From IMG/VR virus record IMGVR_UViG_3300025483_001146, positions 1 through 39,455 of that record: DNA of 39,455 nt; one strand, 5' to 3'. Origin of the DNA: a virus. This document shows positions 1-39,455 of the stretch, one piece after another. The number at the start of each line of letters is the position of its first letter. Position 1 is the stretch's first letter. The translations under genes were made by a program, and so were the position numbers. The notes below the pieces were generated by a model, which was not told where the DNA came from, did no database searches, and saw only the letters and a list, made by a program, of their open reading frames with translations.

Positions 1-1017
1 TGAAAAATCTTTATTATCAACACTTGGTTGCATTCTGTATGTCCATTTCTTTTTGTCTTTAATTTCTATGTCAGTGTAAATTTGACCATTAGCACTGGCT
101 AAGAAAGGTGAAGCACAATCAAATGTAATCATAAAGTTTGGATTGTGATACTTTCTAATTGCTCTTTGAACATCTGTTAGTAGCACTGCCCACTCTAATT
201 TACTTGTACCTAAGAAGTGCATCACATCATGTACACCTTTTTCTAGTAAGCCGTCAAATCTTAAAGCCACTAGACGTTTCAATGCCAAGTGTATATCACA
301 CATATTCTGACCACCCATTGCCCAACCATTAAAGTGTGTGCTAGGATGTATCTTTGGATCACAATAGTCTTTCATTTGTGTGTACCAATCGTCTGCTTGT
401 TGGAAGTTTTCACCTTGCAGTACATTTAAAAACTTACAATTACCATTTCTATTTTTCATAAAATAGTCGTTGTTAATTTTTGTACCATCAACTGCTTCTT
501 GATATGAACTGATTTTACTTGCCGCCGCACCCGCAGGAGAACGAGATACCCAAGCAGGTATATCCAATATCATACCATAGTCCATATTACCATCCATAAA
601 CGCCAACACTTGTTCACGTTTCTTTTTAGCCTTAGGACAATTAGAATCTTTCCAATCACCTTCCCAAACACCTTTACCAATCTGGAAACCACCTGAATCG
701 CCAAGTACCCAGTTGTCTTTTCTGTCTCTATTTCTAATAATATCGTCTCTTACAGAAAAGTGATCCATATTTAAATCAGCATGACCCGCCGAATATAAAT
801 GCCACTTGTAATAGAAATAAGTGTCTTTGGAACTCATATAATTCATTCCTTCAACACCATGTTCAAAGTTTTGAGGTACTCTTTCAGGTTTTATGTAGTC
901 TTCTTGATGTCTTGCTTTACCAAGATCCCTAGCATAAAAACTGCTTAATGCAGGAAGAAAAGTTGCATAGTCTTTCTGCTTTTCAGTTAGATTATCAGTT
1001 GGTATCTTCTTATCCAT
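1..1017 (-). CDS. TGT/DpdA-like transglycosylase, 3' end missing
   Basis: The frame opens at an ATG and runs 339 codons to the left edge without a stop, so the C-terminus is missing. Landmarks of tRNA-guanine transglycosylases are visible: DSGGFQ at residues 107-112, LDIP with D152, NVLQG at 198-202, GWAMGG at 231-236, HFLG at 267-270, and TFDCASP with D300 at the position of the catalytic nucleophile. TGT swaps guanine for a 7-deazaguanine in tRNA. The phage paralogue DpdA does this in DNA and protects against restriction. The C-terminal zinc site of TGT would lie outside the window. The gene sits 3 bases downstream of the clamp gene in a replication cluster, which favours a DNA role. The DpdA assignment is inference; TGT-fold membership is well supported. 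Confidence 0.8.
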   Translation of the reverse strand, partial: MDKKIPTDNLTEKQKDYATFLPALSSFYARDLGKARHQEDYIKPERVPQNFEHGVEGMNYMSSKDTYFYYKWHLYSAGHADLNMDHFSVRDDIIRNRDRKDNWVLGDSGGFQIGKGVWEGDWKDSNCPKAKKKREQVLAFMDGNMDYGMILDIPAWVSRSPAGAAASKISSYQEAVDGTKINNDYFMKNRNGNCKFLNVLQGENFQQADDWYTQMKDYCDPKIHPSTHFNGWAMGGQNMCDIHLALKRLVALRFDGLLEKGVHDVMHFLGTSKLEWAVLLTDVQRAIRKYHNPNFMITFDCASPFLASANGQIYTDIEIKDKKKWTYRMQPSVDNKDFS

Positions 1018-1020
1018 ATA

Positions 1021-1749
1021 CTACTTTGTTTGTGCAGGCAATATGTAATTGTATTCACCAATTCCACTATCTACTGTAATCTGCATTGCTCCTTGATCAG
1101 AAATACTCATTTTAACTTTCCCATCAAGACTTAAAATACTGATTACTTGTTGTATCGGCCAACTCCAAGTGTTTTTTAATTCACCTGTTATATCAGATTG
1201 AAATACAAATGATCCTGCGTGTGAATTAGCATCACCAAAATAAAACATCAATGTATTATTTTCTGTCTTCACAGTAAACACAGTTTCTTCAACGTGTGCC
1301 GCCGCCTGTAATTTTAATCTTTGTATTGCCGCAAGTTTAGGTTCAAAATCAATATCCCAATTAGATCCTTTAAATTTAACAGATTTTAATTTTTCATTAA
1401 TAATTTCAGTACTCATAAATCTGTAATCATTTTTAAAATCACCACCTGCATTTTCAAAGTGAATATGCGTTGGAATAGTTTTGCCATTTCTCTCTGCTGA
1501 CTTAACTTCGATCTTTGCTTCTTTTTGATACTCTGGACATTTCAAGTGCAAAGCCAATTTGTCTAAATTAGGCATACCAAATACACCATCAAATTCATTT
1601 ACTTTATTATTTGTGTTTGCTGAAAGAATAACTGATCTGTCTTCAGCCATACTTTCTATTTTTGTTTGTTCTTCATTGCTTACTTTTACAAGGCTAAGAA
1701 ATCCTAGCGAATGTGTATGTGCAACGATGTCTTGTAAGATGTCTTTCAT
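1021..1749 (-). CDS. 45: DNA polymerase sliding clamp (gp45-like)
   Basis: This 242-residue protein resembles the T4 gp45 trimeric clamp (228 residues), which tethers DNA polymerase to the template and, in T4, also activates late transcription with gp33 and gp55. Support includes the size, a clamp-like NEFDGVFGMPNLDKLALHL stretch near residue 50, and an ending (GEYNYILPAQTK) typical of clamp C-terminal strands. It lies directly beside DNA polymerase and an exonuclease. The ATG is preceded by AGGAG and a strong sigma70-like promoter at 1773-1801, so it can be expressed separately from the polymerase. Sequence divergence from T4 is large, so the call rests on pattern and context together. Confidence 0.78.
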   Translation of the reverse strand: MKDILQDIVAHTHSLGFLSLVKVSNEEQTKIESMAEDRSVILSANTNNKVNEFDGVFGMPNLDKLALHLKCPEYQKEAKIEVKSAERNGKTIPTHIHFENAGGDFKNDYRFMSTEIINEKLKSVKFKGSNWDIDFEPKLAAIQRLKLQAAAHVEETVFTVKTENNTLMFYFGDANSHAGSFVFQSDITGELKNTWSWPIQQVISILSLDGKVKMSISDQGAMQITVDSGIGEYNYILPAQTK

Positions 1750-1772
1750 ATTATTATTCTCCTGTTTATTAC

Positions 1773-1801
1773 ATTATATTTAGGTTTTGACGAAAAGTCA
1801 A
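1773..1801 (-). promoter_or_regulatory. sigma70-like early promoter of the clamp gene
   Basis: TTGACT (1796-1801), a 17-base spacer and TATAAT (1773-1778) on the minus strand. The -35 box begins 3 bases after the TAG stop of the exonuclease gene. A leader with AGGAG follows before the clamp ATG. Confidence 0.85.
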
Positions 1802-1804
1802 TGA

Positions 1805-2353
1805 CTAATTGTTCCATCTTGATTTCACTCCAAAATGTTTATAAGCCTTCTGCACACTTTTGGCTTGAAAATAACAATCAGCCAATGCGTTGTGTAGTGA
1901 CATTTGTATGTCTTTTCTTGGATCTTTTGGTAACATATTGAATAGAGTTCTTGAATCTCTAATTTGCCAATAGTTCCATGGGACTGGTTGTCCCAATTGA
2001 GCATACAAATTCTGTAATATGGCGTAATCAAAAAGTGGACCTTGGCACCATAATTCGTCTATGCCTACACACCATTTGTTTAATTGTTTTACCATACTGT
2101 TTAATGAAACTCTATCTTCATCTCCTAGTGCTTCATCTCTAATTTTTTCATCTTGTCGACCCCACCATTCTAAAGTGTTTTCATCCACATGTCGACCCAA
2201 TGCACTTTGTTCATCAACATCTACTCTTAGGTACAATCCTGCATTTGGTTCTGCATCTGAGTATGGATCAAATTTTATAGCACCCAATGTTAACAAAGTA
2301 GCATCTGGTCTGGTGCTCAATGTTTCCAAATCTATCATTCCGTGTGTAGACAT
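1805..2353 (-). CDS. DEDDh 3'-5' exonuclease (DexA-like)
   Basis: This 182-residue exonuclease belongs to the DEDDh class. All five catalytic residues can be placed: D8 and E10 in MIDLET, D110 in PLFDYAIL, and H155 with D160 in HNALAD. It is close in type to the small phage exonucleases related to T4 DexA and to Rv2179c-like exoribonucleases. Whether DNA or RNA is the substrate cannot be read from the sequence. Its start abuts the polymerase stop (the two CDS are directly adjacent), so it is probably translated from the polymerase message. Likely roles are nucleotide recycling from host DNA or RNA turnover. Confidence 0.85.
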   Translation of the reverse strand: MSTHGMIDLETLSTRPDATLLTLGAIKFDPYSDAEPNAGLYLRVDVDEQSALGRHVDENTLEWWGRQDEKIRDEALGDEDRVSLNSMVKQLNKWCVGIDELWCQGPLFDYAILQNLYAQLGQPVPWNYWQIRDSRTLFNMLPKDPRKDIQMSLHNALADCYFQAKSVQKAYKHFGVKSRWNN

Positions 2354-5023
2354 CTATCCTCCAAAATCAAAAAGATTGTTAAATGTGTTATTACTTTCGG
2401 TTGACTTAATGTCCCAACCTAATACTCCAAGCAAGTTACCAAGTTTATTATCGATCACTGTGCTTTCCATTGTAGCATCATCAAATGGCAATTCTTTAAA
2501 CCATTCTGGAATACGCAATTCATCTACAGGATACGCAACACTGGTAAAGTCTAATGGATTCTTTTTTAATTTACAAACAATTACTTTCATACCATCCATA
2601 ATTTCTTGCGAATACTTGTCACTGTTCATACGTTTAAGTGTGTTCCAGTTAATACTTGCTCTTACGTGTCCAGGCATGTTTGCTTTGCCCAGTCTTGCTT
2701 CTTTTTTAGAATATTCACCTATGTTGTTTGCTCTACGTGGAGATCCTTTCTCCCAGCCTGGTCTTGTTTTAAACTCATTTCTGAATTGTGTAATTTTATC
2801 TAACACTTGTTCTTCTGTGTTATCGGACAACACCATTAATAGTAATTCAGATAAGAAGTTCTGAATATACACAGGTGTGTCTGATCTTTTTAAATCTAGT
2901 CCCATTGCTTTAATTTTGCCTGCCTTGCCGTCTTGATCAGCTCTAAATCCTTCTAAATCATAAATCAATATCGCATATCTTTTCTTTGTGATAAACAAGC
3001 CTGATGTTGCTACAGATTCTCTACCTGCTTGAATTACTTCTGCTCTTGATTTCAAACAGTGAAATGCCTGACCCATAAATTTTTTAAATGAATTGTTCAC
3101 TTCTCCAGCAACTTGATCATATAGTTTTACAACACTTTCTTTTGTCCAAGGTATTTGTCCCGCATCTATTTCCTTTTTAAGAACTTCATATGCTGAAAAA
3201 TAAGCCGAGTCTGTGTCACCATAAATTAATGCTTTGCCTACATGATCATACTCGCCAGTTATCACTTCATTGATCTTGGATGCCATGTGTTTAGATATCT
3301 GTCTGCCTGATAATGTTGTTGATTGTCCAATACGTTTGTCAAAGAATCTGCAACCTGGATTAAGAATAGCACCATACAAACTGTTCAAGTTAATCTTTTT
3401 AACCAGTTGTCTTTTATCCCAGAATTCCATTTCTGCTTCGTTCTTTGCTTCTTTGGCTTTCTTTAACATAGACTGCATATCTTTACGTTCACTATACCAA
3501 CGTTTAAGTAGTCCAGGAATAACACCTTCAAATTCGTTTGTGAATATTGTTCCATTTGCACTTATCATCATAGGATTGTTACTTTCAAATATCATCTTGT
3601 AGATTTCAGCACCACTCATTACGTCTACTTTTCCATCTTCCCAATCCACATTAATACTGATATCTTTTCTTTTTTCCATTACAGCGTCATATTCTAATGA
3701 TCCAAAATGATTTTCCCATGCACCTGCAAATGATTTTTTTTGCAATGTCATTTGTTCATCAATGTATTCATCTGTGTATGTTGGTCTCAGTTGTCCCATT
3801 ACACATTCAGGAGCCATGTTTAAAGCTCTAATTACAGACGGATACAGCGAATTAATATCCATCGAACCAATCCATTTGTGCAATCCTTTTTTAGGATATG
3901 CCACATAAGCACCTGCGGCTGATGTTGAGGTGTCATCTCTTTTTGGTCTATTTGGTACTTGTACTCCTCGTCTGTGTGCTTCATTTATAATTGCTTGTTC
4001 TGTAACTGCAACTGCACCCATAGTGGTTTGTAGTAAAACTGTGTTACTGTGTGCTAGTTCATTTGATAATGCTATGAATCTCAACTTACGATCCAACTTA
4101 TCCAATAGTGCCACGTCTTGTCTGTTGTATTCTATGAATGTTCTAAAGTCTTGATTGTAAAGTTGATCTAAACTTCCTTCATACACAGTTTTAGTCTCAC
4201 CTATTTCATGGTCACCAATAGCATCTAATCTATATGAATGTCGTTCTTCGTAGGTGTATTTTCTATAAAGTTCCAATGAGTCTAAATGTACTCTGCCAAC
4301 TAAATCATAAGTTTCTTGTTCTCTACCATATCTTTCAAAAGTTCTTTTCTTAGGCATTTGTTTCCACAAACATAAACGTCTTGTGTCATCTTTGCTCATT
4401 ACCTTTTTAATTCTGTTTATGATATATGGTAAGTCGTAACCTTCTGAATTCCATCCTGATATTACATCAGCGTCTTCGATAATATCTAAAAATGCTTTGA
4501 TCATATCTGCTTCATCTTTATACAGATACACATTGTCTATGCCTTTTGTAGTTTCTTTGGCTTCTTCTATACCCATTGTTTTAGGTGGTATGGCAAATGT
4601 AACCATAGTGCCTAACCATTGTAACGAAACGGTGATTGCTGTGATTGGCATGAAAGGATCACTGGGTTGACTAAATCCTCTTTCAGGATCATAATCTGTT
4701 TCAATATCAAAAAATGCTATATTTAAATCAGGAGCATCTTGATTAAGATAGTTTTCACTTAAACATTGAAAGATAGGATTTATATCAGATTCAAATAATG
4801 TTTTGTTTCTGTTAATTGCAAGTTCTTTGTGAAAATCTTTTGTGTTCTTTGAAACAATTCTACTTAAAGGTTTACCGGTGGTACTTTTAAACTTTCCGCC
4901 TGGATCTTCATGATAGAATGTGTATTTGATTGGATATTCTTTGAATACCCTTTCTTTGTTTTGTCGTTCAACAACTCTGATGATGTCAGAGTTTCTGTCA
5001 AAATATCCGTCTATGTAACTCAT
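2354..5023 (-). CDS. 43: family B DNA polymerase (gp43)
   Basis: At 889 residues it matches T4 gp43 (898). The proofreading exonuclease domain has Exo I FDIETD (D106, E108), Exo II GWNSEGYDLPYI (D197) and Exo III YNRQD (Y299, D303). The polymerase domain has motif A DINSLYPSVI (D389), motif B KKINLNSLYG (542-551) and motif C YGDTDS (D603, D605). The C-terminal NNTFNNLFDFGG resembles the clamp-binding tail of gp43. AGGAG lies 5 bases before the ATG, and a perfect hairpin touches it (5034-5057). All catalytic residues are intact, so this should be the replicative polymerase. Confidence 0.98.
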   Translation of the reverse strand: MSYIDGYFDRNSDIIRVVERQNKERVFKEYPIKYTFYHEDPGGKFKSTTGKPLSRIVSKNTKDFHKELAINRNKTLFESDINPIFQCLSENYLNQDAPDLNIAFFDIETDYDPERGFSQPSDPFMPITAITVSLQWLGTMVTFAIPPKTMGIEEAKETTKGIDNVYLYKDEADMIKAFLDIIEDADVISGWNSEGYDLPYIINRIKKVMSKDDTRRLCLWKQMPKKRTFERYGREQETYDLVGRVHLDSLELYRKYTYEERHSYRLDAIGDHEIGETKTVYEGSLDQLYNQDFRTFIEYNRQDVALLDKLDRKLRFIALSNELAHSNTVLLQTTMGAVAVTEQAIINEAHRRGVQVPNRPKRDDTSTSAAGAYVAYPKKGLHKWIGSMDINSLYPSVIRALNMAPECVMGQLRPTYTDEYIDEQMTLQKKSFAGAWENHFGSLEYDAVMEKRKDISINVDWEDGKVDVMSGAEIYKMIFESNNPMMISANGTIFTNEFEGVIPGLLKRWYSERKDMQSMLKKAKEAKNEAEMEFWDKRQLVKKINLNSLYGAILNPGCRFFDKRIGQSTTLSGRQISKHMASKINEVITGEYDHVGKALIYGDTDSAYFSAYEVLKKEIDAGQIPWTKESVVKLYDQVAGEVNNSFKKFMGQAFHCLKSRAEVIQAGRESVATSGLFITKKRYAILIYDLEGFRADQDGKAGKIKAMGLDLKRSDTPVYIQNFLSELLLMVLSDNTEEQVLDKITQFRNEFKTRPGWEKGSPRRANNIGEYSKKEARLGKANMPGHVRASINWNTLKRMNSDKYSQEIMDGMKVIVCKLKKNPLDFTSVAYPVDELRIPEWFKELPFDDATMESTVIDNKLGNLLGVLGWDIKSTESNNTFNNLFDFGG

Positions 5024-5033
5024 TTATTCTCCT

Positions 5034-5057
5034 TTTTGTCATTTGTGGCTGACAAAA
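5034..5057 (-). promoter_or_regulatory. RNA hairpin abutting the gp43 ribosome-binding site
   Basis: On the minus strand, arms TTTTGTCA and TGACAAAA form a perfect 8-bp stem around the 8-base loop GCCACAAA. The 3' arm directly touches the AGGAG at 5029-5033. T4 and RB69 gp43 repress their own translation by binding a hairpin with an 8-base loop just upstream of the gene 43 Shine-Dalgarno. This is the expected position and loop size for an equivalent operator. The sequence is not that of the T4 operator. Confidence 0.65.
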
Positions 5058-5087
5058 TACCTAAAATCAATTGTGGATGATTCTTCC

Positions 5088-5327
5088 TTACTTTATATAA
5101 TATAATAGTATACCTCCGAAACCCATTGCTGTCAATACTAAATTTGTTACAATCAGTGCCGGTTCTTTCCAAAGAAAGGATACTATTAACCAAATTATTC
5201 CACCCAAAGCCAAAAGCAATGGACCTACAGGATATAATTCAGGAAATCCTGCGTTTATAAAAGTGCCTATGATTAATACTGCGGTTGCTAGCCATTTTAG
5301 ATTTTTGCCTGTTGTTACCTTTTTCAT
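5088..5327 (-). CDS. small membrane protein
   Basis: This 79-residue protein is not recognised. After a short basic N-terminus (MKKVTTGKNLKW) there are about three hydrophobic stretches: residues 13-24, 33-52 and 57-77. It is probably an inner-membrane protein with three passes. It starts 4 bases after the guaC stop, so it should be co-transcribed with GMP reductase and lies upstream of gp43. No function is proposed. Confidence 0.6.
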   Translation of the reverse strand: MKKVTTGKNLKWLATAVLIIGTFINAGFPELYPVGPLLLALGGIIWLIVSFLWKEPALIVTNLVLTAMGFGGILLYYIK

Positions 5328-5330
5328 AAA

Positions 5331-6383
5331 TTAATTTGTTTCATATCTATCAAATACTCTGTTGATTACATTGTTCACTCTTACAAAGTGTGCCGCTTTA
5401 GGCATATCTTTGATACGTCTTGCTCCAATATAAGTGCAAGTGCTTCTTACTCCACCTAACAACTGTTCAATAGTGTCTTTGACTGAGCCTTTGTCATCTA
5501 ATACAACTGTTTTGCCTTCTGTGCCTCTGTATCCATCTTTTCTAGAACCATGTGTTGTGAATGCTGATTCAGAACTCATTCCATAAAAATATCTTTTACC
5601 ATCTCGTAATTCAGTTTCACCTTCTTCATGTCCTGCCAACATACCACCAAGCATGACAAAGTGAGCACCACCGCTCAATGCTTTTGAAACATCACCTGGC
5701 TGAGTACATCCGCCGTCAGCAATGATATGTCCTCCAACTCCATTTGCCGCATCTGAACATTCCATAATGGCTGAAAATTGTGGAACACCTACTCCTGTTT
5801 GTGTTCTTGTGGTACACACACTGCCTGGACCAATTCCAACTTTCACAATATCAGCACCTTTAATAATTAATTCTTCAGTCATGTTGGGTGTGACAACATT
5901 ACCAGCAATGATAACTTTTTCTGGATACTCGTCTCTAATTTTTGAAATGAAGTCTACAAAATTTTCATGATATGCGTTTGCAACATCGATAGTGATACAC
6001 GGAATATCTGGAAATGCTGACATCACTTGTTTAAGAGTTTGATAGTCTTGTGCATCTTTATCCCATATTGCTCCAGTACCAACACAAGCAGAAACATACT
6101 TAAATTTTAATCCTGTGCCTGCCGCTTGTTTCCAATCGTCTATGGTATAATGTTTTCTAATAACTGTGAGCATTTTGAATTCTTGCAACACTCTTGCCAT
6201 TGAAAAAGTTCCTACCCCATCCATATTACTTGCCATGATTGGCACATATGTAAGTTCTTTACCACTGTTTTTAAATTTAAACTTTCTTAAGATATCAACA
6301 TCACGTCTTGAACTTAATGTGGATCTTTTAGGTTGTAGCAATACATCTGAATAATCTAAATGTATGTTATAATCAATTCTCAT
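5331..6383 (-). CDS. guaC: GMP reductase
   Basis: This 350-residue protein matches GuaC (347 in E. coli) along its whole length. GMP reductase converts GMP to IMP and ammonia with NADPH, moving guanine nucleotides into the adenine pool. The catalytic C190 and T192 lie in GIGPGSVCTT, and E289 of GTEGKTV completes the Thr/Glu pair that separates GMP reductase from IMP dehydrogenase. The CBS domains of most IMP dehydrogenases are absent. The start overlaps the peroxiredoxin stop (TAATG). It is a metabolic gene acquired from a cell. Possible benefits are shifting G to A for an AT-rich genome or feeding purine salvage. Confidence 0.95.
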   Translation of the reverse strand: MRIDYNIHLDYSDVLLQPKRSTLSSRRDVDILRKFKFKNSGKELTYVPIMASNMDGVGTFSMARVLQEFKMLTVIRKHYTIDDWKQAAGTGLKFKYVSACVGTGAIWDKDAQDYQTLKQVMSAFPDIPCITIDVANAYHENFVDFISKIRDEYPEKVIIAGNVVTPNMTEELIIKGADIVKVGIGPGSVCTTRTQTGVGVPQFSAIMECSDAANGVGGHIIADGGCTQPGDVSKALSGGAHFVMLGGMLAGHEEGETELRDGKRYFYGMSSESAFTTHGSRKDGYRGTEGKTVVLDDKGSVKDTIEQLLGGVRSTCTYIGARRIKDMPKAAHFVRVNNVINRVFDRYETN

Positions 6384-6988
6384 TAAATTTTATTTTCTAA
6401 AGATTCAATGTCAATCCCTACCATTGTGTTCATGCCTGCATCAGGGCTAGTTTGAAATTCTAAATAATGCATCATGTTTTCTGGAGTAGATTCAATATAA
6501 GGATCGCTGTCCTCACCATCGTTGTTTATGCCTGGCTCTTGCCACCATGCTTCTACAACACCGTTGTTAACCACTGCCATATATCTCCAACTTCTATTTC
6601 CAAACCCCACGTGGTTCTTTCCAATCAACATTCCCATAAATCTTGTAAAATTACCTGAACCATCTGGAATCACTTTAACATTTTTTAATTTTAACGAATC
6701 TGCCCATGCGTTCATCACAAATGAATCATTCACTGAACAACAATAAATCTCGTCAATACCCATGCTTTTAATTTTGTCTGCATTTGATTCAAATCCTGGC
6801 AATTGTTTTGATGTACAAGTTGGAGTGAATGCTCCTGGTAAACTGAATAGCACAACTCTTTTACCTGCAAAATAGTCTTGAGTTGTTTTGTCAGACCAAC
6901 AACCTTCTTCAAATGTGCATCCACCATCTGGGGCAATATCGCCTTCTCTTACTCTAAATGTTACGTGTGGTATTTTAAATCCCTTCAT
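6383..6988 (-). CDS. peroxiredoxin, Prx5-type
   Basis: This 201-residue peroxiredoxin would reduce hydroperoxides through a peroxidatic cysteine. The signature PGAFTPTC gives C58. The later NDSFVMNAWADSL and the arginine of NRSWRYMAVVNNGVVEAW fit the Prx5/AhpE-like family, and LFSLPGAFTPTCTS is close to consensus. Other cysteines (24, 30, 83 and 84) could act as resolving residues. AGGAG inside the upstream HAD gene serves as its ribosome-binding site, and the two genes overlap by 14 bases. A phage copy probably limits oxidative damage during infection. Confidence 0.9.
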   Translation of the reverse strand: MKGFKIPHVTFRVREGDIAPDGGCTFEEGCWSDKTTQDYFAGKRVVLFSLPGAFTPTCTSKQLPGFESNADKIKSMGIDEIYCCSVNDSFVMNAWADSLKLKNVKVIPDGSGNFTRFMGMLIGKNHVGFGNRSWRYMAVVNNGVVEAWWQEPGINNDGEDSDPYIESTPENMMHYLEFQTSPDAGMNTMVGIDIESLENKI

Positions 6989-7301
6989 CTTTGCTCCTTA
7001 ATTCATAACCGCCAAAAAAGTCTGTAGCATTTATGGCTCTATCGTCTATCCAGACATCATAAACTGGTTTTTTCATTGTGATTGAACTGTGTTTAACATT
7101 CCAATCTTTTAGTTGTTGATGTGTAAGTTCAGTCCAGTCTTTGCCTGAGTTACCACCTCTTGCTGTCCAATAATGAATTTCGTGTCCTTTATCATACAGT
7201 GCATTTAGTTTTGCTATGCGAACAAGATCTGGTTTACTGTCTGCATAGTTACTGTTTTCATTATAGCAAATTGTTCCGTCAATGTCAACCATATATTTCA
7301 T
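6975..7301 (-). CDS. small HAD-family phosphatase
   Basis: The protein is 108 residues when started at the ATG that overlaps the upstream stop (TAATG). A longer reading would use a non-ATG start inside the previous gene. HAD motifs are visible: DIDGT (D6, D8) near the N-terminus, YWTARGG (T46), K77, and WIDDR (D86, D87). It lacks a cap domain and is therefore among the smallest HAD proteins. Its substrate is unknown; related small phage HADs are predicted phosphatases. It overlaps peroxiredoxin by 14 bases and is probably coupled to it. Confidence 0.75.
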   Translation of the reverse strand: MKYMVDIDGTICYNENSNYADSKPDLVRIAKLNALYDKGHEIHYWTARGGNSGKDWTELTHQQLKDWNVKHSSITMKKPVYDVWIDDRAINATDFFGGYELRSKDEGI

Positions 7302-7597
7302 TACCAATACCTCATTGCTATACCAAACCCAAGAATATTCATACAAAGGAAATAACTAACCAACATTGTGGGCCAGACTAATTTTCTTCTGTAAAAAGTG
7401 AATATGGCTAGTGCTGAACCTATTATGAAAAATGGATAGACCATACGCATATCGGGGTTGGTGGCATTGAGTGCCAACGTCATACTTGCAATAATATTCA
7501 CAAGTGTGCTGATCATTTCTAACCAAAAGCACAATTTGTCTTGCTTGTATGACTCTTTAAAGTATCCGACTATTTTATTTGTCTTTGCCAACTGCAA
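7301..7597 (-). CDS. membrane protein, TTG start likely
   Basis: This 98-residue protein is not recognised. Three hydrophobic segments lie at about residues 24-45, 52-67 and 73-95. The reading frame is closed by TAA two codons before the TTG at 7597, and no ATG occurs until residue 29. The start is therefore TTG at 7597 or 7591, inside the end of dsbA (23-base overlap), and translation is probably coupled. Its TAA stop shares a base with the ATG of the next HAD gene. Confidence 0.6.
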   Translation of the reverse strand: MQLAKTNKIVGYFKESYKQDKLCFWLEMISTLVNIIASMTLALNATNPDMRMVYPFFIIGSALAIFTFYRRKLVWPTMLVSYFLCMNILGFGIAMRYW

Positions 7598-7835
7598 TAA
7601 TTAGGTTTTCTAATGAATCAAAATCATCAGAATATTTGTGCCATTCACCTTTGTGTGCAATTTTAATTGCTTTATTAATCAATGATGGTTTAACTTCTAA
7701 TTCTTCTGCCACTGCTTTCACAGTATCTTTTAAGCCTCCACTTAAATCTTCAACTTCACGTAGCACATTGGCTCCTTCATCGATGATTCTTTTAAGTTTT
7801 GCTTGTTCTTCTGGTCCGTATGTTCTTGCCGACAT
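7575..7835 (-). CDS. dsbA: DsbA-like dsDNA-binding late transcription protein
   Basis: This 86-residue protein resembles T4 DsbA (89 residues), a double-stranded DNA-binding protein that acts near late promoters. The best match is AEELEVKPSLINKAIKIAHKG at residues 43-63, against the DELGVDGKMFNRLLALYHK region of T4. It has a good AAGGAG and its own strong sigma70-like promoter at 7860-7888, which fits early expression ahead of late transcription. The family is short and variable, so this is a probable rather than certain call. Confidence 0.72.
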   Translation of the reverse strand: MSARTYGPEEQAKLKRIIDEGANVLREVEDLSGGLKDTVKAVAEELEVKPSLINKAIKIAHKGEWHKYSDDFDSLENLIIAVGKDK

Positions 7836-7859
7836 TTTGTTCTCCTTGTTTATCTTTGT

Positions 7860-7888
7860 ATTATACTTAATTGTTAGAGGAAAGTCAA
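7860..7888 (-). promoter_or_regulatory. sigma70-like early promoter of dsbA
   Basis: TTGACT (7883-7888), a 17-base spacer and TATAAT (7860-7865). As in the clamp promoter, TCATTGACTTT follows immediately after a TAG stop codon, here that of the gene at 7892-8545. A short leader with AAGGAG precedes the dsbA ATG. Confidence 0.85.
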
Positions 7889-7891
7889 TGA

Positions 7892-8545
7892 CTATTTTTT
7901 GGCTGGGCTGTCTTTTTCTTCGTAGAAGTAATCGTTGGAATCACCAAAAGTTACAGTGCTTTCGTTTTCGCAGAAAAACTCTTTGGTGCTGACTTGGAAG
8001 TCTGGTTTTTTTAATTCAGATGCTGTTAATGATTGTTCGTACCAAAGCATTCTGTTGTTTGGTTGTGCAAAGTATTGTCCGTTTTCCAGCCTACCAAAGT
8101 TATGTTGTTTGTGCTCACTGGGCACTTCAGATACTCCGGTGTTGACTGTGTTGGGATCTCCGTGACAAGCATCAATTGTGAACAAATATTCGCCTTTCAT
8201 TCTGCCGCCACCATTCAACATGATTTCAACATCACAATTTTTCAACATGGCTTTGGTCCATACTTGTATATTAGAACTGAATGAATCCCAAAGTTCAAGT
8301 GTACCTAGTGGAAGTTGTTCTTCTTGTTTGATGTCTGTGCGCCAAACAAATGCTGATATTGGAAACTTGTCGTAGCAGGCTCCATACTCTGGCAAGTATG
8401 CTTCAAACATTAATGCTCTACCCTGTACTGATTTGACTGCTATAAGAACTGCTTCTATGAAATCACCATGCCCACGTTGGAAATCGTGTACGTATTCTTT
8501 TTTGACCCAACATTTGATGTATGGTATATTTGCAACAAAGTTCAA
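7892..8545 (-). CDS. unrecognised protein, TTG start
   Basis: This 217-residue soluble protein has no motif I can assign. It is rich in aromatic residues and has several cysteines, with a charged C-terminal tail (EEKDSPAKK). An in-frame TGA lies six codons before the TTG at 8545, and the next in-frame ATG is at residue 46. TTG with AGAGG 7-8 bases upstream is therefore the likely start. An ATG at 8562 is out of frame. A late-like AATAAATA lies at 8581-8588. Its stop is followed by the dsbA promoter. Confidence 0.6.
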   Translation of the reverse strand: MNFVANIPYIKCWVKKEYVHDFQRGHGDFIEAVLIAVKSVQGRALMFEAYLPEYGACYDKFPISAFVWRTDIKQEEQLPLGTLELWDSFSSNIQVWTKAMLKNCDVEIMLNGGGRMKGEYLFTIDACHGDPNTVNTGVSEVPSEHKQHNFGRLENGQYFAQPNNRMLWYEQSLTASELKKPDFQVSTKEFFCENESTVTFGDSNDYFYEEKDSPAKK

Positions 8546-8580
8546 GACACAGCCCTCTCATGGTTAAAAATAACTGTGTG

Positions 8581-8588
8581 TATTTATT
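8581..8588 (-). promoter_or_regulatory. late promoter-like AATAAATA
   Basis: AATAAATA on the minus strand, 35 bases before the TTG start of the gene at 7892-8545. It matches the T4 late -10 element TATAAATA in 7 of 8 positions, in a short intergenic gap. Confidence 0.55.
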
Positions 8589-8594
8589 GGATTT

Positions 8595-9284
8595 TTATTT
8601 TTTTTTGATTGGAACGCAGTTGTCTACTGTTTTGCCACCTTTTTTCTTGGTGCCCATTCGCTTGTAACCTTTCCAACATACTTTACCATCTACACCTTTT
8701 TGCTTTTCTGCTTCGCCCAGTGTTTCCCATGTTGGTTTATTACACTCTTTACAAGTTTTTGCGGATTCTTTTAATTTAGATTCAAGTTTATTTGCTAGTG
8801 ATTCTTTATAGTTGTGTGCATCATGTGAACATTTACATGCTGGCTTTGGACTTTCAATATTACAACCACAATGTTCGCACATACCTTTTGCTTCATTTGT
8901 GTCAATTGGTTCAGCCATTGCAGAATCTGTTCCAGACATCATTTCAAATTCCATGTAATGTTTTACAGAACTTAGATAATCTGCCGCTTTGGTGATCTTT
9001 GCTTGTACCCAACCTTCTAAGCCTTGTTGTTCAGATACGTTTTTCAACATGTCATGCAGTTTGATTGAATATTTTGCCGCTTTGTACAAATCTGATCTTG
9101 CCATTTGCACTTCATGATCTTGCTCTACTTTTTGAGCCATCAGTGCTAGGTCTTCTGTTTGTACATCTTTTTTAGAATCTTTTTTAGGACTTTTACCGTT
9201 CTTCTTTGCTAGTGCGTCAATAGCCGCTTGTGGCATTTTGCCTTCTTTAGCAACGTCTTTTTTTGTTAAATCTGAATGTTTCAT
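8595..9284 (-). CDS. cysteine-rich virion-associated candidate
   Basis: This 229-residue protein is lysine-rich. It has a central helical segment (GWVQAKITKAADYLSSV, 91-107) of a kind I associate with marine T4-like phage proteins. A cysteine-rich C-terminal half carries CEHCGC (136-141), CKC (150-152), CKEC (178-181), C203 and C223, which may bind zinc. VQTED at 41-45 repeats the TED linker seen in the 844-residue protein upstream. A late-like GATAAATA ends 5 bases before the ATG, and there is no Shine-Dalgarno. Function is unknown; late expression and head or cargo association are inferred. Confidence 0.6.
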   Translation of the reverse strand: MKHSDLTKKDVAKEGKMPQAAIDALAKKNGKSPKKDSKKDVQTEDLALMAQKVEQDHEVQMARSDLYKAAKYSIKLHDMLKNVSEQQGLEGWVQAKITKAADYLSSVKHYMEFEMMSGTDSAMAEPIDTNEAKGMCEHCGCNIESPKPACKCSHDAHNYKESLANKLESKLKESAKTCKECNKPTWETLGEAEKQKGVDGKVCWKGYKRMGTKKKGGKTVDNCVPIKKK

Positions 9285-9289
9285 AGTAA

Positions 9290-9297
9290 TATTTATC
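9290..9297 (-). promoter_or_regulatory. late promoter GATAAATA, leaderless position
   Basis: GATAAATA followed by 5 bases and then the ATG at 9284. The TAA of the upstream gene (9293-9295) is inside the element. If transcription starts where T4 late promoters do, the first base would be the A of the ATG. Confidence 0.7.
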
Positions 9298-9523
9298 TTT
9301 TTATTGGAGCACCAAAAAGTGAGGTACCTGTCATATCTAGAGCATTGTCAGTTGGTTTCTGCATTTTTGCTTTAGGTGGCATTGATGAAGCACCTTTTTT
9401 GCCATAGGCATCACGTGCTTTTTTGTTGCCTATCGCTATGTGTGGATTAGCCACTGATGCAACACTGCCAGCCGATGTGGCTCCTGCAGATGCTACTTCT
9501 GATATAATGTCTCTGATACGCAT
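9293..9523 (-). CDS. small protein with capsid-targeting-like N-terminus
   Basis: This 76-residue protein is not a known enzyme. It begins MRIRDIISE|V, a short amphipathic peptide ending in I-S-E. That fits the T4 prohead protease rule ((I/L)-x-E, cut after Glu) and the layout of T4 internal-protein targeting peptides. The remainder is rich in Ala, Gly, Lys and Pro and looks disordered. A late-like GGTAAATA sits 5 bases upstream of the ATG, and no Shine-Dalgarno is seen. An internal virion protein is inferred. Confidence 0.6.
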   Translation of the reverse strand: MRIRDIISEVASAGATSAGSVASVANPHIAIGNKKARDAYGKKGASSMPPKAKMQKPTDNALDMTGTSLFGAPIKR

Positions 9524-9527
9524 AATG

Positions 9528-9710
9528 TTATTTACCGTGTTTGTGTAAATTCTTTACACGTTTAGATGTTGAATATTTGGCATGTGGCACTTTAAGGTTC
9601 TTTTTACCGTATATGTCGCCCACCTTGTGCGTGTATACCAGCATTTCAGGATCCAACCCATAATGATAGTCCACACGGGCTTCTACCATTTTGAAATCCT
9701 TGTAACGCAT
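9528..9710 (-). CDS. small basic protein
   Basis: This 60-residue basic protein begins MRYKDFKMVE|A, again with a short amphipathic N-terminus ending in M-V-E, a weaker fit to the (I/L)-x-E rule. The C-terminal half is rich in Lys, Arg and His (KYSTSKRVKNLHKHGK), which suggests nucleic-acid binding. It starts 5 bases after the end of the upstream gene. No known family was recognised. An internal head protein is possible. Confidence 0.5.
   Translation of the reverse strand: MRYKDFKMVEARVDYHYGLDPEMLVYTHKVGDIYGKKNLKVPHAKYSTSKRVKNLHKHGK
9529..9536 (-). promoter_or_regulatory. weak late promoter-like GGTAAATA
   Basis: GGTAAATA then 5 bases then ATG, the same geometry as the element at 9290-9297, but with only 6 of 8 matches to TATAAATA. 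Confidence 0.4.
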
Positions 9711-9714
9711 GATA

Positions 9715-9957
9715 CTATAATAAGTTTTTTAGATGTGCAATAGCATTATCGATGATTGCTCTTTCTTCATAACTACCACCTGCTCCAACTTCAGAGTCGC
9801 CAGATTTTAATGCATCTAAACCTTCTACATATTTTTCTTGTGTAATACTGTCAGATTCAAATCTGCTTTTTAATGATAATAGTGAAGAAGCAGTTTCTTT
9901 ACACCAACCTTCTTTTGTATCACGTGCATTGATTAATTTATTTAAAAATTCAGCCAT
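9715..9957 (-). CDS. small helical protein
   Basis: This 80-residue, mainly helical protein is not recognised. It lacks the targeting-like N-terminus of its neighbours. It has a Shine-Dalgarno (AAGGAA) and a possible late element at 9985-9992. Charged helices flank a GDSEVGAGGSYEE loop. No function can be assigned. Confidence 0.5.
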   Translation of the reverse strand: MAEFLNKLINARDTKEGWCKETASSLLSLKSRFESDSITQEKYVEGLDALKSGDSEVGAGGSYEERAIIDNAIAHLKNLL

Positions 9958-9984
9958 TTTATTCCTTTTTTGTTTATTTGTATG

Positions 9985-9992
9985 TATTTAAC
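9985..9992 (-). promoter_or_regulatory. weak late promoter-like GTTAAATA
   Basis: GTTAAATA lies 28 bases before the ATG at 9957, with AAGGAA between. The TAA stop of the upstream gene (9988-9990) is inside the element, as at several stronger sites. Confidence 0.4.
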
Positions 9993-10302
9993 CTTTTTTA
10001 CGACCACTCTTCATATTGGCGCACCAATGATACATTTTAGCCTTCTCTCCAGATGCGTTTTTAGCCTTCTTACGCAATGAAGTTACTGTGCCATTACAAC
10101 TGGCACCTGATTTCTTTACTCTGCCAGGACGGCTTTTGCCTTTTACTTGACCATCAGCAAAATTTTCGTTGGCTTTATTGTTACCCACATTTTTAAAACC
10201 AAACCTATTATTAGGACCATATCCTTTTTTATGTATTAATCCTTGCGGCTTAATTGTTTGAGGCATGATAATCCAATCAGTAATGATGTCTCTTATCTTC
10301 AT
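9988..10302 (-). CDS. highly basic small protein
   Basis: This 104-residue protein is very rich in Lys, Arg and Asn. It begins MKIRDIITDW, like its neighbours but with Asp where the others have the Glu of the proposed cut site. The start overlaps the upstream stop (ATGA). An alternative ATG at residue 13 would drop this peptide. The C-terminal part (RVKKSGASCNGTV to HWCANMKSGRKK) holds two cysteines and one histidine in a basic context. DNA binding inside the head is an inference; no enzyme motif is present. Confidence 0.55.
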   Translation of the reverse strand: MKIRDIITDWIIMPQTIKPQGLIHKKGYGPNNRFGFKNVGNNKANENFADGQVKGKSRPGRVKKSGASCNGTVTSLRKKAKNASGEKAKMYHWCANMKSGRKKG

Positions 10303-11024
10303 CTCAGTTTAGGTGGATGCCCTTTTTTGTCTATTTTGAATCCAAACTTTGCCGCTTGACGTTGTGTTTCGCCTGGCTTAACATCTGCAGTTGTGTTCTG
10401 TTTAGTAATGATTCCGACACCTTCTTGTTTTGTTTGATGTTGTTTTGTGTATGCTTCCAATTCTGATTTAACTTTACTTAACGAATCTCTGTTTGCTTGA
10501 TACAGTATTCCAAAGCCACCAGCACTTTGCCATTTTTGTATGTTGATAGGTCTATCGTCTATCAGTATGTTGGGCTGTTTGGTTTGTTTGTTTACAGCAT
10601 ACGATTCTTTTCTACCAGTAATAATTATTTCCTTAGGTTGTTCAATATTTTTACTAATCCAAACCTTTTTCCATTTTGCTGAATTCTCATTGTCTCCTCT
10701 TAACGGTGAAGAACAAATTGAAAAAGTTCCACCTGTAAATTTTTTCACCAAGTCAATTAATTGATCAGCACTTGTAAATTTTGGCAAAGTTTCAAAAAAG
10801 TTTGTGCCAGTAATTTTTTCAATTACTTCTGCTTTTAAATCTTTAGTTCTATCCGATGTAAGTTCTTTCCAGTGTTTAACACCGTACAATTTTTCTATAC
10901 CACCGAAGAAGTCAGCCATAACTCCATCCATGTCTAAATATACAATTGGTTTCGTTTCCATATCTTCATTATACAACTTTTTGTTGTATTTGTCAATATT
11001 GGAATCTAATTCCAAAATACGCAT
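10299..11024 (-). CDS. HAD-family 5'-nucleotidase-like protein with short N-terminal peptide
   Basis: This 241-residue protein has HAD motifs YLDMDGVMADF (D31, D33), SICSSPL (motif II) and LIDDRPINIQKW (motif IV), as in 5'(3')-deoxyribonucleotidases (NT5C type). It would dephosphorylate nucleotides. A leader of about 25 residues beginning MRILE precedes the domain. A tail (GETQRQAAKFGFKIDKKGHPPKL) follows it and has no place in the HAD fold. Both are probably phage-specific add-ons. Its ATG shares a base with the stop of the 844-residue gene (TAATG). Confidence 0.75.
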   Translation of the reverse strand: MRILELDSNIDKYNKKLYNEDMETKPIVYLDMDGVMADFFGGIEKLYGVKHWKELTSDRTKDLKAEVIEKITGTNFFETLPKFTSADQLIDLVKKFTGGTFSICSSPLRGDNENSAKWKKVWISKNIEQPKEIIITGRKESYAVNKQTKQPNILIDDRPINIQKWQSAGGFGILYQANRDSLSKVKSELEAYTKQHQTKQEGVGIITKQNTTADVKPGETQRQAAKFGFKIDKKGHPPKLR

Positions 11025-13558
11025 TAATTAAAACCTAAATGTGTAACTTCTGGGTATTTTGATTTGATTTTTCTGGCAAGTTCGTTGTGAAGTTTAACCT
11101 GTTGGTTCATATATCCTTCAGGTTTACCACCTGATATCATTGTAGGACCATCAGGATTTTTATCTATTGTTGTAGGTTCTTCTGGAGATCGTTTACCAAT
11201 ATTCTTTTTCAACCATTGTGTTGAAACACCAATAAATTCATCTACAGGTACAGCACTCATATTTTCAAAATCTCCGCTGTAACCTAATCCAGTTAAAAAT
11301 TCTCTCATGCTGGCATTACTCAAGTAAGGAGTATCTAACTCTTTATCTTTTGCCCAAGCCATTGGAAATTCATACACAGTAGTTTTCTCTCCATCAAAAT
11401 CTTTTTCAGTTTTAAAATAAGGAATCATTGATGCACCTTCTTTAACTGAATCTTCAGTTGCAACTGCATCTTTCATTCTGGCATTTTTTAATCCCATCTT
11501 TTCTAATTCTGGAGGCATTTTCGATACAACAAATCTACCACTTGTATCTTTGTCATCAAATTCATATCCAACAAGTTCCATTAATTCTTTAATTGCAAAA
11601 TTGTGATCAGATGATCCAAATCCTTCACCATCTGGCCAATCATTATATCTTTGTTCTAATTCTGCAACTGCGTTTTTCCACTTATCTTTTAAACCATGCC
11701 ATTCTTCTGCTGTAATAAACTTTTTCATCAAAGCCATTCTTACTAAACTCATACCATCAAATGGTGCGTCTTCCTGCACTGTTTCTTCATTGTCCATAGA
11801 AGCCGCTACTGCTTGAGGTTGTTGTGCAGGTTGTTGTGTAGGTTGTTGTCCTTGATCTGGACTTAAATTTACTTTACCAAGTTCGACAGCAACTTTATTT
11901 AAATTTCCTTTTAATGTGCCTGCTGAAAGTTTCGATCCTGGTGCAAACATTTTCTTTAAATCTCCTTGAGCATCCATTCTTTTAAATGCATCAGGATGTC
12001 TAGGCGCAACATACTTTCTCAAATATGCTACAACTAAATCTGCAGGATATCCTTGAGACACATCTGTTTGATTTAAACCTGCCACGGTGTTGATATCTTT
12101 GAATAAAGTATCCATTTGAACTTTTGCTTGATCATCTGCTTGAACTTTTGCCGCTGTTGCTGGATCATACAATGCTCTGACTTGATCTGGTACAATTTTT
12201 CTACCTGCCGCTTTTAATGTGTCTAACCAACCTTCATCTAAATAAGTGCCCTCGTCCTCTGCTATGTCAAACTCGTCACCCTCTGGGAATGGTTGGTATG
12301 ATTCACCTTTGGCTTTTAGTATCTCGTGAGTATCCTGGATGAATCCATGTGCGTCGTTCCCATATTCTTTATTGTTCCAGCCTTCGTCCTCTTCAGGAAA
12401 ATCCACATCAGATGTGTGCCCAAAATCATAATCATCATGGGTTACACCGAGTTTCATTAGTTGATTGGCTAGGTCTTGCGGAGTAGCCGCTAATATGTTT
12501 GTGATTTTGCCGCCTTGGTCAATTTCGGCCTGCATCATTCCTTTTTCTTTTTCGCTACCAGGTGTTATGGTATACCAAACAGTTTTTTTACCATTGTCTT
12601 CCTCGATGCCTGACAGTTCTTTGAGCCTGCTCAGTTCGCCTGAGTCTTCAGTTGTTGGTTTGTTCATTGTGATAGTAAACTTGTTGCCTTCAAAATCTAC
12701 ATCTTTACCTGTAATCAATTTGTACATCTTTGCCAACAGTCTATTGTCATATTCTGGTCTGCCATGTCCTTTTTGAGGTTCTTTAATTTTGTCTGCTAAC
12801 ATTTGAACAAATGCTGATTTGTCTAAACGCATTTCACCTTCGTTTGTTCTTTGTAGTGCTTTTGCAACACTAGGGTGATCTGCTAGTCCAGGAGCAATCT
12901 TGTTAATCACTTCAACAGCACCTGTCATGTTACCACCTTTGTATTTAGGATTGTTTAAAACCCCATACGCCATTTTAATTTCTTTATCACTAAAGCCCAT
13001 GTTGTCTTCTGTTCTCAATGCTGATCTTTTGTATCCTTTTTGAATAAAATCGTTTTCACGTTCTGCTGGAATCATTATGGTTTTTCCATTTTTATGAACA
13101 TACAACGATTTAACTTCAGCACCCATTCTTTTTAAGTCAGTTGCTTGTACACCGTCTTCTGTTTGAGATTTGCCTTTTTGAACTCTATCAAAATAGTGTG
13201 AACTCATGTTACCGTAGCCGTGTCTCCACGCCATCTGTCTTAAAGTTTTTTCATCTGAATCTTTAAATCTATCTGCAAGTTCTTGGTCAGTCATATCAGC
13301 ATATCTTTGTTTGCTTTTGATAACTGATGCTGGCATTCTTTCTTGAACGTTGTCTTCTGTTTTTAGATTTTTCTCAGCCCATCTACGTAATTCTTCTTTT
13401 CTTTTGGCTATCACAGACTGTGTTCTAGCATCGTTCATTCTAGGATCTTTTTGGATGTCTTGTAGTGAAGCCATTTTGGCTTTGTAATCATCTCTGTCTG
13501 TTGGATCAGGTTGATTTGCTATTTTAAATTCTACTAAAAATAAATCTCTTAATTTCAT
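11024..13558 (-). CDS. 844-residue modular protein, possible processed internal virion protein
   Basis: No enzyme motif is seen. The N-terminus MKLRDLFLVE|F resembles a capsid-targeting peptide (L-V-E at 8-10). The protein is a chain of small domains separated by acidic linkers. TED recurs at 67-69, 133-135, 183-185, 303-305 and 701-703. Further candidate protease sites are IEE 318-320, IAE 432-434, LDE 440-442, and weaker VQE 71-73, VQE 594-596 and VKE 705-707. A Gln/Pro-rich linker lies at 570-582. Residues of about 303-440 have a higher G+C and look inserted. It is coupled to both neighbours by ATGA/TAATG overlaps. A head-internal polyprotein is my inference. Confidence 0.6.
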   Translation of the reverse strand: MKLRDLFLVEFKIANQPDPTDRDDYKAKMASLQDIQKDPRMNDARTQSVIAKRKEELRRWAEKNLKTEDNVQERMPASVIKSKQRYADMTDQELADRFKDSDEKTLRQMAWRHGYGNMSSHYFDRVQKGKSQTEDGVQATDLKRMGAEVKSLYVHKNGKTIMIPAERENDFIQKGYKRSALRTEDNMGFSDKEIKMAYGVLNNPKYKGGNMTGAVEVINKIAPGLADHPSVAKALQRTNEGEMRLDKSAFVQMLADKIKEPQKGHGRPEYDNRLLAKMYKLITGKDVDFEGNKFTITMNKPTTEDSGELSRLKELSGIEEDNGKKTVWYTITPGSEKEKGMMQAEIDQGGKITNILAATPQDLANQLMKLGVTHDDYDFGHTSDVDFPEEDEGWNNKEYGNDAHGFIQDTHEILKAKGESYQPFPEGDEFDIAEDEGTYLDEGWLDTLKAAGRKIVPDQVRALYDPATAAKVQADDQAKVQMDTLFKDINTVAGLNQTDVSQGYPADLVVAYLRKYVAPRHPDAFKRMDAQGDLKKMFAPGSKLSAGTLKGNLNKVAVELGKVNLSPDQGQQPTQQPAQQPQAVAASMDNEETVQEDAPFDGMSLVRMALMKKFITAEEWHGLKDKWKNAVAELEQRYNDWPDGEGFGSSDHNFAIKELMELVGYEFDDKDTSGRFVVSKMPPELEKMGLKNARMKDAVATEDSVKEGASMIPYFKTEKDFDGEKTTVYEFPMAWAKDKELDTPYLSNASMREFLTGLGYSGDFENMSAVPVDEFIGVSTQWLKKNIGKRSPEEPTTIDKNPDGPTMISGGKPEGYMNQQVKLHNELARKIKSKYPEVTHLGFN

Positions 13559-13764
13559 TTCTTTCTACCTCTAAACTGTACAGGTCCAGTCATGTATGGT
13601 TTGGAAAACCATAATTTAAACCAATCCGGATCTCCGGGTTTTAAGCCTAGTTTTCTTTCCTTTTGCTTTAAAGCAGTAGCAGTCTGACTAATGTTTTCGC
13701 CCATGGACGGTTCATTACCCTCTGTGCCAATGCCTGCCAAACGTTTTAAATCGCTTATGTTCAT
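13555..13764 (-). CDS. small protein with LKRLAGI motif
   Basis: This 69-residue protein begins MNISDLKRLAGIGTE. That is similar to the ELSRLKELSGIEE element inside the 844-residue neighbour (308-320), so the two share a short module. The C-terminal half (GDPDWFKLWFSKPYMTGP, then a basic end) is unlike known enzymes. ATGA overlap couples it to the 844-residue gene. Function unknown. Confidence 0.5.
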   Translation of the reverse strand: MNISDLKRLAGIGTEGNEPSMGENISQTATALKQKERKLGLKPGDPDWFKLWFSKPYMTGPVQFRGRKK

Positions 13765-13766
13765 AT

Positions 13767-14342
13767 TTATACTGTTACAGGATTTAATTTAAGTCCTGTT
13801 CTCACCTGATTATACATTTCTTCTGCTGTTTTAGGGTCTATGGGTACAGCATTTATAAAAGTTCTTTTGTCTCCACGAGCGGCTAAATCACGCATTTTTG
13901 AAGCACTCATGCCTTCAAGACCTTGTGCATCTGGATCTCTTTCACCTGCACTCACTACTTTTACTGAATTAAAGTTATATTCTTTACCATTGTACTTGTT
14001 TAATAATTCGTTGAATTGATTTACTCTGTCAGAACCTGCTACATATATGATATCTGTGTAACCCATTTGTTCTAATTTTTGCATGGCTTGTACCCATGTT
14101 CGTACTGCTTTGTCACCAATTTTAATCATTGGAAACATTTTTTGAGCAAAGGTTAATTTTTGTGAAAATGTTAATGGATCTGTTTTTGCGTTTTGAGTGT
14201 GTGTTACAAAAATAAAAGGATCACCGGGTTGTGCTTTGATAACTTCACCTATCTTTTTGTGTCCTGCTGTTGGAGGATTCATTCTTCCAAAGGCGAATAC
14301 AGCAGTTTTATTTGGTGCTTCTAATATCTCTGTGATCAGCAT
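13767..14342 (-). CDS. nucleotidyltransferase (NMN adenylyltransferase-like) with targeting-like leader
   Basis: This 191-residue HIGH-family nucleotidyltransferase has GRMNPPTAGHKK (19-30) as the T/HxGH nucleotide-binding motif, YVAGSDR (100-106), and SASKMRDLA (146-154) equivalent to the ISSTxxR motif. The family joins a nucleotide to NMN, pantetheine-phosphate, FMN or similar acceptors. The NMN type is the closest by eye, but the acceptor is not proven. Before the fold sits MLITEILE|AP, with I-L-E as a candidate prohead protease cut. If packaged, it would be injected with the DNA and could support NAD synthesis. It lies between small genes carrying similar leaders. Confidence 0.75.
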   Translation of the reverse strand: MLITEILEAPNKTAVFAFGRMNPPTAGHKKIGEVIKAQPGDPFIFVTHTQNAKTDPLTFSQKLTFAQKMFPMIKIGDKAVRTWVQAMQKLEQMGYTDIIYVAGSDRVNQFNELLNKYNGKEYNFNSVKVVSAGERDPDAQGLEGMSASKMRDLAARGDKRTFINAVPIDPKTAEEMYNQVRTGLKLNPVTV

Positions 14343-14344
14343 GA

Positions 14345-14650
14345 TTACTTCTCATTTTCTTTTTCAGAATCTATTATTCTCTGCATCAACAAAGTTTTAT
14401 CTTGTGTAGTTATTTGATCTACTATTTGTTTTGGAATCTTGTATTTTGTGCAATATTCATTGATGCACGAATCTATCAAAGGCATAACTGCTTCGTTATC
14501 GCCTGCTTGTTTGCACTTGTTCATTGTAGGATAATAATTTTTTCTATAAAAATCATCATCGTTAATCATGTAAAAGTACATATCATCTAATAGATCATAA
14601 TCTAAAGTAGGTTCTTGTTCTATCTGATTGAATTCGTTTAGTCTTACCAT
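14345..14650 (-). CDS. small acidic protein, ATG at 14650
   Basis: This 101-residue protein is not recognised. I start it at the ATG at 14650, with GGAG 9 bases upstream, rather than at a TTG 15 bases earlier. The N-terminus MVRLNE|F again gives L-x-E. The rest is acidic and Tyr/Asp-rich (LDYDLLDDMYFYMINDDDFY) and has two cysteines. It overlaps the upstream gene by 7 bases. An internal or head-assembly role is possible but unproven. Confidence 0.5.
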   Translation of the reverse strand: MVRLNEFNQIEQEPTLDYDLLDDMYFYMINDDDFYRKNYYPTMNKCKQAGDNEAVMPLIDSCINEYCTKYKIPKQIVDQITTQDKTLLMQRIIDSEKENEK

Positions 14651-15231
14651 TTTCTGCAACTCCAATATCTTGCTTTTGTTCTGGGTCCTGGACTAGCACA
14701 GTTGTGCCTTGCTCTAAATGATCTACGTCTTGCTGGATTAGATTTTTTAATTCTCATGTTAGGATCACCAAAGTTTACTTTTTTAACATTTTTAGTTTTT
14801 GGATCACGAACATACACTTTAAACTTCTTAACATCACCTTGCATAGGTTTACCAAGTTTTACTTTACGTCCTTGATATTCTGCTTCGTCTAATGTTTCAT
14901 CTTCGCTGAACCACATGTCACCATATGCTTCAAAGAAATCGTCACCATTGTATGTTTCTTCCATAGGATCATTATTACTCACTTCAACGACATAGTCTTT
15001 TAATCCTTGTTTGTTGTAAACTAACTCTAAGTCTTCAACAAAGTCATCTGATTCTTCAACATCTAGTTGTCGGTGTAACTCAACAGTTAATACATTCTGT
15101 CCGTCGGTATTTTCGTATGTGGTGTATTTTGTTTCGTCCTCTAATAAACCAATTGTGCTTAAATTGATTGCTGTGTTGATTTCATCTTCTGTGAAAGGTG
15201 TATCTTTAATTATGTTTATATAGTGATGCAT
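14644..15231 (-). CDS. acidic-pro/basic-mature candidate internal head protein
   Basis: This 195-residue protein has strikingly two-sided charge. Residues 1-116 are acidic (VEESDDFVEDLELV, FSEDETLDE) and residues 117-195 are strongly basic (RIKKSNPARRRSFRARHN, RTKARYWSCRKW). The junction TLDE|AEYQ (114-117) is a perfect (I/L)-x-E|A prohead protease site. Cutting there would release a 79-residue basic DNA-binding peptide, the pattern of T4 core and internal proteins. Two cysteines (178 and 192) lie in the basic part. Processing is inferred; the charge split is seen. Confidence 0.6.
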   Translation of the reverse strand: MHHYINIIKDTPFTEDEINTAINLSTIGLLEDETKYTTYENTDGQNVLTVELHRQLDVEESDDFVEDLELVYNKQGLKDYVVEVSNNDPMEETYNGDDFFEAYGDMWFSEDETLDEAEYQGRKVKLGKPMQGDVKKFKVYVRDPKTKNVKKVNFGDPNMRIKKSNPARRRSFRARHNCASPGPRTKARYWSCRKW

Positions 15232-15234
15232 AGT

Positions 15235-15588
15235 TTAATGATTTAATAATATACTGTTAATTGTTCCGTCAGTGTAAGAAACACTTGCTCTTAACCACAC
15301 AAAGTTTCCTGTAAAATTGTACACAAAAGCACCGTCTTTACCGGCAGTTGTACTGTCGTATAAAGCACCATCAATATCAAACCAGTCAGTGGTTGCTGGT
15401 GTTGTTGCTAGAGTACCTTGCATTTGTATTGTTCCTGCAACGCCAATAACATTGATTTGAACTGTGTGGAAACCATCGGATCTGCCGTAGTAACCATCAC
15501 CTTTAAAATTTTCACTCACAACTGTTGCAACCGTACTATCTCCCGGGTGTGTTGTTGCTGATAATATTATTTCACTTGTTGCTGGCAT
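15235..15588 (-). CDS. probable structural protein
   Basis: This 117-residue protein is beta-rich, with Thr/Gly/Ala-rich strands (TIQMQGTLATTPATTDWFDI, NFVWLRASVSYTDGTINSI). The ending resembles small virion proteins of marine T4-like phages. No charge-rich or catalytic motif is present. It starts under a weak late element (15596-15603) 7 bases before the ATG, with no Shine-Dalgarno. It is the first gene of the run that continues through the cargo-like genes. Confidence 0.5.
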   Translation of the reverse strand: MPATSEIILSATTHPGDSTVATVVSENFKGDGYYGRSDGFHTVQINVIGVAGTIQMQGTLATTPATTDWFDIDGALYDSTTAGKDGAFVYNFTGNFVWLRASVSYTDGTINSILLNH

Positions 15589-15595
15589 ATGTGTA

Positions 15596-15603
15596 TATTT
15601 AGC
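15596..15603 (-). promoter_or_regulatory. weak late promoter-like GCTAAATA
   Basis: GCTAAATA, then 7 bases, then the ATG at 15588. It is the only candidate promoter at the head of the 8.6-15.6 kb run. Confidence 0.4.
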
Positions 15604-15623
15604 CTATTGGGCGGTTTGAATGA

Positions 15624-17873
15624 TTAGGCTTGTTTTTCAAGCAGTTTAACACTGTTACCAAGGTCCAATGCCAATTTTTTATCTTTCACTGTGACCTTCA
15701 CTATACCGCCGTTTTTAAGCGATCCAAACAGTAGTTCTTTTGAAAGGTCTTTCTTAATCTTGTTGTCAATTAATCTTTGCATAGGTCTTGCACCCATCTT
15801 AGCATCGTATCCGTTTTCTACTAGATAATCTATTGCTTCGTCAGTAAGTTCTAATGTTACATCTTTTTCTTTTAACTGAGTTTTTAATTCAAGCATAAAT
15901 TTACCAACAATTTTGATCAGTACTTCTTTAGCAAGTTTTTTGAATACAACAGTACCATCTAATCTGTTTCTAAATTCAGGAGCAAAGTAACGTTTTATAT
16001 CCTTATCATCATATGCTGAATCTTTTACAGTGTTAAAACCCATTACATTTTTATCATTTTGTTCAGCACCAAGGTTAGTGGTTAGAATCAGCACAATATT
16101 TTTAGCACTTGCTGTTTTACCATTATTACCTTGTATTGAACCTTCGTCCATAATTTGTAATAGTATTTGTGAAACATCTGGATGAGCTTTTTCTATTTCA
16201 TCTAATAATAATACACAGTTCGGATACTCTTGTAATTTAGTAATTAATAATCCTGCACTATCTTCAAACCCTACATATCCTGGAGGTGAGCCAATCAGTT
16301 TTGCTACTGCATGTTTTTCTTGATATTCTGACATATCAAACCTAATCAGTTTTACTCCCAGTTGTTCGGATAACTGTTTAGCAGTTTCTGTTTTACCACA
16401 ACCTGTTGGACCCATGAATACAAATGATCCAATAGGTTTATTGTCACGTTTTAATCCTGCTTGAGCAACTAACACTTTGTCTATTACCATGTCTATTGCC
16501 TCATCTTGACCATACACATTGGCTTTCATGTTTTTTGATAAATTAGCAAGATTACTTGATTCTTTTTCAGCAATATTTTCTATAGGCATTTTAACCAACT
16601 TGGACAATTCATACTGAATTGATTCTTCGTTTACAACTCTGTCAGTTTGTTTTTCTTTTAGATTAAATCGTGAACAAGCCAAATCAATTAAATCTATTGC
16701 TTTGTCTGGTAATTTTTTGTCTGTTTGATATTTTATACTTAATTTTACAGCAGAAGCAATTGCATCATCTGTTATAGTTGCGTTGTGATATTCTTCATAG
16801 TATTTTTTAAGACCTTGTAATATTTCTAATGCGGTTGTTTTGTCTGGTTCGTCTACAGTTATTCTAGCAAAACGTCTCATTAATGCTCTGTCTTTTTCAA
16901 AATACTTTCTGTATTCTTCCCAAGTTGTAGAAGCAACCACTTTAAGTTCACCTTTAGTTAATACCGGTTTTAAAAGATTAGCCAAATCGTTAGCAGTATT
17001 TCCGCCACCACCTGCACCTGCACCTGACATATTGTGTGCTTCATCTATAAAACAAATTGCTTTACCTTTTTTCTTTAAACCGTTTAATACCATTTTAAAT
17101 CGTTCTTCAAAATCACCACGATATTTAGAACCAGCCAACATTGCACCTATATCTAAATTATAAACTTCGTAGCCTTTTAAAAAGTCTGGACAAGTTTCGT
17201 TAACAATATTAAATGCAAGTCCTTCAGCAATGGCAGTTTTACCAACACCAGGATCACCAACAAGTATTACATTGTTTTTCATTCTACGTCCAATAGTTAA
17301 TGCTATTTGATTTAATTCGTCAATTCTTCCTATTACAGGATCAATTTTTTTCTTCTTAACTTCAGCATTAAGATTTGATGTATATTTGTTAAGTGCTTTT
17401 TTAGTCTCACTTTCATCTATTTCGTCTTCAAACATTTCTGTTATTTCGCTGTGTAGATAATCCATAAACTTATCCTTATCAACTTTTGCTTCAATTAGAT
17501 AATAGTATGCCCAACTCTTTGTTTCACTCATTAAACTTAAGAATACATCTGTTAAATCTATGTTAGTCCTACCACTAAACAACACCTGAGTAAATGCTCT
17601 GTTAAGTACTCTTTCCACACTGATAGTTTTTTTAGGCTTGTACTTGACTGCTGTTACTTTGATACCCTCTAATTTATGATCTAAGTAAGTTATTAAATGT
17701 GATTTTAAACTATCTACATCAGTGCCATATCCTTTTAAGATATCGTAAAATTTTTCATCTTCACACATAGAGAACAACATGTGTTCAAGAGTAACATATT
17801 CATGTTTGTGAGTTTTAGATAACTTTACTGCTCTATCGAATACACTTTGTAAAGCACTACTAGGTTCAACCAT
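15624..17873 (-). CDS. clpA: ClpA-type AAA+ unfoldase
   Basis: This 749-residue protein (E. coli ClpA 758) has an N-domain followed by two AAA+ modules. D1 has Walker A GDPGVGKT (206-213) and Walker B FIDEAH (275-280). D2 has GPTGCGKT (488-495) and LLLDEIE (555-561). The ClpB/Hsp104 middle coiled coil is absent. MGF at 611-613 lies where ClpA has its ClpP-binding IGL loop, so docking to a host ClpP is plausible. No phage ClpP is seen here. Its start overlaps def by 8 bases, and def overlaps dnaJ. The operon could redirect host proteolysis or remodel phage protein complexes. Confidence 0.93.
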   Translation of the reverse strand: MVEPSSALQSVFDRAVKLSKTHKHEYVTLEHMLFSMCEDEKFYDILKGYGTDVDSLKSHLITYLDHKLEGIKVTAVKYKPKKTISVERVLNRAFTQVLFSGRTNIDLTDVFLSLMSETKSWAYYYLIEAKVDKDKFMDYLHSEITEMFEDEIDESETKKALNKYTSNLNAEVKKKKIDPVIGRIDELNQIALTIGRRMKNNVILVGDPGVGKTAIAEGLAFNIVNETCPDFLKGYEVYNLDIGAMLAGSKYRGDFEERFKMVLNGLKKKGKAICFIDEAHNMSGAGAGGGGNTANDLANLLKPVLTKGELKVVASTTWEEYRKYFEKDRALMRRFARITVDEPDKTTALEILQGLKKYYEEYHNATITDDAIASAVKLSIKYQTDKKLPDKAIDLIDLACSRFNLKEKQTDRVVNEESIQYELSKLVKMPIENIAEKESSNLANLSKNMKANVYGQDEAIDMVIDKVLVAQAGLKRDNKPIGSFVFMGPTGCGKTETAKQLSEQLGVKLIRFDMSEYQEKHAVAKLIGSPPGYVGFEDSAGLLITKLQEYPNCVLLLDEIEKAHPDVSQILLQIMDEGSIQGNNGKTASAKNIVLILTTNLGAEQNDKNVMGFNTVKDSAYDDKDIKRYFAPEFRNRLDGTVVFKKLAKEVLIKIVGKFMLELKTQLKEKDVTLELTDEAIDYLVENGYDAKMGARPMQRLIDNKIKKDLSKELLFGSLKNGGIVKVTVKDKKLALDLGNSVKLLEKQA

Positions 17874-18357
17874 TAATAAATCCTTTTAATATTTTTTCTT
17901 GTTTCTTTTTTGCCATATCCAAACGCATTTTTGAAACTCTTTGATCAAAAGTAATGCCTTGAAGATGATCGTATTCATGTAAAAAAACTCTTGCATGAAA
18001 ACCTTCTAACTTAATTATACATTCTTTTTGTTGTGTGTCAAGGTATTTTACTCCCACTATGTCTGGTCTTTTAACTTTCATAAACAGTCCAGGAAAACTT
18101 AAACAACCTTCCATCATTTCCACTTGATTTGTACTTACTTCAGTTATCAAAGGATTGATAATGGACATAGGTTTATCTTCACCCATAATAAAAATTTGTG
18201 CATCTATGCCTACTTGGTTTGCGGCTAGTCCTACACCTTCGTATTTTTTCATTATATCAAACATTTCAGCAGATATCTTTTCAGCATCCATTTTTGTAAA
18301 ATCAAAGTCGTTAACTTTTTTTTCTAAAAAATCGTCTGGTGCTTTAATTAATTTCAT
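17866..18357 (-). CDS. def: peptide deformylase
   Basis: This 163-residue metalloenzyme removes the formyl group from nascent proteins. The three PDF motifs are intact: GVGLAANQVG (41-50), EGCLSFPG (83-90, metal ligand C85) and HEYDH (127-131, metal ligands and catalytic Glu). Marine phages often carry PDF, though usually in shorter versions. Here the length is close to the cellular one. It overlaps dnaJ by 14 bases and clpA by 8, so the three are translationally linked in one protein-maturation operon. Confidence 0.96.
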   Translation of the reverse strand: MKLIKAPDDFLEKKVNDFDFTKMDAEKISAEMFDIMKKYEGVGLAANQVGIDAQIFIMGEDKPMSIINPLITEVSTNQVEMMEGCLSFPGLFMKVKRPDIVGVKYLDTQQKECIIKLEGFHARVFLHEYDHLQGITFDQRVSKMRLDMAKKKQEKILKGFING

Positions 18358-19189
18358 TGCGTATCCTTGTTAGTGTTTCTACCCATTCTTTTTTGCTTAC
18401 TGACGGTATGTCTGCTTGAATTGTCAAATAAATGTTTCCTCTACCACCACCTCTTGTTGGAAGACCTTGTTCACCAATACTTAATACAGTTCCTGGCTGT
18501 GTGCCTTTAGGAATCGTTATTGCTAAATTTCTTCCTTCCAGTGTTTTAACAGTTTGTTTTGTGCCTAACATCAAGTCAAACACATTTACTCTTTCAATAC
18601 AATGTAAGTTTATACCGTCTCTTGCCCATTTGGCATGTGGTCTAATTTTAATTCTTACAAGTAGATCTCCTCTAGGTAAGTTCTTTTGTAAATCATCTCC
18701 CAATGAAGGAAACTTTATTGTGCTGTTATTTTCAATACCTTTAGGCAATGTTAAATTTACACTTTGCTCACGACCATCTGTTAATCTGTAAGAAGCAACT
18801 AATTCTTTACCTTTTAAAACATCTTCCAGTTCTATTTGTGCTTCTATCACAATGTCTCTATTTCTTCTGTGTTGTTGTCTTCTAAATGGACTAGCACCAC
18901 CTCCAAAAAATTGATTAAACACATCTCCTACATCTTGTGGGAAATCGTCTGCTCTAAATTCGTATGAACGACTTCCTCCTTGATTCTGACCTGGACTAGT
19001 ACCAAATCTATCATAGTGTGTTTTCTTTTGTGGATTTTTAAGTGTATCGTATGCTTCATTCACTTTTTGAAATTGAGCACCATCACCACCTTTGTCAGGA
19101 TGATGTTTCATGGCTTGTTTTTTATATGCCTGTTTGATTTCTGATTCTGATGCGTTTCTATTGACGCCTAGTGTTGTATAATAATCCAT
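18344..19189 (-). CDS. dnaJ: DnaJ/CbpA-type co-chaperone
   Basis: This 281-residue Hsp40 has a J domain (residues 1-65) with HPD at 30-32, a Gly/Phe-rich linker (GQNQGGSR to FFGGGASPF), and two beta-sandwich client domains. There is no cysteine-rich zinc region, so it is the type II (CbpA-like) form. It would stimulate the ATPase of host DnaK. The ATG lies 6 bases after a sigma70 -10 box with no Shine-Dalgarno, so the transcript would be leaderless or come from the second promoter upstream. It is the first gene of dnaJ-def-clpA. Confidence 0.95.
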   Translation of the reverse strand: MDYYTTLGVNRNASESEIKQAYKKQAMKHHPDKGGDGAQFQKVNEAYDTLKNPQKKTHYDRFGTSPGQNQGGSRSYEFRADDFPQDVGDVFNQFFGGGASPFRRQQHRRNRDIVIEAQIELEDVLKGKELVASYRLTDGREQSVNLTLPKGIENNSTIKFPSLGDDLQKNLPRGDLLVRIKIRPHAKWARDGINLHCIERVNVFDLMLGTKQTVKTLEGRNLAITIPKGTQPGTVLSIGEQGLPTRGGGRGNIYLTIQADIPSVSKKEWVETLTRIRNEIN

Positions 19190-19195
19190 ATGTTT

Positions 19196-19223
19196 AATAT
19201 AGTGTTTCTTTTTTAAATGTCAA
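19196..19223 (-). promoter_or_regulatory. sigma70-like promoter 2 of dnaJ-def-clpA
   Basis: TTGACA (19218-19223), a 16-base spacer and TATATT (19196-19201), then 6 bases to the dnaJ ATG. The start of transcription would fall at or beside the ATG. Confidence 0.7.
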
Positions 19224-19254
19224 TAGTATTTAATGTTTATAAAGTCACACCTAT

Positions 19255-19283
19255 ATTGTATCGGATTTTGGCTTAAAAGTCAA
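19255..19283 (-). promoter_or_regulatory. sigma70-like promoter 1 of dnaJ-def-clpA
   Basis: TTGACT (19278-19283), a 17-base spacer and TACAAT (19255-19260). The -35 box begins 4 bases after the TAA stop of the gene at 19288-19626. Together with 19196-19223 it forms a tandem pair in the 98-base gap. Confidence 0.8.
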
Positions 19284-19287
19284 TTGA

Positions 19288-19626
19288 TTATTTGTTTGAT
19301 TTTGCTCTTGATCCAGTGTATAAACCAAACCATGCCGCCCCTGCACCAACCACTATAGAAACCAGTCCTGATTGTTCCATTGTGGGAGTAGGTAATTCCA
19401 TGTACCAAACTACCACTTTGTACAACAAATAAATGTAAGTTGTAATGAATACTCTTGGAAAAATTCTCCAAGCATCAACGGCTCTTGCCAAATGAATGAT
19501 CCAAGCAAATGGATTTGGTCCTAAATCTTTTATACTAGTATCTACTTCTAATTCCACAGAAACTTTTTTCGTTGCTGTATTTTTATCTACTGGTACTACC
19601 AATTTATCTTCTTTCAATTCAGCCAT
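19288..19626 (-). CDS. membrane protein, holin-like candidate
   Basis: The protein is 112 residues from the ATG that overlaps the upstream stop (TAATG, GGAG ahead). Upstream in-frame codons lie inside the neighbouring gene. A charged N-terminus is followed by two hydrophobic segments (about 60-78 and 91-105; the second is GLVSIVVGAGAAWFGLYTG) and a basic end. Size and topology would suit a holin, and lysis genes follow upstream, but no holin family is recognisable. Confidence 0.5.
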   Translation of the reverse strand: MAELKEDKLVVPVDKNTATKKVSVELEVDTSIKDLGPNPFAWIIHLARAVDAWRIFPRVFITTYIYLLYKVVVWYMELPTPTMEQSGLVSIVVGAGAAWFGLYTGSRAKSNK

Positions 19627-20231
19627 TATTTGACTCCTTTGATCTTGGCGTTTCTCTTTCTGTGACCATTCCAAGCAACAAAGCCACCTGCTCTCAATGA
19701 CCAGTATGCCAGGTAGTTCATGGTGTAGAAACCATTCACGTTACAGTTGATGTCTCTGAATATTTGATCTGCTCTTTTCTGATCAAGTTCGCCCATTGTT
19801 TCTTTTTTGTTTTTCTTCAACAGTGTCGTGTACTTGTATGCGTAGTCGTGTACCAGTCCGCCCACTAATAAAACTCCAACTGGTGAAAAGAATGCTCTCA
19901 AAAACTTTGGAATACTCGCACCATCAAATTGGAAACCTGCTGGTATGACATAGTCAGTGCCATCTATCTTGTAGTGCCAGTCCTTTGTGATCTCCCAGTT
20001 CCTTGTGCTTAACAACCAAGTGATTATGCCTTTCCAGAATCCATGTCCCTTTGTGTCTAGTTTCAAAGGTTGTAAGTGTGGTAGTTCCGAGAAAGAAAAT
20101 TTTAATTTTACTTTGCCGTAGTTGTCGTCGAAGTGATTGATTACCGCCGCTACTAATACAACAACGATCAATATTGACCATTGCCAAAATTTCATTGCCA
20201 ATGCTATGATGTCTAATCCAAATATTTCCAT
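19626..20231 (-). CDS. DUF1353-like protein with N-terminal membrane segment
   Basis: This 201-residue protein has a membrane segment near residues 15-30 (WSILIVVVLVAAVI). A soluble domain follows with YVIPAGFQFDGASIPKFLRAF and LVHDYAYK, the hallmark of the DUF1353 family found in phages. The aspartates and histidine suggest a possible enzyme, but none has been established to my knowledge. It has a GAGG ribosome-binding site and a late-like element at 20256-20263. It is located with lysis-type genes. Confidence 0.7.
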   Translation of the reverse strand: MEIFGLDIIALAMKFWQWSILIVVVLVAAVINHFDDNYGKVKLKFSFSELPHLQPLKLDTKGHGFWKGIITWLLSTRNWEITKDWHYKIDGTDYVIPAGFQFDGASIPKFLRAFFSPVGVLLVGGLVHDYAYKYTTLLKKNKKETMGELDQKRADQIFRDINCNVNGFYTMNYLAYWSLRAGGFVAWNGHRKRNAKIKGVK

Positions 20232-20255
20232 TTTTTATTCCTCGTTTAATACACG

Positions 20256-20263
20256 TATTTATT
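20256..20263 (-). promoter_or_regulatory. late promoter-like AATAAATA
   Basis: AATAAATA, with the TAA stop of the nuclease gene (20259-20261) inside it. GAGG and the ATG at 20231 follow at normal spacing. Confidence 0.6.
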
Positions 20264-20693
20264 CGATGGCACCCTTGACAACACCCTCGGCGACCAATCT
20301 CTTCCTGTTCTTCATGTGTTGTTTCTGTGTGTCCGCTTTTGCACCACCAAAGTATGGTACTGCGTGTCCTGTTTTACACATGATCTCAGTTACTTGTTTG
20401 CCGTCCACAAGGAAGTCACCCAGCACCCTGCCGAACTTGCCCTTCATGTCCTCGCCTTTTTTACTGATTGTTGTCTGCAACACAGGGTTGGGTCCAAGCA
20501 GTGATTTAAGTTTGGCTTTTGCCGCCAATCCAAACTTCTTTTCTACTTTATTTCTTGTTCTTGATTCTGGTGTGTCTATGCCCATGATTCTCACACGTTC
20601 ATTCATCTGCCATATTCCAAAGCCTAGATCAATGTCAACATCAACTGTGTCTCCGTCCACCACTCTCTTTAATTTACATCTGTACGTCCACAT
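20259..20693 (-). CDS. thermonuclease-like (SNase) protein
   Basis: This 144-residue OB-fold nuclease is of the staphylococcal nuclease type. RVVDGDTVDVDIDLGF (10-25) carries the calcium-site aspartates, and RVRIMGIDTPE (33-43) has R35 and E43. KFGRVLGDF supplies the second arginine (R89). All expected catalytic residues are present. No signal peptide is seen. The gene is richer in G+C than its surroundings, one 60-base stretch reaching about 58%, which suggests recent acquisition. It has AGGAG before the ATG. Host DNA breakdown is a possible role. Confidence 0.88.
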   Translation of the reverse strand: MWTYRCKLKRVVDGDTVDVDIDLGFGIWQMNERVRIMGIDTPESRTRNKVEKKFGLAAKAKLKSLLGPNPVLQTTISKKGEDMKGKFGRVLGDFLVDGKQVTEIMCKTGHAVPYFGGAKADTQKQHMKNRKRLVAEGVVKGAIE

Positions 20694-20709
20694 CGCTGTT
20701 CTCCTGTTG

Positions 20710-20976
20710 TTATTTTGAGTTTTTTAACTGGTCAATTTCTTTTTTTAAATATTCTAGTTCTTTTTTCAACACTTCCACGTCTGTGTGGCTACGGCTGGGT
20801 TGTTCTCTGTAGGATTCAAACTGTATTCGATTAGTAGTAGTTTTCATTTCTAATATATCTAATCTTTCCTCTATATGAAATACGAAAGCCGCCGCTGAAA
20901 CAATGGCAATAATCACCACTGCCAGTGTTTTCAGCGATACCTTTAGTTCTGTTTTTTCGTCAATCTTGAGAGCCAT
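20710..20976 (-). CDS. single-pass membrane protein with coiled coil
   Basis: This 88-residue protein has a short cytoplasmic start (KIDEKTELKVSLK), one membrane segment at about 17-34 (LAVVIIAIVSAAAFVFHI), and a charged helix (VEVLKKELEYLKKEIDQLK) predicted as a coiled coil. Similar small proteins lie near endolysins in many phages and may act as holins or spanin partners. That is inference; no family can be named. Confidence 0.5.
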   Translation of the reverse strand: MALKIDEKTELKVSLKTLAVVIIAIVSAAAFVFHIEERLDILEMKTTTNRIQFESYREQPSRSHTDVEVLKKELEYLKKEIDQLKNSK

Positions 20977-21630
20977 CTATCTCTTTTTCTTTTTCTTAAA
21001 GGGATTTGATGGTTTTTTTATTTTTTTGAATGGAGCCGCAATTGCTTTACCTGCCGCCTTGCAGGCATTTGCCGCTGGTCTCGTGTCAACTGTAATGCTG
21101 GGTTGTAGTGTGATACCAACACCAAGTGCCAGTTTAACATCTGCACCCACTGTCAGTTTGCCATCTTCCACTGTTGCACCGCCGCCCACTTTGGCACCTA
21201 TCTGTGGACCAACTGAAACTTTTGCACCAACAGATGCATTGTTTCTTTCGCCACCGACCGTGGTACTTGCTCCCACTTCAGCACATGAACCTGCTATTGC
21301 ACCTGCTTCACCTTTGGCACCGTTGGTTCCTATGGAACCACTAACACCCACGTCTGAATAAACTTTTGTTCCTGCGTGTGCTTCTGATTTGACTCCAACT
21401 CCACCGACCTTGGTTTCATTCTCCACGTTTGAGTATGCTCCCACTTCTGCGTGAGCACCTACACTGGCACTTGCGTTGCCTTTTTTTGCTTTTGCCACTG
21501 CACCTGCTTCTGTTTCTGCGTATGCACCTGCGTTGGCTGTTGTGCCTTTACCCAGGTTCTTTGATGTGTCTGCGTTTGCTCCAGCCTTGGCTGAGCTCTT
21601 TGTTGTCTTTGCTTTTGCTTCTGTTGCCAT
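20977..21630 (-). CDS. Gly/Ala-rich repetitive protein with basic tail
   Basis: This 217-residue protein has low complexity. Residues of about 15-190 alternate small residues and valines in irregular repeats such as GAYAETEAGA, GAHAEVGAYS and GAIAGSCAEVGA, suggesting a beta-solenoid or similar elongated fold. The C-terminus is strongly basic (KKIKKPSNPFKKKKK). There is no signal peptide. G+C is near 50% in places, above the window average. The start overlaps the lipoprotein stop (TAATG). Function is unknown. An envelope- or DNA-binding structural role is possible, and antifreeze-like proteins show similar composition. Confidence 0.55.
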   Translation of the reverse strand: MATEAKAKTTKSSAKAGANADTSKNLGKGTTANAGAYAETEAGAVAKAKKGNASASVGAHAEVGAYSNVENETKVGGVGVKSEAHAGTKVYSDVGVSGSIGTNGAKGEAGAIAGSCAEVGASTTVGGERNNASVGAKVSVGPQIGAKVGGGATVEDGKLTVGADVKLALGVGITLQPSITVDTRPAANACKAAGKAIAAPFKKIKKPSNPFKKKKKR

Positions 21631-21992
21631 TATTCCTTCTCCTTTGGTTCGTAGTATTTCTTGTATTCTTCCAGTAGGTTGTTGGTCTCTTGCAGTTTCT
21701 GTCTTATCTGTGCAAAATTTCTAGCAAGTACTTGATAGTCCTTATCAGTTATTCCAAACAGCACAGGATCTATGCCTAACTCTTCCAGTTTCTTAAAAAC
21801 TTCTTGTGCGTTCTCACTTGTGATAATAATCCATTTTAGTTCTTCCAACTGTAATGCTGTCGGCATTGGATAGTTAAGTTTTTCTCTTGGTTTCTCTAGA
21901 GAGAATATTTTAATCTTCTTTTCGCCACCTATACTACAACCTGTGAGTAATACGATAAGTGCTAGTGCAAATATTTTATTGATATGGTACAT
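21630..21992 (-). CDS. lipoprotein, outer-membrane spanin candidate
   Basis: This 120-residue protein has a lipoprotein signal: MYHINKIFALALIVLLTGC, with C19 as the lipidated residue and Ser next, which favours outer-membrane sorting. The mature part has helical segments (ENAQEVFKKLEELG, FAQIRQKLQETNNLLEEYKK). It overlaps by 17 bases the 3' end of a gene for an N-terminally anchored coiled-coil protein, the Rz/Rz1 arrangement. An o-spanin would fuse the membranes in the last step of lysis. Lipoprotein is seen; spanin is inferred. Confidence 0.6.
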   Translation of the reverse strand: MYHINKIFALALIVLLTGCSIGGEKKIKIFSLEKPREKLNYPMPTALQLEELKWIIITSENAQEVFKKLEELGIDPVLFGITDKDYQVLARNFAQIRQKLQETNNLLEEYKKYYEPKEKE

Positions 21993-22452
21993 AATTTGGG
22001 TTCGCTAGTGCTGGGCACTCTGGGTTGATTTCCGATTTTAACGTTGCTTTTAATTCTGCTTCTGTGTGTTCGGCCCCTGATGCCAACTCGATACATCTTG
22101 CGGCGTTCTTGCCACCTTTGTTTATAATTCTTTCAATGGCTTCTGGTCTGTCTATTGCCAGTTTGCCAATGTCTCTGTTTTTCTTTGTGAATCTTTTATC
22201 CAAGTCTTCAAGGTCTTTCTTGAATGTGCCTATTAAAACATTTAATTTTTTATTGCTTTCCAAGATGGCAGTGAAGTCTTTCTTCTGCTGTTCCAACACT
22301 TTGTTCTGTTCAGTGATAGCAGTTTCTAATTTGTCTTGGTTGGCTTTAAGAATAGCATTGTCGGCTCTTAATTTCATTACGTAGATACCTGCTCCTGATA
22401 TACCAAGAATCATTAGCACAGTGATAATCATCTTTATTTTACCAAAAATCAT
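21976..22452 (-). CDS. anchored coiled-coil protein, inner-membrane spanin candidate
   Basis: This 158-residue protein has an N-terminal membrane anchor (about 8-26, MIITVLMILGISGAGIYVM). A long periplasmic coiled coil follows (about 30-100), then a C-terminal part with cysteines (ARCIEL, NPECPAL). This is the layout of Rz-type i-spanins. It is followed by, and overlaps, the lipoprotein gene. Its ATG overlaps the stop of a 49-residue gene (ATGA). Confidence 0.65.
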   Translation of the reverse strand: MIFGKIKMIITVLMILGISGAGIYVMKLRADNAILKANQDKLETAITEQNKVLEQQKKDFTAILESNKKLNVLIGTFKKDLEDLDKRFTKKNRDIGKLAIDRPEAIERIINKGGKNAARCIELASGAEHTEAELKATLKSEINPECPALANPNYVPYQ

Positions 22453-22598
22453 TCTGTCTCCAATTCACCTTTACGACAAGTTCTACAAACTTCTATTTTG
22501 TATTCTCGACCATCGTAATCTTTTTCTGTTCTGTACAGAGGACCGTCATGTGATTCGTTCCCGCAGTTTAAACAATGTTGTATTTCTTTTGTAGTCAT
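22449..22598 (-). CDS. 49-residue zinc-ribbon-like protein
   Basis: A short frame begins MTTKEIQHCLNCGNE and holds two knuckles, CLNC (9-12) and CRTC (38-41). This spacing suits one zinc ribbon. It fills the gap between the endolysin and spanin genes and ends in an ATGA overlap with the latter, which supports its being real. A late-like GATAAATA lies 15 bases before the ATG. The partner or target is unknown. Confidence 0.6.
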   Translation of the reverse strand: MTTKEIQHCLNCGNESHDGPLYRTEKDYDGREYKIEVCRTCRKGELETE

Positions 22599-22613
22599 AA
22601 TATTATATGCTAC

Positions 22614-22621
22614 TATTTATC
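22614..22621 (-). promoter_or_regulatory. late promoter GATAAATA before the lysis genes
   Basis: GATAAATA in the 37-base gap downstream of the endolysin gene. It reads into the zinc-ribbon, spanin and later genes, which is the expected timing for lysis proteins. Confidence 0.65.
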
Positions 22622-22635
22622 ATTGGAAAAATGGA

Positions 22636-23097
22636 TTATTCAATCAATCCAGGCTTGTAGACTGTTTTACCGTTTTCTTTCATGGCTGTGAGACTTTGTT
22701 TTCTGTTGCCTTCACCTATATAACTTACATGAACCCAACCCGAATCAGGTATGCCCGGAGTGTAAAATTCTAATATCAATTGATCGTAATCCAGTGTGTC
22801 TTCAATAAACTTTGCCACTGTGTAATTAGATGTGCCTGGACATTCTATGTCCACTGCTTCACCTTTACAATGCTGTGACTTGCTGGATCCACCCACTGCT
22901 TCATTCAATGCTGGTCCTCTGTATCCAGAGTTAATAGTGGTTACACCAAATTTTTCTCTTACGGGCTGTACCACATTTTCAAATAGTGATTTTGCCTTTG
23001 CTAGATGTTCTTCTCCAGGTGTATTGTCCAATCCTCGTCTTGTTGCTGTTTGACTTTTGGTATATTCTTGTAATGTAAAATTTTTAGATAGTCTCAT
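22636..23097 (-). CDS. M15-type peptidase, likely endolysin
   Basis: This 153-residue protein is of the Peptidase M15_3 type (D-Ala-D-Ala or L-Ala-D-Glu cutting endolysins). Zinc ligands fit H76 and D83 in SQHCKGEAVDIE and H123 in WVHVSY. E110 in LILEF is a candidate catalytic base. GYRGPALNEAVGG is typical of the family. There is no signal peptide, so export needs a holin. It overlaps the upstream gene by 14 bases. Confidence 0.88.
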   Translation of the reverse strand: MRLSKNFTLQEYTKSQTATRRGLDNTPGEEHLAKAKSLFENVVQPVREKFGVTTINSGYRGPALNEAVGGSSKSQHCKGEAVDIECPGTSNYTVAKFIEDTLDYDQLILEFYTPGIPDSGWVHVSYIGEGNRKQSLTAMKENGKTVYKPGLIE

Positions 23098-23809
23098 ATT
23101 TTTTTTCTAGTACCACGCAGTGACCTTTGTTTTCAAATACTAATTTGTTACCAAATTTGGTAATGTTGTAATCACCTACATACTTACTTAAGAATATGAC
23201 TTCTGGGAAGGCTTCGATTTGGATTGATTCTTCTATACTTTCAATTATTTGTGTTTTGAATCCCATATCCACAAATTCAAATATTAAAGAATCAGCATAT
23301 TTTTTGGTTAGAATCACAGTGTTGCCTTCCATGTACACTTCATCAATGTAACTGTCAGCAAAGAAGTTCTTGTAGTTCTCCATCTGAGTTTCAGTTGTTT
23401 TGATATCATATGCACCTGGGTCTAACGGCAATTGTTCATTGATGCTAGATTCATCTGCTGAGTGACTTCTAAAGTTTTTGTAATATCTAAAACGTAAATC
23501 TTTTTGATTTGAAATCTTTTTTATGCCATCTAAAATTTCTATTATTTGATCTGGTGATTTTTTTGAACGTTCAAGTTCAACAAACACTCTATATTTTCCG
23601 TCTGATTGTTCACCTGATGTTTGATCAGCATCTAACACAAAGTCATATCCTGTTTCAATAAATTTTACTAAATCTCGTGCAGGTTGATCTCCTTTTATGG
23701 CAAAACTTAATGTAACGATATCTGCATCATCTCCCATTTTTGATTTGTAAGAATCAATTTCAAAAACGTTATCGATGGTGTATTCTAAATCGTTCTGTCT
23801 TAAACCCAT
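23084..23809 (-). CDS. unrecognised protein
   Basis: This 241-residue protein has mixed alpha/beta character and no motif I know. There are no membrane segments and only one cysteine near the end (HCVVLEKKY). It starts on the stop of the preceding gene (TAATG) and overlaps the endolysin gene by 14 bases, so the three are coupled. A virion or assembly role is possible from its late promoter (24342-24349), but nothing in the sequence specifies it. Confidence 0.55.
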   Translation of the reverse strand: MGLRQNDLEYTIDNVFEIDSYKSKMGDDADIVTLSFAIKGDQPARDLVKFIETGYDFVLDADQTSGEQSDGKYRVFVELERSKKSPDQIIEILDGIKKISNQKDLRFRYYKNFRSHSADESSINEQLPLDPGAYDIKTTETQMENYKNFFADSYIDEVYMEGNTVILTKKYADSLIFEFVDMGFKTQIIESIEESIQIEAFPEVIFLSKYVGDYNITKFGNKLVFENKGHCVVLEKKYETI

Positions 23810-24321
23810 TATAAACCTTCTGGTGCGATTTCGTCTGCGGCTTCAACAGACTGACTGCCATCAACTATTTCTGCATTAGCAGGTTCTTTGTTGTATGCTT
23901 GTTCTAAATCGTACCCACTGTATATCGTTCTGATTAAATCTTTAGGCATTCTAATTGTTACTAACCATATTGGCAATTGGTCTAACTTGCCTTTTTTAGT
24001 ACCTGGTCTAAAATCACTTGATTGTAATACCTGTCTTGGGTACACATATACATCTTTTTTATAGAAAACTTTACAACCATAATCTGTAAGTCTTTTACCA
24101 CCATCTGGATCTGGCATGTCAGCTCTAGGCCACATAAACGTACAAGTCACAAAATGTCTTAAAATTTCAGGACCTTGTGCTAATTCACCTTCTATCCAGT
24201 TATCATAAACGTATAGATTTAATTCGTCTAATACACGTTCAAAATCTTTAAGAATAGTGAATGCTGTGTCGTTATCGTACACATTTTCTATGGTTTTTAT
24301 GACGTCTTTTATGTCTTGCAT
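23809..24321 (-). CDS. unrecognised late protein
   Basis: This 170-residue protein has a helical N-terminal half followed by a beta-rich part (DYGCKVFYKKDVYVYPRQVL, PIWLVTIRMPKDLI) and an acidic, disordered end. There are no catalytic signatures. AAAGG precedes the ATG, and a GATAAATA late element lies just upstream. It is the first gene of the minus-strand run leading into endolysin, and it faces phoH across a 126-base divergent gap. Confidence 0.55.
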   Translation of the reverse strand: MQDIKDVIKTIENVYDNDTAFTILKDFERVLDELNLYVYDNWIEGELAQGPEILRHFVTCTFMWPRADMPDPDGGKRLTDYGCKVFYKKDVYVYPRQVLQSSDFRPGTKKGKLDQLPIWLVTIRMPKDLIRTIYSGYDLEQAYNKEPANAEIVDGSQSVEAADEIAPEGL

Positions 24322-24341
24322 TAATAGATACCTTTTTTATG

Positions 24342-24349
24342 TATTTATC
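24342..24349 (-). promoter_or_regulatory. late promoter GATAAATA
   Basis: GATAAATA, then AAAGG and the ATG at 24321, at the spacing of a normal late gene. It lies in the divergent gap between this run and phoH. Confidence 0.7.
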
Positions 24350-24447
24350 ATAAGGTTAAACTTATGTGAGCATTTATGTCTCCTGAAGTATACCGTAAAT
24401 AATAATATGCAAACAATATGTTTTGCTCAATAAACAAAGGAGTGCTA

Positions 24448-25161
24448 ATGGGTAAAAAAACGTCCAGAAGACGCCAGAACAGGGCAAACGTCCTACCAAT
24501 CAAACAATACCTTCCAGAAAAACCACAAGATGTTAAGATTGTTCCTAGAACTGTTAATCAGGAATCTTACCTTCTTAAATTGTTAGATCCATCCAAAGAC
24601 ATTGTGTTTGGTGTAGGTCCAGCAGGTACTGGAAAGACAATGATTGCTGTTCAGGTGGCTATCCAAATGTTCAAAGAAAAACAAGTCAATAAGATAGTGG
24701 TAACACGTCCGGTGGTAAGTGTTGATGAAGACATAGGTTTCCTTCCAGGTAGTTTAGAGGAAAAGATGGCTCCATGGACTATACCTATATTTGATGTGTT
24801 TAAATTATACTTTACTAAAGCAGACATACAAAATATGTTGTTTGAGGGTGTAATTGAAATATCTCCATTGGCTTTTATGCGTGGTAGAACTTTTCATAGT
24901 TGTTACATAGTAGCAGATGAAATGCAAAACGCCACTGCAAGTCAAATGAAGATGTTGTTAACGAGAATAGGCAGTCGAAGCAAATTAGCAGTAACTGGAG
25001 ATCTCGCTCAGACAGATAGACCCAAAGACAATGGATTGTCTGACTTCATTGATAGACTTAATCAAAAGTCAAGTAGTTTAATTGATATAGTGAACTTTAT
25101 TAAAAGTGACGTTCAAAGGCACGAGGCAGTCAAAGAAGTTTTAAGTATTTACGGAGACTGA
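24448..25161 (+). CDS. phoH: PhoH-like ATPase
   Basis: This is the only plus-strand gene. It is 237 residues from the ATG at 24448, chosen because AAAGGAG lies 6 bases before it; an in-frame ATG 30 bases earlier lacks a ribosome-binding site. Walker A is GPAGTGKT (57-64). Walker B is IVADEMQ (D157, E158). VVTRPVVSVDEDIGFLPG is typical of the family. PhoH is widespread in marine phages and predicted to act on RNA, but its role is unsettled. The 3' end overlaps the convergent parvulin gene by 13 bases. No convincing promoter was found in the 126-base gap upstream. Confidence 0.96.
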   Translation: MGKKTSRRRQNRANVLPIKQYLPEKPQDVKIVPRTVNQESYLLKLLDPSKDIVFGVGPAGTGKTMIAVQVAIQMFKEKQVNKIVVTRPVVSVDEDIGFLPGSLEEKMAPWTIPIFDVFKLYFTKADIQNMLFEGVIEISPLAFMRGRTFHSCYIVADEMQNATASQMKMLLTRIGSRSKLAVTGDLAQTDRPKDNGLSDFIDRLNQKSSSLIDIVNFIKSDVQRHEAVKEVLSIYGD

Positions 25162-25490
25162 TTTATAGTAACATCTTGATTTCTACGAATAATGTGGAAA
25201 CCAAATGCTGTACAACAAATACCACTGGTGTCACCAGGCTGTAATCCGTCTAGGTAAATCATAAAATCTTTATCCATTTGTTCACGTTTTATTTTTCCTA
25301 GATCACCACCATTGGCTTTTCCGCTTGGGCAATCGCTATACATTTTTGCGGCTTGCTCGAATGTTAATTCGCTGTCTAACATCTTTTTTTGAATATCAGC
25401 AATTAAAAATAATGCTTCTTCCCTTGATACATTTCGTTGACTTCTTGTTGCATCTTCGTGTGCTATTAATATGTGACTACATCTACTCAT
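25149..25490 (-). CDS. parvulin-type peptidyl-prolyl isomerase
   Basis: This 113-residue protein is close in layout to E. coli PpiC (about 93 residues). It has an N-terminal SHILIAHED strand, then TFEQAAKMYSDCPSG and GGDLGKIKREQM, and the ending FGFHIIRR. These are the parvulin core, with the active-site His and Cys. An insert after strand 1 (about residues 13-30) explains the extra length. There is no signal peptide, so it would be cytoplasmic. It overlaps thyX by 8 bases. It may help fold virion proteins, like the GroES and DnaJ homologues in this window. Confidence 0.85.
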   Translation of the reverse strand: MSRCSHILIAHEDATRSQRNVSREEALFLIADIQKKMLDSELTFEQAAKMYSDCPSGKANGGDLGKIKREQMDKDFMIYLDGLQPGDTSGICCTAFGFHIIRRNQDVTINQSP

Positions 25491-26112
25491 TTTTTAAATA
25501 CTTCCAACTTGCTGGAAACTCCTCTTTACAAATATTATGTATTCTATCTGCTACATCACGTGTTTCTTCCTGAGTATCTTTAGCACAACGTAGGTTGCAA
25601 ACTCTAGCAAACGCATATAGTGTGCCTGACCAATACCATTCGGTCATCATATTTTGTGGTAAAACCATACGTGCTTGTTCTGGTGCTACACCTTTTTGTA
25701 TCAATGCATTGTATAAAATTAGACAACTTTCCATTGTTGTTTCCATCATATGTTTCATTGTGGGATCTAATTCAATTTCACCAGCACTGCCTTGTTTAGA
25801 ATTTTGTGGTCTACCTCTCCATGTTTTTGTGCTGTATAATTCAGGCGGAAAGTCAACATATCGTCTTGATACTTCATTCCATACTAAACCAACTTGATGT
25901 TTCACAAGTTGTCTTGCTACAAATATTGGTGCTTTAATTCTAAATTGTAATGATGCATGAGCAAAAGGAGACCAGTGATTGTGTTCAGCAAGATACTTTA
26001 TTAATTTTTCATCTGATGCTTCAAATGTTTCTTTGTTTTTACTGTAACTTACTCTTGCGGCATTCACCACAGATAAGTCTGTACCCATTTTGTCTACTAG
26101 TTCTACGATCAT
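25483..26112 (-). CDS. thyX: flavin-dependent thymidylate synthase
   Basis: This 209-residue ThyX makes dTMP from dUMP using FAD, NADPH and methylene-folate. The ThyX motif appears as [15 protein letters not shown] (71-85), where most cellular enzymes have RHRxxSxNExSxRY, so two of the first residues vary (RHR becomes KHQ, S becomes V). [16 protein letters not shown] is also typical. ATG overlaps the ferredoxin stop. It would supply thymine for an AT-rich genome. Confidence 0.95.
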
Positions 26113-26432
26113 TTGTCTTTAAAATATTTCTTTAATTTGTCTGCTTCGCCTGAATGTTTTTCATAGCCTGGCATAGGCTCTTTCTGTGTGTCTAACACTT
26201 GCCATGCTTCTGCCCATTGTCTATTAAATTTTACCCAACCTTCTGCCTCAGGATCTGTGTCTGCTTTAATGGCATCTTCGGGACATTCGGGCTCACACAC
26301 ACCACAGTCTATACATTCATCAGGATTAATAACCAGCATGTTTTCGCCCTCATAGAAGCAATCTACAGGGCAAACTGACACACAGGTAGTGTGTTTACAC
26401 AAGATACATTTATCATTAACTATATACGTCAT
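26109..26432 (-). CDS. fdxA: seven-iron ferredoxin (FdxA type)
   Basis: The protein is 107 residues from the ATG overlapping the upstream stop (TAATG). Cysteines match the 3Fe-4S plus 4Fe-4S ferredoxins. C9, C17 and C50 fit the three-iron cluster; C21, C40, C43 and C46 fit the four-iron cluster. C12 and C25 are extra. The match to alphaproteobacterial FdxA is close ([28 protein letters not shown]). It would carry electrons to a reductase. It lies next to ThyX and the replication gene gp44, so a nucleotide-synthesis partner is plausible. Confidence 0.95.
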
Positions 26433-26677
26433 TATGCTATCCAGTTCCACACACCTCTGATTGCTAATAGCAAATACATCAATTCCATTAATGCTCTTGG
26501 TGTGTCTTTATCTTTAATTCCCATTCTTACCCATATTGTGCAACTGAAACAGGCAATTGCCCAACCTATCCATTGTATTTCAGTGTTACCACTGCTTAAC
26601 AAAAAGGCACTCATCATTGCCAATATAAATCCTAACCATCTCCAACCATCGATATTGTGGTAGTACCGGATCTTCAT
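26432..26677 (-). CDS. small membrane protein
   Basis: This 81-residue protein has about three hydrophobic helices (residues 14-28, 34-50 and 62-80), many tryptophans and no signature. It starts 2 bases after the gp44 stop and shares its stop with the fdxA start. It is part of the gp44-fdxA-thyX-parvulin run. Function unknown. Confidence 0.6.
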
Positions 26678-26678
26678 T

Positions 26679-27593
26679 TTAAATATTTTGTAGTTTAATC
26701 ATTGTAGCCGCCAAATTTATCTCAGGATCAGCCACCAATGTGTGATCTACTAATCCTTGTTTAATGACCAATATTGCTTTTTCTTGACGTGCTTCGTCAC
26801 CGAACAATGTAATATTATCATACAACCATTTGTAAATGTCTTCAATCTCATCTGGACGTGCTTGACTACACACTAGTTTTCTTGCTTCAGTGATCTTGCC
26901 TGCTTTGAACAATTCAGTCATTTCTAATTTATAATCTGCTTCGCCTTTGTCTGCATTAGCAGGAGCAATCAATATGCCTTCTTGCGAATTCATTTGCACA
27001 GTATTAATACATTTTCTTAAATCAGGATATGTTGCTTTAACATATGTGTCTAATATATCTAAGTCTGGAGTTACTCCTTCGTCCATCAAAATTTTAGCAA
27101 CTCTTGTGGTAAATTCTGTTTGATCGATACGTTCAATGTGAAAGCCTTGACATCTTGAATGTAGTGCTGGAATAATTCTGTTTGGATAGTTACAAGTTAA
27201 AATAAATCTACTTGTTGTGTGATACTCTTCCATCACTCCACGCAGTGCCGCTTGTGCGTTTGGACTTAAATAATCTGCTTCATCTAGCAGTACAATTTTA
27301 AAGTCACCAAATGGAATCATTTGTACAAAATTAATAATTGTGTTTCTTATATCGTCCACACTGTTTGTTCTACTTGCATTTATTTCTAATATATCTAAAT
27401 CATTCAGTTCAAGTTCATTGAATAATACTTTTGCCAGTGTAGTTTTACCTATACCTGCATTACCGCTGAATAATAAATGAGGAATAGTTTTATCTTTTAC
27501 CCATTGTTGTACTTGATTACGTTGATGATTATCTCTAAAAACGTATTCATCTAATGTTTTCGGTCTGTATTTTTCTACCCATAAATCTTTCAC
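26679..27593 (-). CDS. 44: clamp loader large subunit (gp44), GTG start
   Basis: This 304-residue AAA+ protein (T4 gp44, 319) loads the gp45 clamp. Walker A is GNAGIGKT (44-51) and Walker B LLDEAD (102-107). The arginine finger is in SRC (146-148). I use GTG at 27593 because AAGGAGAG stands 4 bases before it and the protein then begins VKDLWVEKYRPKTL, the family start. The reading frame is open further upstream, but that stretch encodes another protein. The GTG shares a base with the TAG of the 55-residue gene. The small subunit gp62 is not in this window. Confidence 0.95.
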   Translation of the reverse strand: MKDLWVEKYRPKTLDEYVFRDNHQRNQVQQWVKDKTIPHLLFSGNAGIGKTTLAKVLFNELELNDLDILEINASRTNSVDDIRNTIINFVQMIPFGDFKIVLLDEADYLSPNAQAALRGVMEEYHTTSRFILTCNYPNRIIPALHSRCQGFHIERIDQTEFTTRVAKILMDEGVTPDLDILDTYVKATYPDLRKCINTVQMNSQEGILIAPANADKGEADYKLEMTELFKAGKITEARKLVCSQARPDEIEDIYKWLYDNITLFGDEARQEKAILVIKQGLVDHTLVADPEINLAATMIKLQNI

Positions 27594-27760
27594 TAGTCTC
27601 TCCTTATATATTCTTGTCCAATTCCGCTTAATATTAAAATTATGTATAAAATAACCCAACCCCAACCTGTGATGGCGCCTGTTAAATGTAAAGTCATCAA
27701 CACAATGCCAGTTACTCCGGTTGTGTTTAATCCTTTAGATTGTATTACTGGAAGTTTCAT
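27593..27760 (-). CDS. 55-residue membrane protein upstream of gp44
   Basis: This short frame begins MKLPVIQSKGLNTTG and has two hydrophobic segments, VTGIVLMTLHLTGAI and WVILYIILILSGIG, then a charged end (QEYIRRD). Its TAG overlaps the gp44 GTG. It starts exactly 6 bases after the -10 box of a near-consensus promoter, which supports it as a leaderless gene. Function unknown. It may also set the translation of gp44. Confidence 0.65.
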   Translation of the reverse strand: MKLPVIQSKGLNTTGVTGIVLMTLHLTGAITGWGWVILYIILILSGIGQEYIRRD

Positions 27761-27764
27761 TCAT

Positions 27765-27785
27765 ACAGTATATGTGGTATACTGT
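27765..27785. promoter_or_regulatory. perfect dyad overlapping an early promoter
   Basis: ACAGTATA and TATACTGT, arms of 8 bp with a 5-bp centre, lie over the spacer and -10 box of the promoter at 27767-27795. The position suits a repressor or activator binding site. The binding protein is unknown. Confidence 0.55.
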
Positions 27786-27795
27786 GATTTGTCAA
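27767..27795 (-). promoter_or_regulatory. sigma70-like early promoter of the gp44 operon
   Basis: TTGACA (27790-27795), a 17-base spacer and TATACT (27767-27772). The -35 box begins 3 bases after the TAA stop of the GroES-like gene. The ATG of the 55-residue gene follows 6 bases after the -10 box. Confidence 0.85.
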
Positions 27796-27798
27796 GTA

Positions 27799-28179
27799 TT
27801 ATTCAGCCAAATAAGGTGAATCATTGTCTACTCTTCTAGACAACACATCTTCTGGTTTTTCTTTGGAAGTTCCTAAAACAGATTCTGCTTCTACACTACG
27901 AAAAACATTTTTAATACCATTTTTATCTTTCATAGTAACGCCTCTACTCCATCTGCCATGTTCAACTAAAATCCAATCACCTACTTCGTAATCGTCATCG
28001 TTCTCATGACCTTTGGCAAAAACTTTGCCCCAACGTGGATGAATGCCTCTGGCTTGTCCATCATCTGACGCAATGATTATTCCGCCAGCAGTTTTTTGTT
28101 CGCCAAAATACATGTCAGTGACTATTACTCTGTTATGTATTGGAGTAAGTGTACCTTCGTAAATATCTATTGCGGACAT
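27799..28179 (-). CDS. GroES/gp31-like co-chaperonin
   Basis: This 126-residue protein resembles GroES-fold co-chaperonins. It has LTPIHNRVIVTD near the start, a mobile-loop region (FGEQKTAGGIIIASDDGQARG), GKVFAKG, and VGDWILVEHGRWSRG. T4 gp31 (111 residues) replaces GroES for folding the capsid protein gp23. The C-terminal 30 residues are an extra charged tail. TAATG couples it to the gene before. The call rests on pattern, since the family is variable. Confidence 0.75.
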   Translation of the reverse strand: MSAIDIYEGTLTPIHNRVIVTDMYFGEQKTAGGIIIASDDGQARGIHPRWGKVFAKGHENDDDYEVGDWILVEHGRWSRGVTMKDKNGIKNVFRSVEAESVLGTSKEKPEDVLSRRVDNDSPYLAE

Positions 28180-28532
28180 TAGTCTTGTTCTTTTTTAACA
28201 AAATTTCCGTCTGCATCTTCAACCCATCCGTCTTTTGAAGTTTCTTCTACTGGTGCTTCTGCAACAGGTTCTTCTACGACTGGTTGTGCCACAGGCTCTA
28301 CAGTTTGTTCTTTATGAGAAACAGTATTAGGATTATCTCTGTAATAGTCTGCCAAAACATCTTCTCTTTTTTTGATGATTTTGCCACCTGCTCCTAATTC
28401 ATCACCTCTAGCATTTACTTTGGCATTGCCAACTGCTGGAGTTAATTCATTTCTTTTTCTTAAAAGATCCATGTCTACGGTTTTACCCTGCATAGTCTTG
28501 TAAACTTTTTTGCCTGTCTGTTTTACTGCCAT
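28179..28532 (-). CDS. conserved-looking small phage protein
   Basis: This 117-residue protein begins MAVKQTGKKVYKTMQGKTVD. It has a basic N-terminal half (LRKRNELTPAVGNAKVNARGDELG) and a Pro/Glu/Val-rich low-complexity segment (about 78-98), ending with DGWVEDADGNFVKK. I associate this layout with marine T4-like phages but know no function. It has AGGAG and a late element (28557-28564), so it is a late gene co-expressed with the co-chaperonin. Confidence 0.6.
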   Translation of the reverse strand: MAVKQTGKKVYKTMQGKTVDMDLLRKRNELTPAVGNAKVNARGDELGAGGKIIKKREDVLADYYRDNPNTVSHKEQTVEPVAQPVVEEPVAEAPVEETSKDGWVEDADGNFVKKEQD

Positions 28533-28556
28533 TTTTCTATTCTCCTATTATATGTG

Positions 28557-28564
28557 TATTTATC
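28557..28564 (-). promoter_or_regulatory. late promoter GATAAATA
   Basis: GATAAATA with the TAA of the DnaE-like gene (28560-28562) inside it, followed by AGGAG and the ATG at 28532. Confidence 0.7.
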
Positions 28565-29081
28565 TAATGAATTCCTGCCAGTCCAGTCGATACTGGATCG
28601 AATCAATTTTATGTATGCCCAAAAGGTACAATACATAACTTGCTACCGAACTGCCTCTGCCTACACCCCACACAATTTTATTTTCTTTCATAAATGTTAC
28701 CAAAAAATGTAAAAACTTCAATAGATTCAGATGTCCTAGTTCTTTGAACTTGTTTAATTCTTCTGTAACTCTTGTTTTTGCTTCTGGGTTATCTGGACAC
28801 TGTGTTACCAAAAACTTTTCAATATCAAACTGCTTGTAACTGTTGGGCATAAACCATTCTGATTGTAAAAGACTATCAAAATCTTCCAAACTGATGTCTA
28901 ATGGTTCATAAAACTTTAGCATTTGTCCATCACCTGTTTCTTTGATAGACAAATTGAATTGTTCAGTTTCTGAATTTTTTTCCACATACACTTTAAACAG
29001 TGTATCCAGTTTGCCTTTGTATATAAGATCCATACAATCTTCTACACCGTACTTCGGCAAACCTAAAGTGTCAATTTTCAT
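28560..29081 (-). CDS. orphan fragment of the DnaE (PolIII alpha) fold
   Basis: This 173-residue protein has a C-terminal region matching the start of the polymerase domain of bacterial DnaE. It has RVTEEL (104-109), then KENKIVWGVGRGSSVASYV (132-150), YLLGIHKIDSIQYRLDWQEFI (near 152-172). DnaE has [23 protein letters not shown] followed by LLFERFLNPER. The phage protein stops where DnaE goes on to the catalytic aspartates, so it cannot polymerise DNA by itself. The N-terminal 100 residues are not recognised. A sigma70 promoter lies 6 bases upstream of the ATG, with no Shine-Dalgarno, so it is early and probably leaderless. Confidence 0.75.
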   Translation of the reverse strand: MKIDTLGLPKYGVEDCMDLIYKGKLDTLFKVYVEKNSETEQFNLSIKETGDGQMLKFYEPLDISLEDFDSLLQSEWFMPNSYKQFDIEKFLVTQCPDNPEAKTRVTEELNKFKELGHLNLLKFLHFLVTFMKENKIVWGVGRGSSVASYVLYLLGIHKIDSIQYRLDWQEFIR

Positions 29082-29087
29082 AAATGT

Positions 29088-29116
29088 ATTATATGTGATT
29101 TAATTCAAAAAGTCAA
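29088..29116 (-). promoter_or_regulatory. sigma70-like early promoter of the DnaE-like gene
   Basis: TTGACT (29111-29116), a 17-base spacer and TATAAT (29088-29093), with the ATG 6 bases further. TCATTGACTTT follows directly on a TAA stop, as at the other early promoters. Confidence 0.87.
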
Positions 29117-29119
29117 TGA

Positions 29120-29353
29120 TTAATCTATGTTAATCAAATCGTCCACATCATTACCAGAACTTTTGTCTAATTCTTTTTGTTCATGATACCAACGCATTTT
29201 GATTTCTTCTGTGTACTCTGAAATGAATAGACTTATTTGGTGACGAACGTCTGGATTATTTGCTCGTAGGTATTTGGTACGCAACTCTGTAAGTTTTTTT
29301 TCTAATTCTGGTGTTGTGATGTCTTGAGTTGGTTTGCCCAATGGATGGAACAT
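29120..29353 (-). CDS. small helical protein
   Basis: This 77-residue charged, helical protein (PELEKKLTELRTKYLRANN, then YTEEIKMRWYHEQKELD) has no known motif. It starts shortly after the stop of a structural gene without a clear Shine-Dalgarno, and ends in front of an early promoter. It may be a small assembly factor, but no function can be assigned. Confidence 0.55.
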   Translation of the reverse strand: MFHPLGKPTQDITTPELEKKLTELRTKYLRANNPDVRHQISLFISEYTEEIKMRWYHEQKELDKSSGNDVDDLINID

Positions 29354-29359
29354 AAAATA

Positions 29360-29914
29360 TTAACTGAATTGACCAATATATCTGGCAAACACAGTAACTC
29401 CGTTATCGTTAGTATAAAATTCTACTACCAAAGGATTTGTTGTACTGTCAACTACAAATGGACTAGGAAATCCAGATGCTGTTTTAATTGTGCCGCCGTC
29501 TGCCGCCCACGTAACAGTTCTGTCTCCACCTGATTTTATAATCTGTACCACAACACTTTCTAATGCATTTGCTTGTGAACTCCAGTCAGCCAATGTTAAT
29601 GTAACATTTGCACCTACAGTGATTGTTTGAAAATTACCATTAGACAAACTGATGTTTTGATCAGTGGTAACTGAACCAGCACTATGACTTTTTACAAAAT
29701 TACTTTTGAATAAAGCACCACTAACTTCATTACCTGCAAAGTTGTTGTTGCTATTAAGTTTTGCTGTGTTGGTTTCTAAACTAGTGATTTCTGTTTTTGC
29801 TGTGGCAAAATTGCTTTTGATTGTGTTGAAATTATCTCTAAATCCTTGGCTGTTGTTATCTTGCCCTGCTACAGGATATGTTGCATCTATGCTTGTTGAA
29901 TCTATATTACTCAT
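29360..29914 (-). CDS. tail or fibre structural protein
   Basis: This 184-residue protein has a helical N-terminal segment (FRDNFNTIKSNFATAKTEITSLE) of the type found at the start of marine phage fibre proteins. A beta-rich C-terminal part follows (FQTITVGANVTLTLADW, VVVQIIKSGGDRTVTW, ending ARYIGQFS). The late element at 29934-29941 and GTAGGAAA precede the ATG. It belongs to the structural block that continues to the right edge. Confidence 0.65.
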   Translation of the reverse strand: MSNIDSTSIDATYPVAGQDNNSQGFRDNFNTIKSNFATAKTEITSLETNTAKLNSNNNFAGNEVSGALFKSNFVKSHSAGSVTTDQNISLSNGNFQTITVGANVTLTLADWSSQANALESVVVQIIKSGGDRTVTWAADGGTIKTASGFPSPFVVDSTTNPLVVEFYTNDNGVTVFARYIGQFS

Positions 29915-29933
29915 AATAGTTGTTTCCTACTGT

Positions 29934-29941
29934 TATTTATC
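29934..29941 (-). promoter_or_regulatory. late promoter GATAAATA
   Basis: GATAAATA directly follows the TAA stop (29942-29944) of the 1033-residue gene and precedes a Shine-Dalgarno and the ATG at 29914. Confidence 0.72.
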
Positions 29942-32900
29942 TTATACATTATATTGATAGTTAGGAAAGAGTATGTATTGATCAGCACTATTGCCCTCTG
30001 TTCCTGCCACAATGTATCTATCAATTTCAAAATTAATATTTTTTATATCAAATCCGCTGTTTTTCACTGCTAGAGCAATATTTTGGCTAGTTCCTTCTTT
30101 ACAATAACACAATGGTACTGCTGTGGTGTAACCTAATGCTTGATTGCCACTTTGTGCTGTACGCATCCAAAGAGGTAATAACCCTCCTTCAGTTGTGCCC
30201 AAAGATTTGATATTGTTTCTCATGTTAGAAATATTACTGATGTATCTTATTTCGTCATCACTCATACTTGCTTTCAATAAATCACTGTCTACTTTGATTA
30301 CAGAATTTTTTGGTCTGAATCTAAATGGATCTCCAGTAATTTGCTCCACAGTTCCTACTACTAAATCAGGACCTGACTGCATATCTATTAATAATTCTCC
30401 ATTAGGTACATCAACTAGTAATCTACCTGTTCTTGCAAATATTTCTAAACTGGTTCCTACACCCGAAACAGATAGACTTGAATTTGCTTGAGCAAAAATA
30501 GTGTAAGAAGAACCTCCAACATTTAATTTTGTTGAATCGTCAGTAACTTCCAGTTGAGTTTGATTAACTTTAATTGTAGTTTGTGGAGTTATCTTGAATG
30601 ATGTTCTTGTGCTTAAACTTTTTGAATCTCTAATATCTACTACATCAGCATACACTAATTCGTAGGCAATATTGTTAGTTCCAGGATATTTTGCCACTGC
30701 TGTTTTTATATCTCCAAAGTTGAATCTAGATCGTTTGTGATTTTTTGAAACTGCTGTCACATAATTGCCAACAACTTTCTTTTCTATTCCTGAATAAACC
30801 AACATACGCATATTTTTTTGTAATCCAAAATCTGGATCTGTGGGTCTATAAATTTTGTCTATTTCAAATATAGTCGTGTTACTGATAAAATCTTTAAAAT
30901 AACTTCGTTGTGATGATTTTAATAATGGTTGAGCATATAAATCTGTAAATGTTTTTGTAACATCTGTGTTAATTATTAAATTAAAGGTACGTTCAACAGA
31001 ACTAAACCCAAATCTATCTTGAGCTCTTACTTTAAATGAATAACTTTCATCCACGGTGGTTGTTCCACCATCGAGTATTAACAAATTGTTATCAAATGAT
31101 GTTATACCTGATAAAGAATTTTCACTATACAGTCTAACATTTCCTACAATTTCTCCATCCAACGATAGACTTAATCCTGGAGGCAAAGATCCACTCATCA
31201 ACAGATATTTCATTTTAGCATCTGTGACTGTGCTTGTAGCCTCTAATTTCAAATGACTGGTTAGGTTGGCTTTTAACGTTCCTAATGCTGATGCAGTGTT
31301 CCATGTGATCGTACTGTCCACTTCGCCCAACACTTTAACAGTAAATGTTTTTGTTGCTGTGGGTTGAGTGTCTGTGCTGTTTAACAAAAAGTTTTTGCTG
31401 TATGATGCATCTTTGAAAGCCGCTATACTAATATTTTGTTCATTCACGAAACTGTCTGTTAACGGAATATTTAAAACTAATTTTTCCATTGCTGTGGCAC
31501 TGGCAATTCCCTGTAATGCAGGTTCGCCTTCTGCTAATAAAGATTGTATGTCTGAAATAATATATTCATTAGAACCAATTCTTAATGTTCTACCTTTGTA
31601 TTTGTCTTTTGATATTCTATTGTAAACAAATATTTCATTGTTTGCTCTTGCTATTGTTGTTTGAATTCCATTTTTGTAATCGTTAGGATCATAAATTGTA
31701 CCAGTGTACACTAATAAATCATTTGCTGTAAGATTTCTGTTAAGTGTAAGCACTTCGTAATTTTGATTTGCACCGTCTACTCCTAGGATTGTGTATTCTT
31801 CGTTATTGATTGTTATTTTTTCGCCAATTAAACTTTCTAAATCATCCAATCCATCTGTTAGACCCACTGGTAATTTTTGTATTTTTAATTCATCTCCACC
31901 TTGTTGTTGATCTTCGTATGGAGTAATAATCACTGTGACCAAATCACTACCTGTTCCGGCTCTAACTGCACTCACTGTAAATTTATACTCTTTGCTTACA
32001 GCAGGTTGATAAGGAACCCTACCTGCTATTTCTCCTGTGATAGGATCCAGTGTCATACCTGGTGGTATAATAGAAGCAGAATTATCATTGTTGGTGTTTT
32101 CTAAAATATAACTGATTGTTCCAGGCACTGTGTTTGGATCATACAGTTCTAAAAATATTGTGACATAGTTGTTGGCTCTTTTAAAACCTAAATCTGTTGG
32201 TGTTAACCACTGCGGAGTTCTTAGATATGTTCCGTCTGATGTGAATATACCTGTTCCAATCTGCATGATGGTGTTGTCTGCTCTTAAATAGTCGTCACCT
32301 ACTACAAATATTTTGAATATTCTACTTATAGTTGAATCGCCGTCAGTTACATTAACTGTAAAATTATAAAAACGATTTAATTTTCTTTGATTTCTATTAC
32401 TGACTTGTTGGTTGTATAAGTCTGAAAACTCTTGCACATCAAAATAAAAACTTTTATTGGCAATTGATCCTGACAAACCAAAGTCAAAAGGTGCTGATGC
32501 ATAATCGTTGGAATCATAATACCCTGTGCTGGACAAAATATCAAGTGCTTTGATAGGATCCACTAACCCAGAAATTTTTCCTGTCTGACTTAACGTTAAT
32601 CCTGGTGGTAATTCTCCACCGCCTTCTGGAATATAATATTCTAAGACTGTGTTGGCACTTAAATCAGCATCTTGAGCCTCCAATTGAAAGTCTACATACG
32701 AACTGTCCAATATAAACAGTTGACTGTCTGCTCCAATAGGAAGTGTACCAGATGGTGTTACCCATGTTGGTGCATCAGCACCTTCAACATTAACTGTGAA
32801 AGTTCTATCCTGTATTCTTGTGTCGTGCTTGGCTCTTAAACAAAATTCAAATTTTGTGGATCTGCTGACTTGAAACGGAGTTCCTATCAGTGTTTGACCT

Positions 32901-33043
32901 TCTAATCTCAATCCAGGAGGTATTGTGCCTGCTATTGTTGTGATTGTGTCAGCACCTGAAATAGGCAATGTGATAGTGGTAGGCACTCTTTCTTGAAATG
33001 TACCTAAATTATAACCTGTTTGAACTGTCCATAAATCGTGCAT
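29942..33043 (-). CDS. large virion protein with Ig-like domains
   Basis: At 1033 residues it is the largest protein in the window. At least four copies of the putative-Ig (He_PIG/cadherin-like) turn are seen: IPPGLRLEGQTLIGTP, LPPGLTLSQTGKISG, IPPGMTLDPITGEIAG and LPPGLSLSLDGEIVG. Each is followed by a strand ending like TFTVNV or YKFTVSAVRAG. No enzyme motif is seen. This suits a long fibre or a baseplate-attached adhesin. The late element is 8 bases upstream of the ATG, and there is no Shine-Dalgarno. Confidence 0.75.
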   Translation of the reverse strand: MHDLWTVQTGYNLGTFQERVPTTITLPISGADTITTIAGTIPPGLRLEGQTLIGTPFQVSRSTKFEFCLRAKHDTRIQDRTFTVNVEGADAPTWVTPSGTLPIGADSQLFILDSSYVDFQLEAQDADLSANTVLEYYIPEGGGELPPGLTLSQTGKISGLVDPIKALDILSSTGYYDSNDYASAPFDFGLSGSIANKSFYFDVQEFSDLYNQQVSNRNQRKLNRFYNFTVNVTDGDSTISRIFKIFVVGDDYLRADNTIMQIGTGIFTSDGTYLRTPQWLTPTDLGFKRANNYVTIFLELYDPNTVPGTISYILENTNNDNSASIIPPGMTLDPITGEIAGRVPYQPAVSKEYKFTVSAVRAGTGSDLVTVIITPYEDQQQGGDELKIQKLPVGLTDGLDDLESLIGEKITINNEEYTILGVDGANQNYEVLTLNRNLTANDLLVYTGTIYDPNDYKNGIQTTIARANNEIFVYNRISKDKYKGRTLRIGSNEYIISDIQSLLAEGEPALQGIASATAMEKLVLNIPLTDSFVNEQNISIAAFKDASYSKNFLLNSTDTQPTATKTFTVKVLGEVDSTITWNTASALGTLKANLTSHLKLEATSTVTDAKMKYLLMSGSLPPGLSLSLDGEIVGNVRLYSENSLSGITSFDNNLLILDGGTTTVDESYSFKVRAQDRFGFSSVERTFNLIINTDVTKTFTDLYAQPLLKSSQRSYFKDFISNTTIFEIDKIYRPTDPDFGLQKNMRMLVYSGIEKKVVGNYVTAVSKNHKRSRFNFGDIKTAVAKYPGTNNIAYELVYADVVDIRDSKSLSTRTSFKITPQTTIKVNQTQLEVTDDSTKLNVGGSSYTIFAQANSSLSVSGVGTSLEIFARTGRLLVDVPNGELLIDMQSGPDLVVGTVEQITGDPFRFRPKNSVIKVDSDLLKASMSDDEIRYISNISNMRNNIKSLGTTEGGLLPLWMRTAQSGNQALGYTTAVPLCYCKEGTSQNIALAVKNSGFDIKNINFEIDRYIVAGTEGNSADQYILFPNYQYNV

Positions 33044-33051
33044 GATATATG

Positions 33052-33059
33052 TATTTATC
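33052..33059 (-). promoter_or_regulatory. late promoter GATAAATA
   Basis: GATAAATA, then 8 bases, then the ATG at 33043, with no Shine-Dalgarno between. Confidence 0.68.
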
Positions 33060-33073
33060 GAGTTGTAAAATGC

Positions 33074-33751
33074 TTAGATAGATCCAAAGTCAATGCCAGT
33101 AGCAGATGGTGACGTTATTGTGCCCATATTTACTGGATTGAAAGATTCAAGCCATTGTAACAAGTTGTTCACAGGATTTTGTACACCGCCAAAGTCAAAT
33201 CCAACAAGACTGTCTAAGTCATCAATGTCCACCCCTTTAACTAAACCGTTAAAATTGTTTCCTGTGATTGTGCCAACGTTTGTAAAATTATTTCCACCAG
33301 CATTTAAATTTGCTGATAGTGTGGGTGAAGTTTCATTTGCTAGTGCTGAATTTATTGTAATGTTTGATCCAGTACCTGCAGTGGTTGTTCCACCTGTACC
33401 TTGAACGGTAACCTGACCTTGAGATCCAATTGGTGTTAATGAACCTGTGTCTGTAGTGAATAATATGCTCACAATACCTGATGATGTGATTGTGATTTGA
33501 TTGTTATCAGCACTTAATGAAACATTAGGTCCTGCTTTTAAATTTTTGAAACTTAAATTATCATTAGTTTTTGCGGCAAACACACCTTTTGTTGTACCAT
33601 CATCTGCTAATTTATTAGATGCTGTTGTGTTTTCTGCCTGACGAGCGTCTAGTTCAGTGAAGTTGTTGTTAACCTTAACAAAGGCTTCTCTCAGATCATC
33701 ACCTGTACCGTCGTTTGCCAGTGTTCCTATGTTGATTGTGCTAATTGCCAT
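33074..33751 (-). CDS. tail-fibre-type structural protein
   Basis: This 225-residue protein starts INIGTLANDGTGDDLREAF and VNNNFTELDARQAE, the N-terminal pattern of many marine phage fibre or baseplate proteins. A repetitive, beta-rich region rich in Gly, Thr, Asn and Ser follows. It is in line with the neighbouring structural genes. A GATAAATA element sits 5 bases before its ATG, the leaderless geometry. Confidence 0.65.
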   Translation of the reverse strand: MAISTINIGTLANDGTGDDLREAFVKVNNNFTELDARQAENTTASNKLADDGTTKGVFAAKTNDNLSFKNLKAGPNVSLSADNNQITITSSGIVSILFTTDTGSLTPIGSQGQVTVQGTGGTTTAGTGSNITINSALANETSPTLSANLNAGGNNFTNVGTITGNNFNGLVKGVDIDDLDSLVGFDFGGVQNPVNNLLQWLESFNPVNMGTITSPSATGIDFGSI

Positions 33752-33756
33752 ACTAA

Positions 33757-33764
33757 TATTTATC
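33757..33764 (-). promoter_or_regulatory. late promoter GATAAATA, leaderless position
   Basis: GATAAATA, 5 bases, then the ATG at 33751. The TAA stop of the protease gene (33760-33762) lies inside the element. The arrangement is nearly the same as at 9290-9297. Confidence 0.7.
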
Positions 33765-35433
33765 CTAAATTAAAAGGCTTTTGTCCATGCATCGGAAAGT
33801 ATGCCACTCTGTTTGGACCACCATGTATAGTGGTATTTGTTGTGTAGTCATCTGTGTTGCCTGTATCATTAAGATTAGCAACAGCATTTGATTCAAAATA
33901 GGTTTTAACCTGTCCTGGTGTCCAACCAGGTTGTGCTTGTAACAAACATCCAATCATGCCACACATTTGTGGAGCCGCCATTGATGTTCCTGAATATTTT
34001 GCTTGTTTGTAATTGGAGTCTGCAAAGTATGATGAACCTTGATTGTTAGGTTGAGCACTTATAATATATCTTCCTGCTGTGTAGATGTTTACACCAGGTC
34101 CTGATTGACTGAATGTTGTTTTCTTATCTCTGTACGAAACTTCATAAAATACATCACTGTTTTCCAATGCACCTACCATGAACCCTTCATTTAAATCTCC
34201 TGCAGGATTATCATCAGTTACATTAGGACCACTCAATGTGCTTCCGCCTTCAACCAATGATGGTGTACCACCTCTGTGGTAATATACGTAATATGTTGAG
34301 GCACCAACTGCAATAGAAAGATAATTGTCATAATCAACACCGCCCGGAATATCCATTTTCATTGAATCATTTCCTGCGGCACAACACACATGAATTCCGT
34401 TGTTAACCAATGTTTCTACATCAGCATCTTGTGAAGCAATTTTGTATGGATAGCCGTAAAAAGATCCTCCTTGTGCTTCTCCTATCAATCCACGATTTTG
34501 TAGATTGGCATATGTTGTGTCTGTGTGTGCAACTCCTCTGTATCTACCGCCAGTGATATTGTATTCTGTTCCGCCATCTGAAAATGCAATTGTGTTTGGT
34601 GTTACGCCAGTATTGATGTACCAAACATATCCAAAACTCATATTAACCACAGTAGGTTTACCTGTATAAGCCGCATCATTGACATCATTCTTTTTGTTGT
34701 GCCAACCTATTAATGCATCAATTGTATTTGACCAAGAAATATTGTTTCCACTGTTTGCATACAAAGTTATATTGTATATGTCTGAATTTTTGCACCAACC
34801 AAATGTTTTGCCTGCCATAGTTCCTATGCAGTGAGTACCGTGTCCATTTGTGTCTGTGTAAAAGTTTGCTGGTTGTGTAAAAACTTCACCACTTATTGTG
34901 GGCCAGTTTACTTGTTTCAATCTAGACACACCATTTGCATCTTCCCATTCTGGATGACCAACCTGTATGCCAGTATCAACAATCACTTGGTCAACACCTG
35001 TACCATCCAACACATAATCATATGTGCCACCTGGATCTGCTGTGCTGTTATTAAATGTATTCAATTGATTGATGTGTCTTAACAATCCCCAATTGTCTTG
35101 ACTGCCTGCTGAAGATGAACTTCTATTAAAATTTCCATTTTGAAATGCACGAGGTTTTGGTTCAGGAATAAGATCAAGTGCTTGAACAGCCAATATTCTT
35201 GAATCTTTTCTCAAATTAATTGCTTCAGATTCTGATAGAGTGTAATGTGTATTTCTAGGATTGTTTGCACGTTCTTGAGCAACTTCACAATTTCTATCTG
35301 GTATTATATTTGAATCTACAGAATCGTTTGCAGAAGTATCAACAATTAATTCATTGTGAACTGTGCGCCAGTCTATATCTTTTTTAACTGTGACTATGTA
35401 TTCTCTTAACTGATTTAAATCTGTTGCTATCAT
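33760..35433 (-). CDS. subtilisin-like serine protease (S8)
   Basis: This 557-residue protein has a complete S8 catalytic set: D153 in IVDTGIQVGH, H198 in NGHGTHCIGTMAG, N355 in CCAAGNDS (oxyanion hole) and S484 in SGTSMAAPQM. The N-terminal ~110 residues may be a pro-region. Insertions between the catalytic blocks account for the size. There is no signal peptide. It sits between fibre genes, with 6 bases to the 918-residue gene, so it may be virion-borne, acting on host surface proteins or maturing fibres. Subtilase identity is certain; the target is unknown. Confidence 0.93.
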   Translation of the reverse strand: MIATDLNQLREYIVTVKKDIDWRTVHNELIVDTSANDSVDSNIIPDRNCEVAQERANNPRNTHYTLSESEAINLRKDSRILAVQALDLIPEPKPRAFQNGNFNRSSSSAGSQDNWGLLRHINQLNTFNNSTADPGGTYDYVLDGTGVDQVIVDTGIQVGHPEWEDANGVSRLKQVNWPTISGEVFTQPANFYTDTNGHGTHCIGTMAGKTFGWCKNSDIYNITLYANSGNNISWSNTIDALIGWHNKKNDVNDAAYTGKPTVVNMSFGYVWYINTGVTPNTIAFSDGGTEYNITGGRYRGVAHTDTTYANLQNRGLIGEAQGGSFYGYPYKIASQDADVETLVNNGIHVCCAAGNDSMKMDIPGGVDYDNYLSIAVGASTYYVYYHRGGTPSLVEGGSTLSGPNVTDDNPAGDLNEGFMVGALENSDVFYEVSYRDKKTTFSQSGPGVNIYTAGRYIISAQPNNQGSSYFADSNYKQAKYSGTSMAAPQMCGMIGCLLQAQPGWTPGQVKTYFESNAVANLNDTGNTDDYTTNTTIHGGPNRVAYFPMHGQKPFNLG

Positions 35434-35439
35434 TAATCA

Positions 35440-38196
35440 TTACGAGACAATGGATCTATCACTGACTCTTCTCCAATTTGATCCATCGTAGAATGCCGGT
35501 ATAGCACCGCCTGTTTCGTCAGTACAATACACCATGCTTCCAGCAGACGCTACGAAAGTGTTTAATTGTGATACTGTTTTAGATACTAATCTAAATGGTA
35601 CATCTGATTTTACTTCTCCTGCACCACTTGCCGCATCCAAAGTGATTGTGGTAGGTGATGAAATATTATATGTTCCAACCAAACCACTTGGTGGTGCAAT
35701 ACTGCTTGCCTCGATGTTTGTGACTGATAAAGTGTCTGTACCACTGTTGTATGTGAATGTTGAATCTCCAGCAAAAGCACCACTGTTATTGAATTGTACT
35801 TGAGTGTCTGCTCCGCCTGGAGTTCCACCACCGCCACCACCTGATGCATTAATTGTGATTGAATCTGTACCTGCGTCAGTAGTGATTGTTACGTTTGTAC
35901 CTGCAACAAGAGTTAATGTATCTGTTGTTGTTTCTGCTGTAACTGTTGACTGTCCTGAAACTGCAACATTGGCAAATAAATTTTGATCAGCATTTGGTGA
36001 TGAGTTTGTAAGTGTTATAGTATCACCGGTAATTGCTGTTGTTATGCCAGTTCCACCTGCAATAGTGAATGTGTCTGTGGCACCTGAGGCTGTAATAGTG
36101 CCTGAATCAGCACTGAATGTTTCAAATAAATTTTGTGTTGCTCCTGAAGAATTAATTGTGACACTTTTTCCTGTGTTATCTGTGGTAAGTGTTGTGTTTG
36201 TGCCTGCTACAAAAGTTAATACACCATTCACTGAAGCAGTGGTAACATCTGTTTGTCCTGCTACTCTAACAGTGTTGAAAATGCTTTGATCAACATTTGG
36301 AGAACTGTTTGTGACTGTGATGGATTTAGCGGCATCATTCAATATGAATCCTATACCACCGCCACCTACAAAGTTTAATGTTGTGCTGGCAGAATTTGCT
36401 GTGATCGTTGTATCATCATCTGGTGAAGCAATAGAACCAAACAAGTTTTGATCTACATTGGGTGCTGAGTTTGTGATGGTTACTTGATCACCTACAGCAT
36501 CTCCTGTGACAGTAATACCTGTGCCTGCTGTAAATGCCAATGTGTCTGTGGATGTGTCTGCTGTGATTGTGACACCACCTGCCAACACATTTTGAAATAT
36601 GTTTTGATCCACATTTGGTGCACTGTTTGTGATTGTGATTAAATCATTCACAGCAGTCATTGTGATTCCAGCACCAGTTTGGAAATTTAATGTGTCCACG
36701 TTTGAATTTGCAGTTGTTGATCCACCTGATGGTGTTATTGCAAAAGTTTTGTAAGCAAAGTTATCAGATACATTGTAATTGTTGTTGCTACCTGTGTATG
36801 CAATTTGTAATTTGCCAGCAACCACAGTGGTTGAAATGTTTGTTCCACCCACAATACTCAATGTGTCTGTGATGCTTGAAGCAGTAATTAATGTATCAGT
36901 ATCATCTGCCACTTTGTAAAAAATATTTTGATCTACGTTAGGTGCTGAGTTTGTTATTAACACTTGATCAACTGCACCGCCGACTCCTGCACCTGTTCCG
37001 GTAGCACTTACAGTGATTCCTGATCCACCGCCTATGTACAACACATCGTTGGGATCATCTGCTATCAATTCAACATTGTCTCCTGGAGTACCTATGGCAA
37101 CAATTTCAAAGTTGTTGGCTTCACCACCTACATTACCTGTGTAGTTGATTGTCAATGTACTTCCCACAATGCTTGTAGAAATTGCTGATCCGCCCACAAC
37201 ATTTAAAGTGTCAGATGTGGTTCCTGCTGTTTTACTGCCTGAATCTGAACCTACAGTTTGAAAAATGTTTTGTTCTGTGATAGAACTATCAATTTGAATA
37301 GTGTCATTGCCAGCATTAGGTGTGATCACAATGCCTGTACCAGGTACTAGAGTCAATGTGTCGTTGACAGAATCTGCTACAACATCTGTAACACCCACTC
37401 TCACTGTGCCAAACGCATTGGACAGTGTTTGTGTGTTGTTGATAGTGATTGAATTTTCGTCTGTTCTTGTCACAGATACATTTGTACCTGCTTTAATTTT
37501 CACATCATCTGTTGCTCCTGATGAACTCTGCAATCTTAAAACTTGATCACCATCTCCGTCTTGAGCACTTGCTATACCATAGGTTGTATCGGTATCCGTA
37601 CTGGTGAATGTTAATGAATTTGAATTTCTTGTGATGCCTACATTTGTGCCTGCAACCAATGTGATATCTTGTATAGCATCTGAGCTGTCTCTTAATCTTA
37701 TTTTTTTACTGTCGACATCATCACCATCTGTACCTGTTAATGTGTAAGTGGTATTTCCGTCTGCCCCTCCACCCACAACATTGTGAGTGATAGTTAATAC
37801 ATCTGTGCCATTTTCTTCTGTAAGTGCTGTGGTAACATCACCTGAACCTTGAATTTTTAATGTGTTGCCTGGCAATATGGTTCTTGCCACAGAGTCATCT
37901 GCTGTAACAATTAATCCACCGCCACCTTGAATGGTAACATTTCCTCCGCCACCGCCTTGTCCTAATAAACTTTGTGTATCTGTTAAATCAGAAATATCTG
38001 CTGGTATTGTGGGTGCGCCTTGCAGTTCACTGTATTGCAATGTGAATGGTGTTCCAGCAATACTTAATGTTTGTGTTTGAACAGAATTAACACCGACAAG
38101 ATTAGAATTTGTAAGATCAAGATTATCATTGATCGGTAATTCTTTTATCTTGTTACCGTCTGCAGTGTCTACTACTAGTGGTATTCTATTTGCCAT
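35440..38196 (-). CDS. repetitive tail-fibre protein
   Basis: This 918-residue protein begins ANRIPLVVDTADGNKIKELP. From about residue 130 to 790 it consists of roughly a dozen repeats of about 50 residues. A consensus is QNIF, then a short strand, then SDTLTLVAGTGI, then a strand ending ITITNSAPNVD. Such repeats form stacked beta-structures in fibres. Glycine-rich joints occur near residue 75 and before the C-terminal domain (GGGGGGTPGGADTQVQFN). The C-terminal tail (VYCTDETGGAIPAFYDGSNWRRVS) is a common fibre ending. It has AGAGGA and a late element upstream. Confidence 0.82.
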   Translation of the reverse strand: MANRIPLVVDTADGNKIKELPINDNLDLTNSNLVGVNSVQTQTLSIAGTPFTLQYSELQGAPTIPADISDLTDTQSLLGQGGGGGNVTIQGGGGLIVTADDSVARTILPGNTLKIQGSGDVTTALTEENGTDVLTITHNVVGGGADGNTTYTLTGTDGDDVDSKKIRLRDSSDAIQDITLVAGTNVGITRNSNSLTFTSTDTDTTYGIASAQDGDGDQVLRLQSSSGATDDVKIKAGTNVSVTRTDENSITINNTQTLSNAFGTVRVGVTDVVADSVNDTLTLVPGTGIVITPNAGNDTIQIDSSITEQNIFQTVGSDSGSKTAGTTSDTLNVVGGSAISTSIVGSTLTINYTGNVGGEANNFEIVAIGTPGDNVELIADDPNDVLYIGGGSGITVSATGTGAGVGGAVDQVLITNSAPNVDQNIFYKVADDTDTLITASSITDTLSIVGGTNISTTVVAGKLQIAYTGSNNNYNVSDNFAYKTFAITPSGGSTTANSNVDTLNFQTGAGITMTAVNDLITITNSAPNVDQNIFQNVLAGGVTITADTSTDTLAFTAGTGITVTGDAVGDQVTITNSAPNVDQNLFGSIASPDDDTTITANSASTTLNFVGGGGIGFILNDAAKSITVTNSSPNVDQSIFNTVRVAGQTDVTTASVNGVLTFVAGTNTTLTTDNTGKSVTINSSGATQNLFETFSADSGTITASGATDTFTIAGGTGITTAITGDTITLTNSSPNADQNLFANVAVSGQSTVTAETTTDTLTLVAGTNVTITTDAGTDSITINASGGGGGGTPGGADTQVQFNNSGAFAGDSTFTYNSGTDTLSVTNIEASSIAPPSGLVGTYNISSPTTITLDAASGAGEVKSDVPFRLVSKTVSQLNTFVASAGSMVYCTDETGGAIPAFYDGSNWRRVSDRSIVS
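35830..37800 (-). repeat. about 50-residue beta repeats in the fibre gene
   Basis: Coding repeats of about 150 bases, roughly a dozen copies, diverged at DNA level. The best conserved DNA is that for NSAPNVDQNIF. Edges are approximate. Confidence 0.7.
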
Positions 38197-38214
38197 TTTT
38201 TGTTCCTCTATTAA

Positions 38215-38222
38215 TATTTATT
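38215..38222 (-). promoter_or_regulatory. late promoter-like AATAAATA
   Basis: AATAAATA in the 33-base gap, followed by AGAGGA and the ATG at 38196 at normal spacing. Confidence 0.68.
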
Positions 38223-38229
38223 TTACTCA

Positions 38230-39455
38230 TTATACTCCGGCTAGGTATATAAATTCACCTGTTGTTGGATTGTATCCTACTGTTTTAAATCCTGTTGGTA
38301 ATGTACCGCCTGTCACTTCTCTAACTGGTTTAACTATAAACTCACCTGTTTGAGTTGTGTCTAATTGTGTACCACCTGCGTTGATTACAATTGAGTTTGC
38401 ATGTTGGTTTGATATACCTGCATTGGCACCAATTGCTATTGCGTAGTTGCCTTGATTTGTTTCACCTGCCAATTGTCCAAGTGCTACTGCGCCTGTACCT
38501 TGATCGTCTTTTGCCGCGCCGGCTCCAATTGCTGTTGCTTCAGCACCTTGGTTTGTTTCACCTGCGTTTCTACCAACTGCTACTGCACCACCAGTTTGAT
38601 TTGTTTCACCTGCGAAAACACCAACTGCTACTGCCATATTACCTTGAGTAGTTTTACCTGCTGAATCGCCAATTGCAACACTGTGCAATCCTTGAGTTGT
38701 TCTACCAGCCGTATAACCAATTGCTACTGCGCCTTCGCCTGACGTTGTTGCCCCTGCACTACTACCAATTGCAATTGCATTATTACCTTGAGTAGTTTGA
38801 CCTGCACTACTACCAAGTTTGATTTTACTTTCACTTGTTCTTAAACTTGATGTTTCAATATCACCAACAATTTTATTATTAACACCATCTACTAGTAATG
38901 TTGAATCATCTCCAAATACTGAACCTGTAATGTCACCTGTAATTACAGGACTTGCTGTATGTGTAACTTCTCCTGACGAAGCATCGTACATCAACATAGT
39001 TGTACCAACAGCACTTCTAATTGGTTTAATTCTTAAACTACTTGCTGTGGGATTTTCTAATGTTGTGCTAGATGCGTTTATTACAATTGAGTTTGAGGCT
39101 TGTCCTGAGTTACCTGCATTATAGCCAATTGCTATTGCTTTTGCGCCTTGATATGTGTTACCTGCACCTGACCCAAGTGCTATTGCACTTTCGCCTTGCA
39201 TGTCACCACCTGCACCATAACCAATTGCTGTTGCACTTGCGCCTTGATCAGACTGACCTGATTCATATCCAATTGCTATTCCACCTGAGCCTTGATCAGA
39301 CTGACCTGCGTTTCTACCAACTGCTATTCCACCTGAGCCTTGAGTTGTAAAACCTGCTTGTCTACCAATTGCTATTCCATCAGCACCTTGAGTAGTTTGA
39401 CCTGATGTATATCCAAGTGCAATGCCAAATCCACCTTGGGTTGCTTGACCTGCCA
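38230..39455 (-). CDS. YadA-head-like fibre protein, 5' end missing
   Basis: The frame is open from the right edge (39453) to TAA at 38230, about 407 codons, so the N-terminus lies outside. It contains two blocks of 16-residue repeats with the core AIAIGxxAGxTTQGxx. They resemble the head repeats of YadA-type trimeric adhesins, which are usually 14-15 residues. Each block ends with NSIVINA and then a KP(I/V)R region (SLRIKPIR, EFIVKPVR) and GEV or GEF. The whole unit is therefore present twice. A trimeric fibre shaft or receptor-binding role is inferred. Confidence 0.78.
   Translation of the reverse strand, partial: AGQATQGGFGIALGYTSGQTTQGADGIAIGRQAGFTTQGSGGIAVGRNAGQSDQGSGGIAIGYESGQSDQGASATAIGYGAGGDMQGESAIALGSGAGNTYQGAKAIAIGYNAGNSGQASNSIVINASSTTLENPTASSLRIKPIRSAVGTTMLMYDASSGEVTHTASPVITGDITGSVFGDDSTLLVDGVNNKIVGDIETSSLRTSESKIKLGSSAGQTTQGNNAIAIGSSAGATTSGEGAVAIGYTAGRTTQGLHSVAIGDSAGKTTQGNMAVAVGVFAGETNQTGGAVAVGRNAGETNQGAEATAIGAGAAKDDQGTGAVALGQLAGETNQGNYAIAIGANAGISNQHANSIVINAGGTQLDTTQTGEFIVKPVREVTGGTLPTGFKTVGYNPTTGEFIYLAGV
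38377..38823 (-). repeat. nine tandem 48-base coding repeats
   Basis: Nine consecutive 16-residue units with glycines in exact 48-base register, for example VAIGDSAGKTTQGNMA and VAVGRNAGETNQGAEA. The DNA has diverged but keeps the period. Confidence 0.8.
39082..39455 (-). repeat. 48-base coding repeats, second block
   Basis: Seven full 16-residue units plus a partial one at the edge, such as IAIGRQAGFTTQGSGG and IAVGRNAGQSDQGSGG. The block continues outside the window. Confidence 0.8.

Follow-up and report, generated by a model that had tools for sequence, protein, structure and literature searches.

In a marine bacterial virus and its relatives, the C-terminal tip of a tail fibre and the subtilisin-like protease encoded immediately after it travel as one cassette. 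We delimited this cassette in a stretch of 39,455 nucleotides of IMG/VR record IMGVR_UViG_3300025483_001146 (hereafter the window; all positions refer to it). Tentatively, and with slightly less confidence than the word probable would convey, we read the gene product as a proteinase K-type subtilase that is catalytically competent, matures itself and serves as a tail-fibre-tip accessory of the virion and likely cuts host-surface proteins.

The protease gene encodes a complete proteinase K-type subtilase

The gene and its active-site codons are as follows.

33760..35433, minus strand, subtilase (S8, proteinase K-like), 557 aa; supported by Pfam, PHROG, Foldseek and dN/dS
34975..34977, minus strand, catalytic Asp153 (IVDTGI), kept in 57 of the 60 unique proteins of the set built on dn225 (the downstream 225-aa protein), window included
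34840..34842, minus strand, catalytic His198 (GHGTH), invariant in alignment A1
34369..34371, minus strand, oxyanion-hole Asn355 (AAGND), invariant in alignment A1
33982..33984, minus strand, catalytic Ser484 (GTSMAAP), invariant in alignment A1

The open reading frame runs on the minus strand from an ATG at 35433 to a stop at 33760, both exact. The sole Pfam match of the 557-aa product was Peptidase_S8 (PF00082, residues 151-523), and its E value of 3.2e-27 means that the subtilase identity is not due to chance. Over its full length (residues 8-541), the protein also matched the profile of PHROG 9158, a family of unknown function (E 8.6e-71). The D-H-S order, the HGTH and GTSMA motifs and the oxyanion Asn are those of proteinase K-type S8 enzymes, and with D153, H198, N355 and S484 all in place, the claim of an earlier note that the S8 protease is complete held good. 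Retention of all four residues was seen in 57 of the 60 unique proteins, among them every close relative of the window protease. The gene is under purifying selection: against six relatives, dN/dS was 0.12-0.26 for the whole gene, 0.10-0.27 for the catalytic part and 0.14-0.34 for the pro-part. We found no hydrophobic segment at the N-terminus (maximum 12-residue Kyte-Doolittle mean of 0.22 over the first 45 residues), in agreement with the earlier view that the protease has no signal peptide.

Predicted fold and pro-domain

The AlphaFold model of the 557-aa protease (pLDDT 84, pTM 0.79) comprised an N-terminal beta-alpha-beta-beta-alpha-beta unit (residues 9-85), a loose linker and a proteinase K-like catalytic domain. 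Foldseek matched this model to proteinase K-like enzymes, aqualysin and keratinase, which were also its best matches among solved structures, with E values of 1e-14 to 5e-17 and TM scores (by target length) of 0.82-0.86 to 2b6n, 5wsl and 4dzt. Two segments precede the catalytic domain.

35179..35409, minus strand, predicted I9-type pro-domain, residues 9-85; AlphaFold secondary structure, pLDDT mostly 80-92
35098..35148, minus strand, variable linker and predicted mature start A96-F97-Q98, residues 96-112; conservation and AlphaFold loop

The layout predicted for residues 9-85 is that of an Inhibitor_I9 pro-domain placed ahead of a catalytic domain. The window protease gave no match to Inhibitor_I9 (PF05922), five of nine relatives tested gave sub-threshold ones (E 0.009-0.11; 13.7-17.1 bits, below the cut-off of 21.2), and the best match of the pro-domain to the PDB by sequence alone had an E value of 0.38, so that the I9 assignment rests on the predicted structure together with the sub-threshold Pfam matches. 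In most comparisons the linker region (residues 96-112) was the least conserved part of the protease, and a low-confidence loop lies at residues 91-94; Q98 was conserved in 60 of 70 aligned rows. The mature enzyme is accordingly predicted to start around residues 96-98, the cleavage site being a putative one. The pro-region of about 110 residues suggested earlier was thus close to the extent now predicted.

The protease lies in a conserved operon of fibre and baseplate-type genes

33074..33751, minus strand, dn225, downstream 225-aa protein; N-terminal PHROG 677/958 matches, baseplate/fibre type
35440..38196, minus strand, upstream fibre protein, 918 aa, with a repeat-rich shaft; PHROG 677, 1.7e-34, four stretches
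29942..33043, minus strand, He_PIG (Ig-like) structural-type protein, 1033 aa; Pfam PF05345, 1.1e-10; conserved in the operon of relatives
29360..29914, minus strand, 184-aa protein, the next conserved operon member; conserved gene order in relatives

Between the 918-aa fibre gene, a match to PHROG 677 ('baseplate wedge tail fiber protein connector'), and the protease gene lie 6 bp, and dn225 starts 8 bp past the end of the protease gene, which confirms that the protease sits among fibre genes. The same order of fibre, protease (one or two copies), dn225, a 292-aa protein in some, He_PIG and 184-aa protein was found in dozens of contigs. A subtilase directly preceded dn225 in 66 of 79 informative loci and was absent from the other 13, and the gap between fibre and protease was 1-26 bp across 84 measured loci. 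Two further observations concern the end of the operon: an ORF of about 173 aa follows it in many relatives, and positions 28560-29081 of the window encode a 173-aa fragment-like match to a DNA polymerase III alpha domain.

Loci with and without the protease also differed in their fibres, which were 259-291 aa long in the unique loci without a subtilase (n=8) and at least 372 aa long in those with one (n=36). Comparison of L145, which carries a subtilase, with L124 and L141, which do not, placed the extra fibre part at the C-terminal tip. Three independent contrasts in presence or absence of the protease and the fibre C-terminal domain all agreed, but three are too few for significance (sign test, p=0.25).

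The fibre tip and the protease are exchanged as one block

35440..35828, minus strand, fibre C-terminal tip, type A, about 130 aa; DNA-identity boundary with L150 and L153, and tip typing
33767..35828, minus strand, cassette of fibre tip and protease; replaced as a block in L150, L151 and L153

DNA comparison with the related contig L150 gave 99.2% identity over 26111-33766, an unalignable stretch at 33767-35828 and 88% identity in the fibre shaft from 35829. From 26111 to the shaft, the last ~130 fibre codons and the whole protease gene were the sole unalignable block. L153 and L151 shared the downstream breakpoint (33766), and their breakpoint in the fibre gene was at or near the same point. 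Elsewhere in this pair, a block of about 617 bp (25494-26110) is missing from L150 in otherwise 99% identical DNA; it coincides with a thymidylate synthase ORF (25483-26112) and looks like a clean gene gain or loss.

The fibre genes preceding the protease had at least four tip types. The window and L001 both had tip A, and their proteases were 91% identical. In L071, dn225 was 99.6% identical to that of the window, yet the protease was only 30% identical and the tip was of type B; in L007 and L010, dn225 was just 43-45% identical, yet the protease was 73-78% identical and the tip was A. Over 58 loci, the tip type changed 3 times on the protease tree against 8 on that of dn225, the flanking gene, the tip types having been assigned by simple motif rules and both trees being quick searches. 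Because of these counts and of the bracketed DNA block at 33767-35828, we conclude that the fibre tip and the protease travel as one cassette, the tip and its accessory gene being exchanged as a unit. This coupling of the protease to the fibres is stronger than the earlier note could see. The specific partner of the enzyme is probably not the repeat-rich shaft, because the shaft DNA stays alike (about 84-88% identity) when the non-repetitive tip is replaced along with the protease. Tip type C (fibre C-termini of L019-L050) has a cupredoxin-like 'YQCTxHxxMxG' end, which is also present in the fibre connector of cyanophage S-RIM12.

A different explanation of the same pattern is that the protease acts on the host from the baseplate/fibre region of the virion without being matched to the tip, and that co-exchange is mere hitch-hiking of neighbours. 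Genes 6 bp apart would be carried together by one exchange, and the presence/absence contrasts are only three in number, as stated above. We nevertheless consider this unlikely, though a serious null hypothesis, as hitch-hiking sits poorly with the 3 against 8 tip-type changes and with cassette boundaries that are the same or nearby in several phages.

Relatives of the protease and of the window phage

Relatives of the protease were encoded in 56 IMG/VR loci and about 50 phage records, the isolates being mostly T4-like phages of Synechococcus and Prochlorococcus, whose records call the products hypothetical, subtilisin-like or virion structural. Among the isolates inspected, a fibre, tail-pin or short hypothetical gene usually ends within a few bases of the start of the protease gene, and a structural gene usually comes next. 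The alignment showed D, H, N and S kept in 13 of 14 cyanophage isolates, the His of S-WAM2 being a doubtful alignment. These cyanophage proteins form PHROG 9158 / T4-GC 292, with members such as PSSM2_297 of P-SSM2, gene 177 of S-MbCM7 and the 'subtilisin-like serine protease' of S-H38 and S-WAM2. They resemble the window protease in full-length homology, the I9-like N-terminus, the retained active-site residues and the gene slot, directly preceded by a fibre, tail-pin or short gene and followed by a structural gene, but are just 23-31% identical to it. The tip-B proteases of L071, L073, L077, L085 and L091 clustered with those of cyanophages S-CREM1 and S-H38, and on that grouping different phage groups appear to share the cassette.

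Unlike those cyanophages, the window phage has a DNA polymerase nearest to the jumbo phages of rhizobia Phosso (49%) and Atu_ph07 (47%); its clamp loader was nearest to PA5oct-like phages. Given these affinities, and with no psbA found in 7 related contigs, which are possibly fragments, a cyanophage origin of the window was not supported. In a structure search of viral proteins, the fold was also linked to a protein of Atu_ph07 annotated as 'extracellular serine proteinase'; the main text of PMC6102473 gave no virion status for it.

Several relatives carry an inserted mobile domain of about 305 aa that is not present in the window (L024:7054-7971, L010 aa 179-476, L193, L200, L234 and others). 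We found 170 stretches of it and kept 80 loci, in which it was 76-100% identical to the query although its carriers differed. Within subtilases it sits at the C-terminus or in loops, either past the catalytic Asp or close to query residue 427-436; it also occurs inside large non-subtilase ORFs, and in S-RIM2/S-RIM12 cyanophages at 90-93% identity. It had no match by sequence in Pfam, NCBIfam or the PDB, and its confident model gave weak fold matches, led by a zinc metallopeptidase (E 0.24). We rejected by eye the idea that an intein accounts for the long ORFs of L010-L012, as the block is without the expected intein start and end residues; its recurrence at other sites and at C-termini also speaks against an intein. 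In the baseplate region of S-RIM12 (L247), a 1723-aa 'baseplate wedge subunit' with the mobile domain follows the fibre connector, in the slot of the S-CREM1/S-H38 subtilase.

A tandem subtilase paralogue with Glu in place of the catalytic Asp precedes the main protease in L019, L022, L024, L034, L041, L042 and others. The 12 upstream paralogues of this kind formed a single clade (support 100/100) and kept His, Asn and Ser; separately, the very divergent proteases beside tip B in L088-L090 have Glu at the Asp position. The paralogues suggest that parts of the subtilase family may dispense with catalysis. On a further reading, the subtilase fold would be an adhesin or structural module in which proteolysis is unimportant, as the clade of 12, L088-L090 and the insertion of the mobile domain between Asp and His in L010-L012 might indicate. 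Such a role is very improbable for the window protease, against which weighs the full D/H/N/S set in the 57 of 60 unique proteins, all its close relatives among them.

Proposed location in the virion

In S-SCSM1, S-TIM54 and ACG-2014h, large structural-type proteins contain a fused subtilase domain. The homologue in Synechococcus phage S-SCSM1 (1411 aa, about 27% identical) is labelled '(virion protein)', and mass spectrometry of S-SCSM1 virions identified 45 virion proteins (PMC9602691). We counted 48 such labels in the record, against 45 proteins in the publication; they mark proteins that PMC9602691 names as detected, such as ORF91 NMNAT. Because the labels include an unexpected translational repressor and are absent from several predicted structural genes, they very probably reflect detection by mass spectrometry. 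The earlier proposal that the window protease is virion-bound thereby gains indirect support by analogy, through one homologue that is distant and much larger; a search of the literature for phage virion subtilases found nothing direct.

The protease might instead be a fibre maturase, trimming the neighbouring tip within the infected cell or in the particle as it is assembled, so that the tip, as its substrate, would be swapped with it. The lack of a signal peptide and the absence of the tip domain from subtilase-less loci in the aligned set agree with this, and it explains the co-exchange equally well. We regard it as somewhat unlikely all the same, since by analogy the S-SCSM1 label and the fusions to structural-type proteins favour a particle-borne protease over an intracellular maturase.

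Proposed role and comparison with known systems

Several results support the reading of the protease as a fibre-tip accessory: its active site is intact and conserved, a pro-domain is predicted, the gene is under purifying selection in a conserved operon, and tip and protease are exchanged as a cassette. The enzyme would be made in the cytoplasm as a precursor inhibited by its I9-type pro-domain, would cut itself near residue 95/96 to yield the mature form, and would then dock at or close to the tip of the fibre whose gene directly precedes its own, from where it would most likely cut host surface proteins during adsorption. Exchange of tip and protease is the strongest evidence that both work together, and suggests that the enzyme works at or on the fibre tip in host recognition, with the caveat that neighbouring genes can be exchanged jointly even when their products do not cooperate.

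The window protease has in common with the proteinase K, aqualysin and keratinase enzymes of MEROPS S8A the triad, the fold and the pro-domain arrangement. Those enzymes are secreted and have signal peptides, whereas the window protease has none and contains long insertions, its catalytic region spanning at least about 410 residues, compared with 276 in 4dzt. In T-even phages, gene 38 (adhesin/chaperone) lies directly after the fibre tip gene 37 and is exchanged together with the tip. The likeness is one of arrangement alone, a gene just after the fibre gene being swapped with the tip; in the window phage the second gene is a protease. Virion depolymerases and tailspike hydrolases are tail enzymes that cut polysaccharides on the host surface, and the window protease would resemble them in tail location and presumed host-surface action, with proteins as its putative substrate.

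Dozens of marine phage genomes contain subtilases that are labelled 'subtilisin-like' or 'hypothetical' and to which no role has been assigned. The joint exchange of protease and fibre tip points towards a part in recognising the host or in maturing the fibre, and predicts which fibre belongs with which protease. Should the enzyme be carried on the virion and act on the host surface, it would parallel the well-known capsule depolymerases, but with proteins as its target. More broadly, it is possible, if still doubtful, that one exchangeable cassette for host recognition is common to T4-like cyanophages and marine jumbo-type phages, each type of tip being paired with a tip-borne protease of its own. 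Such proteases would cut proteins where depolymerases cut polysaccharides, and would have been diversified further by tandem Glu-for-Asp paralogues and mobile-domain insertion.
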